Source: Rufibacter hautae
GTDB lineage: Bacteria > Bacteroidota > Bacteroidia > Cytophagales > Hymenobacteraceae
Direction: 5' to 3'
DNA: 64,000 nt
Assembly (NCBI RefSeq): GCF_008271695.1
Contig: NZ_VKKY01000003.1
Coordinates: forward strand, 124,001 to 188,000
In this document: in pieces, positions 1 through 64,000 of the stretch
Position numbering within the stretch: position 1 is the stretch's first letter
Layout: each line of letters begins with the position of its first letter
The notes under the pieces: generated by a model
Told to the model about the DNA's origin: nothing
Seen by the model: the letters and a program-made list of their open reading frames with translations, nothing else
Database searches by the model: none
Position numbers and translations under genes: made by a program

Positions 1-1
1 C

Positions 2-1054
2 CAGTCGCCGTTCGTGTTCATCCAATCGGTGAAACTGGCCCGCTCCGGGAATGAGTTGCGGGACAAATGGCAGCGGGTACCCGAGATTGTGATGCAGTTG
101 CTCTTGCGCGGCGCCAAGTCTGAGATCATCAACCAGGTGATTACCACTGTGGCCGACACCATTGCCCAGAAAGTGATAGAGGAGGTAATTGCCATCTGCG
201 GTCCGGCGCCGGCCAAGTTCGTGTTCATGGTATTGGGCAGCGAGGGCCGCAAAGAACAGACCCTGAAGACCGACCAGGACAACGCCATTGTCTACGAAGA
301 CAAAGCCAACGAGCAGCGCGAACTGGTGCGCGCGTATTTCCTCAAGTTCGCCGACATGGTTTCGGAGAAACTGGACTACATTGGGTTCAGTTACTGCACC
401 GGCGGCTACATGGCCAAGAACCCCAAATGGACGCACTCGCTCTCGCACTGGAAACGCAATTACCACGAGTGGATGCAGGAGATTGTGCCCGAGACCGCCA
501 TTCAGTTCTCCACCTTCTTTGACTGCCGCTACATCTACGGCGATGGTGCCATCATGAAAGAGCTGGTTTCTTTCCTGGACGAGGAGCTACAGAAACCCAT
601 GCCTCGGTTGTTTTACCACATGGCCAACAATGCCCTGCAGTACGAGCCGCCGCTCACATTTTTCAAGAACATCAGAACGTTCACCGTGGGGTCGCAGCAG
701 GTGTTTGACATCAAGAAAGCCATGACACCCATTGTAGACCTAGTGCGAGTGTACGCCCTCAAGAACCGCATCTTCAAAACCAATACCGGCGAGCGGATAG
801 AGGCCTTGCGTGAGGCCGGGGTGTTCTCCGAAACCCAGACCCAGGAGTTGTTGCAGTCTTACTATTACCTCATGGGCCTCAGGCTACGCAAACAGGCCAG
901 CCAGATCATGCATGACAAAAGCGAGCCAGACAATTACCTGGATATCCAAAGCCTCACCAAAATAGAGCAGGTCACCCTCAAGGAAATTTTCAAAACCATC
1001 AGCGACTTCCAACTAGGCATCAAAGTGCAGTTCACCAATAACCTGTTCGGGTAA
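2..1054 (+). CDS. DUF294-type nucleotidyltransferase, C-terminal part (5' end outside window)
   Basis: The frame is open to the left edge, so this is the C-terminal part of a larger protein. About 350 codons are visible. A nucleotidyltransferase signature, GSEGRKEQ followed by TDQDN, is encoded around 236-283 and is typical of the DUF294 (GlnD-like) fold. The remainder is the helical substrate-binding-like domain usual in this family. Full-length relatives are near 600 residues and carry N-terminal cyclic-nucleotide/CBS domains, which would lie upstream. The role (signal-regulated nucleotidyl transfer) is known only by family. The first in-frame GTG (14) is unlikely to be the real start. A 38-bp dyad follows the stop by 13 nt. 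Confidence 0.85.
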   Translation, partial: QSPFVFIQSVKLARSGNELRDKWQRVPEIVMQLLLRGAKSEIINQVITTVADTIAQKVIEEVIAICGPAPAKFVFMVLGSEGRKEQTLKTDQDNAIVYEDKANEQRELVRAYFLKFADMVSEKLDYIGFSYCTGGYMAKNPKWTHSLSHWKRNYHEWMQEIVPETAIQFSTFFDCRYIYGDGAIMKELVSFLDEELQKPMPRLFYHMANNALQYEPPLTFFKNIRTFTVGSQQVFDIKKAMTPIVDLVRVYALKNRIFKTNTGERIEALREAGVFSETQTQELLQSYYYLMGLRLRKQASQIMHDKSEPDNYLDIQSLTKIEQVTLKEIFKTISDFQLGIKVQFTNNLFG

Positions 1055-1060
1055 AAAGAC

Positions 1061-1110
1061 ATCCCCTGTTTTGGACCTGATTTTATAAAAGCAGGCTTGA
1101 AATAGGGGAT
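1061..1110. repeat. 38-bp dyad family copy 1 (core 1067-1104) with extra complementary arms
   Basis: The core starts TGTTTTGG and has the TTTT/AAAA centre and CT at positions 11-12. It is flanked by complementary ATCCCC (1061-1066) and GGGGAT (1105-1110). It sits just after the DUF294 stop codon and may act as its terminator, though no good T-tract follows. Confidence 0.7.
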
Positions 1111-1137
1111 GGTTGTTTGGCAGTCTTTTCGCTGGCG

Positions 1138-1152
1138 CGAGCGTCCCGCTCG
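1138..1152. repeat. Short GC hairpin CGAGCG-TCC-CGCTCG
   Basis: A perfect 6-bp inverted repeat with a 3-nt loop lies in the 284-bp gap between the DUF294 and HAD genes, beside the longer inverted repeat at 1184-1290. It could be the end of a dispersed repeat. Only one copy was noticed in this window. Confidence 0.5.
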
Positions 1153-1183
1153 TGTCCGCACGCATTCCTGATGGAGAACTTCA

Positions 1184-1290
1184 TCCTCTTTTTGTCATCC
1201 TGAAAGGATCTTGGGAGCGAACGGTAGTGGCCTTTAGTAACCGATACTACCATTTGCCCACAAGATCTTTCCAAGATGACAGAAAGGAGG
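1184..1290. repeat. MITE-like inverted repeat
   Basis: The arm starting GTCATCCTGAAAGGATCTTG at 1194 is matched on the other strand by the arm ending at 1280 (read as GTCATCTTGGAAAGATCTTG), 19 of 24 positions by eye. Weaker T/C-rich similarity extends about 10 nt outward on both sides. No ORF is supported inside. It has the architecture of a small non-autonomous element or REP-like repeat. It is single-copy in this window, so mobility is an inference. Confidence 0.6.
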
Positions 1291-1296
1291 AGACGC

Positions 1297-1334
1297 CGCT
1301 TCCAGCCTAATTTGCTAAAACTAGGCCCAAAACT
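1297..1334. repeat. 38-bp dyad family copy 2
   Basis: It starts CGCTT, has CT at 11-12 and an ATTT/AAAA centre, and ends CCCAAAACT. It lies 4 nt beyond the HAD stop codon on that gene's downstream side. Confidence 0.65.
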
Positions 1335-1338
1335 GGTT

Positions 1339-2016
1339 TTACTTCTGTCCGGTGAAAAGCTGCTGTAGCATGGGATCTGTGTAGTCCTTCACAAACCCGA
1401 TGACGTTTTTGTACTGGGAGAACTCTTCGTGGCCGTGCATGGTGGTGATGACCAGGCAATCCATGCCGGCGTTCTGGGCGGCCTCCACGCCTTTGGGTGC
1501 GTCTTCCAGCACCAGGCAATCTTTGGGGTTTACGCCCAGTTCTTCGGCAGATTTCAGGAAAGTCTCGGGGTGGGGTTTGCTTTTGGATACTTCATCCGCG
1601 GAGATCAGGGCCTGGAAATAGTGCCTCAGGTCCAGGTTGTCCACCACAAAATCAATGTTGAACATGATGGCGGCGGTGGCGATGGCCATCTTAATGTCGT
1701 TTTCGGCGGCTTTTTGCAGAAAACCGTCTAAACCGTTGATGAGCCGCAGGTGCGAGATGTATTCCTTCTGGTAGATTTTCTCTTTTTCAACGGAGAGCCG
1801 GTCGGCTTCTTCCTGGGTGAAGCGGTCTTCCCCGAAGAACCGGGCCAGCACCTCGCTGTTCTTGCCGTACATCTGGGCCTTCACCTCGTCCCAGGAAAGC
1901 GACGTCTGCAGCTCTTCCTTCAGAACCTTCTGCCACGCGGTAGTGTGGTAATCCATGTCGTCAATCATGGTGCCGTTCATGTCAAACAGGAAGGCTTTGT
2001 ATTTGGGGGTATTCAT
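1339..2016 (-). CDS. HAD-superfamily hydrolase, beta-phosphoglucomutase-like (DxN motif I)
   Basis: The protein has 225 residues, the usual size for small HAD phosphatases with a helical cap. Motif I is FDMNGT (residues 11-16): the nucleophile Asp12 is present, but the usual second Asp, the general acid/base, is Asn14. Motif III Lys lies in KSKPHPETF and motif IV is LEDAPKG, so the rest of the active site looks intact. By family it acts on a sugar phosphate or related small phosphate ester. The Asn makes ordinary phosphatase chemistry less certain, although I recall similar DxNGT sequences in Bacteroidota relatives. It is a stand-alone gene with a 38-bp dyad just downstream. Confidence 0.85.
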   Translation of the reverse strand: MNTPKYKAFLFDMNGTMIDDMDYHTTAWQKVLKEELQTSLSWDEVKAQMYGKNSEVLARFFGEDRFTQEEADRLSVEKEKIYQKEYISHLRLINGLDGFLQKAAENDIKMAIATAAIMFNIDFVVDNLDLRHYFQALISADEVSKSKPHPETFLKSAEELGVNPKDCLVLEDAPKGVEAAQNAGMDCLVITTMHGHEEFSQYKNVIGFVKDYTDPMLQQLFTGQK

Positions 2017-2060
2017 GTACGCGTAAGGTTAAGAGATACGTAAGGGCATACGGGGAAAAC

Positions 2061-2086
2061 AAAAAAACGGGCTCCAGAAGAGCCCG
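2061..2086 (-). terminator. Rho-independent terminator of the transketolase operon
   Basis: A perfect 7-bp stem (CGGGCTC 2068-2074, GAGCCCG 2080-2086) is followed on the minus strand by seven T (2067-2061). It lies about 55 nt downstream of the transketolase C-subunit stop codon. Confidence 0.85.
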
Positions 2087-2140
2087 CCTTTCCCTATATC
2101 CTATTTATTTTCTTCTGTCGGCAAAGCCGATCTACATCAT

Positions 2141-3109
2141 TTATTTGGCCAGGGCCTTTTTGCGCTCCAGTACTTTCTGCACGGCAGCCACAATGTGGGC
2201 ATCGTCCAGACCGTATTTCTTCATGAGCTGCTCCGGCGTACCGCTCTCCCCGAAGGAGTCGTTTACGGCCACGTACTCCATAGGCAGCGGCGTGTTCTGC
2301 GCCAGCAACTGAGCGATGCTGTCGCCCAGGCCGCCCAGGCGGTTGTGCTCCTCAGCGCTCACCACGCAGCCGGTTTTGGCTACTGATTTCAGCACGGCTT
2401 CTGCGTCCAGTGGTTTGATGGTGTGGATGTTGATGATCTCAGCGGAGATGCCCATTTCAGCTAGTTTCTCGCCGGCTTTGATGGCTTCCCACACCAAATG
2501 ACCCGTCGCGAAGATGCTCACGTCAGTGCCTTCGTTCACCATCCAGGCTTTTCCGATCACGAATTCCTGATCTGCCGGCGTGAACACCGGAATCACTGGG
2601 CGTCCGAAGCGCAGGTACACCGGACCTTCGTACTCAGCAATAGCCATGGTGGCGGCTTTGGTCTGGTTGTAGTCGCACGGGTTGATGACGGTCATGCCGG
2701 GCAGCATTTTCATCATGCCGATGTCTTCCAGAATCTGGTGTGTGGCCCCGTCCTCACCCAACGTCAGACCCGCGTGCGAAGCGCAGATCTTCACGTTTTT
2801 GTCTGAGTAAGCGATGGACTGACGGATCTGGTCATACACGCGGCCGGTGGAGAAGTTAGCGAACGTGCCGGTGAACGGAATCTTGCCGCCAATGGTCATC
2901 CCCGCCGCAATGCCCATCATGTTGGCCTCGGCAATGCCCACCTGCACAAAGCGCTCAGGAAATTCCTTGATGAAATCGCCCATCTTCAATGAGCCCACCA
3001 GGTCAGCGCACAGCGCCACTACGTCTTTGTTTTTTCTGCCAGCCTCTACCAGCCCCGCCCCGAAACCAGAGCGGGTGTCTTTTGATTCTGTATAAGTATA
3101 TTTTTTCAT
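2141..3109 (-). CDS. Transketolase, C-terminal subunit
   Basis: 322 residues from the ATG at 3109 (MKKYTYTESKDTRSGFG). An upstream in-frame ATG at 3124 would add only five residues. It contains the pyrimidine-binding and C-terminal domains of transketolase. GIAEANMMG carries the conserved Glu that activates the TPP pyrimidine, and SHAGLTLGEDGATHQ follows. It needs the separate N-terminal half encoded just upstream on the same strand. Together they would transfer two-carbon units in the non-oxidative pentose phosphate pathway in the cytoplasm. Split transketolases are well known in archaea and several bacterial groups. The 132-nt gap between halves contains a 38-bp dyad, which might allow uneven expression. 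Confidence 0.92.
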   Translation of the reverse strand: MKKYTYTESKDTRSGFGAGLVEAGRKNKDVVALCADLVGSLKMGDFIKEFPERFVQVGIAEANMMGIAAGMTIGGKIPFTGTFANFSTGRVYDQIRQSIAYSDKNVKICASHAGLTLGEDGATHQILEDIGMMKMLPGMTVINPCDYNQTKAATMAIAEYEGPVYLRFGRPVIPVFTPADQEFVIGKAWMVNEGTDVSIFATGHLVWEAIKAGEKLAEMGISAEIINIHTIKPLDAEAVLKSVAKTGCVVSAEEHNRLGGLGDSIAQLLAQNTPLPMEYVAVNDSFGESGTPEQLMKKYGLDDAHIVAAVQKVLERKKALAK

Positions 3110-3144
3110 TTGAATGATTCTCAACGGTTATGGATTTCTGCCTG

Positions 3145-3182
3145 CGTTTGAAGCCTGTTTTCTCAAAATCAGCTCCTAAACA
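3145..3182. repeat. 38-bp dyad family copy 3
   Basis: It starts CGTTTGAAG and ends CCTAAACA, with the TTTTC centre and CT at 11-12. It lies inside the transketolase operon, between the two subunit genes. Confidence 0.75.
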
Positions 3183-3241
3183 AACAAGCGTTCAAATGGA
3201 TTAAACTAGAAGTGGCAAGCCCGGAGACTTGCGGCCGCTCT

Positions 3242-4105
3242 CTAGTAATCCTGCATGTTGCTGGTCAACTGACCCAGGGCAAGGGAAAGCTGCTCATCAT
3301 TGGGTGCCACGCCGTGCCATTTGTGCGAGCCCATCATGAAATCCACGCCGTGGCCCATGTTGGTCTGCATCAAAATCATAATCGGCTTGCCTTTGTAGGC
3401 TTTGGCTTTGGCCAATTCCAGGGTCTGGATCACGTTGCCCAGGTCATTGCCATTCATTTCCATGACATCCCAGCCGAAGGCTTCCCATTTGGCGCGCAGA
3501 TTTCCTAAATCCAGGACTTTATTGGTGGGGCCGTCAATTTGCTGGCCATTCACGTCAATGGTGGAGATGAGGTTATCTACTTTGTTGTGCGGCGCGAACA
3601 GGGCCGCTTCCCAGATCTGTCCTTCCTGCAGCTCGCCGTCGCCGTGCAGCGTGAACACCAGGCCGGGATCGTTGTTCAATTTCTTTGTCAAGGCCGCCCC
3701 GATGGCTACTGACAAGCCCTGGCCCAAAGAACCAGAGGCGATGCGCACGCCCGGCAGTTCCTCATGGGTGGTAGGGTGCCCCTGCAGACGCGAATCCAGC
3801 TTGCGGAAAGTCTTCAGCTCGCTCACGTCAAAGTAACCGGCTCTGGCCAGCACGCTGTACCAAACCGGCGAGATGTGGCCGTTGGAGAGGAAGAACAGGT
3901 CTTCGCCTTCGCCGTTCATGTTGAACTCAGGGGAGTGGGTCATGACCTTGAAATAGAGGGCCACCAGGAAATCGGTGCAGCCCAAAGATCCGCCCGGGTG
4001 CCCCGATTGACAACCGTGTACCATTCTCACAATATCGCGGCGCACCTGCTTGGCAACCTGCTCCAGCTCCTCTAGCTGTAATGTCTCTTTTTCTTCTGTT
4101 TGCAT
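3242..4105 (-). CDS. Transketolase, N-terminal (TPP-binding) subunit
   Basis: 287 residues covering only the pyrophosphate-binding half of transketolase. Conserved elements are GHPGG (35-39), GHISP (76-80), GSLGQG (125-130) and the TPP/Mg motif GDGE (155-158), with the distal Asn near 186. It is first in a two-gene operon with the C-terminal subunit and ends in a terminator at 2061-2086. Known role: half of the heteromeric enzyme exchanging C2 units between xylulose-5-phosphate and ribose/erythrose phosphates. The upstream 256-bp gap to the divergent elaA gene holds no other recognised feature. Confidence 0.92.
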   Translation of the reverse strand: MQTEEKETLQLEELEQVAKQVRRDIVRMVHGCQSGHPGGSLGCTDFLVALYFKVMTHSPEFNMNGEGEDLFFLSNGHISPVWYSVLARAGYFDVSELKTFRKLDSRLQGHPTTHEELPGVRIASGSLGQGLSVAIGAALTKKLNNDPGLVFTLHGDGELQEGQIWEAALFAPHNKVDNLISTIDVNGQQIDGPTNKVLDLGNLRAKWEAFGWDVMEMNGNDLGNVIQTLELAKAKAYKGKPIMILMQTNMGHGVDFMMGSHKWHGVAPNDEQLSLALGQLTSNMQDY

Positions 4106-4361
4106 ATCAAATAATAGTCTGTTGCACGTAAATGATTGGTTCTTGAATGAGCGTTCAAGAGGCCAACAAGGTCTTGAAGGATAATAAGTGTAAAATTAAC
4201 ATTTAAATTATCGATTAAGATTCTTGTTCGCAAATTAAATATATAGACTTTTATGCAAACGTTGGCATAAAAAAGAGGTTTTGTCTTGGGCTCACGTTGA
4301 ATTTTGGTGAAAGCGAAGAATAATTGGCGGTTTTGGCAGGAAAGGGTAGTTTCGCAGCATT

Positions 4362-4817
4362 ATGGAGTTTACTACTGTCACCAAGGCCTTTGAAGACCTG
4401 TCGCCTAAAGAACTGTACGATTTGCTGCAACTGCGGAGTGCCGTGTTTGTGGTAGAGCAGAACTGCGTTTTCCTGGACCCCGACGGGTTGGATGACCAAT
4501 GCCACCACCTGCTTTTCTACCGCGGCACCACGCTGGAAGCGTACGCCCGCTTGCTGCCGGCCGGCGTCTCTTACCCAGAGCTTTCTATTGGCCGGATCAT
4601 CACCAGCGCCTCCGTACGCGGTTCAGGGGTGGGTCAACAGTTGGTGCAGAAAGCCATTGAAGAAACGTACCGGCTCTTCGGCAAGGGACCCATTAAGATT
4701 GGGGCGCAGCTGTACGCGAAGAAATTCTATGAGCGATTCGGGTTTGAGCAGTCCAGCGAGGTCTATGACGAAGACGGCATTGACCACATCAAAATGATAA
4801 AGCCTGCTGTAACCTAA
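4362..4817 (+). CDS. elaA: ElaA-type GNAT acetyltransferase
   Basis: 151 residues, the normal size for ElaA. The N-terminus LYDLLQLRSAVFVVEQNC and the middle section LSIGRIITSASVRGSGVGQQ (acetyl-CoA loop, R/Q-x-x-G-x-G/A type) are characteristic, as is the C-terminal YERFGFEQ. It is predicted to be a cytoplasmic N-acetyltransferase, and the natural substrate of the family is not established. The TAGTTTCG at 4347-4354 resembles a -7 box but would give a very short leader. It is followed by a strong hairpin terminator. Confidence 0.85.
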   Translation: MEFTTVTKAFEDLSPKELYDLLQLRSAVFVVEQNCVFLDPDGLDDQCHHLLFYRGTTLEAYARLLPAGVSYPELSIGRIITSASVRGSGVGQQLVQKAIEETYRLFGKGPIKIGAQLYAKKFYERFGFEQSSEVYDEDGIDHIKMIKPAVT

Positions 4818-4839
4818 GCAGTTCAGCGTGTTTCAAGAG

Positions 4840-4896
4840 AAAGCCGTTTCGGGGCTACTTTCATGAAAGTAGCCCCGAAACGGCTTTCGGTTTTTT
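4840..4896 (+). terminator. Terminator of elaA built on a perfect 38-bp dyad copy (4845-4882)
   Basis: Dyad copy 4 (4845-4882) is a fully self-complementary member: CGTTTCGGGGCTACTTTC pairs with its complement around a CATG-like centre. It is extended by AAAGC/GCTTT and followed by a six-T run at 4891-4896. This is the clearest case of the family acting as a terminator. Confidence 0.85.
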
Positions 4897-4939
4897 AGGT
4901 CCGTCAGGTAAACTCTAGTCTGTTTCTGCTTGCCTTTCT

Positions 4940-4977
4940 TGTTTTGGCCCTGTTTTCCGGAAAATCGTCTTAAAACA
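4940..4977. repeat. 38-bp dyad family copy 5
   Basis: It starts TGTTTTGGCCCTG and ends TTAAAACA with a TTTTCCGGAAAA centre. It lies 40 nt downstream of the aldehyde dehydrogenase stop codon and after the elaA terminator, in a convergent gap. Confidence 0.75.
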
Positions 4978-5017
4978 GTAGGCGTCGGCTGGTAAAGCTT
5001 GCCACCAACGCAAACCG

Positions 5018-6403
5018 CTAGAGCCATTTGAACGCTTTCCGCATCCAACTGAACTTGTTTTGGTACGGCGGATATCTGAGGGGCAGATCGGGTTTGGAGG
5101 GTTTCATAAGAACGCTTTTCTGGTGCGAGAACGCCTCAAAGCTGGCTTTGCCGTGGTAATTGCCTTGACCGCTGGTACCCACCCCGCCGAAGGGCAGGAA
5201 CGGATTGGCCAGATGCGAGACGGTGTCATTGATGCAAGCCCCACCCGAGGAAGTCTGCGTCAAGACCATCTCCTTGGCTTTCTTGTCCCTGGAAAATAAG
5301 TAGAGCGCCAGCGGCTTAGGGCGCGCGTTCACCTCCCGGATGGCTTCGGGCATTGTCTTATAAGTCAACACCGGCAGCAGCGGCCCGAAAATCTCTTCCT
5401 GCATGACGGGTTGGTCCCAGGAAACATCAGCGAGCAGGGTAGGAGCGATGTACAGGGAACTAGCATCGGTTTGGCCGCCGGCGTAAACGGGAGAGCTGTC
5501 CAGCAGATTTTTCAGCCGCTGAAAATGGCGTTCGTTGATGATGCGGGCGAAGTCTGGGCTTTGGGCTGGGTTGGTGCCGTAAAATTCCTGGATGGTAGAA
5601 GTCAGTTCTTTCAGCAGCGGTTCTTTTACTTTCTCATGTACCAAAAGGTAGTCTGGCGCCACGCAGGTTTGGCCCGCGTTGATGAATTTGCCCCAGACAA
5701 TGCGCTTGGCCGCCACGGCCAGGTCGGCGGTCTCGTCAATAAGGCAGGGGCTCTTTCCGCCCAATTCCAAGGTGACCGGAATCAGCTGTTTGGCGGCAGC
5801 CTGCGCCACAACCTTGCCCACCGGTACACTGCCGGTGAAAAAGATCTTGTCAAAAGGCTGTTCCAGCAGCACTTGGCTTACCTCGGGGCCGCCTTGCACT
5901 ACGGTCAGGTACTCGGGCGGGAAATGGTCTTGGATCAGGCGGGCCGTGAGCTGGCTCGTGGCAGAGGTGAGTTCAGAGGGCTTCAGGATGGCGCAGCAGC
6001 CCGCCGCAATGGCGCCCAGCACCGGCGACAGCGTGAGTTGGAACGGATAGTTCCAGGCGCCAATGACCAGCGAAACGCCGTAGGGCTCGGGGTAAATGTA
6101 GTCTTTGGACGGAAAATTCAGGAAGCTGGACTTCACCCGATACGGCTCGATCCAGCGGCGCAGGTGCTTGAGCAGGAACTTGATCTCGGCCTCCAGAATG
6201 GCGATCTCCGTGGCGAACGTCTCAAAGGGTGGCTTTTTGAAATCGGCGGAAAGCGACGCGATGATGGCTTCTTCTTCTTGCTGAATGACTTTCTGCAGCC
6301 GGCGGAGCATCTTCAACCGGAAGGCGATCGGACGGGTTTGCCCGGTGTTGAAAAATTCCTTCTGGCGTTGCACCAGTGTCTCCAGTTCCTGTGGCGAAGT
6401 CAT
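5018..6403 (-). CDS. NAD(P)-dependent aldehyde dehydrogenase (ALDH3-like)
   Basis: 461 residues from the ATG at 6403 (MTSPQELETLV); an ATG at 6433 would add ten residues. The catalytic Cys lies in NAGQTCVAP (Cys247), the general-base Glu in ELGGKSP (Glu213) and the oxyanion Asn in GAWNYP (Asn117). The length near 460 and a hydrophobic C-terminal tail fit the ALDH3/fatty-aldehyde type rather than the 480-500-residue ALDH1 type. Predicted activity: oxidation of aldehydes to carboxylates in the cytoplasm or at the membrane surface. Monocistronic. Substrate cannot be told. Confidence 0.9.
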   Translation of the reverse strand: MTSPQELETLVQRQKEFFNTGQTRPIAFRLKMLRRLQKVIQQEEEAIIASLSADFKKPPFETFATEIAILEAEIKFLLKHLRRWIEPYRVKSSFLNFPSKDYIYPEPYGVSLVIGAWNYPFQLTLSPVLGAIAAGCCAILKPSELTSATSQLTARLIQDHFPPEYLTVVQGGPEVSQVLLEQPFDKIFFTGSVPVGKVVAQAAAKQLIPVTLELGGKSPCLIDETADLAVAAKRIVWGKFINAGQTCVAPDYLLVHEKVKEPLLKELTSTIQEFYGTNPAQSPDFARIINERHFQRLKNLLDSSPVYAGGQTDASSLYIAPTLLADVSWDQPVMQEEIFGPLLPVLTYKTMPEAIREVNARPKPLALYLFSRDKKAKEMVLTQTSSGGACINDTVSHLANPFLPFGGVGTSGQGNYHGKASFEAFSHQKSVLMKPSKPDLPLRYPPYQNKFSWMRKAFKWL

Positions 6404-6530
6404 AGTCTTAAGTCCTTGAGAATTCTCCTGCATATACTCGCCTCCCTCTAAAATGGCTGAAAGCGGTGCGTGAATTGAAAATAATTTTCCGGTGGCAGCC
6501 TTGGGCTGGGCGTAAAGAATGGTATAAATA

Positions 6531-6568
6531 CGTTTTCAGACTATTTTTGCGGAAACGGCTCCAAAGCA
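6531..6568. repeat. 38-bp dyad family copy 6
   Basis: It starts CGTTTTCAGACTA and ends CCAAAGCA, 38 nt. It lies in the divergent gap between the aldehyde dehydrogenase and the acidic-protein gene, where no terminator is expected. Confidence 0.65.
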
Positions 6569-6685
6569 TAAATTATAAAGAAAGTTTTACCTAATTGGCG
6601 GACACTTTTTAAAACGCACTCGTAAAAAGGAGACCAACCTGAAATTAGCAAACAACAATTTTTGACAGCTTTAAAATAGACTAAT

Positions 6686-7162
6686 ATGGCACCACGCGGC
6701 AGTTACGATGACGAGTATGGCTACGATGACGATGATTTAAACAACAGCCATTTTGATGATGAGTTCTCCTTTGACGACGATGAAGATGACGTTTTAGGGG
6801 GCAGGGGCGGCTTTGGCGCAGATGATGATGAGGAGGTGAACCTTCCGTACGAGGGGGAGCTTTTCAACGAGATGCTGAGCAAACTGCACGGGACACTCAT
6901 CATGTACGGCGAGGACGACCCTAAGCTGATGGACCTCCAGACCGAGTTGCTGCAGGTGGATGCTGACAAACTAGGCACTGCCACGGATGATATGTTCTAC
7001 CTGGAGGAGGCCAGCAACATTGCCAAGATCCTGAAGAAGCACGTGGGCGAGTCACCCAAGATCAAGCAGATCCACGACAACTTCATGAAAGACATCACCC
7101 GCTTCAGCGATGAATCAGCGGAGGGCCACGCAGGCGATTACTACCTGGATGACGAGGAGTAA
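6686..7162 (+). CDS. Highly acidic small protein of unknown function
   Basis: 158 residues. The first 55 are extremely rich in Asp/Glu and Gly (clusters such as YDDEYGYDDDD and FDDDEDD) and should be disordered. Residues from about 55 on look helical and conserved-like (LSKLHGTLIMYGEDDPKLMD). There is no signal peptide or membrane segment. It is not recognised. Acidic tails like this occur in nucleic-acid mimics, chaperone-like and RNA polymerase- or ribosome-associated proteins, but nothing here decides between them. It is monocistronic, with its own strong terminator. Confidence 0.8.
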   Translation: MAPRGSYDDEYGYDDDDLNNSHFDDEFSFDDDEDDVLGGRGGFGADDDEEVNLPYEGELFNEMLSKLHGTLIMYGEDDPKLMDLQTELLQVDADKLGTATDDMFYLEEASNIAKILKKHVGESPKIKQIHDNFMKDITRFSDESAEGHAGDYYLDDEE

Positions 7163-7192
7163 ACCCCATCGCCACACGATTGCTGCCTTATG

Positions 7193-7232
7193 AAAAGCGG
7201 AGGCTCCTATAAGTAGGAGCCTCCGCTTTTGT
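7193..7232 (+). terminator. Strong terminator after the acidic-protein gene
   Basis: Perfect 17-bp stem (7193-7209 and 7214-7230) with a TAAG loop; the stem begins AAAAGCGGAGGC and ends in a T-run. It is self-complementary and could work in both directions. Confidence 0.9.
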
Positions 7233-7297
7233 GTTAGACGAGAAAGGTGCACAGCACTCTGAACATAAGTAAGATGTTTTGCTGAAGCGGTGGATTT

Positions 7298-7334
7298 TGT
7301 TTTGGGCTAGTTTGCAGAAAACGGCCCTAAAAAG
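7298..7334. repeat. 38-bp dyad family copy 7 (one base shorter)
   Basis: It starts TGTTTTGGG and has CTAGTTT...GAAAACGG and CCCTAAAAAG. It lies in the convergent gap between the acidic-protein gene and the YDG-repeat gene. Confidence 0.65.
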
Positions 7335-7360
7335 GAAAGGCGCCACATGGGCGCCCTTTC
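7328..7360 (-). terminator. Terminator of the YDG-repeat gene
   Basis: Stem GAAAGGCGCC (7335-7344) with GGCGCCCTTTC (7350-7360), one bulged base, followed on the minus strand by a T-run from the AAAAA at 7329-7333. It lies 24 nt downstream of the stop codon. Confidence 0.75.
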
Positions 7361-7383
7361 TTTAGCTTGCTGAGTTCTTTAGA

Positions 7384-10300
7384 TTATTGTCTCACCACTC
7401 TGATGACAGTCTCAACGTCATCCCCGGCAAGTTTCACCAGGTACGTGCCTACGGCTACGTCGGTCAGATCAAGGCGCTGCACTTTGCCGCCTGTGAGGGT
7501 CAAGGTTTTCACCAATCGGCCGTCCAGGGCAAATACACCCACTTTCACTTCAGAGGAGGCTGCTTGGGTCAGGTCCAGGTTCACCGCGTCAGGAGTTGGG
7601 TTCGGATAGGCCTTCACCATCACCTGAGTGGCGGCTACTGCTTTGGTCTGCACCGCTAGAGTCTTGCTGTACTCGAACTTGCCGTCATAGTCCACCTGCT
7701 TGAGGCGGTAGTAGGCGGTGCCGCTGAGTGCCTTGCCGTCCAGGAAGTTGTAGTCCACCCGCACGTTGCTGGTACCGTTCCCCTTCACCTGCCCGATGGC
7801 GCTGAAGTTCTTGCCATCAGCGCTGCGCTCCACTTGGAAGAAATCGTTGTCCTTCTCGGTGGCTGTGGTCCAGTTCAGCAGCACGCCCTCTTTCTGGGCC
7901 TTGGCCGTGAAGCTAATCAGGGTTACTGGGAGTGGAGTAGGCTCAATGGTTGCTAACGCGGTAGCCACAGAAGTTAAGTTGTAGTTGCCTCGGTCATCGC
8001 CTACCAAAGTCGCACCAGTTAAGGTTACAACCTTGTCCACATCTGGTGTTGCATCATTAAAAGTGGCTGTTCCTCCATCTAAAGAAACCAAGTCTCCGGC
8101 AATTTTTCTGTCTAATCCTCGGCTATTAGTAGTTACGGTTGCACTGTTTGTACCGTCATATACTTTGTTGTCTGCTCTAAAAGTACCGGTTACAACTCTT
8201 CTTGTGATTTCAGCAGACAAGCCAGTCGGTTGAGAGAAGTTGTAATTGCCTGCATCGTTTCCGCCTTTGGTAAATCCTGTCACATTTACGGCTCTCACAC
8301 CAGCATTCTTGCTAGCGAAGGTTCCAACTGGCGCACCGGTGAACGTAATGTCATCTCCTTGGATTTGGTTGCTTAGTGTAGCGGTTCCAGAGAAACCAAA
8401 TACATCTGTTGTGCCATCATACTCTTTCGAATTTGCCGTAATTCCGTTGATGGTTAAAGGTCTAGGGGTGATGCTGCCAGTAGTTTGTGCTGCAGTGTTA
8501 GATAAAGTATAGTTTGCGGCTTTTGTACCAGTGATAGAAAGACCATTTATTGTAATCTGTTTGCCAGTTCCTACATTTTTGTTGTCGAATTTGGCTGAGG
8601 TATGTGCTATGGTTAATACGTCACCGGTTATTCTATTATCCAACAAGGTCACAGAGGCATTGTCATTACCATCGTACACCTTGGTTGAGCCTGATGCTGT
8701 AATGGTTAACGGTCTAGGGGTAATTTTTACAACAATTGTAATTGAGGTTGGGAAAAGATCATAGTTGTTTTGATCGCTAGATCCTATTGACAAATTAAGA
8801 GTTTGCGTTCCGTCAGTAACTACACTAGTCTGTGAATTAATGTAAAGCGATACGTGATCAGGAGGAATCACTCCTATTAGATTCTCCGCTGTAGATGTGA
8901 ATAGAGTGGTTCCGTCGTATACTTTCTCTGCAGTAGTAACAACAGGTTCCAATACTTTAGGAGTGATTTTAGCGGAAAGGGTACCTGGTGTGAATGAGGC
9001 AAGGGAGTAGTTGTTCGCATTTGCTCCTGCTAAGGTACCGGTATTGTAAGTTACAATAGTTGCTTGAACTGGAGAATTCCTATTTTGCCGATTTACCAAT
9101 GCTGACGCAAAAGTACCAGTGCCTAACCAAGTAACTGTTTCTCCAGGAAGGATACCAGTCAATGTGCCGCTGATAGTAGCAGCAGTTGTTCCGTCGTATA
9201 CTTTATCGTTTGCGACAATGTTGTTAAGCGTCAATGCTCTTGCTGTGATGTTTGCCTTGAGTCCTGTGGGTTGAGTCAGGGAATAATTATGGGCTTCTGT
9301 ACCGCTTAACGTACCGGTAGAGGTCACGGCGATATTAATTCCAACATCTTTAGTAGCAAACGTGCCGGTTCTTGTAAGTGTAACCTTGTTTATGTCTGAA
9401 GAGACTACCCCGGTCAATGTGCCTGTGATAGTGGCAACATCAGTTCCATCGTATTCTTTGTTGCTAGCAATGGCATTTGCGATGGTTAGTGCTTTAGCAG
9501 TAATGGTGGCGGTCAAACCAGTTGGATTGGTCAGCGTGTAGTTGCCTTTGTCAGTTCCAGCTAGAACACTAGTGGAGGTGACTTCGTGGGTGCCTACGTC
9601 ACGAGATGCAAAGGTGCCACTTCTAGTTAAGGTAACATTGTCACCAAGGAGAACACCAACTAGAGTGCCGGTAATGGTTGCGTCGCTTGATCCATCATAT
9701 ACTTTATTGTTTGCTCTGGCATCCGCTACCGTCAGTTCTATGGCTGTAATATTTGCCTTCAGTCCTGAGGGTTGGGTAAGGGTGTAGTTGCCTCTGTCAT
9801 TACCTCCAATGGTGCTGGTGGAGGTAACGGCTATTCCAGTCCCCACATCTGAGGTTGCAAAGGTTCCGCTTAGGTTTAGTGAAACATCTTCTGTTCCTAC
9901 TACTCCATTCAATGTTCCAGAAATAGAAGCGGTAGTGGTTTTGTCATAGACTTTGTTACCTGCTACAGCATTGGCAATGGTAAGAGCTTTAGCAGTGATC
10001 GTGGCGGTGGTGGTAGCTGTGGTATTTACCAAGGTATAGTTACCGGCATCCAGCCCCTCAATGGTGATGCCGGCTACAGTTACAGCTTTTGTGCCGATGT
10101 TTTTGTCTGCGAAAGTAGCAGAGGTGAATGCCGTTGTTACAATGTCACTACCTAGCTTATTAGATGACAAAGTAACAGTGGCGGTTGTGTTTCCATCATA
10201 TTCCTTGTTCTGAGCACTAGCTGTTACAGTTAGTGACCGACCTGTGATACTGGCTAGCGTGGTAGCGGTGCTGTTGACGGTGTAGTTGCCCGCATCAACT

Positions 10301-12477
10301 CCTGTAAGGCTAAGCCCAGTGGAAGTTACGGTTTTGTCAGTGCCTACGTTTTTGTCACTGAAGGTGCCTGTGCCGCCCGTGTATGTTACCTTGTCCTCAC
10401 TCAAAACGCCAGCTAAGTTACGCTCAGTAATAGAAGCAGTGGCATTGCCATCATATACCTTATCTGCGGCTTTGATAGAGCCTGTAATCGCTAGAGGTGT
10501 GATATTGGCAGTCAGGTTTGATGTAATGGTGTAATTGCCAGCATCTGCTCCGGTAAGGGTATAGCCAGGTGCCACAGGTTTGTTGTTGCCTACTGCTTTC
10601 GTAATGAAAGAAGCATTTGCAGTGGAGGCTGGGTCAACGCTTACTTCATCATTGCCAACTATACCCTCTAAGGAAGGTGTGCCTGAGAGAGTAGCAATAG
10701 TAGTAGCATCATACACCTTGTCTCCCACTGAAACTCCAGTTAAAGTAAGTGCCTTGGCGGTAATATTGGCGGTAGTGGTGGTAGTGGTATTTGATAATGA
10801 GTAATTTGCCGCATCCGTTCCGCCGAAGGTGATGCCATCTACAGTTACCGTTTTCCCTGTGCCTACATTCTTATCAGCAAACACTGCTGATGCAGATGAA
10901 AGCGTCAACTGATCACCGCTTAGTTTGTTGGAAGCCAAGGCTACAGTGGCAGAAGTGTTTCCATCGTATTCCTTGCTCTGAGCCGTGGCTGTTACAGTGA
11001 GCGCTCGGGCAGTGATGCTGGCAGTAGCAGTGGCAGTAGTATTGACGATGTAGTTGACAGCGTCACCTCCGGTAAGGCTGAGCCCGGTGGCGGTTACCGT
11101 CTTGCCCGTACCCACATTTTTGTCGTTGAAGGTGGCTGTACCTCCAACGTATGACACGTCATCTGGGCTGAGAATTCCTGTGAGATTACGGCTGGTAATG
11201 GTTGCCGAGGTATTACCATCATACTGTTTGTCTTCGACTGTGATATACCCTTCAATTGGTAAAGCTGAAATGGCGGCGGTAAGGTTGGCCGGTTGGCTTA
11301 GGCTATAGTTATTAGCGTCTCCTCCAATGAGCGTATATCCAGTTACAGTAACAGGTTTATTAGGCCCTGCCGTTTTAGAAGCGAAAGTTGCAATTGCAGC
11401 AGACCCATTAGCTGTTACTGCATCACCTGTTATTTTTCCATTCAAAATTGGAGTACCGGTTAATATAGTAGTTAATGTGCCATTGTAAGGCCTACTTACT
11501 GCAGAAACCCCTGTTATAGTAATTGTTTGGTGAGTAATGTTGGCTGTTGTGGAAGCTGTAGTGGAGGATAAGCTATAGTTGCCACTAGCAGTTCCTGTCA
11601 AGCCAAGACCTGTGGCTGTAACTGTCTTTCCAACGCCTACATTTTTGTCATTAAAAGAGGCTGTACCGCCTGTTAGGCTCACGTTTAAAATATCTGCCTG
11701 TATTACTCCTGTCAACGATCTTGTTAAGATTGTGGCCGTAAAACCCCCATCATAAACCTTGTTGCTTACTGTTATGGTTGAGCTTATTGGTTTTGGAGTA
11801 ATACTTGCAGTAGTAGTGGCGGAAGTACTAGAAAGAGTGTATTTCCCTGCTGTAGAACCTGTGAGTGTCAAGCCTGTGGCTGTAACAATTTTGTTAGAAC
11901 CTGTTGCTGATGTTGCAAATGTTGCCGTTCCCCCGGACAGACTCACGTCATCAGTTCCAATTACACCAGTAAGAGTTCTAGATGCTATTGCAGCATTCAC
12001 CCCTCCGTCATAAACCTTATCGTTGACTGTAAATGATCCAGTTATGGTCTTTTTGTTGATGCTCAAACTGCCAGTGTTAAATTTTGAGCTGGTATTTGCC
12101 GTTGCTGTAACAGTAAAGGTGTGAGGACTTAGAACAAGGTTGGCATTATCAGGTATAGTTAGAGTAAGAGTGGTGCTTTGGATTTTAGCATTACCATTGT
12201 TGTCAGGTTGAATCATCAATGGGGAAGGATTGAAAGTAGCACTTACATTAGGCGGTAAATTTGTAACGCTTAACGAGACTGGATAGTTGTTGTTTTTGTT
12301 TCCACTCAATGATACTGATACCACATAAGTAACATTACTGGTAGTGCCATAGGTTGCAACGCCAGTTTGAGATCCAACTATGACTTCATTAATAGTTTGT
12401 GCTTCAGCATAAAAAGCTACCAAAAACAAGAGAGTGGTTAGCAAAAGGCTTTTGCTAAAGTGTAGAGTTCGTCCCAT
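7384..12477 (-). CDS. Giant secreted YDG-repeat protein with T9SS C-terminal sorting domain
   Basis: 1,697 residues. A signal peptide (about 1-26, ending FYAEAQ) leads to an Ig-like region (30-145). Sixteen repeats of roughly 85 residues follow, each opened by a K-x-YDG-type motif: KVYDG is commonest, with variants KEYDG, KQYDG, RPYNG, KVYDA and KVYDK. The first is at residue 154 and the last near 1440. Ser/Thr/Ala/Asn-rich composition suggests stacked beta-sandwiches. Then comes a fibronectin-like module (about 1516-1610) and a C-terminal domain starting at the AYPNPT motif, typical of type A T9SS signals. Expected fate: outer-membrane export by T9SS and cell-surface attachment or release. 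It may be an adhesin or matrix protein, but no binding partner can be read from sequence. The C-terminal module is nearly identical to that of the neighbouring giant protein. Confidence 0.92.
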   Translation of the reverse strand: MGRTLHFSKSLLLTTLLFLVAFYAEAQTINEVIVGSQTGVATYGTTSNVTYVVSVSLSGNKNNNYPVSLSVTNLPPNVSATFNPSPLMIQPDNNGNAKIQSTTLTLTIPDNANLVLSPHTFTVTATANTSSKFNTGSLSINKKTITGSFTVNDKVYDGGVNAAIASRTLTGVIGTDDVSLSGGTATFATSATGSNKIVTATGLTLTGSTAGKYTLSSTSATTTASITPKPISSTITVSNKVYDGGFTATILTRSLTGVIQADILNVSLTGGTASFNDKNVGVGKTVTATGLGLTGTASGNYSLSSTTASTTANITHQTITITGVSAVSRPYNGTLTTILTGTPILNGKITGDAVTANGSAAIATFASKTAGPNKPVTVTGYTLIGGDANNYSLSQPANLTAAISALPIEGYITVEDKQYDGNTSATITSRNLTGILSPDDVSYVGGTATFNDKNVGTGKTVTATGLSLTGGDAVNYIVNTTATATASITARALTVTATAQSKEYDGNTSATVALASNKLSGDQLTLSSASAVFADKNVGTGKTVTVDGITFGGTDAANYSLSNTTTTTTANITAKALTLTGVSVGDKVYDATTIATLSGTPSLEGIVGNDEVSVDPASTANASFITKAVGNNKPVAPGYTLTGADAGNYTITSNLTANITPLAITGSIKAADKVYDGNATASITERNLAGVLSEDKVTYTGGTGTFSDKNVGTDKTVTSTGLSLTGVDAGNYTVNSTATTLASITGRSLTVTASAQNKEYDGNTTATVTLSSNKLGSDIVTTAFTSATFADKNIGTKAVTVAGITIEGLDAGNYTLVNTTATTTATITAKALTIANAVAGNKVYDKTTTASISGTLNGVVGTEDVSLNLSGTFATSDVGTGIAVTSTSTIGGNDRGNYTLTQPSGLKANITAIELTVADARANNKVYDGSSDATITGTLVGVLLGDNVTLTRSGTFASRDVGTHEVTSTSVLAGTDKGNYTLTNPTGLTATITAKALTIANAIASNKEYDGTDVATITGTLTGVVSSDINKVTLTRTGTFATKDVGINIAVTSTGTLSGTEAHNYSLTQPTGLKANITARALTLNNIVANDKVYDGTTAATISGTLTGILPGETVTWLGTGTFASALVNRQNRNSPVQATIVTYNTGTLAGANANNYSLASFTPGTLSAKITPKVLEPVVTTAEKVYDGTTLFTSTAENLIGVIPPDHVSLYINSQTSVVTDGTQTLNLSIGSSDQNNYDLFPTSITIVVKITPRPLTITASGSTKVYDGNDNASVTLLDNRITGDVLTIAHTSAKFDNKNVGTGKQITINGLSITGTKAANYTLSNTAAQTTGSITPRPLTINGITANSKEYDGTTDVFGFSGTATLSNQIQGDDITFTGAPVGTFASKNAGVRAVNVTGFTKGGNDAGNYNFSQPTGLSAEITRRVVTGTFRADNKVYDGTNSATVTTNSRGLDRKIAGDLVSLDGGTATFNDATPDVDKVVTLTGATLVGDDRGNYNLTSVATALATIEPTPLPVTLISFTAKAQKEGVLLNWTTATEKDNDFFQVERSADGKNFSAIGQVKGNGTSNVRVDYNFLDGKALSGTAYYRLKQVDYDGKFEYSKTLAVQTKAVAATQVMVKAYPNPTPDAVNLDLTQAASSEVKVGVFALDGRLVKTLTLTGGKVQRLDLTDVAVGTYLVKLAGDDVETVIRVVRQ

Positions 12478-13140
12478 ACCTTTTCCTGATAATATGAATT
12501 TGTTAATAAGAATTTGATATAAAGTTATTGAGGTCGCCTCCTTGGGGGATCAGAGGTTGTTTAATATTGAATGATATTGCTAATATTTATGACTTTTAAG
12601 TAATTATAAGCAAACATAAAACGTTGTTTTTACTTATCCTAATATTTTTTAAGATAATATATATAAATAAATCAAAATATACTTAACAAAGTGCAATGAA
12701 TGTGTTTTATTGTAAATAATTGCTTTTTAGATGATTATAGTTAGTATAAAATGCTTAAAATGAGGATGTTGAAGGTGGAGTTAGTCAAGCTTAAGAGAGG
12801 TGCTAAGCTGTAATTTCTTCTAAGATGTCTTCAGTAAAATACTTAGTAGGTGGGTGTCTCTTAGAAGGATAGGGGCAACCCCAATCAACTGCGTCTATGT
12901 ATGTTGAATCTCTGGCGGCTGAAAAAGTAAATCGGAGTAGCTACTAAAACAAGTGCTACCTGGACGCCTTGTAGATTCCCAGGGACCCGGGAAGGATGAG
13001 TAAGAGACTGTAAATTGGAAGAATAAGAACTGATAGAAACCTAAGAATGGGAAGCATCCTTCACAGTTCCCTTTTTTGCCTCGTTTTTGGGAAATGGCCT
13101 TAAAAGGCAATAGACAATCAGATAGAGAGTCTATCAAATA
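12478..13140. other. AT-rich gap between the two giant-protein genes, no supported gene
   Basis: About 660 bp, distinctly AT-rich in its first half (12480-12760) and more mixed later. It must hold the minus-strand promoter of the YDG gene, which I could not place with confidence. An 80-codon minus ORF (12895-13137) has no RBS, no family resemblance and an odd Phe/Ser/Pro composition, and is not called. A degenerate dyad-family copy may lie near 13070-13107. Confidence 0.6.
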
Positions 13141-13171
13141 AAAGAAGCGGCCCCTAAGGAGCCGCTTCTTT
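13141..13171 (-). terminator. Terminator of the DUF11-repeat gene
   Basis: Stem AAAGAAGCGGC (13141-13151) with GCCGCTTCTTT (13161-13171), extendable by CCT/AGG. A T-rich stretch follows on the minus strand. It lies 24 nt beyond the stop codon. Confidence 0.8.
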
Positions 13172-13195
13172 AAATCTATGGTTAAAGAAATCTGC

Positions 13196-16100
13196 TTATT
13201 GTTTCACTACTCTAGTGACAGTGTCTATCTCTGCTCCCTTTATTTTGAGGAGGTAAGTGCCCGCTGCAAACTTTGTCAGGTCAAGTGTTTGTACCGAGCC
13301 ACCTTGCACTTCCTGGGTTTTCAGCAGGCGACTATCTAAGGCATATACACGAATGATTACTGTAGAACTTGACAACGAGGTCAGGTCCAGATGGGCCATA
13401 TCCGTGGTTGGGTTCGGGTAGGCCTTCACCATCACCTGGGTGGCGGCTACTGCTTTGGTCTGCACCGCTACGGTTTTGCTGTACTCGAACTTGCCGTCAT
13501 AATCTACCTGCTTGAGGCGGTAGTAGGCGGTGCCATTTAGGAACTTGCCGTCCAGGAAGCTGTAGTCCACGCGCACGTTGCTGTTGCCGTTCCCTTTCAC
13601 CTGCCCGATGGCGCTGAAGTTTCTGCCATCCATGCTGCGCTCCACCTGGAAGAAGTCATTGTCTTTCTCGGCCGCCGTCGTCCAGTTCAGCAGCACGCCC
13701 TCTTTCTGCGCCTTGGCCGTGAAGCTGGTCAAAGTTACAGGCAGTGGCGTTATCACAGAGGCTGAGCGGTAAGAGTATTCCCCGTTGGTGGTTTGCAAGG
13801 AAGCAGCGCGTCCGCCGGTCTCTGTGTCAAATAGGTCCACCAAGCCGTCCTGGTCTGTATCATGGTGATACGCGCTACCCTTGGTGAGGTAAGCCGGAGA
13901 GCCGTTGGTAGAGGCCATCCATTTTGGAGTGCCTGAAGAATCTTTGTCTGAATTCACGTACCAACCTTTCTGGTTCACTTCTTCAAAGATCCGGGCTCGC
14001 TCCAGTAAATCATCCATCGCTACACCGTCATTATTGTCATCAAAGGCCTCTACATAGTCTGGGGTGAAATCACCGTCGCTGTCTCTATCAAGGTAATCGG
14101 GCTTGCTGTCTTTGTCAGTGTCTACCGGGGCAATGGCTTTTCCGCCAGTGGTAGCATCATAGCCATCTTTCATGCCGTCAAAATCACTGTCGGTGCCTAG
14201 GCCGTTCACAAAAGTAAGCGTCGCCTGAGCTTCGTACACATCCAGAATGCCGTCATCATCAGAATCTATATCCTGGAAGTCGGCGAAGCCGTCTTTGTCA
14301 GTATCTGGGTTGGGCAGGATGTTCTTGCCATTGGCGTCTAAGATAGCCAGCGGAATACCCTGTGCATTTACCACACCAGTAAAGGTCCCGGTCAATGAAT
14401 TGTAGCCAGCTGGTGCTGTGCCGCCGTTTGCCTCAATGGCATTGGTGATACCGTCTCCATCAATGTCAATGTCGAATCCTCTGATTAAACCATCCAGATC
14501 CAGGTCAAAGGCATCATTGATATCGTCATGGTTTTTGTCCTGGAAGGCGCCATACACTGGGTGCGCAAAGTCCCTGTCTAGGTAATTGTAGTTTCCGTCG
14601 TTATCGGCATCCCCGGTGGGGTTCACCGCGCCTGGTTCCATGATCACCCCATCATTGTTATCGTCCAGGTCGTAGATATCGTCTATCCCGTCTTTATCCC
14701 AGTCACCGGAAATCTTGTAGGTAACAGTGTTCAATGAGATATTACCTTGTGCGTCGGAGGTCTCAATGGTGAGGGTATAGGAGCCTGGTACCAGATGAAA
14801 TCTATAGTCTACTTCCAGGGTTCCGTCATGCTCCAGGCGTGTTCCGGCCGGTAAGGTGCCGTTCACGATCCTGGCGTTTTCAATCAGGCCATCTGGGTCT
14901 GTGAGCTCAATGATATGGTCACCGGTTTGAAACAGGAACATGTGCTTGTCTGTGTTAACCACCTTTGCAGTCGCTGGCCGGTCTTCTACGGTAAAGCTTA
15001 CCACGGTACTGTTGTTGCCGTTAGGAGTTGTGCCACCAATAGGGTCAAATTCATTTTGGGCTGATTTGTAACCCAAACTATTGAGGGTACCCGTGGTAAG
15101 AGGCTCCACCAGGAAGGTAAACGTCTTTGTTTCACCAGCTCTCAGTTCTCCCACGGTCCAAACACCTTGGGCGTACATTGTGCCAATGTCTGCTTTCCCG
15201 CTGCCTGCTACCGGTCTTAAGCCGGCTCCCCCACTTGCGGAAACCGCTACGCCTGTAGCAGGGTCAGGTCCTGCGTTGGTAGCAGTAATGGTGACTTGGT
15301 ATTGTCCTCCCACATAGTATGGGCCAGCTGCAATGGAACTTCCCAGAACAACATCGGCAGTCTTTTCAACCGTTATTTGGGCGGTAGCGGTATTGTTAGA
15401 TGAATTGCTTTCATACTCATTCACTGCTTTCACCGAGGCTGTAGTGGTATAGGTGCTGCCAGAGGTTAGTTTCACGGTTAATTCTAAGGTCTGGGTAGAG
15501 CCCGCCAAGAGGTCTGTGCCCAATGTCCAGATACCTGAAGTGGCATCATAAATACCTACAGATGGGGTTGCGCTTACAAAAGTTAGGCCTGAAGGAAGCA
15601 CATCTTCAATCTTTACGCCGGTAGCGGCATCTGTGCTGTTGTTCTTCACTGCTACCGTAAAGGTGGTGTTTTGCCCATTGTAGTAAGGGCCTGCAGCAGC
15701 GGTATTGGTTACCTGTAAGTCAGCTACGGGTACTACGTTGATCAGAGCTACTGCTTTGTTGTTTTCTAGGTTCAGGTCTTTCTGGTCTGCAGAAACAATT
15801 TCCCCGCCCAGGTTCAGACGGCCTGTGGTGTTAGGAATGCCTTTCACAACTAGTGTCATAGATTGGCCAGGCTCCAAGGCATCAATGATCCAATCGCCAG
15901 TGGCCGGGTTGTAGCCTTTGCCTGGCTCGGCATAGGTGATATTGATGGTGCCTGAACGGGTGTCAAGGCCTTTTAGGTTGGTGATTCTGTCTGGGCCGTT
16001 GTTTGTCACTGTTAAGGTGAAGGTAGCCTCCGTCACGCCTTTGTAGTAAACGCCATTCACATCTCCTGTAACAGTTATGCTTACGGAGGCATCGGCTGCC

Positions 16101-19100
16101 TTTTGTACCGTAAAGGTGCTAGAGGCAGAGTTGTTGTCTGGGTTACCGTCGTATTCGTTCTCGGTCCGTTTGACAGCGGTGAAGGTGTAGGCTTTGCTGG
16201 CAGTTGTGGAATTGTCCACGTTGGGCACTACCACCAGGTTCATGCCGGTGAAACTGCCCGCGGCGAGGTTGTCCAAATTCCAGATGCCGGTAGCTGCGTC
16301 ATAGGTGCCGGCCTTAGGAGCGGCGCTTAATAAGGTGAAACCAGCGGGCACTAATGCGTCGATGGAAACTCCTGTAGCAGCATCAGGACCGGTGTTGTCT
16401 ACCCGTACGCCTAATGTAAGTTGTTTACCTGTGTAATAGGGCCCTGCAGACATGCCGGTGGTTACTTTGATGTCGGCTGTAATGGTTCCAGTACCCGAGG
16501 TGATGGAGTTAGAGGCGCTGTTGTTGCCGTTGGTGTTGTCGTACTCGGTATGGGTTTGAGTAGCGGTGGTCGTGATGATCGCGCTTTGGTTTACCTTGGC
16601 TACTAACGTAAGCGTGGCAGAGGCTCCGTTGGCTAAAGTACCCACCGACCAGGTGCCTGCTGAGGCATCATAGGTTCCGGTGCCGCTGGAGTTGGTGGCG
16701 CTCACAAACGTCAGGGTAGCGGGAAGCTTGTCTGTCACTACTACATTGGTGGCGGCGCTTGGTCCGTTGTTGCTCACCGTAACGGTGTAGGATACTTCAT
16801 CGCCGTTGGTGTAGGTTTGCTTGGTGGGCGAGGTAATCACGTTGGTCACCGCCACATCTGCGGTTGCCCTAACAGTGATGGTGCTGCTGGCCGTGTTGTT
16901 GCTGCTCTGCCCGTCATATTCTGTGTGCGACTGGGTGGAGGTAACGGTTAAGGCACCTATGGCTGCAGGTTTTGCCGTGAGTGTCAGCGTCTGAGAGCCG
17001 TTCGTAACGATGGTTCCCACCGACCAGGTGCCAGAAGCCGCATTAAAAGTGCCGGAACTTGCAGAAGATCCAATGATGGTCAATCCGGCTGGTAATTGGT
17101 TCGCTACCGAAACGTTAGTGGCGTTGTTTGGACCTTTGTTCACCGCCTGGATGGTGTACGTAACCGTTTCGCCCTGGGCAGGAGTAAGATTGGATACCAC
17201 GCTGGTTACCGCAATATCTGCCGCCGGCGCTACCGTGATGGTATTGGAAGAGGTGTTATTGCTGCCGTTGGTGTCAAGTTCGTAACCGGTGCGGCTACCC
17301 AGGGTGGCAGTACTAGTATAGGTGCCGATTTTGGTAACCTGCGCCTGAAGCGTGATGGTTTTGGTTTCATTCAAGGCTAAATTCCCCACCGTCCAGATAC
17401 CGGTAGAGGCATCAAAACCAGCAGATGCTGCGGTATTCAGCGGTACAAAGCCCTCGGGCAGGTTCGTGGAGACCGCTACCCCGGTGGCTGCATTAGGACC
17501 CAGGTTCTTGGCGGTCATGGTATAGGTGACAATCTCGCCATTGCTATAGGTTGATTTGTCTGAGGAATTCAGCACTTGGATGTCCGCAGAAGGCTGTACC
17601 TGAATAGTGGCCGTGGCGCTGTTGTTAGAAGAGACGTTGTCGGCTTCGGTATGGGTTTGGGAAGCAGTGGTAGAAATGGTGCCTGCCGCCAAGGGTTTAA
17701 CCGTAATGGTAAGAGTCTTGGAGGCGCCAACCGCCAAAGTTCCTACGTTCCAGGCGCCGGTGCTGCTGTTGTAAGCCGCATCTGACGCGCTGATGAACTG
17801 AAGGAGCGAAGCGTCCAGTTTATCTGTCACGATCACGTTGGTAGCTGGCAGCGGACCATTGTTAGTTGCTGTAACGGTGTAGGTGAATTCTTTTCCCACA
17901 CCAAAGGGTGCAGGAGAAGTCGTGTTGGTAACCGCTACATCTGCGCTGCAGTCATAGGTAAAGGTGGTGGACTGCTGGCTGGAAGACGTGTAGCCGTAAG
18001 TCCAGGTGTTCACGGTTTTCAAGTCTCCGGCCGTGGTGGTGGCAGAACCCCAGGTGTGTACGCCGGTGCTGGAAACAGCCCCGAAGAGCTCTGAGCGGGA
18101 AGGGAAGGAGGTTGTCGGGAGGTTGCTGTCATCCCAGAAAAGCAGTGAATAATCACCGGCAGTGGTGCCGGGAGCGAGCGGCCGTACATCCATCACCCTG
18201 AAGCCATCATTCCATTCCGCGTCCCATACCGGGAAGTTCACCGGCATGCTACCGTTCCTGAAGAAATAGTTAAGGGTGGTGTTTTTGGCCACAGGCTGCC
18301 CCTGGCCATTTAAGCCATTCCATTCCACAGACCGAGCTCCCCTGGCGCCGGAAGATTCCAGTAGCACGTCGGTGCCGTTGGTTTGGTAACCGGGGGTGCC
18401 GTCCAGGTTGATGAGGACGAGGAAAGTACTGCGCTCTGTGGTGTTGAGGTTGAACAAGGTCTTGCCGCCGCCAGTGGTGGTATTACAGCTAGAGGCCAGG
18501 CTCACAGAGAAGGTAGGAGCGGTGGCGCTGGGCCAGATGGTAGGGTCTGGGTCGTTTACAAAGTTGAAGTACTCTGGGTAATCGGTTTGGCTCGTCTGGC
18601 TTTTCCGTCTCTCGCTGGCGGAGGCTCCAGCCGTGGTGTTGGACCCGAAGCTGTTGGTTACGAAACGGAAGAAGTTCTGAGGCGCAATGCCAGCCAGTTC
18701 AATCTTTTTCACGAAGAATTTTCCGCTTTGGTCTTCGCTCGGGATTAGGGGAAATAAGTTAAAATCCTTAGAGAAAACGTTGGCGGTGCCGCCCGCCGAG
18801 AAAGACCACAGTTTGCTACGCATCCGGCCTTGTCTTTCGGTACCGGTAGCGTCTATCACTGTGAAATCCCAAAGGTCATACACCGAAAAACGCCGTCCGT
18901 CATCGGTCCAGGAAGTTTCCCCTGCCTGGGTGAATTCTACATAGTAGTCATAATCTTCTGTGGTGCTGTTAGTGATAGACAAAGGCGAGTAACCATTGGT
19001 GACAGCCGGTTTTCCCCCAAGGGCGGGTCTGTTAGGGCCATTCTCCGCTTCAGTGGCATTGTCTATGACCCCGCTCTGGTTTGCCACCAAGAGCATATCT

Positions 19101-19537
19101 CTGGTAGAACTGGTATTTGCCCTTAAAACAGAAGACGAAGAATAACTTGCGTCATCAACGCCAGTGATCGCGTTGGTGCGGCGCAAAGTAATAGTTAAGT
19201 CTGTCTGGTTGGCCGAGGTTTGGTCATGTATGGCGCGGTGCACCCCATAATAAAGCGTTTCGCCGGCTTTCACTCTTATGTACAGCCGGTGGTCTTTGGA
19301 GTAAGTAGCGCCGTTGCGGCTGAACCCAGCCGGTTTCAGGAAGCTGAGCGAGGTGATGGCCACGCCTGAGGCGCTGGGTAAGTTGGCATCATGCGCTAAG
19401 TAGCCGACCTTGTCATTAAGGGGACTGGTAAGGGCGGAAGATGATTTGTTGGGGGTAAGCTGCTTTGATCCTTCGGCAAACAGGGTAAAAGGAAGGATGA
19501 TAAAAGCAAAAACCAGGAGGCGTAAAGTTTGTGCCAT
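13196..19537 (-). CDS. Giant secreted DUF11-repeat protein with Ca-binding Asp repeats and T9SS C-terminal domain
   Basis: 2,113 residues. Signal peptide about 1-22. A unique N-terminal region runs to about 530. Eight DUF11/CARDB-like repeats (about 531-1512) follow, each starting AD-(V/I/L)-x-V and containing a YTVTxxNNGP-type core with ATxVxVxDxLP. Next come an Ig/cadherin-like segment and a run of thrombospondin-type-3-like Asp repeats (about 1612-1910; DxDxDGxxD patterns such as DWDKDGIDD and DSDDDGILD), expected to bind calcium. The end is a fibronectin-like module and AYPNPT-type T9SS C-terminal domain. Likely a long Ca-stiffened surface or extracellular adhesin. Role inferred from architecture only. 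The tail duplicates that of the YDG protein. Confidence 0.92.
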   Translation of the reverse strand: MAQTLRLLVFAFIILPFTLFAEGSKQLTPNKSSSALTSPLNDKVGYLAHDANLPSASGVAITSLSFLKPAGFSRNGATYSKDHRLYIRVKAGETLYYGVHRAIHDQTSANQTDLTITLRRTNAITGVDDASYSSSSVLRANTSSTRDMLLVANQSGVIDNATEAENGPNRPALGGKPAVTNGYSPLSITNSTTEDYDYYVEFTQAGETSWTDDGRRFSVYDLWDFTVIDATGTERQGRMRSKLWSFSAGGTANVFSKDFNLFPLIPSEDQSGKFFVKKIELAGIAPQNFFRFVTNSFGSNTTAGASASERRKSQTSQTDYPEYFNFVNDPDPTIWPSATAPTFSVSLASSCNTTTGGGKTLFNLNTTERSTFLVLINLDGTPGYQTNGTDVLLESSGARGARSVEWNGLNGQGQPVAKNTTLNYFFRNGSMPVNFPVWDAEWNDGFRVMDVRPLAPGTTAGDYSLLFWDDSNLPTTSFPSRSELFGAVSSTGVHTWGSATTTAGDLKTVNTWTYGYTSSSQQSTTFTYDCSADVAVTNTTSPAPFGVGKEFTYTVTATNNGPLPATNVIVTDKLDASLLQFISASDAAYNSSTGAWNVGTLAVGASKTLTITVKPLAAGTISTTASQTHTEADNVSSNNSATATIQVQPSADIQVLNSSDKSTYSNGEIVTYTMTAKNLGPNAATGVAVSTNLPEGFVPLNTAASAGFDASTGIWTVGNLALNETKTITLQAQVTKIGTYTSTATLGSRTGYELDTNGSNNTSSNTITVAPAADIAVTSVVSNLTPAQGETVTYTIQAVNKGPNNATNVSVANQLPAGLTIIGSSASSGTFNAASGTWSVGTIVTNGSQTLTLTAKPAAIGALTVTSTQSHTEYDGQSSNNTASSTITVRATADVAVTNVITSPTKQTYTNGDEVSYTVTVSNNGPSAATNVVVTDKLPATLTFVSATNSSGTGTYDASAGTWSVGTLANGASATLTLVAKVNQSAIITTTATQTHTEYDNTNGNNSASNSITSGTGTITADIKVTTGMSAGPYYTGKQLTLGVRVDNTGPDAATGVSIDALVPAGFTLLSAAPKAGTYDAATGIWNLDNLAAGSFTGMNLVVVPNVDNSTTASKAYTFTAVKRTENEYDGNPDNNSASSTFTVQKAADASVSITVTGDVNGVYYKGVTEATFTLTVTNNGPDRITNLKGLDTRSGTINITYAEPGKGYNPATGDWIIDALEPGQSMTLVVKGIPNTTGRLNLGGEIVSADQKDLNLENNKAVALINVVPVADLQVTNTAAAGPYYNGQNTTFTVAVKNNSTDAATGVKIEDVLPSGLTFVSATPSVGIYDATSGIWTLGTDLLAGSTQTLELTVKLTSGSTYTTTASVKAVNEYESNSSNNTATAQITVEKTADVVLGSSIAAGPYYVGGQYQVTITATNAGPDPATGVAVSASGGAGLRPVAGSGKADIGTMYAQGVWTVGELRAGETKTFTFLVEPLTTGTLNSLGYKSAQNEFDPIGGTTPNGNNSTVVSFTVEDRPATAKVVNTDKHMFLFQTGDHIIELTDPDGLIENARIVNGTLPAGTRLEHDGTLEVDYRFHLVPGSYTLTIETSDAQGNISLNTVTYKISGDWDKDGIDDIYDLDDNNDGVIMEPGAVNPTGDADNDGNYNYLDRDFAHPVYGAFQDKNHDDINDAFDLDLDGLIRGFDIDIDGDGITNAIEANGGTAPAGYNSLTGTFTGVVNAQGIPLAILDANGKNILPNPDTDKDGFADFQDIDSDDDGILDVYEAQATLTFVNGLGTDSDFDGMKDGYDATTGGKAIAPVDTDKDSKPDYLDRDSDGDFTPDYVEAFDDNNDGVAMDDLLERARIFEEVNQKGWYVNSDKDSSGTPKWMASTNGSPAYLTKGSAYHHDTDQDGLVDLFDTETGGRAASLQTTNGEYSYRSASVITPLPVTLTSFTAKAQKEGVLLNWTTAAEKDNDFFQVERSMDGRNFSAIGQVKGNGNSNVRVDYSFLDGKFLNGTAYYRLKQVDYDGKFEYSKTVAVQTKAVAATQVMVKAYPNPTTDMAHLDLTSLSSSTVIIRVYALDSRLLKTQEVQGGSVQTLDLTKFAAGTYLLKIKGAEIDTVTRVVKQ

Positions 19538-20180
19538 AAAGGGGGACTTAATTTGGATAATCTAAGGGCTTTTTTTGTCTGAAGGACTATTTAAAACTTA
19601 ATAAAACCAATATTGTCTTAAGGCTATGTTTTTCTCTTTTATAATCACGCTTCAAAATTATGCAATTTTATCCAGCCTGTTTCTGTATTCGATAAAATAC
19701 CTTTTTTTGTCGATGAACTGACCTGTAACTAGTTATGAATGGCTTAAACGTAGTTTAAAGGCTGTTTTTGGGTAGTTAAATTTGCCTATTTTGTTGGTCT
19801 TTGCTGCCAAATAATTTCTAATTTAAGAAATAGTTTGCTTGTAGTATTTTATTATAATTGGAATAATGATAAATAAATAAGGTTGTGCTATAATTTATTT
19901 AATTGTATATTTAGTAAAGTAAATTGTTTTAATTAGATATTGTTTTTTATTAAACTAAGGCGTGTTTAAGCAAATAGTTAATAAGAACCTCCAGGCAGAT
20001 GTGTAGTACTTCAGAAGGGATAGTTGAAATTTTTGTTTCGGGGGCGTTTTTAGAAAACAGGCATTAAACCGTTTATTGTGAGCATGGCGGCTGGAAAAGC
20101 TTTAGGCAGCCGTCTACTGGTTATTCCTGGAGTTACTTCTTTTAATCCTGCCGTTTTAAAGCCGTTTTAAGTAAAACCAT
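19538..20180. other. AT-rich divergent intergenic region
   Basis: 643 bp without a supported gene between the DUF11-repeat gene and the DUF486 gene. It is very AT-rich from 19600 to 19990. It holds one good dyad copy (20034-20070), a half-copy near 19752-19789 and a truncated copy abutting the DUF486 start (20152-20178). Promoters for both flanking genes must be here; none is clear enough to place. Confidence 0.6.
20034..20070. repeat. 38-bp dyad family copy 8 (37 nt)
   Basis: It starts TGTTTCGGGG, has a GTTTTTAGAAAACAGG centre and ends TTAAACC. It lies upstream of the DUF486 gene in a divergent gap. Confidence 0.65.
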
Positions 20181-20552
20181 ATGAAAGCCTTCTATACCAT
20201 CTTCCTGCTGTGTTTGTCTAATCTCTTTATGACCTTTGCCTGGTATGGGCACTTATACTTTAAAAGATTCACGGCGCTGCAGAAACTGGGTTTGGTGAGC
20301 GTTATACTCATCAGTTGGGGATTGGCGTTCTTTGAGTACATATTTCAGGTACCGGCCAACAAGCTGGGGTACCGTGAGAACGGCGGGCCTTTCTCCCTCT
20401 TTGAGCTCAAGACCCTGCAAGAGGTTATTTCCCTGTCTGTTTTCACGCTGGTGACGGTGTATGTGTTTAAATCAGAGAAGCTGGCGTGGAACCATTTGGT
20501 GGGATTTGCCCTGTTGGTACTGGCGGTTTTCTTTGTCTTTAAGAAATGGTAG
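20181..20552 (+). CDS. DUF486 (DMT-superfamily) small membrane protein
   Basis: 123 residues with four predicted membrane helices (about 3-21, 33-52, 82-98, 104-120). The motif NLFMTFAWYGHL near the N-terminus and FEYIFQVPANKLGY in the middle are characteristic of the DUF486 family. That family is related to small multidrug/drug-metabolite transporters and has unknown substrate. It lies in the inner membrane. The next gene (MoxR) starts 55 nt after the stop on the same strand, so co-transcription is possible. Confidence 0.85.
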   Translation: MKAFYTIFLLCLSNLFMTFAWYGHLYFKRFTALQKLGLVSVILISWGLAFFEYIFQVPANKLGYRENGGPFSLFELKTLQEVISLSVFTLVTVYVFKSEKLAWNHLVGFALLVLAVFFVFKKW

Positions 20553-20607
20553 ACCAAGAGTGTCCCACAGAATGGTTACCTTAGCCGATTAGTAATTAAA
20601 AGTGTAG

Positions 20608-21600
20608 ATGCAGACCGAAGAACTCTCATATCAGGAAAAGATTCGCGAACACCAGCTGAAGATAAAGCAGGTGTTCAGGGAGATGAGCAAGGTGGTGGTG
20701 GGCCAGCAATACATGGTGAACCGACTACTCATTGGCCTGTTCACGAACGGGCACATCTTGCTGGAAGGCGTGCCGGGTCTGGCCAAGACGTTGACTATCA
20801 ATACGCTGGCCAAGGTGCTGCACCTCAATTTTCAGCGCATTCAGTTTACCCCAGACTTACTGCCCTCAGATTTGGTGGGCACCATGATCTATAACCAAAG
20901 CTCTTCGGCGTTTGAGGTAAAGAAAGGACCTATCTTCGCTAACCTGATCCTGGCAGATGAGGTGAACCGCTCGCCTGCCAAGGTGCAGTCAGCGTTGCTG
21001 GAGGCCATGCAGGAAAAGCAGGTGACCATCGGCGAGAAGACGTATCGGCTGGATTTGCCCTTCCTGGTGCTGGCCACTCAAAACCCGGTAGAGCAGGAGG
21101 GAACCTATCCGCTGCCCGAGGCCCAGGTAGACCGTTTCATGATGAAAGTCTACGTGGACTACCTCTCCAAAGCCGATGAACTGGAGGTGATGCGCCGCAT
21201 GTCTAATTTGTCCTACAGCAGCACGGTCAACACCATCCTCACAAAGCAGGACATCTTCGACATCCGGAACGAGATCAACCAGGTGCAGATCTCCGAGACC
21301 CTGGAGCGCTACATCATCGAGCTGGTCTTCGCCACCCGCCGTCCGGGCGATTATGATCTTACCGATTTTGCCCAGTACCTGCAGTTCGGGGTTTCGCCGC
21401 GGGCCAGCATCGCACTGAACTTGGCCGCAAAAGCCGTGGCTTTCTTTGACGAGCGCGACTATGTACTCCCTGAAGACATCAAAGAAATCGCTTCAGACGT
21501 GCTGAGTCACCGCGTGATCCTGAATTATGAGGCCGAGGCCGATAATGTGCAGACGAAGGATTTTGTGGAGGCTATTCTGCGCAAGGTGCCCATCAGTTAA
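20608..21600 (+). CDS. MoxR-family AAA+ ATPase
   Basis: 330 residues, the usual MoxR length. Walker A is GVPGLAKT (54-61), Walker B is LILADEVNR (113-121), sensor 1 is in LATQNPVEQEGTYPLPEAQ, and a C-terminal lid domain follows. MoxR ATPases act as chaperones for complexes, often with DUF58 and von Willebrand A partners encoded next door. Here no DUF58 or VWA gene follows, so it appears to be a stand-alone copy. Cytoplasmic. A probable terminator and a dyad copy follow. Confidence 0.92.
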   Translation: MQTEELSYQEKIREHQLKIKQVFREMSKVVVGQQYMVNRLLIGLFTNGHILLEGVPGLAKTLTINTLAKVLHLNFQRIQFTPDLLPSDLVGTMIYNQSSSAFEVKKGPIFANLILADEVNRSPAKVQSALLEAMQEKQVTIGEKTYRLDLPFLVLATQNPVEQEGTYPLPEAQVDRFMMKVYVDYLSKADELEVMRRMSNLSYSSTVNTILTKQDIFDIRNEINQVQISETLERYIIELVFATRRPGDYDLTDFAQYLQFGVSPRASIALNLAAKAVAFFDERDYVLPEDIKEIASDVLSHRVILNYEAEADNVQTKDFVEAILRKVPIS

Positions 21601-21624
21601 GAACTAAGTTATTCATGAATAAAG

Positions 21625-21652
21625 GAAGGCAGTCTGAGAAGATTGCCTTTTC
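21625..21652 (+). terminator. Probable terminator after the MoxR gene
   Basis: Stem AAGGCA (21626-21631) with TGCCTT (21644-21649) and a short inner TCT/AGA pairing, followed by TTTTCTGTTT. Moderate strength. Confidence 0.5.
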
Positions 21653-21690
21653 TGTTTCGGGCCTGTTTTCATGAAACCGGCTATAAAACA
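21653..21690. repeat. 38-bp dyad family copy 9
   Basis: It starts TGTTTCGGGCCTG, has a TTTTCATGAAA centre and ends ATAAAACA. It lies directly after the MoxR terminator. Confidence 0.75.
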
Positions 21691-21844
21691 GCCCTGAATC
21701 TATTTATCGGGGTAAAGAGGGTGTTCAACCTGTGTTTTGCTGATTTTTAGAAATGAGGGGGCCGGCTGGTCGGCAGAATGAGTAGCTTAAACTTTGGTTT
21801 TAGGAGGTTGGCCTAATTTGGAAAATCCATCTAGGGATGACTGC

Positions 21845-21852
21845 TACTTTTG
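21845..21852 (+). promoter_or_regulatory. Candidate -7 box TACTTTTG
   Basis: It matches the Bacteroidota -7 consensus TAnnTTTG and lies 32 nt upstream of the GTG at 21884. The nearest TTTG upstream (21817-21820) is spaced 24 nt, longer than the usual 19-21, so support is partial. Confidence 0.4.
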
Positions 21853-21883
21853 CGTCAGAAAAACGAACAGCAGTCTTTTACCA

Positions 21884-22225
21884 GTGAAAACCTTAGTCCT
21901 CATCTTCGCCCTTATTTTATCATTCTCGGCCATCTCCTCGGCAGATTCCTTTACTAAAAAGAAAAACGGGCTTAAAACAGGAATGCGTGCGCTGCACACC
22001 AAGCTCAAATTAAGCGAGACACAGTTTGTAAAACTCAAGAGCCTGGAGAAGGAGAGGCTACGGGAAATGATAGAAGTGCAGCACATCACGTCGGGTACCC
22101 GGTTGGAGACGTTGAATGCCGAGATCAATAGCCGCTATGAAGAGGCCGTACTGCAGCACCTTACGCCGGTACAGCAGAAGAGATACCTCGTTTACAAATA
22201 CAAAGGCGCTGCCAAAAGAAACTAA
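21884..22225 (+). CDS. Small exported protein of unknown function
   Basis: 113 residues from the GTG at 21884. The longer frame opening with TTG at 21794 would put 30 non-signal-like residues ahead of a clean signal peptide (KTLVLIFALILSFSAISSADS), so GTG is preferred. The mature protein is short, basic and helical (LHTKLKLSETQFVKLKSLEKERLRE) and resembles the periplasmic Spy/LTXXQ-like helical hairpin proteins in size and pattern. No LTXXQ motif is certain, although LTPVQQKRY occurs near the C-terminus. It is followed by a strong terminator. Function not assigned. Confidence 0.65.
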   Translation: MKTLVLIFALILSFSAISSADSFTKKKNGLKTGMRALHTKLKLSETQFVKLKSLEKERLREMIEVQHITSGTRLETLNAEINSRYEEAVLQHLTPVQQKRYLVYKYKGAAKRN

Positions 22226-22272
22226 ACCTTTACCTAACCCTTTATTAATTATTGCCCCGCGCTTCATTAACA

Positions 22273-22322
22273 AACAGAAACAGAACGGGCCTCCAGTGGA
22301 GGCCCGTTCTGTTTCTGTTCTT
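22273..22322 (+). terminator. Strong terminator after the small exported protein
   Basis: Perfect 22-bp inverted repeat (22273-22294 and 22298-22319) with an AGT loop. It contains GAACGGGCCTCC and is followed by C-TTTCT. Confidence 0.85.
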
Positions 22323-22340
22323 TCTCTCATGAAAGATAAA

Positions 22341-22360
22341 GCCCGCCATCTCTGGCGGGC
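22341..22360 (-). terminator. Terminator for the beta-helix lipoprotein gene
   Basis: Perfect 8-bp stem GCCCGCCA (22341-22348) and TGGCGGGC (22353-22360). On the minus strand it is followed by TTTATCTTTC. It is about 95 nt beyond the stop of the gene at 22456. Confidence 0.6.
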
Positions 22361-22455
22361 CCCCTGCGCCTGGGAGACTAAGCCACGCGCAAAGTGATTG
22401 TACCACCTCTATTTCTCACCCATATTGATGGCCAATCTTGTCTTAAAAATCTTGA

Positions 22456-23790
22456 TTAATAATCTGTGTTTTGTGGGTCCCAGTTGGTCCAGCCGGCAGT
22501 CCAGTCAGTGGTACCGAAGGCTCCGATGTAGTTCGTGGTCTCAAAGCCGTTGATTCCGGCAAAAGATGCGCCAGTCAGCACCATAGAACCAGTCTGTGGC
22601 AGGTAAGGAGCAGTAGTAGCTAAACCAAGTTGGTTCAGGGCTTTGATGCTGTTGCCGTTGGTGGTGGTGTTAAACCAGGTGGTGGCGTTGAATTCTGACG
22701 TAGAAGAAGAGGCCTTGTTGATGGCGGTGTTCTCGCCGGCACCCGCTACTACGGTGTTCATGATCTTGAGGCCGCCGTTCTGGGCGTAGCCTTCTACCAC
22801 AGAGCCATCTAAGGTGATGCCTTTGGCATAGTTGCTGATGATAGAGTTACGGATAGAAAGGCTGGTTCCTTTTTTCAGGTGTGCGCCTTGGCCAAACTGA
22901 GCGTTGGCTGCGATGTTGCTGCCTGGGCCTGCAATGGTCACGTTAGAGAAAGTGGCGGTGGTCAATGGAGTTCTGGTTGAACCGTTACCGTCATTGTCAG
23001 ACTCAAAACCATTAGAAGCACCACCGGTGGCAACGTCCCACATGTTGGGGTCACTGATGCCTAAGGCATACTGCACTCTGCCGCTGTACCCAAAGTCAGT
23101 GTCAAACATGTCATCGGTGTTTCTGTAAGCCACCAGGTGTGTAGCATTCACCGTGCCGCCGAACCACTCAAAAGCATCGTCACCGCCAAAAGAAACTTGT
23201 ACGTGGTCAATCTTGGTGCCTGAACCTACCGAGCCCATGGTGAGGCCGTTCAATTCTCTGTTAGGCTGCAGCGGATAACCGGCGAACTCAATGCGCACGT
23301 AACTGAAAACCCCTGAGTTGTCAGCATCTTCAGTGCCACCGTAGTAAGCCACCGGACCGCCTTCTACCACTGGATCCTGCGCTTGGTTGTGCTTGGCTTT
23401 CCCCAAGATTACCACTCCGCCCCAGTCACCAGCTCCGCGGCTTCCTTTGGCTTGGTTTGAAGTAAACACAATTGGTTTCTCAACGGTACCCTGGGCCATG
23501 ATCTTGGCGCCCCGCTGGATCAAGAGCGTTCCTTGGGTGGCTTTCTCGCCTTTGATGATGGTACCTGGTTCTATGGTTAAGGTAGCGTTGTTGTCTACAT
23601 ACACAAAGCCTTTCAAGGTGTAAACGGTATCGGCATCCAGGGTTCTGTTCGCGGAGATGGTGCCTTGCAAGTTTGCGTTGCCTTTCACGGTAGGGGTGGG
23701 AGTGTCATCGTCCTCGCTGTCAGAGCAAGAGGTGAAACCCAATGCCAAACCGGCCAAAAGCATTAATGATAATTTACCTAAGTCTTTCAT
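22456..23790 (-). CDS. Surface lipoprotein with right-handed beta-helix, partner of TonB-dependent receptor
   Basis: 444 residues with a lipoprotein signal (LGFTSC, Cys22) followed by an Asp/Thr/Pro-rich linker. The body has pectate-lyase-like beta-helix patterns (LTIEPGTIIKG, LLIQRGAKIMAQGT, NGLTMGSVGSGTKIDHVQVS). It follows the TonB-dependent receptor by 52 nt on the same strand, so the two form an operon. By analogy with receptor-lipoprotein pairs in Bacteroidota, it may help capture a ligand at the cell surface. The ligand is not evident. No SusD-type TPR is present. A terminator-like hairpin lies at 22341-22360. Confidence 0.8.
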   Translation of the reverse strand: MKDLGKLSLMLLAGLALGFTSCSDSEDDDTPTPTVKGNANLQGTISANRTLDADTVYTLKGFVYVDNNATLTIEPGTIIKGEKATQGTLLIQRGAKIMAQGTVEKPIVFTSNQAKGSRGAGDWGGVVILGKAKHNQAQDPVVEGGPVAYYGGTEDADNSGVFSYVRIEFAGYPLQPNRELNGLTMGSVGSGTKIDHVQVSFGGDDAFEWFGGTVNATHLVAYRNTDDMFDTDFGYSGRVQYALGISDPNMWDVATGGASNGFESDNDGNGSTRTPLTTATFSNVTIAGPGSNIAANAQFGQGAHLKKGTSLSIRNSIISNYAKGITLDGSVVEGYAQNGGLKIMNTVVAGAGENTAINKASSSTSEFNATTWFNTTTNGNSIKALNQLGLATTAPYLPQTGSMVLTGASFAGINGFETTNYIGAFGTTDWTAGWTNWDPQNTDY

Positions 23791-23842
23791 ACTTGTTTTC
23801 TGAAAAGTGTTTGATTGGAGTTATTGAAAGGTAAGTTGTTGA

Positions 23843-26659
23843 TTAGAAGGTGTACCCTAAGGTCACAGTGCTGTACATGCCTCTGTTGAAGAGATAGATA
23901 GGAAGGTCTGCAGAGCCAATCTCGCCATCTTGGTTGGTGTCTTCCTTGAAGCGGAATTTCTGGTTGAACAAGTCGGTCACACCTGCTTTCACCTGCATTC
24001 TGTTCTTAAAGTTCTTGGTGAGGGTCACATCCACCACGTGGCGGGGCAGTTCATAGATAGTAGGGTTCAGTTCATCACCTACGCGGTAGATTCTGGTGCC
24101 CAGTACATTGTACATGACAGAGTATTGCCAACCGGTTTCTTCGTCTTGGTAGTAAAGGCCCGTGTTCACGATGAAGGGTGACTGTCCCATCATAGGTCTG
24201 TCAGTTGCCTCTCCAGAGGCTTGGTCTCCCAGGGTAACCCGGCTGTGGATGAGGGAGGCATTCAGGACCAGCGAGTGGTTCTGGAGGAACTTACTTCCAG
24301 CCAGTTCTCTGAACGATTTACGGGCCTCGGCCTCAATGCCTACGCTGTTGGCATATTTCCCATTCACGAAGGTGTAGTTGGTGCCGCTGCCAGCCTCCAG
24401 TTTGGTTTCAATGGGGTTGATGAACCGTTTGTAGAAAACTCCCAGTGAGAGCAGTTCTGCGGAGGATGGGTAGAATTCATAGCGCATGTCCACGTTGTGG
24501 ATGGTGGCGGTCTTCAGTTCATTGTTACCGCGTACCGATGCGTTCTCGTTGAAGTCATAGAAGCTGAAACGGGCTTGCTCTCTGAACTCTGGGCGGTTCA
24601 CGGTCATGCCGTAGGCTAGGCGCAACAGGGAACGGGTGCTGAAGTTGTAGGCCACGTTCACCGATGGCAGCAGGTAAAGCTTTTTGTCGTCAACCTCGTA
24701 AGTGCCAGACTGGTCAGCGGTGGTTACCTGGCGCCAGTTGTACTCGGCACGAACCCCACCGTAGAAGTTAACCTTGTTGAAGAACTGCTTGGAGATGCCA
24801 ACATAACCAGCGCCCAGCGTGTTGGAAGCATCGTATCTGTCAGCAATGGTGGTTCCTTCGTCAAAGATCAATCCGTTAGGGAAGGAGATGTTGCCCGGGG
24901 CGAAGATCTGCTCCAACGGCTGGTTCAGGATAGATTCATCGGTTCTGCCTCCGCCAATGCCGGCGTTCCGCTTATAGTTGAGGGTACGGGCTTTGAAGTC
25001 ACGGTCTTTCCGCTCGGCGTAGAACCCGATGTTCAGTTTTGGGGCATTCTCCGCATCAGCGGAATCAGCGGCGTTGAAGAGGTGCTGCCACTGGCCTTCG
25101 GCGATGTAGGTGGTCTCATTCAGGTCAGAGAAGAAGCGAGCGGCATCGTAAGGCGTAGACAAGGTGGAAACCTGTACCTGGAAGGGACCCTCAGACCCGG
25201 CATCGCGTTGGGTGCGTACTCTTCTTAAATCTGGTTCCTGGCGGTTGATGAAGTTGTAGCCCGCGGACCAGGTGAAGGTGTTCTTCTGGTCTGGGGTGGA
25301 GTGGGTGCCTTGCAACTGGCCGGTGTAGATGCTGCGGCTCTCGTAGCGCAGGGCGTAGTTCTGCTCTTCTTTCACGGTGCCGCTCTCATAATTGAAACCT
25401 TGGCGTACGGTGGTTTGGGAAATCCCGATCTGGTTGAAGAGGTTCCGGAATTCTATCTTGTTGTTCTCATTTAGGCGAAGCGAGAAGTTCTGCAGTAAAC
25501 CCACCCGCACCGTGTTGCCAGACAGTTGGTCTGTGTAGCTCCAGTTGGTGTCCACGTCGCCGTTGCCCTGTTGCTGCTGGTAATCATTCCGGATGGTGTT
25601 TTGGCGCAGACGTGAGTTGCTGTAGGTCACAGCGGTGATGCTGGAAACCCGGTTGCCGGCTACGTCAAACACGCGGTTCAGCCCGAAATTCATGCGCATG
25701 TCTGGGGCGGCCGTGGCTTTCTCTGGTCTCCAGGTGTTGGGTAGGTCCATGTTCTGGCCGTACTGGGCACGCTCGGCGTAGCTTAGGCTCTGGAACCTGG
25801 CCGTGGAAGGAAAGTTGCCAGGCAATTGGCGGGTGCCGCTGTCAAAACCCAGGAAATCGGTCTTGCTGCCTTTGTAAGTGTAATAACTGTCGCTGAAAGT
25901 GGTGCCGGTGCGGTAGCCAGTGCCAATGCTGAACGACGCGCTGTTCTCAGTCACAGCGTTTCTGGTGGTTACTTTGATGGCCCCACCAGCGAAATCTCCG
26001 GGTAGTTCGGGGGCCGGTGACTTATAGATCAAGATGCGGTCTATAACGCTGGTGGGCAGGACATCAAAAGAAAAGGCGCGCACGTCTACCTCAGAGCTGG
26101 GGGTGAGCACGTTGTTCAGCATCACAGAGTTGTAACGCTCGCTCAAGCCCCGCACAATAATGAAACGGTTATCCTGGATAGTAACACCGGGGATTCTGCG
26201 TACGGCCTCAGCGGCATCACGGTCCTGAGCCTTCACAATCTGCTCATTAGACATGCCGCTCACCACAATGTTGCTCTGCTTGATGTCTTTGATGAGGGAG
26301 ATGTCATTGTTCACCTGGCGCTCGGCTACCACGGTGACTTCGCCCAGGCTGTGGGCATCGTCTTCCAGGGAGGAGTTGAGGGTGGTGGTCTTGCCCGCTT
26401 CTATGGTCACGCTCTCCAGCGTCAGCGGTTTATAAGAAACATAGGTAATGGTGACTTTATAGGTGCCCGGGGCCAACGAAAGGGAATAGTTGCCCTCCAG
26501 GTCAGTGGCGGCTACGTTGGAAGTAGTAGCCGAAACCGTAGCGCCGATAATGGCTTCGCCGGTTTTCTTGTCTTTTACTTTTCCGGTGAGGGTTCCTGTT
26601 TGCGCAAAGCCTGCGAGGGCCGTGCAGATAAAAGAGAGGGTGAGTAAAAACGATCTCAT
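23843..26659 (-). CDS. TonB-dependent outer-membrane receptor with carboxypeptidase-like N-terminal domain
   Basis: 938 residues. Signal peptide about 1-19 (ending LAGFAQ), then a carboxypeptidase-D regulatory-like domain (about 21-105). A plug domain follows (about 130-245; IRRIPGVTIQ-like segment, RGLSERYNSVMLNN, PGDFAGGAIKV). The rest is a long beta-barrel ending in an aromatic C-terminus (TVTLGYTF). It imports a ligand across the outer membrane using TonB energy. The companion gene is a beta-helix lipoprotein rather than SusD, so glycan import is not implied. The candidate promoter is the -7 box at 26682-26689. Confidence 0.9.
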   Translation of the reverse strand: MRSFLLTLSFICTALAGFAQTGTLTGKVKDKKTGEAIIGATVSATTSNVAATDLEGNYSLSLAPGTYKVTITYVSYKPLTLESVTIEAGKTTTLNSSLEDDAHSLGEVTVVAERQVNNDISLIKDIKQSNIVVSGMSNEQIVKAQDRDAAEAVRRIPGVTIQDNRFIIVRGLSERYNSVMLNNVLTPSSEVDVRAFSFDVLPTSVIDRILIYKSPAPELPGDFAGGAIKVTTRNAVTENSASFSIGTGYRTGTTFSDSYYTYKGSKTDFLGFDSGTRQLPGNFPSTARFQSLSYAERAQYGQNMDLPNTWRPEKATAAPDMRMNFGLNRVFDVAGNRVSSITAVTYSNSRLRQNTIRNDYQQQQGNGDVDTNWSYTDQLSGNTVRVGLLQNFSLRLNENNKIEFRNLFNQIGISQTTVRQGFNYESGTVKEEQNYALRYESRSIYTGQLQGTHSTPDQKNTFTWSAGYNFINRQEPDLRRVRTQRDAGSEGPFQVQVSTLSTPYDAARFFSDLNETTYIAEGQWQHLFNAADSADAENAPKLNIGFYAERKDRDFKARTLNYKRNAGIGGGRTDESILNQPLEQIFAPGNISFPNGLIFDEGTTIADRYDASNTLGAGYVGISKQFFNKVNFYGGVRAEYNWRQVTTADQSGTYEVDDKKLYLLPSVNVAYNFSTRSLLRLAYGMTVNRPEFREQARFSFYDFNENASVRGNNELKTATIHNVDMRYEFYPSSAELLSLGVFYKRFINPIETKLEAGSGTNYTFVNGKYANSVGIEAEARKSFRELAGSKFLQNHSLVLNASLIHSRVTLGDQASGEATDRPMMGQSPFIVNTGLYYQDEETGWQYSVMYNVLGTRIYRVGDELNPTIYELPRHVVDVTLTKNFKNRMQVKAGVTDLFNQKFRFKEDTNQDGEIGSADLPIYLFNRGMYSTVTLGYTF

Positions 26660-26681
26660 TTGGTTAGTATTAGTCTCACTG

Positions 26682-26689
26682 CAAAAGTA
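26682..26689 (-). promoter_or_regulatory. Candidate -7 box TACTTTTG for the TonB receptor operon
   Basis: The plus strand reads CAAAAGTA, so the minus strand reads TACTTTTG, a full match to TAnnTTTG, 22 nt upstream of the ATG at 26659. No clear TTTG -33 box is seen at the expected spacing. Confidence 0.5.
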
Positions 26690-26816
26690 GAGCGACCACT
26701 TTACCCCATGATTATCCCGATATTACCCTATCGTTAAGTTGGAATAGTGAATGTTAAGCCGAGGTTAACGAACCTGCTTTTCTGGTTCCTGAACAGTTCT
26801 GCAAGTGCAGATTAGC

Positions 26817-26854
26817 CGTTTTAGGCCTCTTTTCTGAAAAACAAAGGCGAAACG
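26817..26854. repeat. 38-bp dyad family copy 10
   Basis: It starts CGTTTTAGGCCTC and ends GCGAAACG with a TTTTCTGAAAAA centre. It lies in the divergent gap between the TonB receptor and the ccm cluster. Confidence 0.75.
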
Positions 26855-27010
26855 CAAAAGCCTGCCGCTATAAAAGCGCTGGGTATTGGCGGCGCCCAAA
26901 GGTTCTGGACCGGTGCAGATTCCTCGGTTCAGAAAAAGGATCAGGCGAGGCAAAGCGAAGGCAACGGATCGGAGCGTAGGCCTCGTTCTGGGGAAGGAGG
27001 TAACCGTTTG

Positions 27011-27048
27011 CGTTTCAGGTCTGATTTCCTGAAAGTAACTCCAAAACC
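27011..27048. repeat. 38-bp dyad family copy 11
   Basis: It starts CGTTTCAGGTCTG, has a TTTCCTGAAA centre and ends CCAAAACC. It is 20 nt upstream of the ccm operator-like dyad. Confidence 0.75.
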
Positions 27049-27068
27049 ACCCGCTGCGCACGTGAATA

Positions 27069-27112
27069 ATGACGGAAATCATCCGTCAGCATTCATTTGT
27101 GTTGTACCTTTG
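27069..27112 (+). promoter_or_regulatory. ccm promoter: operator-like dyads plus -7 box
   Basis: The -7 box TACCTTTG is at 27105-27112, 18 nt before the GTG start of ccmB. There is no TTTG at the -33 position. Instead two overlapping dyads occur: ATGA-N6-TCAT (27069-27082, Crp/Fnr-type spacing) and TGACGGA-N5-TCCGTCA (27070-27088). If transcription starts about 5 nt after the -7 box, the first dyad is centred near -41.5, the usual class II activator position. The regulator's identity is inferred. Confidence 0.55.
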
Positions 27113-27130
27113 TGGAAAAGTTAAGAAGAA

Positions 27131-27799
27131 GTGCTGCTGAAAGAGGTTATTTACCTGATGCAAAAGGATTTTGTGCTGGAATGGCGGCAAAAGTATGCGT
27201 TCAACGGCATGCTGCTGTACGTGGGAAGCACGGTTTTCATTTGCTACCTCAGTTTCAGCTTGCGCTTCGGAGGGCTGGAGGTGCCGGTCTGGAATGCCTT
27301 GTACTGGATTATTCTGCTGTTCACCGCGGTGAATGCCATTGCCAAGGGTTTTGCCCAGGAAAGCCGCGGACGGCTACTCTATTATTATAGTGTGGTGAGT
27401 CCGCAGGGTGTGATTCTGGCGAAGATGATCTACAACGCGGCGCTCATGTTGGTGCTGTCGCTGCTGTGTTTCGGGTTCTACGCCATCGTGATTGGGAATC
27501 CGGTGCAGGACGTGGGGATGTTCCTGGTGACGATTGTCTTAGGAGCGATTGGGTTTGCCTCGTCGCTGACCATGATCTCGGGCATCGCGGCCAAGGCGGC
27601 GAACACGGGAACGCTGATGGCGGTGCTGAGTTTCCCGGTGATGGTGCCCATGCTGCTCATGCTCATGAAGATGTCCAAAAACGCCATTGACGGGCTGGAC
27701 CCGTCGGTGAGTCTGGACGAGGCGCTGGTATTGCTGGCGATTAATATGATTGTGGTAACCGTGTCTTACATCCTGTTCCCGTACCTGTGGCGCAGTTAA
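27131..27799 (+). CDS. ccmB: CcmB, heme exporter permease subunit
   Basis: 222 residues with six membrane helices and the family signature KDFVLEWRQKYAFNGMLLY. It starts at GTG 27131; an in-frame ATG at 27158 would drop nine residues that relatives normally have. In System I cytochrome c maturation, CcmB works with the ATPase CcmA and with CcmC to release heme-bound CcmE. ccmA is not in this window. It is first in the order ccmB-ccmC-ccmD-ccmE-ccmF, all on the plus strand. The ccmC start is 32 nt after the stop. Confidence 0.93.
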   Translation: MLLKEVIYLMQKDFVLEWRQKYAFNGMLLYVGSTVFICYLSFSLRFGGLEVPVWNALYWIILLFTAVNAIAKGFAQESRGRLLYYYSVVSPQGVILAKMIYNAALMLVLSLLCFGFYAIVIGNPVQDVGMFLVTIVLGAIGFASSLTMISGIAAKAANTGTLMAVLSFPVMVPMLLMLMKMSKNAIDGLDPSVSLDEALVLLAINMIVVTVSYILFPYLWRS

Positions 27800-27831
27800 G
27801 GCCCGTAAATAAAAAACAAAGTCAAAAACGA

Positions 27832-28497
27832 ATGAAACTAACCTGGTGGAAATGGCTGACGATCGCCTTGCTGCTGTACACAGTGGTAATGGGTATGCTG
27901 AGCGAGGTGCCCCGTCTGGCTATTCTCAATGAAACCATCCGGAACCTGTACTTCCACGTGCCCATGTGGTTCGGGATGATCCTGATTCTGCTGGTATCGG
28001 TGGTGTATTCCATTAAGTACCTCAGAAATCCGCTTTCCCGGAATGATATCATTGCTTATGAATCGGCGAAGGTGGGCATCCTGTTCGGGGTGCTGGGCAT
28101 TGTCACAGGCATGGAGTGGGCACGTTTCACGTGGGGCGAATTCTGGAGCAACGATCCCAAGCAGAACGCCTCGGCCATTGGGCTGCTAATTTACTTCGCC
28201 TATCTTATTCTGCGGGGTTCTTTTCAGGATCATCAGCAGCGCGCGCGCATCAGCGCCGTGTACAACATCTTCGCGTTTGCGGCGCTTATTCCGCTTTTGT
28301 TCATCCTGCCGCGCCTCACAGATTCTCTGCACCCGGGCAACGGCGGAAACCCTGGTTTCAACTCCTATGACCTGGACAGCCGCTTAAGGGCTGTGTTTTA
28401 TCCGGCGGTCATTGGCTGGACCCTGCTGGGAGTGTGGGTGGTGCACCTGCGCACCCGTTTAGAAGTTTTAAAGCAACGATTCTATGAAAATGCATAA
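27832..28497 (+). CDS. ccmC: CcmC, heme handling protein of cytochrome c maturation
   Basis: 221 residues from the ATG at 27832. The upstream GTG (27787) overlaps ccmB and adds a polar, unlikely N-terminus. Six membrane helices. The tryptophan-rich heme-handling motif is present as WGEFWSNDP (101-109), with the two expected external histidines in FHVPMW (His42) and SLHPG (His167). It passes heme to CcmE on the periplasmic side of the inner membrane. It overlaps ccmD by 14 nt, which implies translational coupling. Confidence 0.93.
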   Translation: MKLTWWKWLTIALLLYTVVMGMLSEVPRLAILNETIRNLYFHVPMWFGMILILLVSVVYSIKYLRNPLSRNDIIAYESAKVGILFGVLGIVTGMEWARFTWGEFWSNDPKQNASAIGLLIYFAYLILRGSFQDHQQRARISAVYNIFAFAALIPLLFILPRLTDSLHPGNGGNPGFNSYDLDSRLRAVFYPAVIGWTLLGVWVVHLRTRLEVLKQRFYENA

Positions 28498-28762
28498 ATG
28501 GCTCCTGGTGCTGCTCCTGACGTGGGCGGCTGGTTTCTCAATGCCTGCTATGGCGCAAAACGCAAATGAGGGAGGTTCTACCATAGAGTACACGTCCCAG
28601 GACAAAACGGCATCTGACCCCGAGATGGCCGATGTCATGCGCCGTGACGGCAAGATCTACATTGTGGTGGCGGTGCTGGTGAGCGTGTTGCTGGGCATTC
28701 TGCTGTACCTCATTGGTTTGGACAAAAAGATCACCAAACTGGAGCGCGAGCTTCGGCAATAA
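28484..28762 (+). CDS. ccmD: CcmD-like small membrane protein with signal peptide
   Basis: 92 residues. A signal peptide (MKMHKW...MPAMAQ) is followed by a short polar region, one membrane helix (about 58-78) and a basic tail (KKITKLERELRQ). The C-terminal helix-plus-charged-tail is what CcmD proteins have. The cleavable N-terminal extension makes it longer than proteobacterial CcmD (about 60-70) but resembles Bacteroidota versions. It would stabilise the CcmC-CcmE complex. The start overlaps the ccmC stop. A dyad copy begins 4 nt after its stop. Confidence 0.8.
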   Translation: MKMHKWLLVLLLTWAAGFSMPAMAQNANEGGSTIEYTSQDKTASDPEMADVMRRDGKIYIVVAVLVSVLLGILLYLIGLDKKITKLERELRQ

Positions 28763-28765
28763 AAC

Positions 28766-28803
28766 CGTTTAGAGGGTGTTTTACCTAAAGCAGGCCCTAA
28801 ACG
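28766..28803. repeat. 38-bp dyad family copy 12
   Basis: It starts CGTTTAGAGGGTG and ends CCCTAAACG, with a TTTTACCTAAA centre. It lies inside the ccm cluster, between ccmD and ccmE. Confidence 0.8.
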
Positions 28804-28902
28804 CAACGTGTTCGTTCCATGCAGAAAAGCGCTTGAGACGGATTTAATTTTAAATAAGTGTTGTTAAAGAGGCGGGCAGAACTCGCCTATTCTTGAATAA
28901 CC

Positions 28903-29328
28903 ATGAAAAGAATACACATCATCGGGATTTTAGTGATTGCGGTGGCCATCATGATCATCATGTCAACGGCCTCAGACGCCAGTGTTTACGTGCCGTTCTC
29001 CGAGGCGCAGGCCCGTGCCAAGGACGGTGATGACACCAAAGTGCACGTGGTGGGCCGTCTGAAGAAAGACGCCAAAGGCCACATTGTAGGCATGAAGTAT
29101 GACCCCACGCTGGACCCTAACTACTTCTCCTTCGTGCTGGTGGATACCAATCGTGTGGAGCAGCAGGTAGTGTACTACAGCCCCAAACCCCAGGATTTTG
29201 ACCGCTCTGAGCAGGTGGTGATTACCGGCAACATGAAAGAGAATGTCTTCGTGGCCGATAAGATTTTGCTCAAATGCCCTTCTAAGTACACCGAAAACGA
29301 GGTGAAGGTAGAAACGGCAAGCCTATAA
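28903..29328 (+). CDS. ccmE: CcmE, heme chaperone of the Cys (CxxxY) type
   Basis: 141 residues: one N-terminal membrane anchor (about 5-21), then the OB-fold domain (VHVVGRLKKD, FVLVDTNRVEQQVVYY, VVITGNMKENVFVADKILLKC). In classical CcmE a His in HxxxY binds heme covalently. Here the motif is CPSKY, giving Cys125 and Tyr129. Natural CxxxY CcmE proteins are known from Desulfovibrio and archaea and go with Ccm systems lacking CcmH and CcmG. It receives heme from CcmC and delivers it to the CcmF lyase in the periplasm. A 140-nt gap to ccmE is preceded by a dyad copy, and a MITE-like element follows the gene. Confidence 0.93.
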   Translation: MKRIHIIGILVIAVAIMIIMSTASDASVYVPFSEAQARAKDGDDTKVHVVGRLKKDAKGHIVGMKYDPTLDPNYFSFVLVDTNRVEQQVVYYSPKPQDFDRSEQVVITGNMKENVFVADKILLKCPSKYTENEVKVETASL

Positions 29329-29330
29329 AT

Positions 29331-29474
29331 TAGTTCTGAGTCTTGCGTTCTGAGTCTTAAGTGAAATCATTTGAGGCAAAGCCAATTCTCCTTTAGTCTT
29401 TATCATTTATAAGAGTTTTAGAGGTGTTGTTTTGGGCTTTTGACCCAGAACTCAGAACCCAAGACTCATAACTA
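29331..29474. mobile_element. MITE-like element between ccmE and ccmF
   Basis: 144 bp bounded by imperfect terminal inverted repeats of about 25 bp. The left end opens TAGTTCTGAGTCTTG; the right end, read inward on the other strand, opens TAGTTATGAGTCTTG. Both continue with a G(C/G)GTTCTGAG-type second unit, so each end carries two 12-bp units on a 14-bp period. The outermost dinucleotide is TA at both ends. No ORF inside. It lies 3 nt after the ccmE stop and 7 nt before the ccmF start. Confidence 0.55.
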
Positions 29475-29480
29475 TTTGAA

Positions 29481-32087
29481 ATGGTTAATACTTTAATTGG
29501 TGATTTAGGTCACTACAGTGTCATTATCGCGTTTGTGACGGCGCTGGTGTCATCAGTCGCCTTTGCATTTTCTGCTAATGCCAAGGAGCTCTCTTCTGAG
29601 CAGCAGGATTGGAAAAAACTGGCCCGAGGTGCCTTCTTTGTGCACGTAGCGGCGGTTTTCGGCATTATCTTCTGTCTCTTCAACATCATCTACGCGCACC
29701 GCTACGAGTACCACTACGCCTGGAGCCACTCAAGTAACCACCTGCCGGTGCATTACATGATTTCCTGTTTCTGGGAAGGCCAGGAAGGGTCTTTCCTGCT
29801 CTGGATTTTCTGGCACGCGCTGCTGGGTCTGGTGCTGATCAAGTTTGCGGGTAAGAAGTGGGAAAGCCCGGTGATGTCGGTTTTCTCCTTCGTGCAGCTG
29901 TTCCTAACCTCCATGATCTTAGGGGTGGTGATCGGTGACCTGAAGATCGGTTCTTCGCCGTTCATCCTGATGCGTGATTTCATGACCGATGCCCCGGTGT
30001 TCCAGATGGACCCCAACTTCGTACCGAAGGACGGAACCGGCTTGAACCCGCTCTTGCAGAACTACTGGATGGTGATACACCCGCCGGTGCTGTTCCTGGG
30101 CTTCGCCACTACCTTGGTGCCGTTTGCCTTTGCTATTGCCGGCCTCTGGAAAAAAGACTTCTCTGCCTGGACCAAGCCTGCTTTGCCTTGGGGCTTGTTC
30201 GCTGCCGTGGTATTGGGTGTGGGAATCATGATGGGTGCCTATTGGGCGTATGAAACCCTGAACTTTGGGGGGTACTGGAACTGGGACCCGGTAGAGAATG
30301 CCGTGTACATTCCGTGGCTGGTGCTGGTGGGTGCTATCCATACGTTACTTGCCTTCCGGAAAAGCAAGACCGCTCTGCGCGCTACGTTCATCCTGTTCAT
30401 CACCTCATTCCTGCTGGTGCTGTACGCTACCTTCTTAACCCGAAGCGGTATTCTGGGTAACGCTTCCGTGCACTCTTTCACCGACCTTGGCCTGTCTGGT
30501 CAGTTGTTCACGTACCTGGCAGCATTTGTGGTGTTGGCCATTGGTTTGCTGGTGTATCGGTGGAAACACATTCCGGCTACGGCCAAGGAGATTGCCACTT
30601 ACTCTGGTGAGTTCTGGGTTTTCATTGGTGCGGCTGTGTTGTGCTTGGGTGCTTTCCAGGTGCTGGTGACCACTTCTATTCCGGTGTATAACGCCTTCAT
30701 GGGCTTCATTGGCGTGAAAACCAACGTGGCCTTGCCTGCTGACCAAATTGCGCACTACACCAAGTTCCAGATGTGGATGGGGATTGCCATTGCTTTGCTC
30801 ACCGGTACCGGTCAGTTGTTGTGGTGGCGCAAAAACAGTGAAGGCAACAAGTTCTCTGAGTTGTTCATGGTGCCGCTCATGCTCACGGCTTTGTTTGCCG
30901 CCCTTATCCTGCTGGTAAGCAAAATGGGTTATATTGAGCGCATTGATAATCCGGTGTACATTCTGTTACTGTTGGCGTCTCTGTACGCGGTGTTCAGTAA
31001 CCTGGGCATTGTGTTTAGCCTCATCAGGAAGAAAGCCTCCATTGCCGGAGGCGCCGTGGCCCACATTGGGGTGGCCTTGATGCTGATCGGGATTCTGTTC
31101 TCCTCCGGGTATTCTAACATCATCTCCAAGAACATGTCTGGAATGGTGTACGCCCGTGAGTTCGGGGATGACATCAACCGCGACAACGTGCTGCTGTGGC
31201 GCAACGCCGGTACTGACATGGGGCCTTACAAGGTGACGTACAAAGGCCAGTACCTGGAAGTGAAAGACCTGCCGGATTACGTGAACAAGCAGCAGCTTTT
31301 CCGTTTGGAGGATGAGTTCAGAGCCGTTGCCCGTGGACCGCTGAAAGACGGTGACCAGATTAAGTACAAAGCCGGTGATACCGTAGACATCTACCCAGAG
31401 AATACCTACTACGAGGTAGAGTTCAAGAACCGCGAGTCTGGCGAGGTCTTCACCTTGTACCCAAGAGCGCAGGTGAACCCACAAATGGGATTGCTGGCCT
31501 CTCCAGATATCAAGATGTTCGGTACCAAAGACCTGTACACGCACGTTTCCACTATTCCAGACCCGAACGAAGAGAAAGAATGGGGCGAGTTGAAGGAGTA
31601 CCAGGTGAAAATCGGGGATACGCTCTACCTCAATGACTACGTGGCGGTGCTGCACGGTATTGAGCCGGCCAAAGACACCCTGATGCTGAACCTGAAACCA
31701 GGCGATGTAGCTGTGCAAGCTGATATGCAGGTTCTAGGCGAGCGCCGCACCTACCACGCACACCCAATCTATGCCATCAGAGACCGCATGGTAGGCCGCG
31801 TACCGGAAGAGATTGAAGACCTGGGCCTCCGGATTATGCTCATGAACATTGACCCAGACAAAGGCGAGTTCACCATTGGTATCAACACTACCCAGAAAGA
31901 CTACATCATCCTGAAAGCGATGGAGAAACCTTTCATCAGCATTCTCTGGATAGGTACCTTGATCATGAGCTTGGGCTTTGTGATGGCCATTGTGCGCCAC
32001 TACAATGACGGCAAAGGCGGTAATGCCACTTCGCCGAAAGGCCCGGCCGGTAAAGAAGCCGTGAAACGCAAAAAGCAGATGGCCTAA
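29481..32087 (+). CDS. ccmF: CcmF, cytochrome c heme lyase subunit
   Basis: 868 residues, longer than proteobacterial CcmF (about 650). An N-terminal multi-helix CcsA-type core has the tryptophan-rich motif GGYWNWDPVENA near residues 262-273 and conserved histidines near 72-85 (HRYEYHYAWSHSS). A large periplasmic region lies between about 545 and 810, and a final membrane helix and basic tail follow. It ligates heme from CcmE onto apocytochrome CxxCH motifs. No CcmH or CcmG gene accompanies it. A terminator follows at 32104-32141. Confidence 0.93.
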   Translation: MVNTLIGDLGHYSVIIAFVTALVSSVAFAFSANAKELSSEQQDWKKLARGAFFVHVAAVFGIIFCLFNIIYAHRYEYHYAWSHSSNHLPVHYMISCFWEGQEGSFLLWIFWHALLGLVLIKFAGKKWESPVMSVFSFVQLFLTSMILGVVIGDLKIGSSPFILMRDFMTDAPVFQMDPNFVPKDGTGLNPLLQNYWMVIHPPVLFLGFATTLVPFAFAIAGLWKKDFSAWTKPALPWGLFAAVVLGVGIMMGAYWAYETLNFGGYWNWDPVENAVYIPWLVLVGAIHTLLAFRKSKTALRATFILFITSFLLVLYATFLTRSGILGNASVHSFTDLGLSGQLFTYLAAFVVLAIGLLVYRWKHIPATAKEIATYSGEFWVFIGAAVLCLGAFQVLVTTSIPVYNAFMGFIGVKTNVALPADQIAHYTKFQMWMGIAIALLTGTGQLLWWRKNSEGNKFSELFMVPLMLTALFAALILLVSKMGYIERIDNPVYILLLLASLYAVFSNLGIVFSLIRKKASIAGGAVAHIGVALMLIGILFSSGYSNIISKNMSGMVYAREFGDDINRDNVLLWRNAGTDMGPYKVTYKGQYLEVKDLPDYVNKQQLFRLEDEFRAVARGPLKDGDQIKYKAGDTVDIYPENTYYEVEFKNRESGEVFTLYPRAQVNPQMGLLASPDIKMFGTKDLYTHVSTIPDPNEEKEWGELKEYQVKIGDTLYLNDYVAVLHGIEPAKDTLMLNLKPGDVAVQADMQVLGERRTYHAHPIYAIRDRMVGRVPEEIEDLGLRIMLMNIDPDKGEFTIGINTTQKDYIILKAMEKPFISILWIGTLIMSLGFVMAIVRHYNDGKGGNATSPKGPAGKEAVKRKKQMA

Positions 32088-32103
32088 ACGCCAGAACTAT
32101 CTA

Positions 32104-32146
32104 GAAAGCCGCGGGAGGATTCATTTTCTTCCGCGGCTTTCTTGTT
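32104..32146 (+). terminator. Terminator of the ccm cluster
   Basis: Perfect 11-bp stem GAAAGCCGCGG (32104-32114) with CCGCGGCTTTC (32131-32141), followed by TTGTTT. It runs straight into the next dyad copy. Confidence 0.8.
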
Positions 32147-32180
32147 TAAGGGCTGTTTAGAGAAAATCAGCCTGTAAACG
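32143..32180. repeat. 38-bp dyad family copy 13
   Basis: It starts TGTTTAAGGGCTG and ends TGTAAACG, with a TTTAGAGAAAA centre. It lies between ccmF and the DUF2520 gene. Confidence 0.75.
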
Positions 32181-32261
32181 CTTCGGCCAAAGAGCAACCG
32201 ACTTACAGAAAAGGGAAAGCGGAAAGCTGCTAACTTAGCCCTCCACAAATAGGTGAAAGAC

Positions 32262-33065
32262 ATGAAGGTAGCAATTATTGGGGCCGGTAACGTAGCCACA
32301 CACCTGGTGAAGGGCCTCCGGGAAGCGGGCATAGACATCCCTCTGGTTTACAGCCGCACACCGGCCTCGGCGCAGATTTTAGCGGGGCAGGTTCCGGGTG
32401 CGCAAGCCACAGACACCACAGACTTCCGGATATTGCCGACAGCCCAAGTGTATCTTTTGGCCATTCCAGACGGAGCGTTGCCGAAGTTGGTGGAGAACGC
32501 TGTTTTTCCAGCCGGTGCTGTGGTGGCCCATACGTCGGGGGCGCAGCCGATGGAACTGTTGGCTTCTTTGGCTGTGGTGGAGACCGGTGTCTTCTACCCG
32601 GTGCAGACGTTCAGCAAGGAAAAGGAACTGGACTGGAGCAGGATTCCCATCTGTGTGGAAGGTGCTTCTCCAAAGGCCGAAGAAGCCCTCTTGACGCTGG
32701 GGAAGGTGCTCAGCGAGCAAGTGGTTTTGATGAATGGCCGGGCAAGAAAGCAGTTGCACGTGGCGGCGGTGTTTGCCTGTAACTTTACCAATCATTTGTG
32801 GGGCGTGGCGCAGGAACTGTTGCAGAAAGCAGAGCTTCCGGTGAACCTTCTGGAGCCGCTGGTGCTGGAAACCGTGCAGAAAGCCTTTCAATTTCCGCCG
32901 TTCACGGTGCAGACTGGCCCGGCCCGCCGCGGTGACACCAACACCCTGCAAGCGCACTTGCAGCTACTGCAGACCCAGCCTCCCTACCAGCATTTGTACC
33001 AGGTGCTGACAGAAAGTATCCAAAGGGTGGCAGAAAATGAGCCGTTTTTTGGAAAACAGGCGTAA
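32262..33065 (+). CDS. Rossmann-fold DUF2520 oxidoreductase-like protein
   Basis: 267 residues from the ATG at 32262 (a GTG 9 nt earlier is less likely). An N-terminal NAD(P)-binding motif GAGNVATHL lies at the very start. A dehydrogenase-like domain follows (AIPDGALPKLV, HTSGAQP) and then the DUF2520 C-terminal helical domain (LHVAAVFACNFTNHLW). The family is related to ProC/NADP-dependent dehydrogenases, and the substrate is unknown. In Bacteroidota it commonly sits near a KdsC-like phosphatase and a UbiA prenyltransferase, as here. The last codons and stop lie inside a dyad-family half-copy. Confidence 0.85.
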   Translation: MKVAIIGAGNVATHLVKGLREAGIDIPLVYSRTPASAQILAGQVPGAQATDTTDFRILPTAQVYLLAIPDGALPKLVENAVFPAGAVVAHTSGAQPMELLASLAVVETGVFYPVQTFSKEKELDWSRIPICVEGASPKAEEALLTLGKVLSEQVVLMNGRARKQLHVAAVFACNFTNHLWGVAQELLQKAELPVNLLEPLVLETVQKAFQFPPFTVQTGPARRGDTNTLQAHLQLLQTQPPYQHLYQVLTESIQRVAENEPFFGKQA

Positions 33066-33069
33066 AACC
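33032..33069. repeat. 38-bp dyad family copy 14 (right half good), overlapping the DUF2520 stop
   Basis: The right half is typical (TTTTTTGGAAAACAGGCGTAAAACC region); the left ten bases are coding sequence without similarity. The DUF2520 stop codon (33063-33065) lies inside. Confidence 0.5.
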
Positions 33070-33109
33070 CACTGGTGTCTTCTCGGTAACCGCGCCAAGC
33101 GGCATTGGT

Positions 33110-33140
33110 TTTGATTAGGGCGGCTGTATGCCTACCTTTG
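33110..33140 (+). promoter_or_regulatory. Bacteroidota-type promoter of the ferredoxin gene
   Basis: TTTG at 33110-33113, a 19-nt spacer, then TACCTTTG at 33133-33140: an exact match to the TTTG-N19-TAnnTTTG consensus, 21 nt upstream of the ATG at 33162. This is the best promoter in the window. Confidence 0.8.
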
Positions 33141-33161
33141 CACCTTTATTAATCCATAGGA

Positions 33162-33491
33162 ATGAAAGTCGTTAATATTACCTATAAGTTCATGGACGGA
33201 AAGCCCGACGAAACCCATTTGGGTGCCGAAGGAGAGTCTGTTCTGGACGTTGCCCTCAACAACGGGATTCAGCTGCAGCACAACTGCGGTGGTGTTTGTG
33301 GTTGCAGCACGTGCCATGTTTACGTAGAGACCGGCATGGATGACCTGCCCGAAATCACCGACAAAGAGGAGGATTACATTGACCGCGCGGTGAATCCCCG
33401 CATCAACTCGCGGTTGGCCTGCCAGTGCGTGGTACAGGGCGGTCAGGACCTGGTGATCACCATACCCAAGCAAGATTTCCTGGGGCACTAA
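33162..33491 (+). CDS. fdx: Adrenodoxin-type 2Fe-2S ferredoxin (Isc-type)
   Basis: 109 residues. Cluster ligands are in CGGVCGCSTCHV (around residues 43-54) and the distal Cys in LACQCVV (around 86-92), the vertebrate-type/ISC ferredoxin pattern C-x5-C-x2-C-xn-C. The acidic loop MDDLPEITDKEED is typical for partner binding. It supplies electrons for iron-sulfur cluster assembly or to P450-like partners. The neighbouring gene encodes IscX, which supports the ISC role. It has its own clear promoter. Confidence 0.92.
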   Translation: MKVVNITYKFMDGKPDETHLGAEGESVLDVALNNGIQLQHNCGGVCGCSTCHVYVETGMDDLPEITDKEEDYIDRAVNPRINSRLACQCVVQGGQDLVITIPKQDFLGH

Positions 33492-33632
33492 TTAGTTATC
33501 AGTGATTTGTCTTTAGTGATTAGGGCAGGTGTAAACCCACCGTAACAAGCCTTATGCAAGGTTTGATGCCCTGCTTCAATCCCCGGCAAATCCCAGAAAA
33601 CTAGCAACCATCAACTAAACACTATCAACTAG
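33492..33632. repeat. Possible second MITE-like segment between fdx and iscX
   Basis: The 149-nt gap has AGTGATT twice on a 15-nt period at its left end, and ATCAACTA twice on a 14-nt period at its right end. The ends are weakly complementary (11 of 15). This resembles the plan of the 29331-29474 element but with poorer terminal repeats. Confidence 0.3.
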
Positions 33633-33640
33633 ATAAAGAT

Positions 33641-33880
33641 ATGAGTAATCTGTATGAGCCACCTATGAAGTGGAGCGACCATGAAGACATTGCCATGGCC
33701 CTCTACGAGAAATTTGGCGATGACTTCTCCGAGAACAAGATCTACCGCATCCGGTTCACCGATTTGCTGGATTGGGTTCTGAGTCTTCCTAACTTTGAAG
33801 GCACCCGCGAGCAGGCCACCGAAGGCCACCTGGAGCAGATCCAGGCCAAGTGGGTGTACGAGTGGCGCGATAACCAATAG
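33641..33880 (+). CDS. iscX: IscX-like iron-sulfur assembly protein
   Basis: 79 residues. It follows the IscX/YfhJ pattern: MKWSDHEDIAMALYEKFGD, then RFTDLLDWVLSLPNF, and a C-terminal IQAKWVYEW. It is slightly longer at the N-terminus and in the ENKIYRI insert than the 66-residue E. coli protein. IscX is a small acidic regulator/iron donor that binds the cysteine desulfurase IscS. It lies 149 nt downstream of the ferredoxin gene, so the two probably form an ISC pair away from the main isc operon. Confidence 0.88.
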   Translation: MSNLYEPPMKWSDHEDIAMALYEKFGDDFSENKIYRIRFTDLLDWVLSLPNFEGTREQATEGHLEQIQAKWVYEWRDNQ

Positions 33881-33888
33881 CCTTTCTC

Positions 33889-33926
33889 CGTTTCGGCCTT
33901 GTTTTCGTGGAAACAGGCCCTAAACG
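33889..33926. repeat. 38-bp dyad family copy 15 (near consensus)
   Basis: It starts CGTTTCGGCCTTG and ends CCCTAAACG, with a TTTTCGTGGAAA centre. It is 8 nt after the iscX stop and can be taken as a type member. Confidence 0.85.
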
Positions 33927-33959
33927 TAAATTGCAGTTCCTATCCCTGATGTCCTAACC

Positions 33960-34454
33960 ATGCAAGCACTCCCTGATTTCAAGAGTATCACCACCTTCAT
34001 TTTTGATGTGGATGGCGTTTTGACAGACGGCACCCTGCTGTGTTTCTCCACCGGAGAGCAGGCGCGGGCGTTCAACATCAAAGACGGGTACGCCATCAGG
34101 CACGCCCTGAAGAAAGGCTACCGCGTGGCCATCATCTCGGGCCGAAATGAACCCGGGGTGCGCAAGCGGCTGGAGTCGCTGGATGTGAAGGATATTTACC
34201 TGGGCTCAGAGAACAAACTGGACACCTTTCAGAACTACGTCTACTACTATGGCATTGACCCTGAAACCGTGGTGTTTATGGGCGATGACATGCCAGACCT
34301 GGAAGTGATGCAGCACTGCGGCATCTCGGCCTGCCCGGCCGATGCCGCCATCGACATCTGTGACATCTCGCAGTACGTGGCTACCGCCGAGGGAGGCAAG
34401 GGCGCGGTGCGCGAACTCATAGAGATGGTGATGAAGCTGCAGAAAAAATGGTAG
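33960..34454 (+). CDS. kdsC: KdsC-like HAD phosphatase (3-deoxy-D-manno-octulosonate 8-phosphate phosphatase)
   Basis: 164 residues, cap-less HAD of the usual KdsC size. Motif I is FDVDGVLTDG (residues 15-24), motif II IISGRNEPGV, motif IV FMGDDMPDLEVM. Tetramer-forming KdsC proteins release phosphate from KDO-8-phosphate during lipopolysaccharide core synthesis. The sequence KDGYAIRHALKKGYRVAII is typical for that group. It lies near the UbiA-type prenyltransferase gene, separated by a cold-shock gene. Confidence 0.88.
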   Translation: MQALPDFKSITTFIFDVDGVLTDGTLLCFSTGEQARAFNIKDGYAIRHALKKGYRVAIISGRNEPGVRKRLESLDVKDIYLGSENKLDTFQNYVYYYGIDPETVVFMGDDMPDLEVMQHCGISACPADAAIDICDISQYVATAEGGKGAVRELIEMVMKLQKKW

Positions 34455-34501
34455 CTATACGTACCTGTTTTTACTTGGTTTTCAAATTTTTATAAATAAA
34501 G

Positions 34502-34531
34502 TTTGGTTTTTGTATAATAATCATATATTTA
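34502..34531 (+). promoter_or_regulatory. Candidate promoter of the cold-shock gene
   Basis: TTTG at 34502-34505, an 18-nt spacer and TATATTTA at 34524-34531 (last base off consensus). This leaves a 5' leader of about 30 nt, AT-rich, before the ATG at 34566. Confidence 0.4.
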
Positions 34532-34565
34532 CAGAATCATTCATTATTTCAATTTTTAAATTTTT

Positions 34566-34760
34566 ATGAAAACAGGAACTGTTAAATTTTTCAACGAATC
34601 CAAAGGCTACGGTTTCATTACAGAGGAAGCTACTAACGAGGATTTCTTTGTTCACATTACAGGCCTCAACGGTATCCAAATCCAACAGCACGACAAAGTA
34701 GAGTTCGACACCAAAGAAGGTAAGAAAGGCATCAACGCGGTTAACGTGAAGAAAATCTAA
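34566..34760 (+). CDS. Cold-shock domain protein (CspA family)
   Basis: 64 residues, a single cold-shock OB-fold. RNP1 is KGYGFIT (13-19) and RNP2 is DFFVHIT (26-32). Cytoplasmic single-strand RNA/DNA binding, likely an RNA chaperone. It is more AT-rich at the 5' leader than its neighbours, as is common for csp genes. It has its own terminator and probably its own promoter, so it interrupts the kdsC-ubiA order as an independent unit. Confidence 0.95.
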   Translation: MKTGTVKFFNESKGYGFITEEATNEDFFVHITGLNGIQIQQHDKVEFDTKEGKKGINAVNVKKI

Positions 34761-34796
34761 CACTTCTACGCTTCATACTCATTTTGCATTCTCATC

Positions 34797-34824
34797 AAAA
34801 AGCCCCTGGTCCAGGGGCTTTTTT
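34797..34824 (+). terminator. Terminator of the cold-shock gene
   Basis: Stem AAAAAGCCCCTGG (34797-34809) with CCAGGGGCTTTTT (34811-34823), followed by a T-run. In practice the hairpin would open the innermost pairs. Confidence 0.9.
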
Positions 34825-34871
34825 CATAGCTGGATTTTATGCCGTAACTTCCGTTTTCCTATCCAGCACCT

Positions 34872-35717
34872 GTGAAGCAATTTCTGGCCCTTATTCGGTT
34901 TCCTAACCTCCTTATTATGCTGCTGGCGCAGCTGATGGTGCGGAAGTTCCTGGTTTTCCCGGAGCGTTCCTTCCAGGATGCACTTTCCTGGCCTTTCGCC
35001 ATTCTCATGGTGGCCACCATCTGCATTGCCGCGGCGGGCTACATCATCAATGACTACTATGACATCAAGATAGACCGCATCAACAAGCCAGAGAGGGTAG
35101 TGGTAGGCAAGTTCTTCACCCGCCGCCGGGCCATGATGATCCACCTGTATCTATCTGCGGCAGGTGTGCTGCTGGGGCTTCTGTTGGGCTGGCGCATTGG
35201 CGGGGTGTTGCTGGGCGTGGCCTTGCTGTTGTGGGGGTACTCGGCGCAGTTCAAGAAGCGGCCTTTTGTGGGGAATTTCACCATCGCGCTGCTCTCGGCG
35301 GTGATGGTCCTGGTGGTGCCGCTGCAGGCCGGACAGCCCTCCCTGGCCGCCTGGGCCTATGGCGTGTTTGCCTTTCTCATCTCCCTGGTGCGGGAGATCA
35401 TCAAAGATATGGAAGACGTGCAAGGTGATGCCTCTTTTCGATGCCGTACCCTGCCCATTGTGCTGGGACTCCCTCAAACCAAGTGGATTTTGTACCTGCT
35501 GGTGGGGTTTTTCCTGTTGTATACCGGCTTTATCATGGCGCACCGGTGGCACGAACCGCTTTTTGTGGCCTACCTTTTCTTAGGCGTGATATTGCCTACT
35601 TTCTTGCTCCTGAGGCAGATTTTCCACGCTGACCGGAAGAAGGAATACGCCCAGTTGAGCTGGCTCTGCAAAGTGATCATGCTAGCCGGCATCTGTTCCA
35701 TGATGGTGCTGCGGTAG
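34872..35717 (+). CDS. UbiA-family prenyltransferase (geranylgeranylglycerol-phosphate synthase-like)
   Basis: 281 residues, GTG start at 34872, about eight membrane helices. The first Asp-rich motif is NDYYDIKIDR (around residues 60-69), the second is REIIKDMEDVQGD (around 176-188). Both bind Mg-diphosphate in UbiA enzymes. Bacteroidota members are often annotated geranylgeranylglycerol-phosphate geranylgeranyltransferases, but substrate cannot be told from sequence. It transfers a prenyl group in the inner membrane. Genes for KdsC and DUF2520 lie upstream. Confidence 0.85.
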   Translation: MKQFLALIRFPNLLIMLLAQLMVRKFLVFPERSFQDALSWPFAILMVATICIAAAGYIINDYYDIKIDRINKPERVVVGKFFTRRRAMMIHLYLSAAGVLLGLLLGWRIGGVLLGVALLLWGYSAQFKKRPFVGNFTIALLSAVMVLVVPLQAGQPSLAAWAYGVFAFLISLVREIIKDMEDVQGDASFRCRTLPIVLGLPQTKWILYLLVGFFLLYTGFIMAHRWHEPLFVAYLFLGVILPTFLLLRQIFHADRKKEYAQLSWLCKVIMLAGICSMMVLR

Positions 35718-35754
35718 GTCCGGCGCTATAGTTGAAATTTAAAACTGACCGATG

Positions 35755-35792
35755 CGTTTTAACTCTGTTTTTGGCAAACCAGGCCTAAAACA
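35755..35792. repeat. 38-bp dyad family copy 16
   Basis: It starts CGTTTTAACTCTG and ends CTAAAACA, with a TTTTTGGCAAACC centre. It lies between the UbiA-type gene and porZ. Confidence 0.8.
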
Positions 35793-35806
35793 ACCTTGAT
35801 TCTGTG

Positions 35807-35814
35807 TAACTTTG
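35807..35814 (+). promoter_or_regulatory. -7-like box TAACTTTG at the porZ start
   Basis: It matches TAnnTTTG but ends only 3 nt before the ATG at 35818, which would give a leaderless transcript or indicate a chance match. No -33 box at normal spacing. Confidence 0.25.
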
Positions 35815-35817
35815 GAT

Positions 35818-38133
35818 ATGACGCCTTCAGGTTTATTTAGGTGGGTTACGTTTCTGAGCGCTCTGGTCTGGAGCCTGGCCACAGATGCCCAAACGAGCCA
35901 GTTACCGCTGGGCGGTTGGCAGGTACACGTGCCTAACCACCGCGCCAAATCCATCGCCGAGACTCCTTCCTCGGTTTACTGCGCCACCGAAGACGGCTTC
36001 TTCCGGTACATCAAAGAAGAGAACACCCTCCAGAGACTCTCCCGTACCGATGGCTTCAGCGATGTGAACCTTGGCGCCCTTAGTTATGACTCGGCCTCGG
36101 CTACGCTGGTAGTGGCCTATGAAAACACCAACCTTGACTTGTTGAAGGACGGAAAGGTGCAGAACCTCACGGAGCTGCTGCGCAAGTCCATGACCGGCGC
36201 CAAGATCATTCACCACTTGGCTACCCACAACAAGAAGGCTTACGTCTCTACTTCCTTCGGGCTGGTGGTGGTGGACCTGGTAAAGCTGGAGATCAAAGAC
36301 ACCTACAGTAACCTGGGCGCACAAGGGGAGGCGGTGCAGGTCTACGCCTCGGCGGTATGGAAAGACAGCCTCTACATCGCTTCTTCGGGCGGACTCATGG
36401 CCGCCAACCTCAACAACGCCAACCTGCTTGATTTCCGGAGTTGGCGCCGCTTCGGCACTGCCGAGGGGATTCCCTTCGGCAGTGCCTCCGATGCTTTCAG
36501 AACCATCTCCGCTTTTGAGGGTGGCGTCTACGCGGGGATCAACGGCACGGGGCTGTATAGATTCGACGGAAGTTCCTGGAGCAAGGCGGCTTTCTCCACG
36601 GCAGACAATCAATATAAGTCCATAGAAACGAATGGCAGAAGGCTGGAGATAGCAGGAAGCCAAGAAGTTCTGGAAGTCACCGTGGCCGGACAAATGACAC
36701 GTTTGACCCATCCGCTGTTGGTGGACCTCCGCATGGCTATTCCGGCCAGAGATGGGGGCGTGTGGGCAGCCAGCTATGAGAAAGGACTGGTACGGGCTTC
36801 CATCTCCGGCGCCGAGAGCTTCGTGCCCAACGGACCTGCCTTTGTGGATGTGTTTGGCGTGTACGCCGAGCCCGGTTTGTTCACGGTGCTGGGCGGCGGC
36901 TACAGCCAAGGCTATCTCCAGCGTTCTTCCGGGGCTGGGTTTTACCAGTTACAGAACGGCCAATGGACGAGTTACAATTTCGCTAGCGGGGGGCAGTTTC
37001 CTCAGAACGCCCGAGATTTGGTGATGGCGCGCCGGAACCCGGTGAACGGCAAGCTCTACATTGCTAGTTACGGTGCCGGTTTGCTGGAGTGGGAGGGCCT
37101 GGACAACGTGAAACTGTACAATAATACCAACAGCCCGCTGCTGAGCGCCATAGACGCCAATGACCGCAACTACATCAGGGTACCAGGTATTGCCATTGAT
37201 GCGGCCGGAAGCGTGTGGGTCACCAACCGGAACCAGTTTGCTAACTCGCCGGCGCTTTTTGAGCTGAAACTGGACGGTACCTGGAAATCGCACCCTTTTA
37301 ACGGCTATGGCTTGGGCAGCGGTCTTGACAAGGTGGTGGTAGATGAAAGCGGCTACAAGTGGGTCACCATCAGTACCAACGGCACCGATGCCGGCATGAT
37401 TGTTTATGATGACCTTACCGGGCAGTACGCCTACATCGGCGGAGCCGGACAGGGTGGTTTGCCAGGTAAACAGGTTTTCGCGCTGGCGGTAGACCAACAG
37501 GGCGAAGTTTGGGCCGGCACGAACAACGGAGTGGCCGTGTTCTCCAGTACGCCCGATATTTTCACCTCGGCTTACAGCGGGGCTTATCTGCCCATTTATG
37601 AGCGTCGGCCGCTGTTGCAGGGACAGGTGATCAGGAGCATCGCTGTGGATGGTGGTAACCGCAAGTGGATTGGCACGGATACGGGGCTTTGGCTCTTCAA
37701 TGAAACCGGGGAGAAGATGATCCATAACTTCACCACCAAGAACAGTCCTTTGCCCTCAGATAAGATCAGAGATATTTCTGTGGACCCATCTACCGGCGAG
37801 GTGCTCATCGGTACCGAGGGTGGTATTGCGGTTTTCAGAGGCAGCGCCACCCGAACGGAGGCCGTGAACAAGAACTGCCTGCAGGTCTTTCCTAATCCCG
37901 TGAGGACTGGTTTCACGGGTAACATCGGGATCTCTGGGGTGCCCGAGAACGGCTGGGTGAAGATCACCGATGTGGCCGGTTTCCTAGTATTTGAGGGCAA
38001 GGCCGCCGGTGGCACCTTTGCCTGGCACGGAAGAGATTACAACGGCCGCAAAGCCAAGCCTGGCGTGTACGTGGTCATGGCCTCGTCCCAAGATGGCTCG
38101 CAGACCTGCATGACCAAGATTGCTATTCAATAG
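35818..38133 (+). CDS. porZ: PorZ-like T9SS protein (two beta-propellers plus C-terminal domain)
   Basis: 771 residues from the ATG at 35818. P. gingivalis PorZ has about 776. Signal peptide to about residue 22 (ending ATDAQ). The body has propeller repeats (CATEDGFFRY, VSTSFGLVVVDL, GTDTGLWLFN, GTEGGIAVF) of the two-component-regulator propeller type. It ends in a T9SS-type C-terminal domain with FPNPV and WHGRDYNGRKAKPGVYVV. PorZ sits on the cell surface and delivers A-LPS to the attachment complex that processes T9SS cargo. The adjacent recO gene matches the porZ-recO order I recall in many Bacteroidota. Confidence 0.85.
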   Translation: MTPSGLFRWVTFLSALVWSLATDAQTSQLPLGGWQVHVPNHRAKSIAETPSSVYCATEDGFFRYIKEENTLQRLSRTDGFSDVNLGALSYDSASATLVVAYENTNLDLLKDGKVQNLTELLRKSMTGAKIIHHLATHNKKAYVSTSFGLVVVDLVKLEIKDTYSNLGAQGEAVQVYASAVWKDSLYIASSGGLMAANLNNANLLDFRSWRRFGTAEGIPFGSASDAFRTISAFEGGVYAGINGTGLYRFDGSSWSKAAFSTADNQYKSIETNGRRLEIAGSQEVLEVTVAGQMTRLTHPLLVDLRMAIPARDGGVWAASYEKGLVRASISGAESFVPNGPAFVDVFGVYAEPGLFTVLGGGYSQGYLQRSSGAGFYQLQNGQWTSYNFASGGQFPQNARDLVMARRNPVNGKLYIASYGAGLLEWEGLDNVKLYNNTNSPLLSAIDANDRNYIRVPGIAIDAAGSVWVTNRNQFANSPALFELKLDGTWKSHPFNGYGLGSGLDKVVVDESGYKWVTISTNGTDAGMIVYDDLTGQYAYIGGAGQGGLPGKQVFALAVDQQGEVWAGTNNGVAVFSSTPDIFTSAYSGAYLPIYERRPLLQGQVIRSIAVDGGNRKWIGTDTGLWLFNETGEKMIHNFTTKNSPLPSDKIRDISVDPSTGEVLIGTEGGIAVFRGSATRTEAVNKNCLQVFPNPVRTGFTGNIGISGVPENGWVKITDVAGFLVFEGKAAGGTFAWHGRDYNGRKAKPGVYVVMASSQDGSQTCMTKIAIQ

Positions 38134-38226
38134 AGGCTAGTCCTGTCCTATTTCCGGGGAACTGCCCCCTTGTCTTACCATGACCCACGCGCCTACGTAT
38201 GGGTAAACAGAAATCAGAATCCATTT

Positions 38227-38934
38227 ATGCTGGTAAAAACCCGGGGCATTGTCCTGAACTTCATCAAATTCAAAGAGTCGTCCATTATTGTACGCATCTA
38301 CACCGAGGAGCTGGGTCTGCAGAGCTACATTGTGAACAGCGTCCGGAAGAAGGGGAGTGCCTCGCGCATTGCCTTGTTCCAGCCCTTCACGCTCTTGGAC
38401 ATGGTGGTGTACCCGGGCAAAGGAGGCCTCACGCGTATCTCTGAATACAAATGCAGCCACCCGTTCATGACCGTGCCTTATGACATCCGGAAGAGCAGTA
38501 TTCTGCTGTTCTTGTCTGAGATGGTGTCCAGAACGGTGCGGGAAGAAGAGGAGAACCGGCCGCTGTTTGGGTTTCTGCACAACGCTATTCTGCTCTTCGA
38601 CCAGATGGAGACTGGCTTTGAGAATTTCCACTTGGCTTTCCTCATCCAACTAGCCAACTACCTGGGCTTCGGGGTGCCTTCTGCTGATGAGGTGATCACG
38701 CAGATAGCTTTTGAGATGGGCGGTTCTTCTGGTTTGGGCAACAGCCTCATGCAATTGCAGCAACTGGAGCCTTACCTGACGGAAGTGATCAAAGACGCCG
38801 AAGGCGCCAAACTCCCCAACGGGAAAGTGCGCCGCGAACTGCTGCAGCTGTTGGTGCGCTATTTTCAACTGCACGTAGACCAATTGGGTGAGATCAAGTC
38901 ATTACCGGTGTTGTCTGAAGTACTGAGTGAGTAA
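38227..38934 (+). CDS. recO: RecO DNA repair protein
   Basis: 235 residues from the ATG at 38227 (MLVKTRGIVLNFIKF). The longer frame from 38170 adds 19 non-conserved residues. An N-terminal OB-fold (VRIYTEELGLQSYIVNSVRKK, ALFQPFTLLDMVVY) is followed by the helical C-terminal domain. The Bacteroidota form lacks the C-terminal zinc cysteines seen in some RecO proteins; none are evident here. It helps RecR load RecA onto SSB-coated single-stranded DNA. It starts 93 nt after porZ on the same strand and is followed by a bidirectional terminator. Confidence 0.9.
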   Translation: MLVKTRGIVLNFIKFKESSIIVRIYTEELGLQSYIVNSVRKKGSASRIALFQPFTLLDMVVYPGKGGLTRISEYKCSHPFMTVPYDIRKSSILLFLSEMVSRTVREEEENRPLFGFLHNAILLFDQMETGFENFHLAFLIQLANYLGFGVPSADEVITQIAFEMGGSSGLGNSLMQLQQLEPYLTEVIKDAEGAKLPNGKVRRELLQLLVRYFQLHVDQLGEIKSLPVLSEVLSE

Positions 38935-38946
38935 ACAACTCAGCCG

Positions 38947-38983
38947 GGTTTAGCGGCTCTTTTCAGAAAACAAGGCAAAAAAG
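38947..38983. repeat. 38-bp dyad family copy 17 (37 nt, overlapping terminator)
   Basis: It starts GGTTTAGCGGCTC, has a TTTTCAGAAAACAAGG centre and ends in the A-run of the next terminator. It is 13 nt after the recO stop. Confidence 0.6.
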
Positions 38984-39016
38984 AAGGGCCTCCTGTTCAG
39001 GAGGCCCTTCTTTTTT
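38977..39016. terminator. Bidirectional terminator between recO and the FKBP genes
   Basis: Perfect 19-bp inverted repeat (38977-38995 and 38998-39016) with GAAGGGCCTCCTG in the stem and A6/T6 at the ends. It serves the convergent genes on both sides. Confidence 0.92.
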
Positions 39017-39029
39017 GTGCTGACAACAA

Positions 39030-39548
39030 TTAGAAGTTGATCAAGTGAATCTCAAACATGAGCGGGGTGTTAGGCGGAATGCTGGACTGTCCATAAAGAC
39101 CGTAAGCCAGACGGGAAGGAATGAGCAATAAGGCTTTCTCGCCTTTTTGCATCATGGCTACGCCCTCGTCCCAGCCGGAAATCACTTTCCTTTGACCCAA
39201 AACAAACTTGAAGGTTTGCGCGCGGTCATAAGACGAGTCAAACTTCTGTCCATTCTGAAGAAAACGACCGATGTAGTTTACCTCTACCGTGCTGTTAACG
39301 GCAGGTTTGTCTCCGGTGCCCGCTTCCTTTTTCACGTAATACAGCCCCGAGGCCGTCTTGGTGAAATCGGTGATGTTGTTATCCGTGAGATACTTCTGGA
39401 TCAACGCATCTTCCAGTGCCGCCTGGGCCGCATGGTCAAAGTTTGCATACGGATCATACGGATCCTTGTCATTGCAGCCGTTGAAGACGAAAAGTACCCC
39501 AATGGCTAGGAGCCACTGCCAAGCGTTTCTTCTCAGAAATTGTTGCAT
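39030..39548 (-). CDS. FKBP-type peptidyl-prolyl isomerase lipoprotein (short)
   Basis: 172 residues with a lipoprotein signal ending FNGC (Cys25), then an Asp/Tyr-rich linker and a single FKBP domain (about 70-172; VEVNYIGRF, FDSSYDR, VISGWDEGVAMM, IPSRLAYG). Expected to assist proline isomerisation in periplasmic or outer-membrane proteins. It follows a second FKBP lipoprotein gene by 11 nt on the same strand, an operon of two paralogues. It is terminated by the hairpin at 38977-39016. Confidence 0.9.
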   Translation of the reverse strand: MQQFLRRNAWQWLLAIGVLFVFNGCNDKDPYDPYANFDHAAQAALEDALIQKYLTDNNITDFTKTASGLYYVKKEAGTGDKPAVNSTVEVNYIGRFLQNGQKFDSSYDRAQTFKFVLGQRKVISGWDEGVAMMQKGEKALLLIPSRLAYGLYGQSSIPPNTPLMFEIHLINF

Positions 39549-39559
39549 AAGAGTTTAGA

Positions 39560-40579
39560 TTATAAACCTGCGCCCGGACCGGCAGGACCACCCGGACCAG
39601 TTGGGCCAGCAGGGGCTGCCGGAGCATCTTTAATGTCTACCAGTTCCACATCAAAACGCAGGATAGAGTTAGCTGGTAACTCGGCACCGCGTGCCATAGA
39701 GCCGTATCCCTGAGGAGAAGGAATCAACAAGGTGCCTTTGCTGCCTTTGTTGAATTGCTTGATGCCTTCTTCCCAGCCTTTGATCACTTGGTTCTGACCC
39801 AGCGGGAATTCAATTGGGTTACCGCCGTTAGATTTGTCAGAAGAGTCAAACTCTTTCCCGTTTAGCAGGGTGCCTTTGTATTTTACGGCTACTACCTTAC
39901 CATCGGTGGCGTTAGGGCCAGCACCTGGTTGGGTAATCACGTAGTACACGCCGGAAGCGGTTTTCTGCACTTGCAGGTTGTTTTTCTTCACGTACTCCTG
40001 GATGAGTTTGTCATCAATAGGAGCTTGTTTGGCAGCGCGGGCTTCCATCTCTTTCTGCTGACGCTCCATCATCTTCGGATAGTCGGCCATGGCCTCTTGC
40101 TCGGTTTGCAGGTTGATGGCTTTCACGAAGAACGTAAGGAAGCTGCCTTTCTCAATGAAGGGAGGAAGCGGGCTTCTGAAAGTCTTGGCGAACAAAGTAT
40201 CGGCGTTGATTCTGAACACGGCGCTATCGCCTTTGTCCAGCATCAGGAACGCTTCTTCAATGCTGCCTTTGTTTGGAGACGCTACCATTTTGATCTGGAT
40301 AGGCATAGCGTTGTCTTTGGTGCTGAACAGCAAAGAATCTTTGGCGTTGCGGTACTCCATCTCAAAGCTCATTACTTTGTCAAGCTTGGCTTTGTAGGCG
40401 GCAGAGTCAGTTTTAGAGGCGTCTTTGATCTCATATTCACCTTCTTTGTTCTGGGAATAGAGTTTATATTCCAATCCGGAAGGAGCTTTCACAAACTCAT
40501 CCTTGCCCAGGTTTTTGCAAGAATAAGAGAAAAGGGTCACTGCCACGGCGGGCAGCAGGTACAATGATTTTTTGAACAT
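39560..40579 (-). CDS. FKBP-type peptidyl-prolyl isomerase lipoprotein (long)
   Basis: 339 residues. Lipoprotein signal ending SYSC (Cys21). A divergent FKBP-like N-terminal domain (about 35-160) keeps the fold pattern but not the usual active-site residues. A canonical FKBP domain follows (about 195-312; VAVKYKGTLL, FDSSDKS, VIKGWEEGI, IPSPQGYG), and then a Pro/Gly-rich tail (PAGPTGPGGPAGPG). Outer-membrane or periplasmic folding catalyst. Transcribed ahead of the shorter FKBP gene; the 32-nt gap to the DHH gene upstream suggests a three-gene operon. Confidence 0.9.
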   Translation of the reverse strand: MFKKSLYLLPAVAVTLFSYSCKNLGKDEFVKAPSGLEYKLYSQNKEGEYEIKDASKTDSAAYKAKLDKVMSFEMEYRNAKDSLLFSTKDNAMPIQIKMVASPNKGSIEEAFLMLDKGDSAVFRINADTLFAKTFRSPLPPFIEKGSFLTFFVKAINLQTEQEAMADYPKMMERQQKEMEARAAKQAPIDDKLIQEYVKKNNLQVQKTASGVYYVITQPGAGPNATDGKVVAVKYKGTLLNGKEFDSSDKSNGGNPIEFPLGQNQVIKGWEEGIKQFNKGSKGTLLIPSPQGYGSMARGAELPANSILRFDVELVDIKDAPAAPAGPTGPGGPAGPGAGL

Positions 40580-40611
40580 CGGTTTTAGGTTATTAAGCGT
40601 CTTTTAAGGGT

Positions 40612-41622
40612 TTAGTTTACCAGTTGTTCCGCATACTGCGGTAATAGACTCACAAATTTTTGCACAGTTTCGTTCAGGGGCAGCGGGGAGATGCCGCCCG
40701 CGGCGTTCTTGTGTCCGCCGCCGTTGAAGTGCGCCCGTGCAAACTCATTCACCGAGATGTCGCCCACCGAGCGGAAGGAGATTTTCACGGCCTCTTGGCG
40801 TTCAATGAACAGGGCGGCAAAGCGTACGCCTTCAATAGAGAGGGCGAAGTTCACCAATCCCTCGGTGTCACCGGTCTGGGAGTTGTATTGCTTCAATTCC
40901 TCGGCGGTCACGGCAATGAAAGCGGTGTTGAATTCGCGTACCACCGTGAGCTTGTCTTTGAGCACGTAGCCCAGGAACCGCAGCCGCGACTCTGAATAGC
41001 TGTCATAGATGTTGCGGTGCACCTTGCAGATGTCAATGCCGTTGTGGAGCAGGTCTGCAATGATCATGTGCACGTTGCGGGTGGTGCTGGAGTGCCGGAA
41101 AGAGCCCGTGTCGGTCATGATGCCGGCGTAGAGGCACTCGCCAATGGCCACATCCACCAGCGCCTCATCGCCCATCTCCCTGATCACCTCATACACGATC
41201 TCCGCGGTAGCGGCGGCGTTGGTGTCAGAGAACATGATGTCAGCAAAGTCTTCGGGCTGAAGGTGGTGGTCAATGAGCACTTTGGTGCCCGTGGCCTGCT
41301 GAATGTAGTTGCCCAGCTCGTTGATGCGGCTGAGGGCACTGAAATCCAGACAGAAGATGGCTTCGGCCTCTTTGATGATGGCTTGGGCCTGGGCATCGGT
41401 CTTGGGGCTGTACACCAACACGTCTTCGTTGCCGCTCATCCAGTTCAGGAATGAAGGGTAGTCAGACGGAGTGATGACTTGTACCTGGTGCCCTTTTTTC
41501 TTAAGGTAGCCAGCCAATCCCAGTGAAGACCCCAAAGCATCCGCATCCGGTTTATGGTGCGTGGTGATCATGATCTTCTTAGGAGACTCTAATAGCTCCT
41601 TTAGCGCGTTGATTTGCTGCAT
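40612..41622 (-). CDS. nrnA: NrnA-like DHH/DHHA1 phosphoesterase
   Basis: 336 residues, standard size for bifunctional oligoribonuclease/pAp phosphatase. The N-terminal DHH domain has HHKPDADALGSS (22-33) and DHH within LIDHHLQPED. The C-terminal DHHA1 domain has FNGGGHKNAAGG. It degrades nanoRNA (2-5 nt) and can dephosphorylate 3'-phosphoadenosine phosphate in the cytoplasm. It is divergent from ndk, and an operon with the two downstream FKBP lipoproteins is likely. Confidence 0.9.
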   Translation of the reverse strand: MQQINALKELLESPKKIMITTHHKPDADALGSSLGLAGYLKKKGHQVQVITPSDYPSFLNWMSGNEDVLVYSPKTDAQAQAIIKEAEAIFCLDFSALSRINELGNYIQQATGTKVLIDHHLQPEDFADIMFSDTNAAATAEIVYEVIREMGDEALVDVAIGECLYAGIMTDTGSFRHSSTTRNVHMIIADLLHNGIDICKVHRNIYDSYSESRLRFLGYVLKDKLTVVREFNTAFIAVTAEELKQYNSQTGDTEGLVNFALSIEGVRFAALFIERQEAVKISFRSVGDISVNEFARAHFNGGGHKNAAGGISPLPLNETVQKFVSLLPQYAEQLVN

Positions 41623-41815
41623 TGTATACTCACAGTCCGCTTTGAAAAAATAGCGGATACAAGCTGCAAAATTCTAAAGAATTAAAGTACAAACCAAATA
41701 AAATCAATCAACTGCCCAACGGCCCAGTATTTTTGCCGTACAGAATGGGTTTTGGCCCAAACTGTATTAATTTTGCCGGGCAATTTCTATTTAAACCGAT
41801 AACGAAAGAAGAAAA

Positions 41816-42235
41816 ATGGCTGGAAACGTAACGTTCACCATGATTAAACCAGATGCCGTGAAGGATAACCACATCGGCGGTATCACCAAAATGATGGAAG
41901 AGGCTGGCTTTAGAGTAGTGGCCCTGAAAAAGACCCGCCTTACTGAGGAGCGTGCCGGTCAGTTCTACGAAGTGCACAAGGAGCGTCCTTTCTACGGCGA
42001 CCTGGTGAAATACATGAGCTCTGGACCCATTGTGGCCATGATTCTGGAGAAAGACAACGCCGTGCTTGATTTCCGTACCCTTATTGGTGCTACCAACCCA
42101 GCCCAGGCTGAGGAAGGAACCATCCGGAAGATTTACGCCAAGTCTGTGGAGGCTAACGCCGTTCACGGTTCTGACTCTGACGAGAACGCCCAGATTGAAG
42201 GTGACTTCTTCTTTGGCGCTGACGAGCGTTTCTAA
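41816..42235 (+). CDS. ndk: Nucleoside-diphosphate kinase
   Basis: 139 residues, complete. The phosphohistidine motif NAVHGSDS lies around residues 117-124, and the N-terminus [10 protein letters not shown] is diagnostic. It balances NTP pools by transferring phosphate from ATP in the cytoplasm. Two -7-like boxes (TATTTTTG at 41728 and TAATTTTG at 41768) occur upstream in the divergent gap, neither with a good -33 box. The last two codons and the stop are part of a 38-bp dyad copy. Confidence 0.96.
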
Positions 42236-42264
42236 GCTCTTTTAGAGAAAACATACCCAAAACG
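42227..42264. repeat. 38-bp dyad family copy 18, overlapping the ndk stop codon
   Basis: It starts CGTTTCTAAGCTC and ends CCAAAACG, with a TTTTAGAGAAAA centre. CGT-TTC-TAA encodes the Arg-Phe-stop end of Ndk. Confidence 0.8.
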
Positions 42265-42293
42265 CCTGGCTGCAAAGTCAGGCGTTTTTTTTT
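42259..42293 (+). terminator. Terminator of ndk
   Basis: Stem AAAACGCCTG (42259-42268) with CAGGCGTTTT (42279-42288) followed by T to 42293. It is almost the reverse complement of the hairpin at 43630-43663. Confidence 0.9.
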
Positions 42294-42383
42294 GTGAGCT
42301 TTTGGAGGAGTTTTATCCTGAAACTAGTCAGTTGATAATGATAAAGGTTTAATTTAGAGTATGTTGAACTAAATACCTTAACC

Positions 42384-43538
42384 ATGAAGCTAACCCTACC
42401 CTTGCTCTTTTCCACGCTCCTGTTCTTCGTACTTGTGTGTAGTGCTAACATTTTTCTAGTCCCAGAGCTACAAAGTCATGTGATGCCAGTTACGATATTC
42501 TATGATACAGATTCAAAAGTCACAACCAAAGAGAAGGCATTTATCATAAGGAAGGCCTCTTTAGATACGGTGAGTAATACTTTAGTAGGTGAAGTGAAAG
42601 ATGATTACAAGGATGGTAGTCCAGCAATGCGAGTCACTTACAACGCGAATGGAAAGAATGGAGTGTTTCAGCAGTTCTACCCTAAAAAGCAATTAGAAAT
42701 CCAAGGACAATATGTTGCTAATCAGCCAAACGGGTTATGGAGGTATTATTATCCAGACGGAAAATTAAAGCAGGTCATAGAGTTTCATCCAAACAAGAAG
42801 TTTAGTGTGAAACAATATTTTGACGAAAATGGCCAACAATTACTGAAAGATGGAACTGGAGAGTGGAATACTACGATGCTTGCCAAGTGGGGCGTCTATT
42901 TCAACACAGTAATTGTCAAAAGCCAATGGAAGAATGGGTTAAAGGATGGTCATTGGGAAGTGTCAAGAGGAAATAACAGAAGGTATTTAGTAGAACATTT
43001 TGAAAAAGGTGAGTTCAAGAGAGGTGAATCTTATGATAATCAAGGGGAGAAAATAGTTGGAGAGTATAGCGTTCAGAAAGCAGAATCGTTTCCTTTTTTT
43101 GAAATAGGGGAATACCGGGAGAAGATGGATGTAAGCCAAACCTTGGGTACAAAAGCAAGGGCTCTACGGTATATTCTACGTAAAGAGCATTTAGGTACTC
43201 CAGATACCTCAACAATTGTCTATACTGAAAAAGATAGTTTAGATAAACGGCCGGAGTTTCCAGGAGGCACCCGTGCAATGTTTAAATATTTAGGTGACAA
43301 ATTTAGAATTCCTGAAGACGTCAAGAAAGTTGGCGTTGATGGCGAAGTGGTGATTTCGTTTGTGGTCAGGCCAGATGGAACGACGAAAGATATAGAAATT
43401 GTGAAGCCCTTGTTTCCAAGTATTGATGAGGAGGGCATGAGAGTTGTTGCCAATATGCCTCTTTGGATACCCGGTATTCTAAATGGTAAACCTGTAAATG
43501 TAAGATGTACTGTGCCGTACAGAATTGTAATTCGCTAG
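42384..43538 (+). CDS. Exported protein with MORN-like repeats and TonB C-terminal-like domain (paralogue 1)
   Basis: 384 residues. An N-terminal hydrophobic segment or signal peptide (about 4-24) is followed by a beta-rich region with YwqK/MORN-like repeats (GVFQQFYP, GLWRYYYPDGKLKQVIEF, GTGEWN, QWKNGLKDGHW). The linker KARALRYILRKEHL leads to a TonB-C-like domain (about 285-384; PEFPGGTRAMFKYL, GEVVISFVVRPDGTTKDIEIVK, MPLWIPGILNGKPV). There is no Pro-rich TonB spacer, so classical energy transduction is doubtful. The gene is visibly more AT-rich than its surroundings and is flanked by nearly identical inverted terminators. A paralogue lies at 44668-45801. Confidence 0.8.
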   Translation: MKLTLPLLFSTLLFFVLVCSANIFLVPELQSHVMPVTIFYDTDSKVTTKEKAFIIRKASLDTVSNTLVGEVKDDYKDGSPAMRVTYNANGKNGVFQQFYPKKQLEIQGQYVANQPNGLWRYYYPDGKLKQVIEFHPNKKFSVKQYFDENGQQLLKDGTGEWNTTMLAKWGVYFNTVIVKSQWKNGLKDGHWEVSRGNNRRYLVEHFEKGEFKRGESYDNQGEKIVGEYSVQKAESFPFFEIGEYREKMDVSQTLGTKARALRYILRKEHLGTPDTSTIVYTEKDSLDKRPEFPGGTRAMFKYLGDKFRIPEDVKKVGVDGEVVISFVVRPDGTTKDIEIVKPLFPSIDEEGMRVVANMPLWIPGILNGKPVNVRCTVPYRIVIR

Positions 43539-43629
43539 TTAATGATTAACGTCAATTTTACTGTCCTTGATTGTTACTTATATTGTATAAAGCCGTTGTA
43601 ATCAAGTTCTTAATAGAAGAGCTTTGCAT

Positions 43630-43663
43630 AAAAAACGCCTGACTTTACAGCCAGGCGTTTTTT
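43630..43663. terminator. Terminator between paralogue 1 and the DUF4199 gene
   Basis: Perfect 12-bp stem AAAAAACGCCTG (43630-43641) with CAGGCGTTTTTT (43652-43663). It can serve both convergent genes. It is nearly identical, in inverted orientation, to the ndk terminator. Confidence 0.88.
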
Positions 43664-43673
43664 ATTGGTATGG

Positions 43674-43710
43674 TGTTTTAGGCCTTGTTTACTTGAAATG
43701 GGCTAAAAGC
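43674..43710. repeat. 38-bp dyad family copy 19
   Basis: It includes TGTTTTAGGCCTTG, a TTTACTTGAAA centre and GGGCTAAAAGC. Slightly irregular spacing. Convergent gap. Confidence 0.55.
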
Positions 43711-43748
43711 AGGCCTAGATGCTTAGTGCCTATCCCAAGCCAAGTAGA

Positions 43749-44225
43749 CTAGTATTCTGCCTGACCAGCTTGCCCTCCGGAATTGTCAAACGCCATCATG
43801 AGAATGTAGCTTGTCATGGCGCCCACGGCAGTTCCCAGAATCACCACCGAGCCCAGCACCATTAACAGCGGCAACCGGAAACCAAAGTAATCCTGGTTTT
43901 GCAGGACCCCGGCGTACCCAGGATTAAGGAAGATCGCATGGAAGAGAATAAAGGCTGCGTAGAGCCCGGCCCCCACTAAGCCCACCAGAAAACCAATGGA
44001 CAACCCGGGCAGGTAAGGGGGATGTCTATGCAGGGCGTCATAGTTTTTTCTGAAGGTGTTGATGGCCAGCATCACGGCTATTAGAATGAAGATATTGCTG
44101 CCAAAACGAATGACTTCGCTGTTTTGTAAGCCAACGAAGTTAATAAACAGGTAATAGATGATCATCGCAACGGCGGAGAAGGTGCCATAATAAATACCGA
44201 TGCGTTGGGCTGAATTTGTTGCCAT
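43749..44225 (-). CDS. DUF4199 inner-membrane protein
   Basis: 158 residues with four predicted membrane helices (about 8-30, 40-57, 74-97, 117-142), the layout of the DUF4199 family widespread in Bacteroidota. A Gly/Gln-rich tail follows. No known activity. It is monocistronic on the minus strand between the two TonB-C-like paralogues. Confidence 0.82.
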   Translation of the reverse strand: MATNSAQRIGIYYGTFSAVAMIIYYLFINFVGLQNSEVIRFGSNIFILIAVMLAINTFRKNYDALHRHPPYLPGLSIGFLVGLVGAGLYAAFILFHAIFLNPGYAGVLQNQDYFGFRLPLLMVLGSVVILGTAVGAMTSYILMMAFDNSGGQAGQAEY

Positions 44226-44667
44226 TTGATTCCATTCTTAAAGTAGGGATTGCAATTACCAGAGGATTTGAACGGGCGCTTTTTCTGAGGATTGAAAAAG
44301 GACGATGGGCATTATTTTATACGGGAAGAGTTGTGTTTCATCAACAGGGCATGTTGGAAAGCCATCTTCTGCGGAGGTATGTTTTTGTAACCACCATCCT
44401 TGCCGAATGTTTACTGAAGTTTTTTCCTGCAACACTTCTCAGTTTCAATTCCTAGAGAAACCAACCTGTCTTATCCAAGAAATAGCACTAACTGTTTACA
44501 GGCTACTTTCCTGAAAACACCCTTAATTCATACATTCAGCTTATATATACTTAGAATTCTAAAGAAAGTAGACTCCGTTTTTCGTACTTTTTACAGTAGT
44601 TTTAAGCCTTGTATTCAAAATATATATCAAAAATTAAATACAATAATCTATCCATCAACTATCCTGC
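44226..44667. other. Gene-free gap with one dyad copy
   Basis: About 440 bp between the DUF4199 gene and paralogue 2. A 79-codon plus ORF (44216-44455) overlaps the DUF4199 start and resembles no family, so it is not called. The stretch 44530-44660 is AT-rich and should hold the promoter of paralogue 2. I could not place it firmly. Confidence 0.5.
44493..44530. repeat. 38-bp dyad family copy 20
   Basis: It starts TGTTTACAGGCTAC with a TTTCCTGAAAA centre; the last arm is degenerate (TTAATTCA). It lies upstream of paralogue 2. Confidence 0.6.
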
Positions 44668-45801
44668 ATGGCTCCTATGCGCTACAGTGTTCTCTTGTCT
44701 TTTATCCTGTTCGTTATCCAGCTTGAGAAGGCTGCAGCGCAGGTGGTATCCGTCACTATTTTCTACGATCTAAACAGAGTGGTTACTATCAAGCAGAATG
44801 CCGCTATCATACGCGTGGCGTCTTTTGATACAGTTTCCCTCAAGTTCAAAGGAAAGGTCACCGACTATTTTGCCAACGGGCAGGCTTTTCAGCAGTTTAC
44901 CTATGGTGAGGATGGCAAAGAAGGGATTTACCAGTTGCTTCACCCGAACAAGAAGTTAGACCGGGACGGGTTTTTTAAAGCGAACCAACCGGTTGGCAAA
45001 TGGAAGTTCTACTATCCCGATGGCAAGCCGCTGCAGACCGTGGAGTTTCTGCCCAACCGAGATTATAAAGTGCTGGAGTTCTACAACTTTCTAGGCCAGC
45101 AAATGATCAAAGACGGGACCGGTGCTTGGGAAACCACCAGCCGAATCAGGGTAGGGCTTACCTACTTTGACTTGCTGCTGAACGGGCAATGGAAAGACGG
45201 GGTGAGGACCGGCCAATGGCAGTTCCTGAAGCCAGACGGAAAGAAAGTTCTGGTAAAAGAGTATGAAAACGGGATTGTCAAGAAGAGGAAGTTGTATAAC
45301 CCCAGTAACGGTGGAGTAGCGGATGCCAAATTGCTTCAGGAAGATGAACTCTGGCCTTTCCTGATCTCCCTGCAAGACATGGAACAGCTGAGATTTGACC
45401 CAGATATATTTGACGGTAAAGAAAGGGCATTGCAGTATATTTTAAGGAAAGAACATCTGTTGCCCTTAGATTCACTTAAGCAAGCAGGCAGCATTAAGAT
45501 TGAAAAAGGACCTGAGTTTCCAGGCGGGCAAGAAGCTATGTTCAGATTTATGGGTACCAATTTTAGAATATCCCCTATTGATGCAAGAAGCAGAGTGTCT
45601 GGTACTGTGGTTGTCTCATTTGTGGTGGAAGTAGATGGATCAGTGTCTGATCCCAAAGTAATCAAATCCCTATCAATTGGGCTTGATGCGGAAGCGGTAA
45701 GAGTCATTAGGTTGATGCCCAGGTGGAAACCTGCCATGCTCAACGGTAAACCAGTGCCCTACACCTATACTGTTCCTTACAGCATCAGATTTGGGAACTG
45801 A
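44668..45801 (+). CDS. Exported protein with MORN-like repeats and TonB C-terminal-like domain (paralogue 2)
   Basis: 377 residues with a signal peptide (about 1-24, ending KAAAQ; an alternative ATG is at 44677). It is collinear with the protein at 42384: SVTIFYD near the mature N-terminus, GTGAWET, QWKDGVRTGQW, the linker KERALQYILRKEHL and the TonB-C-like end (GPEFPGGQEAMFRFM, VVVSFVVEVDGSVSDPKVIK, MPRWKPAMLNGKPV). The two clearly arose by duplication. Function unknown; the last third is more AT-rich than the rest. It is followed within 33 nt by a gene sharing the same C-terminal domain, so an operon is likely. Confidence 0.82.
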   Translation: MAPMRYSVLLSFILFVIQLEKAAAQVVSVTIFYDLNRVVTIKQNAAIIRVASFDTVSLKFKGKVTDYFANGQAFQQFTYGEDGKEGIYQLLHPNKKLDRDGFFKANQPVGKWKFYYPDGKPLQTVEFLPNRDYKVLEFYNFLGQQMIKDGTGAWETTSRIRVGLTYFDLLLNGQWKDGVRTGQWQFLKPDGKKVLVKEYENGIVKKRKLYNPSNGGVADAKLLQEDELWPFLISLQDMEQLRFDPDIFDGKERALQYILRKEHLLPLDSLKQAGSIKIEKGPEFPGGQEAMFRFMGTNFRISPIDARSRVSGTVVVSFVVEVDGSVSDPKVIKSLSIGLDAEAVRVIRLMPRWKPAMLNGKPVPYTYTVPYSIRFGN

Positions 45802-45834
45802 TAAACCAATTAAAGTAATTGAAAATAAACCCAT

Positions 45835-46788
45835 ATGTTCCTGAAGTCATTTGCCCCCGGTTTTTTGCTGTTGCTCTTACTTCCCATGCTAAGCCTTGGG
45901 CAGCAAGTATCCCCGCCGGATTACAGGGAAGAGATCGCCAGACACCGTGCCCATGAAGACAGCATTTTTAAGTTCGATGAACACTCTCCGCTGAAAGCCG
46001 AGGCAAAGGCGGATTTCAAGGGCTTAGAGTATTTCCCCGTGAACGAAGCCTACCGCGTTAGGGCAAAGTTTATCAGAAACACACAGGAAACGGTGTTCGT
46101 TATGCCTACCACCGGCACCCGCACCCCAGAGTACGTGAAATATGGCGAGTTGCATTTCAGGCTGCAGGGCCAGAACCTCAAACTGAGCGTGTACCAGAAC
46201 CAGGAACTAAAAAAGCAGCCCAAGTACCTGACCTACCTGTTCATCCCCTTCACCGATGCCACCACGGGCCAGGAAACCTATGCCACCGGCCGCTACCTTG
46301 ACTTCACCATCCCCATGGGCACCGACAGCGTGGCGCTGGATTTCAACAAAGCCTACAACCCGTACTGCGCCTACGGCGATGGCTATTCCTGTCCCATCCC
46401 GCCCAAAGAAAATAAATTGCCCGTGCGCATTGAGGCAGGCGTGAAGAACTATGAGAAAGCTGAGGAGAGAGGTAAAGAAAGTGCGATTCCAGTTGGGCCA
46501 GAGTTTCCCGGGGGAATAGCCGGTGTGCTTAAATTTATTTCAAAGAAATATAAGATGCCACGAGACGTGCGGAAAGAAGGAAGTTTCAAAGGAACAATAG
46601 AAGTGTCATTTGTAATCTCACCTAGTGGTGAAGTAGGAGATATAAAGATCATAAAATCTCTTTCTCCTAGTTTAGATGCTGAAATGATAAGAGTAGTAAA
46701 CAAGATGCCTCGTTGGAAACCCGGAACAATAAATGGTGTGCCGACAGCCTATAGATATTCTTTACCCTACTGGATTTTTCATAAATAA
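45835..46788 (+). CDS. DUF1684 lipoprotein-like domain fused to a TonB C-terminal-like domain
   Basis: 317 residues. Signal peptide about 1-22. Residues 25-205 form a complete DUF1684 domain (LEYFPVNEAYRV, YVKYGELHF, LFIPFTDATTGQETYATGRYL, YNPYCAYGDGYSCPIPP). Residues from about 215 repeat the TonB-C-like domain of the two upstream proteins (GPEFPGGIAGVLKF, SFVISPSGEVGDIKIIKS, MPRWKPGTINGVPT). DUF1684 proteins normally end after the NKLPVRIEAGVKNY segment, which here is followed directly by the extra domain. Base composition changes from GC-rich to AT-rich at the junction (about 46470-46490), so the fusion looks recent. Role unknown. Confidence 0.85.
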   Translation: MFLKSFAPGFLLLLLLPMLSLGQQVSPPDYREEIARHRAHEDSIFKFDEHSPLKAEAKADFKGLEYFPVNEAYRVRAKFIRNTQETVFVMPTTGTRTPEYVKYGELHFRLQGQNLKLSVYQNQELKKQPKYLTYLFIPFTDATTGQETYATGRYLDFTIPMGTDSVALDFNKAYNPYCAYGDGYSCPIPPKENKLPVRIEAGVKNYEKAEERGKESAIPVGPEFPGGIAGVLKFISKKYKMPRDVRKEGSFKGTIEVSFVISPSGEVGDIKIIKSLSPSLDAEMIRVVNKMPRWKPGTINGVPTAYRYSLPYWIFHK

Positions 46789-46851
46789 GAAAGAAACCGG
46801 CCCTAAGTTTTGGAGACAGTAAAAAGGCTAGTAAGAAGAAAAACTGAAAGG

Positions 46852-47412
46852 CTATTGGACCTTCACGCTAGTCAGGACTCGATTGATAGCGTTATCGGTT
46901 TTCAAATCATCCATCCCGAAGATGGACAGGACATAGATCTTTCCTTTTTGATCAGAATAGGCGTAGCCTTTCACCATCATCTTTTCGGTGCCTCTGGTGA
47001 AGGTTCCGGTAGCCAGGTAAGTGCTTTTCTGGTTATTCTGCTCCAGGAAATCTATCTGGAAATCCGTGCCTTGCAGTTGCACTACCGCATTCTGAATAGC
47101 TCCCTGTAAGCTGCCCTGAACATTGCCCGCGCCATTTTTGATATGCATAAACATGCCGTAGATAATCACCTGATCCGTCTTGCCCATGTAAGACTCCACC
47201 CCATGGAAAAGCGCTTTCTGCTCGGCGGGTAGGGCAAAATCCATTTTCTCCAAAGCCGCTGGCGTGGAAACGGAAAGACCTTGGAAAGTACTCAGCACCC
47301 ATGGTTTTTCCTCCATTATGCGAAAAGGTGCCGGAACGCCGGGGGCAGCAGCCAGGTTAGAAAATGGCAATAAAGCCATCGCAAGGCCTACCGTAAGCTT
47401 TGAGAATTTCAT
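46852..47412 (-). CDS. Exported protein of unknown function
   Basis: 186 residues with a clear signal peptide (about 1-22, ending NLAAA). The mature part is a single soluble alpha/beta domain with YMGKTDQVIIYGMFMHIKNG and a conserved-looking C-terminus (FGMDDLKTDNAINRVLTSVKVQ). It resembles periplasmic proteins that detect or buffer small ligands only in general shape. No family is recognised. It is transcribed alone on the minus strand, convergent with the DUF1684 fusion gene. Confidence 0.75.
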   Translation of the reverse strand: MKFSKLTVGLAMALLPFSNLAAAPGVPAPFRIMEEKPWVLSTFQGLSVSTPAALEKMDFALPAEQKALFHGVESYMGKTDQVIIYGMFMHIKNGAGNVQGSLQGAIQNAVVQLQGTDFQIDFLEQNNQKSTYLATGTFTRGTEKMMVKGYAYSDQKGKIYVLSIFGMDDLKTDNAINRVLTSVKVQ

Positions 47413-47478
47413 TTGGGAATAGTAAGATGGAATATAAATAGGGGAGAGAAAAGCTGTTCTGTAGGTAATTCCACGCCT

Positions 47479-48597
47479 TTAGAGACTTCCCGTTTTTCGC
47501 TCTCTTTCCTCAGAAACAGGCTTTAAACGCAATTGCCCTTCTTCCTCCTCATCCTCGGGATGCTCACCGAAGACGCGCAGCACCCAGCGGGGCAGGAAGA
47601 AAGAGCCCAGAATGAGGTACAGGTAATACGTCACCACGCGGTACAGCAGAATGATCACCGTAGTGAAACGGCCCAGGAACTGCCCGAAGAACGTGGGGAA
47701 AGCCACCTCGGCGATACCAGCCCCGCCGGGCGTCACCGCCACCAGCAGCACAATCTTGTAGACCATGTTGCGGGAGAAAATGAGCACGTGGTCATGAAAG
47801 CTGATGTCTGTGAAGGCGGCGATTAGGCAGTTGATCACAAAATAGCGGGCGGTCCAGACGAAGGCGGTGCTCAGGGCGGCGTTGGCCCAATACCCGAAGG
47901 TGCTGCCTTTCAGTTGCTGCGAAGCCCACACCAGCTCGTTTCCGTTCTTGTACGCGGCAGCCCGCCAGCGGCGTGTTAACTTGAAAGAAGTGGCCCGCAA
48001 GAAGATTCGTTTTACCGCAGTAGGGTTAATCAGGAGGCCGTAGGCCATCAAGAAAGCGTAGAAAGCAATAAGAATGTAACTAACCGCAAAAGCGATCTCC
48101 AGACTCTGCGTCACCGAGAATTCCATGGCAGAAACCTCAGGGAAGATAGCGCCAGCCGTAATCAGGAAAACCAAAGGCACGGCAATGATGAAGTACAGGT
48201 TGTCCATCATGGCCGTGACCATCACGTAGGCCAGGGATTTTCCAAGGCTCAGGCCTTCTTTGTTCAAAATAAAGGCCGCCACCGTGGAGCCGCCCACCAC
48301 CGAGGGCATCACGCAGGAGGCGAACTCCCACAGCATGATCACCTCAACGCTCTTTTTCCAGCTCAGGAACTTCTCCGTCACGTACCTGATGCGGTAAATG
48401 TACCCGAAGTCGCGCACCACCAGCACCGCAAAGGTCATGAAGAGCCAGAACGGCTTGGCATTGTAGAGCGGCGAGAAGTCCATCTGGGCGCTGTCTCTAT
48501 AGAACATGTACCCGATGACGCCCAGCCCAATCACCACTGGAATGAGAATGCGTTGCGGCGTGAAGTACGAGAGCAGTTTCTTACGATTCAGATCCAT
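47479..48597 (-). CDS. LPG-synthase-type membrane protein (flippase-like, UPF0104)
   Basis: 372 residues with about eight membrane helices and the family's conserved segments FASCVMPSVVGGSTVAAFIL and VTPGGAGIAEVAF. This domain occurs in lysylphosphatidylglycerol synthase N-termini and as stand-alone putative lipid flippases. No aminoacyl transferase domain is attached. Inner membrane. The start overlaps the end of scpA by 17 nt, so translation is probably coupled. The C-terminal codons overlap a 38-bp dyad copy, giving a charged tail (SEERERKTGSL). Confidence 0.85.
   Translation of the reverse strand: MDLNRKKLLSYFTPQRILIPVVIGLGVIGYMFYRDSAQMDFSPLYNAKPFWLFMTFAVLVVRDFGYIYRIRYVTEKFLSWKKSVEVIMLWEFASCVMPSVVGGSTVAAFILNKEGLSLGKSLAYVMVTAMMDNLYFIIAVPLVFLITAGAIFPEVSAMEFSVTQSLEIAFAVSYILIAFYAFLMAYGLLINPTAVKRIFLRATSFKLTRRWRAAAYKNGNELVWASQQLKGSTFGYWANAALSTAFVWTARYFVINCLIAAFTDISFHDHVLIFSRNMVYKIVLLVAVTPGGAGIAEVAFPTFFGQFLGRFTTVIILLYRVVTYYLYLILGSFFLPRWVLRVFGEHPEDEEEEGQLRLKPVSEERERKTGSL
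47491..47529. repeat. 38-bp dyad family copy 21 (39 nt), inside the 3' end of a gene
   Basis: It starts CGTTTTTCGCTCTC, has a TTTCCTCAGAAA centre and ends TTTAAACG. It overlaps the last 17 codons of the LPG-synthase-type gene, so this copy is translated. Confidence 0.65.
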
Positions 48598-49357
48598 GGT
48601 CAGTGAGGGTCAGGTGCTGGTGTTCAGAATAAGGCACTATACGGAAATTATTAAACCCTTCCGCAATCTCCAAGCCAATTTCGTTGAGCTGGAGCAGATC
48701 CAGGATGGCCAGGAAGTTGAAAATCAAACCGATTTTATCTGGGAAAGCCTCTACCAGGTCCATGAACTGCACCGTGCCCTGGGCGCTCACCCGGTGCTTG
48801 ATGTAGTTGCGCTGCTGCTCAATGGTGTAAGGGTAGGTGTAGACGGTGTGCTTGGGCCGGTTCTGCTCGTCCTCGTACCGCTGCATGGCCTTGTGGAACG
48901 ACTGCATGAGGTGGTAGAGATTGAGGTCTTTGAGCTCGTACTCCAGCTGGTGCTTGGCGGCAATCTTGCTGTTTTCCTCATCGGTGTTGCCGCGTTCCTC
49001 CTGCTGCAGGCGCACGTCTTCCAGCAAACTCAGGTCACCCAAAACTTCTTTGAACCGCTTGTACTCCAGCAGGTGCTGTACCAACTCTTGGCGCGGGTCA
49101 ATCTCGTTGCCCTGCTCGTCTTTCTCAAAGCGGGGCAGCAGCATCTTGGCCTTGATGCGCATGAGCGTGGCGGCCGTGAGAATAAACTCGCTGGCTACCT
49201 CCATGTTCATGGTTTCCAGCTGCCGGATGTAGCCCACAAAATCATTGGTGATCTTGAAGATGGGAATATCATGGATGTCCAACTCATCGCGCTCAATGAA
49301 GAAGAGCAACAGGTCAAACGGGCCCTCAAAGAGCGACAGCTTTATTTCGAAACTCAC
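48581..49357 (-). CDS. scpA: ScpA, segregation and condensation protein A
   Basis: 258 residues. The N-terminal kleisin segment (MSFEIKLSLFEGPFDLLLFFIERDELDIHDIPI) is diagnostic, followed by a charged middle and a C-terminal winged-helix-like part (VEAFPDKIGLIFNFLAILDLLQLNEI). ScpA bridges the SMC dimer and recruits ScpB for chromosome condensation. ScpB is not adjacent. It is first in a two-gene unit with the overlapping LPG-synthase-type gene, and divergent from dxs. Confidence 0.93.
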   Translation of the reverse strand: MSFEIKLSLFEGPFDLLLFFIERDELDIHDIPIFKITNDFVGYIRQLETMNMEVASEFILTAATLMRIKAKMLLPRFEKDEQGNEIDPRQELVQHLLEYKRFKEVLGDLSLLEDVRLQQEERGNTDEENSKIAAKHQLEYELKDLNLYHLMQSFHKAMQRYEDEQNRPKHTVYTYPYTIEQQRNYIKHRVSAQGTVQFMDLVEAFPDKIGLIFNFLAILDLLQLNEIGLEIAEGFNNFRIVPYSEHQHLTLTDHGSES

Positions 49358-49436
49358 GTGTGGCGATACGGCAATGGTGTACTTGCAAAATTACGTATAA
49401 GTATTGCCATGTGCCAGCGTTTACGCCAGAAGAACC

Positions 49437-49474
49437 TGTTTTTGAGCTGTTTTCTGAAATTTAGGCCCTAAACA
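49437..49474. repeat. 38-bp dyad family copy 22
   Basis: It starts TGTTTTTGAGCTG and ends CCCTAAACA, with a TTTTCTGAAA centre. First of three copies in tandem upstream of dxs. Confidence 0.8.
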
Positions 49475-49507
49475 AAGCATTGGCAGGTAATTTGCAGGCC
49501 TACACAG

Positions 49508-49546
49508 CGTTTAACAGACTGTTTTCCCAAGCGTAAGCCCCAAAGG
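49508..49546. repeat. 38-bp dyad family copy 23 (39 nt, degenerate)
   Basis: It starts CGTTTAACAGACTG and ends CCCCAAAGG, with TTTTCCCAAG at the centre. Second of the dxs-upstream trio. Confidence 0.55.
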
Positions 49547-49575
49547 AAAGTTCAGGCCTTTAATTGGAGATATGC

Positions 49576-49613
49576 TGTTTTAAGGCTACTTTTCAGGAAT
49601 AAGGCTAAAAATG
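49576..49613. repeat. 38-bp dyad family copy 24
   Basis: It starts TGTTTTAAGGCTAC and has a TTTTCAGGAAT centre, then GGCTAAAAATG. Third of the dxs-upstream trio. Confidence 0.65.
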
Positions 49614-49659
49614 CGCTTGCCTTGACGGGCGCAGGAAAGGTCCTCTGAGAAATAATTCT

Positions 49660-49667
49660 TAATTTTG
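49660..49667 (+). promoter_or_regulatory. Candidate -7 box TAATTTTG for dxs
   Basis: It fits TAnnTTTG; no -33 TTTG at the usual spacing. A leader of about 80 nt to the ATG at 49751 would result. Confidence 0.35.
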
Positions 49668-49750
49668 CCTTCTACTGGGTGCGGCTACGTATATGTGAAA
49701 ACTTTCAGAGTCTTACGCTGTTGCATCAATATCCACCCAAGTGCACCCCT

Positions 49751-51667
49751 ATGATAATTGAACCCGGAGAACTGCTGGCCCATATTAACTCGCCTGCAGA
49801 TTTGCGCCAACTTCCTGAAGATCAGCTGCAACAGGTCTGCCAGGAATTAAGGCAATTCATCATTGACAACGTGTCTATTTACGGAGGGCACTTCGGGGCG
49901 AGTCTAGGTGTGGTGGAGATGACGGTAGCCTTGCATTATGTATTCAACACGCCGTATGACCAACTAGTCTGGGACGTAGGGCACCAAGCCTACGGACACA
50001 AAATTCTCACCGGCCGCAGAGATAACTTCCACACCAACCGCAAACTCAACGGTATCTCGGGTTTCCCTAAAAGAAAAGAAAGCGAGTACGATGCCTTCGG
50101 GGTGGGCCATTCCAGCACGTCTATCTCGGCGGCCTTGGGCATGGCGGTGGCTTCGCAGTACAAAAAGGAATTTGACCGTCACCACATTGCCGTGATTGGC
50201 GATGGCTCTATGACCGCGGGCATGGCCTTTGAGGCCCTGAACCACGGCGGCGCCTCAGACGCCGATCTGCTGGTGGTGCTCAACGACAACTGCATGAGCA
50301 TTGACCCTAACGTGGGCGCGCTCAAAGAATACCTCACCGATATCACCACTTCCCGCACCTACAACAAAGTGCGCGACGAGATCTGGAACATCCTGGGTAA
50401 GATTAGCAAGTTCGGGCCCAACGCCCAGCAGATCGTGGCCAAAGTGGAAAGCGGCATCAAAGCCACGCTCCTGAAGCAGAGCAACCTGTTTGAGAGCCTG
50501 AACTTCCGCTATTTCGGTCCTATTGATGGCCATGATGTGAACCACATGGCATCGGTGCTGAAAGATCTCAAGAAAATTCCGGGACCTAAAATCCTGCATT
50601 GCGTGACGGTGAAAGGGAAGGGCTTTGCCTTAGCCGAGAAAGAACAAACCAAGTGGCACGCTCCCGGTCTGTTTGACAAAGTCACCGGCGAGATCTACAA
50701 AGTACACCATACCACGCCGCAGCCGCCCAAATACCAGGATGTTTTCGGGCATACGTTGCTAGAAATGGCCCAAAAGAATGAGAGGATCATGGGCGTGACC
50801 CCGGCCATGCCGAGCGGTTCTTCCATGAACATCATGATGGCCGCCATGCCAGACCGCGCACTGGACGTGGGAATCGCTGAGCAGCACGCCGTGACGTTCT
50901 CCGCTGGTTTGGCCACGCAAGGCCTGGTGCCGTTCTGTAATATTTACTCCAGCTTCATGCAGCGGGCGTATGACCAAGTGGTGCATGATGTCTGCCTTCA
51001 GAACCTGCACGTGGTATTCTGTCTGGACCGCGCCGGTTTCGCCGGGGCCGATGGTCAGACCCACCACGGTTCCTATGACATTGCCTACATGCGCTGCATC
51101 CCTAACATGGTGGTGTCATCGCCCATGAACGAGCAGGAACTGCGCAACCTTATGTACACCGCTAGCCAAGACGGCATGGGACCTTTCACCATCCGGTACC
51201 CGCGCGGCGAAGGTGTGATGCCCGAGTGGCGCACCCCGTTGGAACTGATTGAAGTGGGCAAAGGCCGCGTCATTCAGGAAGGTGAGGAAGTAGCAATTCT
51301 GACTATCGGACACATTGGTAATTACGTGGTGGACGTTTGCAAGAACCTGAGAATGGACGGTCTGCGTCCGGGCCACTACGATATGCGTTTCGCCAAGCCA
51401 TTGGACGAGAAAATGCTGCACCAGATTTTCCGGAAGTACGACAAAGTAGTGACCGTAGAAGATGGCTGCCTGCAAGGCGGTTTCGGGAGTGCCGTCCTAG
51501 AGTTCATGGCCGATCATGGCTACCAAGCCCAGGTAAAACGCCTCGGCATCCCGGATACGATTGTGGAGCACGGCTCACAGATGGAACTGCACCGCCTCTG
51601 CGGCTTCGACCCAGACGGCATTGAGCGCACCGTAAGAGAACTGATGGACGTAACCGTTCGGGTGTAA
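49751..51667 (+). CDS. dxs: 1-deoxy-D-xylulose-5-phosphate synthase
   Basis: 638 residues from the ATG at 49751 (MIIEPGELLAHINSP). The frame is open from 49679 but that extension is unlike Dxs N-termini. TPP-binding features: VWDVGHQAYGHKILTGR (about 71-87), GDGSMTAGMAFEALNH (about 150-165), and the catalytic Glu in DVGIAEQHAV (about 375). The length matches the family (620-640). It condenses pyruvate and glyceraldehyde-3-phosphate, the first step of the MEP isoprenoid pathway, in the cytoplasm. Its upstream region has three dyad copies; a strong terminator follows. Confidence 0.96.
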   Translation: MIIEPGELLAHINSPADLRQLPEDQLQQVCQELRQFIIDNVSIYGGHFGASLGVVEMTVALHYVFNTPYDQLVWDVGHQAYGHKILTGRRDNFHTNRKLNGISGFPKRKESEYDAFGVGHSSTSISAALGMAVASQYKKEFDRHHIAVIGDGSMTAGMAFEALNHGGASDADLLVVLNDNCMSIDPNVGALKEYLTDITTSRTYNKVRDEIWNILGKISKFGPNAQQIVAKVESGIKATLLKQSNLFESLNFRYFGPIDGHDVNHMASVLKDLKKIPGPKILHCVTVKGKGFALAEKEQTKWHAPGLFDKVTGEIYKVHHTTPQPPKYQDVFGHTLLEMAQKNERIMGVTPAMPSGSSMNIMMAAMPDRALDVGIAEQHAVTFSAGLATQGLVPFCNIYSSFMQRAYDQVVHDVCLQNLHVVFCLDRAGFAGADGQTHHGSYDIAYMRCIPNMVVSSPMNEQELRNLMYTASQDGMGPFTIRYPRGEGVMPEWRTPLELIEVGKGRVIQEGEEVAILTIGHIGNYVVDVCKNLRMDGLRPGHYDMRFAKPLDEKMLHQIFRKYDKVVTVEDGCLQGGFGSAVLEFMADHGYQAQVKRLGIPDTIVEHGSQMELHRLCGFDPDGIERTVRELMDVTVRV

Positions 51668-51690
51668 TAACTCTTAAGACTATAAGATTA

Positions 51691-51726
51691 GACCTCACCG
51701 GTTTCCGGAACCGGTGAGGTCTTTTT
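51691..51726 (+). terminator. Terminator of dxs
   Basis: Perfect 13-bp stem GACCTCACCGGTT (51691-51703) with AACCGGTGAGGTC (51709-51721), followed by TTTTT. Confidence 0.92.
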
Positions 51727-51763
51727 GTTTCCGGGCTGATTTTATGAAAACGGCCTCCAACCG
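51726..51763. repeat. 38-bp dyad family copy 25
   Basis: It starts TGTTTCCGGGCTG, has a TTTTATGAAAA centre and ends CCAACCG. It abuts the dxs terminator. Confidence 0.7.
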
Positions 51764-51830
51764 ACTTAGTCAACTCGTTCTGACCCGTTAAAAACAAATC
51801 CTTACCTTTAAGCCAAAGATCTTTTTGCTC

Positions 51831-52085
51831 ATGGCTGCACCTGCTTTGTCCCCAAAGGAGAAAACCAAAATCTATCTTACTTCCTTCCTGCTGGTGCTGG
51901 TAATCTACATGGTGATTGACCTGTATGTGCCCATCAAAAAGATGATAGCTGGGCATGATTTTGCCTTTTCAGAACTAATAGCTCATTTACAGCTGCCCAA
52001 GAAAGCGCCTTTTATAGTCCTGATCACCTGGCTTATGTCCATGAGCAGGATTGAGAAAAAGACCAAGGCTCTAGCCGCACATTGA
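51831..52085 (+). CDS. Small membrane protein of unknown function
   Basis: 84 residues from the ATG at 51831 (the TTG at 51825 is less likely). It has a central hydrophobic segment (about 17-34, TSFLLVLVIYMVIDLYV) and a second weaker one (about 60-72), with basic flanks. Unrecognised. The coding call rests on an uninterrupted frame with neighbour-like codon use and a hydrophobic core. It is followed at 125 nt by a lipoprotein gene on the same strand. Confidence 0.55.
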   Translation: MAAPALSPKEKTKIYLTSFLLVLVIYMVIDLYVPIKKMIAGHDFAFSELIAHLQLPKKAPFIVLITWLMSMSRIEKKTKALAAH

Positions 52086-52209
52086 AAGCTTTTACATGGC
52101 GAGGAATCCACCGTCAAATCTCTCTTCAACCAATATGTCCTCTTTGGAGAAAACCAAAAGGGAGGTTATTTATCTAGATTTGCTATCTTCCCTGCAGAAC
52201 GCTCTGTCT

Positions 52210-52818
52210 ATGAAAAATTTGGTCTTTCTCTCTTTTTGTCTTTGCTTATTTTCTTGTGAGCCTAAAGCCGTGCAAGACGCCCCGATAGTGGTTCAGGAGA
52301 ACACCGCAGAAGCCTCGGTTGCTGAGGTAAGTGCACCAGTGATAGCTACTTCTGCCGTTAAAGACAACAAGAGCGCACCAGAGGCGGAAAGTGAATTTGT
52401 AGAAGGAGAAAACGGTGATTATGAAGAATATGCCACCTACTACGTCACCATTGCAGATACCGGAATGTCTTATTACCCGCTTCGGGAAAAGATGATGGCA
52501 CTGTCCCAAGCCTTGCCATTACCAATTGATACCATGGGGCGGTATTATGACACTAAGAAAAGCCTGATTGTTTTGCCTGAGAATGACGAGGATGATTTGT
52601 TTGCCGGGGATTACTTTCCTAGACGAGGTCCGGACGTGCACCTAAGCTTGGAGTACCTGGATTTGTATCAGAAGAAAGCCGGAAAGAAAACCATTGCCTT
52701 GGTCTCCGGGATCTATGAGAAGAAAACCAGCGCAGATTCTGCCCTGCAGGTGCTGAAAAGCGCTGCGGGTGGAGCCTTCGTAGTAAAAACAGAGATGTAC
52801 ATTGGCTGTATTCACTAA
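52210..52818 (+). CDS. Lipoprotein of unknown function (Bacteroidota family)
   Basis: 202 residues from the ATG at 52210. The longer frame from 52096 puts 38 residues before a clean lipoprotein signal (LVFLSFCLCLFSC), so the later start is chosen. A low-complexity acidic linker (about 25-75) leads to a compact domain with IDTMGRYYDTKKSLIVLP, an acidic loop, GDYFPRR and LSLEYLDLY. The C-terminus (KTIALVSGIYEKKTSADSALQ, FVVKTEMYIGCIH) has a SPOR-like rhythm. I recall similar uncharacterised Bacteroidota proteins but cannot name a function. It might bind cell-wall glycans if the SPOR reading is right. Confidence 0.7.
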   Translation: MKNLVFLSFCLCLFSCEPKAVQDAPIVVQENTAEASVAEVSAPVIATSAVKDNKSAPEAESEFVEGENGDYEEYATYYVTIADTGMSYYPLREKMMALSQALPLPIDTMGRYYDTKKSLIVLPENDEDDLFAGDYFPRRGPDVHLSLEYLDLYQKKAGKKTIALVSGIYEKKTSADSALQVLKSAAGGAFVVKTEMYIGCIH

Positions 52819-52827
52819 AAGGATACT

Positions 52828-52863
52828 TCTTTTGCCATCCTTTCCGTAAAACAGGCCAAAATC
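52828..52863. repeat. Degenerate dyad-family copy between the lipoprotein and hydrolase genes
   Basis: The right half AAAACAGGCCAAAAT is typical; the left half (TCTTTTGCCATCC) is weak. Confidence 0.35.
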
Positions 52864-52874
52864 CCTCTTGCGCC

Positions 52875-53690
52875 ATGACCAATACCACCCTTGCCTATAC
52901 TGAAATCGGCTCCGGCCCCGCCATTGTCTTCCTGCACGGCTTCTGCGAAAGCAAAGAACTCTGGACCGATTTCACCAAGCCGCTGCAGCACCAGTTCCGG
53001 ATTATCACAGTAGACCTGCCTGGCCACGGCGAAAGCCCTGCCACCCAAGATTTCTCCATGGAAAACCAAGCCCAACAAGTGCAGGAAACCTTACAGACGT
53101 TGCAGGTAGAGAAATGCCTGCTGGTGGGCCACTCCATGGGCGGTTACGTGGGCATGGCCATGGCTGAGTTATTCCCTGAGTTGCTCTACGGCCTTTGCCT
53201 GTTCCACTCCAGTGCCTTGCCTGATTCTGAGGAGAAGAAAGAAACCCGCAACAAAACCGCCGACTTTGTGCAGAAACACGGCATTGACAAGTTCATGGAC
53301 ACGTTTGTAGCTCCTCTGTTCGCCGAAAGCAACCGGGTTTCTTGTACAGACGCCATCGAGAAGATGCAGGCCATCGGCAAAGCCACTCCTCAAGAAACTG
53401 TTTTGGGCTGCCTGCAAGCCATGCGCGACCGCCCAGACAGAACGGAGGTGCTGAGAACCACCGCAATTCCGGTGTTCTTCATCGCAGGCAAAGAAGACCC
53501 GGCGGTTCCGGTAGAAGCTACTTTGCAGCAGTGCCATTTGCCCGAGAACAGCATGACCTACTTTTTGGGACACGTGGGCCACATGGGCATGTTTGAGAAT
53601 ACCGCCCTCACGCGGCAGGCTTTGCTCAAGTTCGCCGAGACCCTGTACCCCGCTGATGCCCAAAAATACAGAGCGGCTAATTCTTTTTAA
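52875..53690 (+). CDS. Alpha/beta hydrolase
   Basis: 271 residues. Oxyanion segment FLHGFCES (19-26), nucleophile elbow GHSMGG (Ser near 79), acid Asp in the GKEDPAVP segment and His in LGHVGHMGMFE. A cytoplasmic esterase/lipase or MhpC-like C-C hydrolase by family; substrate unknown. There is no signal peptide. It starts 56 nt after the lipoprotein gene on the same strand. A complete hairpin with a dyad core follows. Confidence 0.9.
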   Translation: MTNTTLAYTEIGSGPAIVFLHGFCESKELWTDFTKPLQHQFRIITVDLPGHGESPATQDFSMENQAQQVQETLQTLQVEKCLLVGHSMGGYVGMAMAELFPELLYGLCLFHSSALPDSEEKKETRNKTADFVQKHGIDKFMDTFVAPLFAESNRVSCTDAIEKMQAIGKATPQETVLGCLQAMRDRPDRTEVLRTTAIPVFFIAGKEDPAVPVEATLQQCHLPENSMTYFLGHVGHMGMFENTALTRQALLKFAETLYPADAQKYRAANSF

Positions 53691-53716
53691 TTCCAAGAAG
53701 AAGCTAACTGCTTTTC

Positions 53717-53764
53717 AGCGCCGTTTAGAGGTTGTTTTTAAGAAAGCAGCCTCTAAACGGCGCT
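53717..53764. repeat. 38-bp dyad family copy 26 (core 53722-53759) with AGCGC/GCGCT arms
   Basis: The core starts CGTTTAGAGGTTG and ends CCTCTAAACG. Its variable segment AGAGG pairs with CCTCT, a covarying pair. Probable terminator of the hydrolase gene, although the T-tract is weak. Confidence 0.85.
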
Positions 53765-53902
53765 TCTGTTTCGGTGGCACACAGTTTTCAAGGTAAGGGA
53801 GAGACAAAACCAACAGGGCGTTTCCGTAACTCCCGTTTTTACGCTATTTTCAGATTTTAAAACCTACTCCTAACGCGAACAAATCTACTTCCCTTGCCTT
53901 TT

Positions 53903-56836
53903 ATGCTACGCAAACCCTTGTACCCACTCATGCTGATGGGGCTTCTGAGCCTTCCAGCGGTGGCCCAGAAAAAAGAAAAGCAACCTGCGGCCACTTCCGC
54001 CAAATCCCGGATGGAAGGGTATCAGCAACGGTTGCAACTGCAGAAAAACTCTCTGGTAAGCAACCTGCCGTTCCGTAACGTGGGACCGACTGTGATGAGC
54101 GGGCGCGTGGTAGACGTAGACGTAAACCCAGCAGACCCCACCAATTTTTACGTGGCCTACGCCTCCGGCGGATTGTGGCACACCACCAACAACGGTATCT
54201 CCTTTGAGCCACTTTTCAGCAACGAAACGGTCATCACCATAGGGGACATCAGCGTTGACTGGAAGACCAATACCATTTACCTGGGAACCGGCGAGGCCAA
54301 CTCCAGTCGCTCTTCTTACTCAGGCGTGGGTATTTATAAAAGCACCGATGGCGGCAAAACCTGGCAGTACAAAGGCCTGCCGGAGAGTCACCACATTGGG
54401 CGTATCATCCAGCACCCTACAGATCCCAACACGGCTTGGGTAGCGGCTTTGGGTCACCTGTATTCGCCTAACACCGAGCGCGGCGTCTATAAAACCACTG
54501 ATGGCGGCAACACCTGGAAGCACGTCCTGAAAGGCGGCGACGACAACACCGGAGCCGTGGACTTGGTCATTGACCCTTCCAATCCCAATGTCCTATACAC
54601 CAGCATGTGGCACCGCGAGCGCCGCGCTTGGAACTTTGTGGAAGGCGGCAGCACCTCGGGCGTGTTCAAAAGCACCGATGGCGGAAACGCCTGGCAGCGT
54701 ATCACGGGCGGCAACAGCGGCTTTCCGGCTACGGAAGGCATCGGGCGGATTGGTTTGAGCATTTTCCCGCAGAACCCCAACATCATCTACGCCAGCGTAG
54801 ACAACCAAGACCTGCGCCAAGATGTGAAACCGGCCGTGGCTACCGGCAACAAGCTGCGCAAAGAGCAATTCAAAGACTTCACCAAGGAGGATCTCCTAAA
54901 GATGGACGATGCTTCCATCAACAGCTTCCTGGAGGAAAACAACTTCCCGCGCCAGTACACGGCCAAAACCGTGAAAGAGATGGTGAGTTCTGATAAAATC
55001 AGGCCGGTGGCGCTGTCAGATTTCTTGGTAGATGCCAACTCCATGATGATTGAAACCCCGGTGACGGGTGCGCAGGTGTACCGCTCAGACGATGCCGGCA
55101 AGACCTGGAAGAAAACGCACGAGGGCTACATAGATGACCTGTACTACACCTACGGCTATTATTTTGGGGTAATCCGGGTGTCGCCGTTGAACGCGAACCA
55201 CGTGTACATTCTGGGCGTGCCGTTGCTGAAATCAGAGGATGCGGGCAAAACTTGGAAAGAGATCGGCGGCGATAACGTGCACTCAGACCACCAGGATTTA
55301 TGGGTAAGCCCTACGCGTCCGGGCCATTTGGTTAACGGCAACGACGGCGGTATCAACATCACCTATGACGATGGAAAAACCTGGTTCAAGGCCAACTCGC
55401 CGGCGGTAGGGCAGTTCTACTCTGTGACTGTAGACATGGCCCAGCCTTACAACGTGTACGGCGGCTTGCAGGACAACGGCGTGTGGGGCGGCCCAAGTAC
55501 GTACGCGGCCAGCTCCGCCTGGACCGACAACGGCCGTTATCCGTACCAGCGCCTCGGCGGCGGTGACGGCATGATGGTGCAGGTAGACTACCGCGACAAC
55601 AACACCGTGTACACCGGCTCGCAGTACGGCGCGTACTACCGCCTGAACAAAGCCACCGGACAGCGTTTGTCCATCCAACCTAAGCATCAATTGGGTGAGC
55701 GTCCATTGCGCTTCAACTGGGAAAGCCCGATTCTTCTCTCACGCCACAACCAGGATGTGCTGTACTTCGGGTCTAATAAATTCCACCGTTCCCTGAACAA
55801 AGGCGAAAACATGGAAGCTCTCTCTGGTGATTTGACCAAAGGTGGCCGCAAAGGCGATGTGGGCTACGGCACCCTGACTACTATTGAAGAATCGCCTAAG
55901 AAGTTCGGTTTGCTATACACCGGCTCCGACGATGGATTGATTCATGTGAGCCGAGACGGAGGCTACACCTGGACGAAGATCTCTGACAAACTTCCGCAGG
56001 ACATGTGGATCAGCGGATTGGTGGCTTCGGCGGAAAACGAAGGCACTGTTTATGCCACCCTGAACGGCTACCGTTGGGATGATTTCAACCCTTACCTGTT
56101 TGTGTCTCAAGACTACGGAAAGACCTGGAAGCAAATAGGCAAAGATTTGCCAAAAGAGCCGCTAAACGTAGTGCGGGAAGATCCTAAGAATACCAACGTG
56201 CTATACGTGGGATCGGATAACGGCTTGTACGTGTCCTTTGACAAAGGCCAAACCTTCCAGGCGATGGGCGGCGATGTGTTGCCAGCAGTGGCGGTACATG
56301 ATTTGGCCATCCATCCGCGCGAGAATGATTTGATAGTGGGCACGCATGGCCGCTCCATCTACATCGGTAACGTGGCGCATTTGCAGCAACTCACGCCAGC
56401 CGTGCAGCAGAAAGGCGTGCATGTGTTCCAGATTACTCCGCCGCAGTACTCAGAGCGTTGGGGCCAGAAGTTCGGGGCCTGGAATGAGCCGATGACGCCT
56501 TCTTTGACCATCCCTTACTTCGTGAATGCAGCTGGTACCGCCACCGTGCGCGTGAAAACCGACAAAGGACAGGTGCTGAAAGAACTGAAAGACCAAAGCG
56601 AGCGCGGCCTGAACTACGTGGCGTATGACTTAACCTTGGAAACAGCGAACACGGCTGCCTACGAGCAAGCGCTGAACGAAGGCCGCAAAGGTGGTGATCC
56701 GGTGAAGGTAACCAAATCTGCCAATGAGCAGCTGTACCTGCGTCCGGGGAAATACGTGGTGGAAGTTGAAGCCAACGGGAACAAGACCTCGCAGGAATTC
56801 ACGTTGAAAGCGCCTGAGCGCCGGGGAAGAGAATAG
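53903..56836 (+). CDS. Exported BNR/Vps10-sortilin-type beta-propeller protein
   Basis: 977 residues from the ATG at 53903 (MLRKPLYPLMLM; the TTG at 53894 is unlikely). Signal peptide to about residue 21. At least nine Asp-box motifs occur: STDGGKTW, TTDGGNTW, STDGGNAW, SDDAGKTW, SEDAGKTW, DDGKTW, RDGGYTW, QDYGKTW and DKGQTF. A C-terminal beta-sandwich (about 870-977) follows. This is the large glycosyl-hydrolase-like/sortilin family found widely in Bacteroidota; enzymatic activity is unproven. No T9SS C-terminal motif is seen, so export is probably to the periplasm. Confidence 0.88.
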   Translation: MLRKPLYPLMLMGLLSLPAVAQKKEKQPAATSAKSRMEGYQQRLQLQKNSLVSNLPFRNVGPTVMSGRVVDVDVNPADPTNFYVAYASGGLWHTTNNGISFEPLFSNETVITIGDISVDWKTNTIYLGTGEANSSRSSYSGVGIYKSTDGGKTWQYKGLPESHHIGRIIQHPTDPNTAWVAALGHLYSPNTERGVYKTTDGGNTWKHVLKGGDDNTGAVDLVIDPSNPNVLYTSMWHRERRAWNFVEGGSTSGVFKSTDGGNAWQRITGGNSGFPATEGIGRIGLSIFPQNPNIIYASVDNQDLRQDVKPAVATGNKLRKEQFKDFTKEDLLKMDDASINSFLEENNFPRQYTAKTVKEMVSSDKIRPVALSDFLVDANSMMIETPVTGAQVYRSDDAGKTWKKTHEGYIDDLYYTYGYYFGVIRVSPLNANHVYILGVPLLKSEDAGKTWKEIGGDNVHSDHQDLWVSPTRPGHLVNGNDGGINITYDDGKTWFKANSPAVGQFYSVTVDMAQPYNVYGGLQDNGVWGGPSTYAASSAWTDNGRYPYQRLGGGDGMMVQVDYRDNNTVYTGSQYGAYYRLNKATGQRLSIQPKHQLGERPLRFNWESPILLSRHNQDVLYFGSNKFHRSLNKGENMEALSGDLTKGGRKGDVGYGTLTTIEESPKKFGLLYTGSDDGLIHVSRDGGYTWTKISDKLPQDMWISGLVASAENEGTVYATLNGYRWDDFNPYLFVSQDYGKTWKQIGKDLPKEPLNVVREDPKNTNVLYVGSDNGLYVSFDKGQTFQAMGGDVLPAVAVHDLAIHPRENDLIVGTHGRSIYIGNVAHLQQLTPAVQQKGVHVFQITPPQYSERWGQKFGAWNEPMTPSLTIPYFVNAAGTATVRVKTDKGQVLKELKDQSERGLNYVAYDLTLETANTAAYEQALNEGRKGGDPVKVTKSANEQLYLRPGKYVVEVEANGNKTSQEFTLKAPERRGRE

Positions 56837-56848
56837 GGCTGGACCTGT

Positions 56849-56920
56849 CTAAAAAGAAGAACTTCCGTTTTTGTCCTGTTTCACAGAAAGCAGGGCAGAA
56901 ACGGAAGTTCTTCTTTTTAG
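56849..56920. terminator. 72-bp inverted repeat containing dyad copy 27 (core 56866-56903)
   Basis: Outer arms of 17 bp (56849-56865 and 56904-56920, with AAAAAGAAGAACTTC) are perfect. The inner 38 bp is a dyad-family member (CGTTTTTGTCCTG and CAGAAACG). The whole can end transcription from either side; both convergent neighbours would benefit. Confidence 0.88.
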
Positions 56921-56958
56921 GCGGATCACGTACGTGCTTTGAGCCACTATGCTGGGAA

Positions 56959-57399
56959 TCAGTTACTGGCGAAAGTGTCAGTGCTGGAGCTTTCAGACCC
57001 GAAATGCTCTTTGATCAGGTGGAGGGCATCGGCTTGGGTGAGCGGCTTGGACAAGTGGCCATCCACATCGGGAAACTCTTTGAGGCGGTGCAGGTCATAG
57101 AAACTGGCCGAGGAAGACAAGGCGAACAGTTTCTTCGCTTTCCGTTCCGGGGACAGGTGCTGGTATCGCTCCAGGAAGTCAAACCCATCCATCACCGACA
57201 TTTTTATATCCACCAGAATCAAATCCAGGGGAAAATCAGACTCCAGGTGTTCGGGGCTGCTTAGGTACGTGAGGGCTGCCTGGCCATCGGTAACCACGTC
57301 AATGTGCTGCGCGATCTCGGCTTTGTTGAGAACGCGTTTGTTCATATAGTTGGTGATATCGTCGTCGTCAATTAACAAGATCCGGTTGATTCTTTCCAT
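56959..57399 (-). CDS. Single-domain response regulator
   Basis: 146 residues from the ATG at 57399. A 27-residue extension from 57480 is basic/hydrophobic and unlike receiver starts. Acidic pocket DDDD (11-14), phospho-acceptor Asp64 in ILVDIKM, the Met-x2-Met-Asp-Gly turn after it, Ser in ALSSSA and Lys in LSKPLT. There is no output domain, so it probably relays phosphate or acts through protein contact, like other stand-alone CheY-type receivers in Bacteroidota. No histidine kinase gene is near. Confidence 0.88.
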   Translation of the reverse strand: MERINRILLIDDDDITNYMNKRVLNKAEIAQHIDVVTDGQAALTYLSSPEHLESDFPLDLILVDIKMSVMDGFDFLERYQHLSPERKAKKLFALSSSASFYDLHRLKEFPDVDGHLSKPLTQADALHLIKEHFGSESSSTDTFASN

Positions 57400-57708
57400 G
57401 GGTGGAGCGTTTTGTTTCCGGTAAAGGTACAGTATACGCAAAATAAGGAGCCGGGTAAGAAAGAATATAAACCTAGGCAAACCAGCATCCGCCTATGATG
57501 CCTTCCAGTGAATTGAAACCAAGATAGGGAAAGGATTTTGGGTGAAGGAAGAAGGTAGGAGGTATTTGTGATAAGGGTTTGGCAATCAAAGCTTTGTACA
57601 GGCGGATTTAACCCCGTTGTTTTTTTCTGAGGAGAAGCTGTTGAAAAAGCCTATCTTCAAGACCATAAAGGCGTAAACCGCAAATTTGATTTATCCACTT
57701 AGTCTCAC
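57400..57708. other. Divergent gap with no supported gene
   Basis: About 310 bp between the response regulator and the lipoprotein gene. No good TTTG/TAnnTTTG pair for the lipoprotein gene was found. No dyad copy of quality is present. Confidence 0.5.
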
Positions 57709-58764
57709 ATGAATTTTAACCCGATAAAAAGAGGAAACAGTCTACAACTGCTGTGTGCCTTTGGCATAGGTTTGCTTACCGCTTGTAATACTGGCGGGCA
57801 AAAGGAAGCGAACGGAGCCCAAGCCGCTACCCACCAAGACGCGGTCGCTACCCCAGACTCCACCCAAAAAGCGAAAGCCACGGCTACTGCCTTGAAAGAC
57901 ACTACCGCTGTGGGTGATTCTACTGCCGCTCCGGCGGCCCCTGCTTTTGTAGTCAATGACGAAGCGGCCGACAACCCCGGTGCCATTCTGCCTCATAAAC
58001 GGATTGTGGCTTATTATGGAAATCCGCTCTCTAAACGGATGGGGATCTTGGGCGAGATTCCTCGGGAACAAATGCTGGCCAGACTTGACGGCGAAGTAAA
58101 AGCTTGGCAAGCGGCAGACCCCAGTATTCCGGTACAGCCGGCACTTCACCTGGTGTTTGTGACCGCCCAGGGCGCTCCCGGAAAAAGCGGTACCTACCGT
58201 ATGCGCATGAGCGATCACCTGGCTGATACCGTGATTGCCTGGGCTGCCAAAAGAAACGCCATTGTGTTCCTTGACATCCAGATCGGACGCAGCACCGTGG
58301 AGGCTGAATTGCCGCGCCTGGAACAATGGCTCAAATTGCCCCAGGTGCATTTAGGCATTGACCCGGAATTCGCGATGAAGAACGGCGCCATCCCAGGCCG
58401 TAAAATAGGTGCCCTGGATGCAAGTGAAATCAACTATGCCACCCAATTCCTGAACGATATCGCTGTGAAGTATAACTTGCCGCCAAAGATTCTGGTGGTG
58501 CATCGTTTCACCCAGCGCATGGTGACCAATTACAAGAACATCAAGCTGCGGCCCAACGTGCAGTTTGTCATGCACATGGACGGTTGGGGCGACCGCGTCC
58601 TAAAGAAGAGCACTTACCTGGCGTACATCAAGAAGGAGCCCGTTCAGTATACCGGTTTCAAAATCTTCTACTACAACGATACCAAGAAGAAAGGCTCCAA
58701 GCTGTATACGCCTAAAGAAGTACTGGCGCTTACTCCTAAACCGATGTATATTCAGTATCAATAA
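57709..58764 (+). CDS. Lipoprotein of unknown function, possible barrel-like domain
   Basis: 351 residues. Lipoprotein signal ending LLTAC (Cys26), a Thr/Ala-rich linker (about 30-85), then a globular domain from about 95. Its pattern of alternating strands and helices (RIVAYYGNP, LHLVFVTAQ, AIVFLDIQIG, VHLGIDPEF, PKILVVHRFTQRMV, VQFVMHMDGWG, FKIFYY) resembles a TIM barrel. The acidic residues at strand ends (DIQIG, DPEF) would suit a glycoside-hydrolase-like site, but this is inference only. It sits alone, with a terminator downstream. Confidence 0.8.
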   Translation: MNFNPIKRGNSLQLLCAFGIGLLTACNTGGQKEANGAQAATHQDAVATPDSTQKAKATATALKDTTAVGDSTAAPAAPAFVVNDEAADNPGAILPHKRIVAYYGNPLSKRMGILGEIPREQMLARLDGEVKAWQAADPSIPVQPALHLVFVTAQGAPGKSGTYRMRMSDHLADTVIAWAAKRNAIVFLDIQIGRSTVEAELPRLEQWLKLPQVHLGIDPEFAMKNGAIPGRKIGALDASEINYATQFLNDIAVKYNLPPKILVVHRFTQRMVTNYKNIKLRPNVQFVMHMDGWGDRVLKKSTYLAYIKKEPVQYTGFKIFYYNDTKKKGSKLYTPKEVLALTPKPMYIQYQ

Positions 58765-58776
58765 TTGGATAACCAG

Positions 58777-58814
58777 TGTTTTAGACCTGTTTTCAAAGAA
58801 ACAGAGCCAAAATA
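58777..58814. repeat. 38-bp dyad family copy 28
   Basis: It starts TGTTTTAGACCTG and ends CCAAAATA, with a TTTTCAAAGAAA centre. It is 12 nt after the stop and merges with the terminator's left arm. Confidence 0.75.
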
Positions 58815-58849
58815 AAAAGAGGTGCCATAACGGCACCTCTTTTTATTTT
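58809..58849. terminator. Terminator of the lipoprotein gene at 57709
   Basis: Perfect 18-bp stem (58809-58826 and 58832-58849), AAAAAGAGGTGCC type, with an ATAAC loop and a T-rich right end. Confidence 0.9.
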
Positions 58850-59000
58850 GGTTAAAAGGTGATTTCAGATTAATGAAAGTTTATGAAGTAAGTCACAGCC
58901 TTTCATTTTGCTATAATCCACAGATTCTTCTGCTTTGGCTTGCGTCTTTTTAGTTGCAGCAGTTGGTGAAAGATTTATTAAAGCCAATGGCATTTAAGGT

Positions 59001-59056
59001 ACCAAGCCAAACAGAAAAGCCTTCCCATTTGGGAAGGCTTTTCTGTTTGGCTTGGT
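59001..59056. terminator. Terminator of the susCD operon
   Basis: Perfect 26-bp inverted repeat (59001-59026 and 59031-59056) with an ATTT loop and core AAAAGCCTTCCC. It ends 10 nt from the SusD stop codon and has T-rich segments on both strands. Confidence 0.9.
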
Positions 59057-59066
59057 TTCTGACGGC

Positions 59067-60563
59067 TTATTGTCTGGTATCCCAGAAAACGCGAACATTC
59101 ATGTCTGGCTTCTGAACGAAGTTTGTGTTGGAGTTGGTTTCTGCCTCTGGGTAATAGAGAGATCTTGGAATGTAATCTGTGGCGGCAATGGTAGAAGAAA
59201 CCGGAGTAATGGCTGGATAACCAGTTCTTCTCCAATCGTTCCATGGTTCCAAAGCAACACCATAGTTGGCGATGTACTTCTCCTGGATGATCTGCTGCAA
59301 TGGATTAACTGCTAACAACGGGTTGGCCAAAATATAGGCATCTTGGGCAGCCGTAGCTACACCAGCAGCTGTCATAGAAGCTCTTATACCTGCCTGGTAG
59401 AAAGGAGTGGCTTCGGCTAATCCGCCGCCAAAACGCAGGGCATGCTCAGCTCTGATGAAGTTGTACTCCGCAAACGTCAGCATCCGGATAGGGGCACTGC
59501 CAGTATAGGCATTGTTGTACGCGGCATTGGCGTTGATACCACCATCGGCTCTTGGCGTGATGGTGCCTTTCAGAGCGCCTCTAAGGTAGGTGTGCAGGCG
59601 CGAATAGTTTGTAGACTCTGGGTCACCGGCAGCGGCTCCTTTGTATTGGCCAGACCCGTACGGGAAGTCAGTGAAGTAAGAAGCTCTGCGTGGGTCCACT
59701 TTCTCGTTCATAAAATCCACCAAATATTTGTTCGGGAAAGTGTAGTTTAAACGGCTTACCTCAAATTGATGGATTGGGTTTTGGGAGGCGGTCGCGTCTA
59801 CAAACGCCATCTCGAAATTATCGGCGTTGGACGTCATGAATGGTCCGCCCGTGGCAATCAGAGCATCCATTTGCGATTTGGCAAATGCCGGATCTTTCTC
59901 GCTGTACTTCAGAAATAAACGAAGCTTAAGCGTGTTGCCAAACTTCAGCCATTTCAAACTGTCACCGCGGTAAATGGTTTCATTGGCACCAGGCAGCAAA
60001 AGTGACGCTTTAGCCGGGGTTTTGATATCTGCGATTCCCTGGTCTATTAATTTGAAGAGTTCAGGGTAAATGGCAGCATCATCGTCAACCTTTGGCGAGA
60101 GGTTCGCAACCCCCTGCAGGGCTTCTGTAAAGGGAACGTCGCCCCATACATCTACGGCCTGAGAGTACGTGTACGCCTTCAGGATTCGGCCAATGCCAGT
60201 ATAGCGCGGGCTGCCTTCACTGTTATTAATGACATATTCAATGTCTGGCAAAGCCGTCGCATAGAATGCATTGTACAGGTTATTCAGGTCAGAGGGCTGG
60301 ATCAGGTACCGCTGGTATTCGCGGGTCTGGATGGTAGGACCGGCCTGGCCAGAGAATTGCTGCATAATTAGGGACGTGAAACGGTGCAGGTCACTTCCGT
60401 TTCTGAACCCGGTGTTAACCGTGGCGTTGGTCAATACCTGAGCAATGGGAGCCTCAGTTGGGCTGTTCGGGTTTTCGTTTACGTCCAGGAATTCATCACA
60501 AGAGCTAAAGGACAGCATAAATGCCGCCAGTACCCCGGCAGATATATATTTTAATTTCTTCAT
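59067..60563 (-). CDS. SusD/RagB-family surface lipoprotein
   Basis: 498 residues. Lipoprotein signal ending FSSC (Cys22), then EFLDVNENPNSPTEAP, a SusD-like_2 start. TPR-like helices follow (DIEYVINNSEG, YTYSQAVDVWGDVPFTEALQG, FAEYNFIRAEHALRF). SusD proteins cap the SusC channel and hold nutrient at the outer surface. It starts 12 nt after the SusC stop, so the pair forms an operon. No glycoside hydrolase or sigma/anti-sigma gene is in view, so the ligand is unknown; SusD-like_2 pairs often take up peptides or other non-glycan nutrients. Confidence 0.93.
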   Translation of the reverse strand: MKKLKYISAGVLAAFMLSFSSCDEFLDVNENPNSPTEAPIAQVLTNATVNTGFRNGSDLHRFTSLIMQQFSGQAGPTIQTREYQRYLIQPSDLNNLYNAFYATALPDIEYVINNSEGSPRYTGIGRILKAYTYSQAVDVWGDVPFTEALQGVANLSPKVDDDAAIYPELFKLIDQGIADIKTPAKASLLLPGANETIYRGDSLKWLKFGNTLKLRLFLKYSEKDPAFAKSQMDALIATGGPFMTSNADNFEMAFVDATASQNPIHQFEVSRLNYTFPNKYLVDFMNEKVDPRRASYFTDFPYGSGQYKGAAAGDPESTNYSRLHTYLRGALKGTITPRADGGINANAAYNNAYTGSAPIRMLTFAEYNFIRAEHALRFGGGLAEATPFYQAGIRASMTAAGVATAAQDAYILANPLLAVNPLQQIIQEKYIANYGVALEPWNDWRRTGYPAITPVSSTIAATDYIPRSLYYPEAETNSNTNFVQKPDMNVRVFWDTRQ

Positions 60564-60574
60564 TTCGATTTCGA

Positions 60575-63500
60575 TTAAAGCGTAAGTCTTAAAAATGCTC
60601 CGTAAGATCTGGTGTTTGGCAAGCCGTTGAATTCAAAACCTTGCGCATTGCTCACCCCAAGAGTGTTGTTCTCTGGATCCAGGTGCGGGAAGTTAGGAGC
60701 CCATAACAGCAGGTTTCTGCCGTTCAAGCCAACTTCTAATCTGCCAAATGGCGTTTTCTGTAAGAGGCCAGTAGGGATAGCGTATGAAAGGGAAGCCTCT
60801 CTTAAACGTACCGCAGTGGCATCATACACGTAGCTTTCACCGGCGGTGAACAGAGAAGTGAAATAACGCTCGGTGGTAATAGGGGTGGTGTTCACAGAGC
60901 CATCGGCTTTCACGCCTTCATACACGTAAGGAGTGGCAAGTTTTCCATCTGAAGTGAAACGGTCAAACTCGGCGGCCTCTGCCAAAACACCACTTCTTCT
61001 TAAGTCACCTAAGTTACGGGAGTAAACATCGCCACCTTTTCTGATATCAATCAAGAAGCTCAGGTTGATGCCTTTATAGTTAAGGTTGTTGGTGATACCA
61101 CCGGTCCAATCTGGGTTGGTGTCACCAATCTTCTTAGACAAAGGATCAAGCGATGGCTCTCCGTTGGCTCCAATTATCAATTGGCCCTGGTCGTTTCTGC
61201 GGAACACAGAACCATACATGACGCCATATGGCTGACCAGCTTCCAGACGCACGTTAGGAGTGGTAAAACCAGCCAGGATAATGTTTGGAACACCCTGTGC
61301 CAGTTCAATTACCTCAGATCTGTTTCTGTTGAAATTGAAGCTGAGGTCCCAGGTGAAGTTGCTGGTTTTTAAAGGTGTTACGTTCAACAAGAACTCAATC
61401 CCTTTGTTTCTCAAAGAACCAGCGTTTCTGGTTTGTGAAGTGAACCCAGAAGAAGAGGAAACTGGTACAGAGAAAATCAGGTCAGTAGAGTTGGTCACGT
61501 AGTAGTTGGCTTCAAACCCTAAGCGGTTTTTGAAGAACTGCATTTCTAGGCCAACTTCCTTAGAAGTGGTGAATTCTGGTCTCAGGTTAGGATCACCAGA
61601 GGCGTTGCTGTAGGTTCTGCCGCCCAAACCGTTGTAAGGAAATACAATAGAAGGACCAAACCCATCAGACGCGCCGGCGGCCACAAAGTAGGTGTTGGTA
61701 GAATAGGCCGGAGCCTCTTTTCCTACCTTAGCATAGTTGGCTTTTACTTTGGCGAACTCTATTACATTGTTCTTTAACACCGGGAAAGCTTCGGTTAAGA
61801 CAAAGCTAAGCGCCGCTGATGGATAGAAATAAGAGTTCTCTGCCTCACCAAACGTAGAGGAGAAGTCGTTTCTGCCGGTTACGTTCAACGTCACGAAGTC
61901 TCTGTAGCCAAAGGTGACATCGGCGAACACACCTACCAGTCTTCTCTGTGATTTTGAGTTTAAGCCCGTCTGCACAGATGCGTTAGAGATGTTTTTAAGG
62001 TTTCTAATGCCCAAAGTTTTACCAATGGTATTCACGTCATTGGTGCTGTTGGAAATGATTTCGTTACCAACGTTGAAAGTCAGGTCAAAATCAGGAGTGA
62101 TGTCCTTGCGGCCTGATAAGATAAAGTTAGAGTTGATGTTGGTGTTGGTGTAGCTTCTGTCATAGATACCACCGGTACCCCCGGCAGAAGTGTTAGCCGC
62201 TCCACGCGCGCCAATCTGGTCATATCCCTGCTCTACCTGAGTGTAGGTATCCACACCCAATCTATAATTCGCGTCTAGCCAAGGAGTAAGTTTGTAGCTT
62301 AGATTCACGTTGCCAATTACCCGGTTAATCTCATCATCATAGGTGTTGTTGGCAATAGTCCAGTAAGGGTTGTCCACGGCATCAAAATAGATCTGGTTTC
62401 CGGCAGCATCTTCGTACGGCATGCCTGACAAGTTGATGTTACGCGGAATAAACCAACCTCTGAAGAATGGGTTGGATAACTGGTTTCCCTGTTGGGTACG
62501 CTTTGATTCTGAGTTGATGTACTGCACACTTACCCCAGAAGTAAGTTTAGGGGTAATATCGGCGGAGCCATTGAAAGTGAAGTTGTGTCTTTGCAGCTTG
62601 TTGTTCTCCAATACACCAGATTCTTTGGTGTTACCATAAGACAAGCGGTAACTGGCGCTTTCACCTCCGCCGCTTAGGGCAACGGTGTTCTGGAAGTTGC
62701 TTCCCTTCTTGAAGATGTCTTTGATGTTATCTGGGTAAGCCGTCAACGTCTCTTGTTCACCTCTGAAGTTAGTAACGGTTTGGCCGGTAATGCGTGGACC
62801 CCAAGAGACGTTACTGGTAGGAATGAAATTGCCACCGGTGCCTTGGGCGTACTCATTTTGCCATTCAGGGAAGCGGTTAACCTCTACCATGTTATAAGAA
62901 GAGTTAAACTCTACACTGGTCTTCTGGCCGGCTTTCCCTTTTTTGGTGGTGATGATCACCGCTCCGGAAGCTGCCCGTGACCCATAAAGGGCTGCTGCGG
63001 CTGGTCCTTTTAGGATGTTGATAGACTCAATGTCATCTTGGTTCAAGTCAATGGCACGGTTAGAGTTGGCAACCCCATTCTGGAGGGCATTTCCACCACC
63101 GCCGTTGTCAATTGGAACACCGTCAATCACAAAGAGTGGCTGGTTGCTGCCCGTAAAGGTGGTGTTCCCCCTGATGAAGATACCCGAAGAGGCACCCACC
63201 ATCCCGCTGGAACTTGCTACGCTTACCCCAGCCACTTTGCCGGATAGGGCATTTACCACGTTGGTTGGTCTACCAATGGTTAATGCCGCTGCGTCTACCG
63301 TTCCTACTGAGTAGCCCAGGTCTTTCTTTTCCCGCTGGATTCCCATGGCCGTTACCACAACCTCGCTCAGTTGCCGTGAGTCCAAAGCCAAGCGAACGTT
63401 AATAGAAGATTGAGTGCTTACTGCTACCTCCTGGTTGGCATAGCCAACAAAAGTAAAGACAAGGGTTGCGCCTCCTGAAGGCACGTTGATAGAATAGGCC

Positions 63501-63676
63501 CCATTCACATCCGTGGGCGTGGCAATAGTGGTTCCTTTGACCTGAACTGTCACACCAGGCATTGTCTCGCCAGTGGCAGCGTCAGTCACCCGCCCTGTCA
63601 CCGTTCGTTCTTGTGCCCACACCTGCCCGGCAAGCGTCAGCATCAGCACGAAGCTAAATAGTAAAGATTTCATCAT
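60575..63676 (-). CDS. SusC/RagA-family TonB-linked outer-membrane transporter
   Basis: 1,033 residues from the ATG at 63676 (MMKSLLFSF; ATG 63673 is equally possible). The 22 codons upstream to 63742 do not look like coding sequence. Signal peptide about 1-22 (ending VWAQ), then a carboxypeptidase-regulatory-like domain (about 24-105). The SusC plug follows (LSEVVVTAMGI, VVNALSGKVAGV, IFIRGNTTF, PLFVIDGVPIDNGGG, INILKGPAAAALYGSRAASGAVIITTKKG), then a large barrel ending YGAFLRLTL. It imports a substrate with SusD across the outer membrane, powered by TonB. Confidence 0.94.
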   Translation of the reverse strand: MMKSLLFSFVLMLTLAGQVWAQERTVTGRVTDAATGETMPGVTVQVKGTTIATPTDVNGAYSINVPSGGATLVFTFVGYANQEVAVSTQSSINVRLALDSRQLSEVVVTAMGIQREKKDLGYSVGTVDAAALTIGRPTNVVNALSGKVAGVSVASSSGMVGASSGIFIRGNTTFTGSNQPLFVIDGVPIDNGGGGNALQNGVANSNRAIDLNQDDIESINILKGPAAAALYGSRAASGAVIITTKKGKAGQKTSVEFNSSYNMVEVNRFPEWQNEYAQGTGGNFIPTSNVSWGPRITGQTVTNFRGEQETLTAYPDNIKDIFKKGSNFQNTVALSGGGESASYRLSYGNTKESGVLENNKLQRHNFTFNGSADITPKLTSGVSVQYINSESKRTQQGNQLSNPFFRGWFIPRNINLSGMPYEDAAGNQIYFDAVDNPYWTIANNTYDDEINRVIGNVNLSYKLTPWLDANYRLGVDTYTQVEQGYDQIGARGAANTSAGGTGGIYDRSYTNTNINSNFILSGRKDITPDFDLTFNVGNEIISNSTNDVNTIGKTLGIRNLKNISNASVQTGLNSKSQRRLVGVFADVTFGYRDFVTLNVTGRNDFSSTFGEAENSYFYPSAALSFVLTEAFPVLKNNVIEFAKVKANYAKVGKEAPAYSTNTYFVAAGASDGFGPSIVFPYNGLGGRTYSNASGDPNLRPEFTTSKEVGLEMQFFKNRLGFEANYYVTNSTDLIFSVPVSSSSGFTSQTRNAGSLRNKGIEFLLNVTPLKTSNFTWDLSFNFNRNRSEVIELAQGVPNIILAGFTTPNVRLEAGQPYGVMYGSVFRRNDQGQLIIGANGEPSLDPLSKKIGDTNPDWTGGITNNLNYKGINLSFLIDIRKGGDVYSRNLGDLRRSGVLAEAAEFDRFTSDGKLATPYVYEGVKADGSVNTTPITTERYFTSLFTAGESYVYDATAVRLREASLSYAIPTGLLQKTPFGRLEVGLNGRNLLLWAPNFPHLDPENNTLGVSNAQGFEFNGLPNTRSYGAFLRLTL

Positions 63677-63712
63677 GTGGTTGTTAGTTAGTTTGGAATT
63701 AGGTTTGATCCT

Positions 63713-63742
63713 TAAATATAATTGTAAAGAATCACCAACCAA
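63713..63742 (-). promoter_or_regulatory. Candidate susCD promoter
   Basis: On the minus strand: TTGG (63742-63739), an 18-nt spacer, TATATTTA (63720-63713), giving a leader of about 30 nt. This is a near match to TTTG-N19-TAnnTTTG. Confidence 0.35.
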
Positions 63743-64000
63743 GATGCGGAACTGGCAAGGCGCTATGCTGCTATGTGCTTGAAAAACAATAAAACCGGCT
63801 AGTTTGAAAGTTTTATATATTGAAAATAGAATTTTAACAAAACTTATAAGGTGCAGGGTAGTTTGATTGACTAAATGTTAAGAAAATGTTACTAAAATAT
63901 TTTTCAACATTTTATGTAATTACATCAAAAACCTGAAAGGTATGTTTCTGAAATAGCGATCGTTAGGCAGCTCGCTCTGATTCTAAGTGAAAATGAGGTG
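63743..64000. other. AT-rich region upstream of susC with AAATGTTA repeats
   Basis: AAATGTTA occurs at 63873-63880 and 63884-63891 (11 bp apart, one helical turn), with the inverse AACATTTT at 63906-63913. No gene can be called before the right edge. It could be an operator cluster for the susCD operon or for a divergent gene beyond the window. Confidence 0.45.

What the first reader, a model, noticed from the sequence alone, without database searches (positions are those of the whole stretch)
45835..46788. Recent fusion of a DUF1684 domain to a TonB-C-like module, with a base-composition switch
The DUF1684 half is GC-rich like the genome; from about 46470-46490 the sequence becomes AT-rich and encodes the same module that ends the two upstream paralogues (42384 and 44668). 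Directly after the stop lies GAAACCGGCCCTAAG, which looks like only the right half of a 38-bp dyad. This suggests the original 3' end, including the dyad's left half, was replaced.
Basis: partly seen in the sequence, partly recalled or inferred. Interest (0 to 1): 0.6.

Follow-up and report, generated by a model that had tools for sequence, protein, structure and literature searches.

The report
Swapped TonB tail on old fusion
A probably periplasmic protein of the bacterium Rufibacter keeps the same front half from species to species but has had its TonB-like tail replaced more than once, so the sudden change in DNA composition seen here most likely marks an exchanged tail and not a newly made fusion.

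Summary
The two-domain gene and the composition step are real: DUF1684 plus TonB_C, third-position GC falling from 72% to 29% at nt 46450. "Recent fusion" is wrong: 13 of 16 genomes of the genus (Rufibacter) share it at the same locus, and no listed relative outside the genus is fused. What changed is the tail. Four species with DUF1684 domains 90-92% identical have TonB_C tails 36-53% identical, while the neighbouring MORN gene's tails are 77-85% identical in the three of them that have it. Tail and DUF1684 trees conflict, and AU tests reject forcing either onto the other; at least six tail changes are needed among 13 species. The nearer upstream paralogue is rejected as sister of the tail. 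No donor was found; the closest tails are on other DUF1684 genes of the genus, 51-54% identical. The half-dyad is no better than chance. Best reading: serial replacement of a TonB-fold docking tail on a conserved DUF1684 protein. Function and route of exchange are inferred, not shown.

The parts
45835..46458 (+). Signal-peptide-like N-terminus plus DUF1684 domain (residues 1-208), the part shared with sister species
   Evidence: Pfam PF07920 E 5.9e-49; 90-92% aa identity to G003/G006/G011 over residues 30-206; signal peptide judged by eye
46366..46392 (+). Cx7C motif of DUF1684 (C178, C186), the only two cysteines of the protein
   Evidence: present in 15 of 15 DUF1684 domains of the locus; Cx7C described for the DUF1684 protein HVO_1043 in PMC9426492 (passages)
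46444..46474 (+). Junction: GC3 change-point (best nt 46450) and loss of similarity between sister species
   Evidence: change-point; identity falls from about residue 205-209 on
46459..46500 (+). Variable linker (residues 209-222)
   Evidence: pLDDT under 50 over residues 174-216 in the model
46501..46785 (+). TonB_C tail (residues 223-317), class A
   Evidence: PF03544; Foldseek match to TonB CTD 6i97_D, rmsd 1.5 over 77 columns; classes
46789..46851 (.). 3' flank without the strong hairpin of most orthologues; holds GAAACCGGCCCTAAG (46793-46807)
   Evidence: best 50-nt fold -12.7 in the 120 nt after the stop, against -25 to -42 in 10 of 14 flanks; half-dyad match not beyond chance
44668..45801 (+). 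Upstream MORN_2-like TonB_C gene; its tail serves as control
   Evidence: tails 77-85% identical among G000, G003, G006
42384..43538 (+). Second MORN_2-TonB_C gene, AT-rich throughout (GC3 37%)
41816..42235 (+). ndk-like gene (label recalled), conserved left border of the variable interval
   Evidence: found in 16 of 16 genomes
47479..48597 (-). Conserved protein (called LPGsyn in my scripts; label recalled), right border of the variable interval
   Evidence: present after the interval in 15 of 16 loci, all but G007

Best explanation
An old, genus-wide DUF1684-TonB_C fusion whose C-terminal TonB_C tail has been replaced several times by recombination at the domain boundary. Shown by computation: synteny, sharp junction, conflicting trees. 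The ancestral tail was probably class B; in the window's species a class A, AT-rich tail stands in its place, while its nearest sampled relative G006 has a class C tail, so at least one of the two changed after they split. Inferred: the protein is exported to the periplasm, the DUF1684 domain with its Cx7C pair does the constant job (perhaps thiol chemistry), and the TonB-CTD fold, here without TonB's membrane anchor, is a docking module binding a partner by strand addition, so that changing the tail changes the partner. Route of exchange inferred: recombination with another strain's allele, or with a tandem DUF1684-TonB_C neighbour such as the one G010 still has.
For: DUF1684 gene at the same locus in 14 of 16 genomes, fused in 13. 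Identity falls in the windows starting at residues 200-210 in all five G000 pairs profiled. Six pairs among G000/G003/G006/G011: DUF1684 90-92%, tails 36-53%; MORN-gene tails in G000/G003/G006: 77-85%. G003's tail is 72% identical to that of G001 (DUF1684 74%) but 38% to that of its close relative G000 (DUF1684 90%). Tail tree: G000+G007 99/96, G006+G011+G015 100/97, class B with D 99/98; DUF1684 tree: G000+G003+G006+G011 98/96. AU: the four tails as one clade p 0.0006, G000+G006 7e-5, G000+G003 4e-5, G001+G015 2e-55; DUF1684 forced to tail classes: p 0.012, 0.005, 0.0003. Flanking-gene tree joins G000+G006 99/96 and rejects G000+G007 p 9e-7; fewest tail changes six among 13 species. GC3 step. 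TonB-CTD fold.
Against: No donor was found: the nearest tails are only 51-54% identical, so 'recent' rests on composition and on the sister comparison. Composition is weak evidence of a foreign tail: tail GC3 is under 50% also in G006, G007, G010, G010b, G011, G014 and G015, including class B tails, and in both upstream genes. Class C is loose (G006 53-54% to the other two). G010b's tail, though second nearest to the window's, is as near to several other TonB_C tails and stands outside the G000+G007 group, which weakens the tandem route; its flank also keeps a hairpin. One genome per species: no strain-level polymorphism could be seen. AU groups were chosen after seeing alignment and trees. 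Most inner branches of the DUF1684 tree are weak. The tail evolves somewhat faster than DUF1684 even without a swap (G008/G012: 92 against 82). Nothing here tests binding or function.
Confidence: 0.75

Rival explanations
1. The DUF1684 half moved, not the tail: tandem DUF1684-TonB_C paralogues with different tails existed, and gene conversion or differential loss left similar N-terminal halves on different old tails.
For: G010 has two DUF1684-TonB_C genes in tandem with different tails; the tails of G000, G007 and G010b are about equally far apart (51-54%).
Against: The DUF1684 tree keeps G000, G003, G006 and G011 together (98/96) as the flanking-gene trees do (81/83 and 97/98), so the N-terminal half tracks the species and the tail does not; only 1 of 16 genomes has a second DUF1684 gene at the locus.
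Confidence: 0.15
2. No replacement: one inherited tail diverges very fast under relaxed or diversifying selection.
For: The tail is generally less conserved than DUF1684 (for example G002-G010 78 against 65).
Against: Close relatives have unlike tails while distant ones have like tails (G003-G001 72%, G003-G000 38%); AU rejects the single-clade tree; the same kind of tail on the neighbouring gene is 77-85% identical.
Confidence: 0.06
3. A recent fusion in the window's lineage, from the TonB_C of an upstream paralogue.
For: Composition step at the domain boundary; TonB_C genes with AT-rich tails lie directly upstream.
Against: 13 of 16 genomes share the fusion; G000 tail + own MORN tail of 44668 rejected, p 0.0005; tail 46-49% identical to the upstream ones.
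Confidence: 0.02

Closest known systems
DUF1684 family (PF07920); solved members Halobacterium Q9HRE7 (4dlh, 4fj4, 2lok) and Haloarcula rrnAC0354 (2lnu)
   Same: Same domain (phmmer E 2.8e-29 and 3.6e-30; Foldseek) and a Cx7C pair as described for HVO_1043 (PMC9426492, passages)
   Different: Those matches cover DUF1684 only; this one is apparently exported and carries a C-terminal TonB_C tail
TonB energy transducers, C-terminal domain (PF03544)
   Same: Fold of the tail (6i97_D rmsd 1.5)
   Different: No SxHxLxS motor motif in the protein and only 2 prolines in the linker; the tail is on a DUF1684 protein
Proteins of the same genome with TonB_C on other front halves (M56 peptidase-TonB_C, MORN_2-TonB_C)
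   Same: Same tail family
   Different: The MORN tails compared largely follow the species tree; the DUF1684 tails do not
Polymorphic C-terminal cassette systems (polymorphic toxins, restriction specificity subunits; recalled)
   Same: Constant front half, sharp junction, exchanged module
   Different: The exchanged module is a TonB fold, not a toxin or DNA-recognition domain; immunity genes were not looked for systematically

Membership tests
DUF1684 (PF07920) | Profile match above gathering score | tested here: met
   166.4 bits against cut-off 25
DUF1684 (PF07920) | Cx7C pair reported for HVO_1043 (PMC9426492) | tested here: met
   C178/C186; 15 of 15 DUF1684 domains at the locus
DUF1684 (PF07920) | Thiol chemistry | not testable with these tools
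   needs an assay; only a proposal in the paper passages read
TonB energy transducer | TonB C-terminal domain | tested here: met
   PF03544 46 bits, cut-off 24.6; fold match; but under the cut-off of NCBIfam TIGR01352, 23.8 against 27.1
TonB energy transducer | N-terminal helix with SxHxLxS motor motif (PMC12204202, passage) | tested here: not met
   motif absent
TonB energy transducer | Central periplasm-spanning region (proline-rich, recalled) | tested here: not met
   DUF1684 in its place; 2 prolines in residues 205-222
TonB energy transducer | Binds TonB boxes of outer-membrane receptors | not testable with these tools
   needs a binding assay
Polymorphic C-terminal cassette system | Conserved N-terminal part with unlike C-terminal modules at one locus | tested here: met
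Polymorphic C-terminal cassette system | Stock of spare cassettes or immunity genes beside the locus | tested here: inconclusive
   only G010 has a tandem gene with another tail; spare cassettes and immunity genes were not searched for systematically

The most novel reading that the evidence does not exclude
The locus is a specificity-switching system: a constant periplasmic DUF1684 domain carrying an exchangeable TonB-fold docking tail, in which selection by changing outer-membrane partners (or by phages and bacteriocins that use them) keeps several tail classes in circulation, as target-recognition domains are exchanged in restriction systems.
Probability: 0.25. Interest if true: 0.7.

Novelty: new variant of a known kind. 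Interest (0 to 1): 0.5.

Why it matters
TonB_C tails on proteins that are not TonB recur in this genome, with no function known to me. A locus where evolution exchanges that tail, while the neighbouring gene's tail is inherited normally, points to the tail as a partner-choosing module and gives a ready set of natural chimeras to test it. It also warns that a composition step inside a gene may mark module replacement, or only the usual make-up of a module, rather than the birth of a fusion.

Tried and rejected
Upstream paralogue as source of the tail: AU test rejects G000 tail + MORN tail of 44668; the one at 42384 was not AU-tested. Donor elsewhere: 204 family genomes, 390 genomes drawn from the order, plasmids (8 records, at most 44% identity), phages (9 records, at most 46%, none covering 80% of the query): nothing closer than the DUF1684 genes of G007 and G010. 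Class C tail in other genes: best are the DUF1684 genes of G015 and G006 (170 and 121 bits), then G010b (105) closely followed by a TonB_C gene of another genus (102). Other relatives of the tandem DUF1684b of G010: the ordinary DUF1684 genes at 36-44%, nothing closer. A first, too strict dyad pattern found nothing. All-position GC change-point: not beyond shuffles. Model of the whole protein: mean pLDDT 64.6; only the tail (88-96 per block from residue 221) is reliable, DUF1684 is poorly modelled from 14 sequences. G009's lone DUF1684: nested in the rooted flanking-gene tree (89/87 and 85/81), so loss of the tail is likelier than an ancestral state, but this is weakly supported.

Literature: DUF1684, 1 paper: PMC9426492, passages read; 2 papers; passages of PMC12204202 read, the other not opened; no paper; 4 papers, listing only; 2 papers, listing only. 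On those searches I saw no report of exchange of TonB_C tails; the library lacks most subscription papers.

Full report
What was claimed.

Check. The gene and both domains are as described, and both upstream genes end in TonB_C. The switch is sharp in third codon positions: 71.7% GC before and 29.5% after codon 205 (nt 46450, two-unit interval 46444-46474), a gain of 26.8 log units where 5000 shuffles reached at most 11.6; with all positions counted the step does not exceed shuffles. The tail's GC3 (29.5%) is the lowest of the TonB_C stretches I measured in this genome: eleven elsewhere have 40 to 69%, the two upstream tails 35 and 41%. So AT-rich tails are a feature of this cluster, and the step alone does not show foreign origin.

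The fusion is old. The assembly belongs to Rufibacter: the same-genus genome G006 has a contig of the same length (1383058) and match position as the Rufibacter sp. SYSU D00344 contig found. Of 16 genomes of the genus, 13 carry DUF1684-TonB_C at the same place after an ndk-like gene; G009 has DUF1684 alone, ending at the junction (..EAGEKTYEK, then stop); G004 and G013 have no close orthologue at the locus.

The tail changes. Over residues 30-206 the window's protein is 90, 92 and 90% identical to those of G003, G006 and G011; over residues 219-315 it is 38, 43 and 36%. All six pairs among these four species give 90-92% and 36-53%. Identity falls in the windows starting at residues 200-210 in all five G000 comparisons profiled (alignment). 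G003's tail, in contrast, is 68-72% identical to those of G001, G002, G010 and G014, whose DUF1684 domains are only 73-75% identical to its own. Tails thus fall in classes: A (G000, G007), B (G003, G002, G001, G014, G010), C (G006, G011, G015; loose), D (G008, G012; joined to B in the tree), E (G005); the tail of the second G010 gene, G010b, resembles A but stands apart in the tree.

Control. The neighbouring MORN gene also ends in TonB_C. In the three of these four genomes that have it (G000, G003, G006) those tails are 85, 78 and 77% identical, against 36, 41 and 41% for the DUF1684 gene's tails. The neighbour's tails largely follow the species tree. So neither the locus nor this kind of domain is hypervariable as such.

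Trees. DUF1684 domains group G000, G003, G006 and G011 (98/96). Flanking genes do so with 81/83 in the rooted protein tree and 97/98 in the DNA tree, and join G000 with G006 (99/96; 100/100). Tails instead join G000 with G007 (99/96) and G006 with G011 and G015 (100/97). AU tests reject the four tails as one clade (p 0.0006), G000+G006 (7e-5), G000+G003 (4e-5), G003+G006+G011 (2e-5), G001+G015 (2e-55) and G000 with its own MORN tail of 44668 (0.0005); on the DUF1684 side they reject the class A pair (0.012), class C (0.005) and class B (0.0003). The flanking genes reject G000+G007 (9e-7). These groups were chosen after seeing the data. The tail class needs at least six changes on the rooted species tree of 13 fused genes. 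B-like tails stand on both sides of the deepest split of the genus (85/63 on one side), so B is probably ancestral.

Source. The nearest tails to the window's, in 204 genomes of the family, are those of the DUF1684 genes of G007 (54%) and G010b (51%); other TonB_C genes are further (123 and 116 bits, then 94). Searches of 390 genomes of the order, of plasmids and of phages gave nothing closer. G010 carries two DUF1684-TonB_C genes overlapping by 4 bases with different tails; a deletion or crossover between such neighbours could make a gene like this one. Against that, G010b's tail is as near to several other TonB_C tails (51-55%) as to class A. Exchange with another strain's allele is the alternative; I cannot choose between them.

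3' end. The 120 bases after the stop hold no strong hairpin in G000 (best 50-nt fold -12.7) or in G007 (-11.8), the two class A genes; 10 of 14 flanks examined have one of -25 to -42, that of G010b included, while G012 (-13.5) and G009 (-17.9) also lack it in that range. This agrees with a replaced 3' end but is not proof. The 15-mer is a poor match to the dyad's right half (5 of 15 mismatches, 0.13 expected per 63 bp).

What it does. DUF1684 has solved relatives in haloarchaea, one crystallised with mercury. A Haloferax member was put in the thiol-relay group because of a conserved Cx7C pair (PMC9426492, passages); the window protein has that pair as its only cysteines, and all 15 DUF1684 domains of the locus keep it. 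The tail folds as a TonB C-terminal domain (pLDDT 88-96 per block; 6i97_D rmsd 1.5). A leader judged by eye as a signal peptide, no SxHxLxS motif and DUF1684 in place of a spacer speak against an ordinary energy transducer. TonB CTDs bind partners by strand addition (PMC12204202, passages). I therefore infer an exported DUF1684 protein docked by its tail to a partner at the outer membrane, with tail exchange changing the partner. That step is not shown.

Verdict. Observation confirmed except for the half-dyad; interpretation partly supported: not a recent fusion but repeated replacement of the tail of an old one. Gene labels ndk, LPGsyn, ScpA and DHH are recalled, not tested.

Noticed in passing
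window, 28 places, e.g. 4846, 21654, 33890, 53723, 56867: An abundant palindromic repeat, GTTTnnGGCCTGTTTTC-nn-GAAAACAGGCCnnAAAC: 28 copies at up to 10 of 30 mismatches in the window (0 in 10 Markov shuffles); by the script's ORFs and the ndk-like gene, 25 lie between genes and 3 overlap gene 3' ends. In 198 kb of 16 Rufibacter loci 70 half-sites, 65 with a partner, all 65 at a 19-nt spacing (null for any partner 55 of 2000); 0 half-sites in 87.6 kb of 8 loci from other genera of the family. REP-like element or bidirectional terminator; a mobilising enzyme was not looked for.
   Followed up: partly
window 42236-47478 and loci L054-L066, L071, L072: The interval between the ndk-like gene and the conserved gene at 47479 is variable in the genus: MORN-TonB_C genes, proteins of about 314-346 aa ending in YEYEY-like motifs, a DUF4199-like gene, DUF1684-TonB_C and a 186-aa gene come, go and change order.
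   Followed up: partly
window 46852-47412 (-): 186-aa gene with no family above cut-off, found in only 4 of 16 genomes of the genus (G000, G003, G012, G014), in the same interval.
   Followed up: no
L213:4541-6523 and L213:7774-10242: In the same genome a 661-aa protein with five TonB_C stretches and an 823-aa M56 peptidase with two TonB_C stretches, near each other.
   Followed up: no
L063 (G010), reverse strand: Tandem DUF1684-TonB_C genes overlapping by 4 bases, DUF1684 domains only 43% identical, with different tails; in the same genome ScpA is split into two ORFs, possibly an assembly error.
   Followed up: partly
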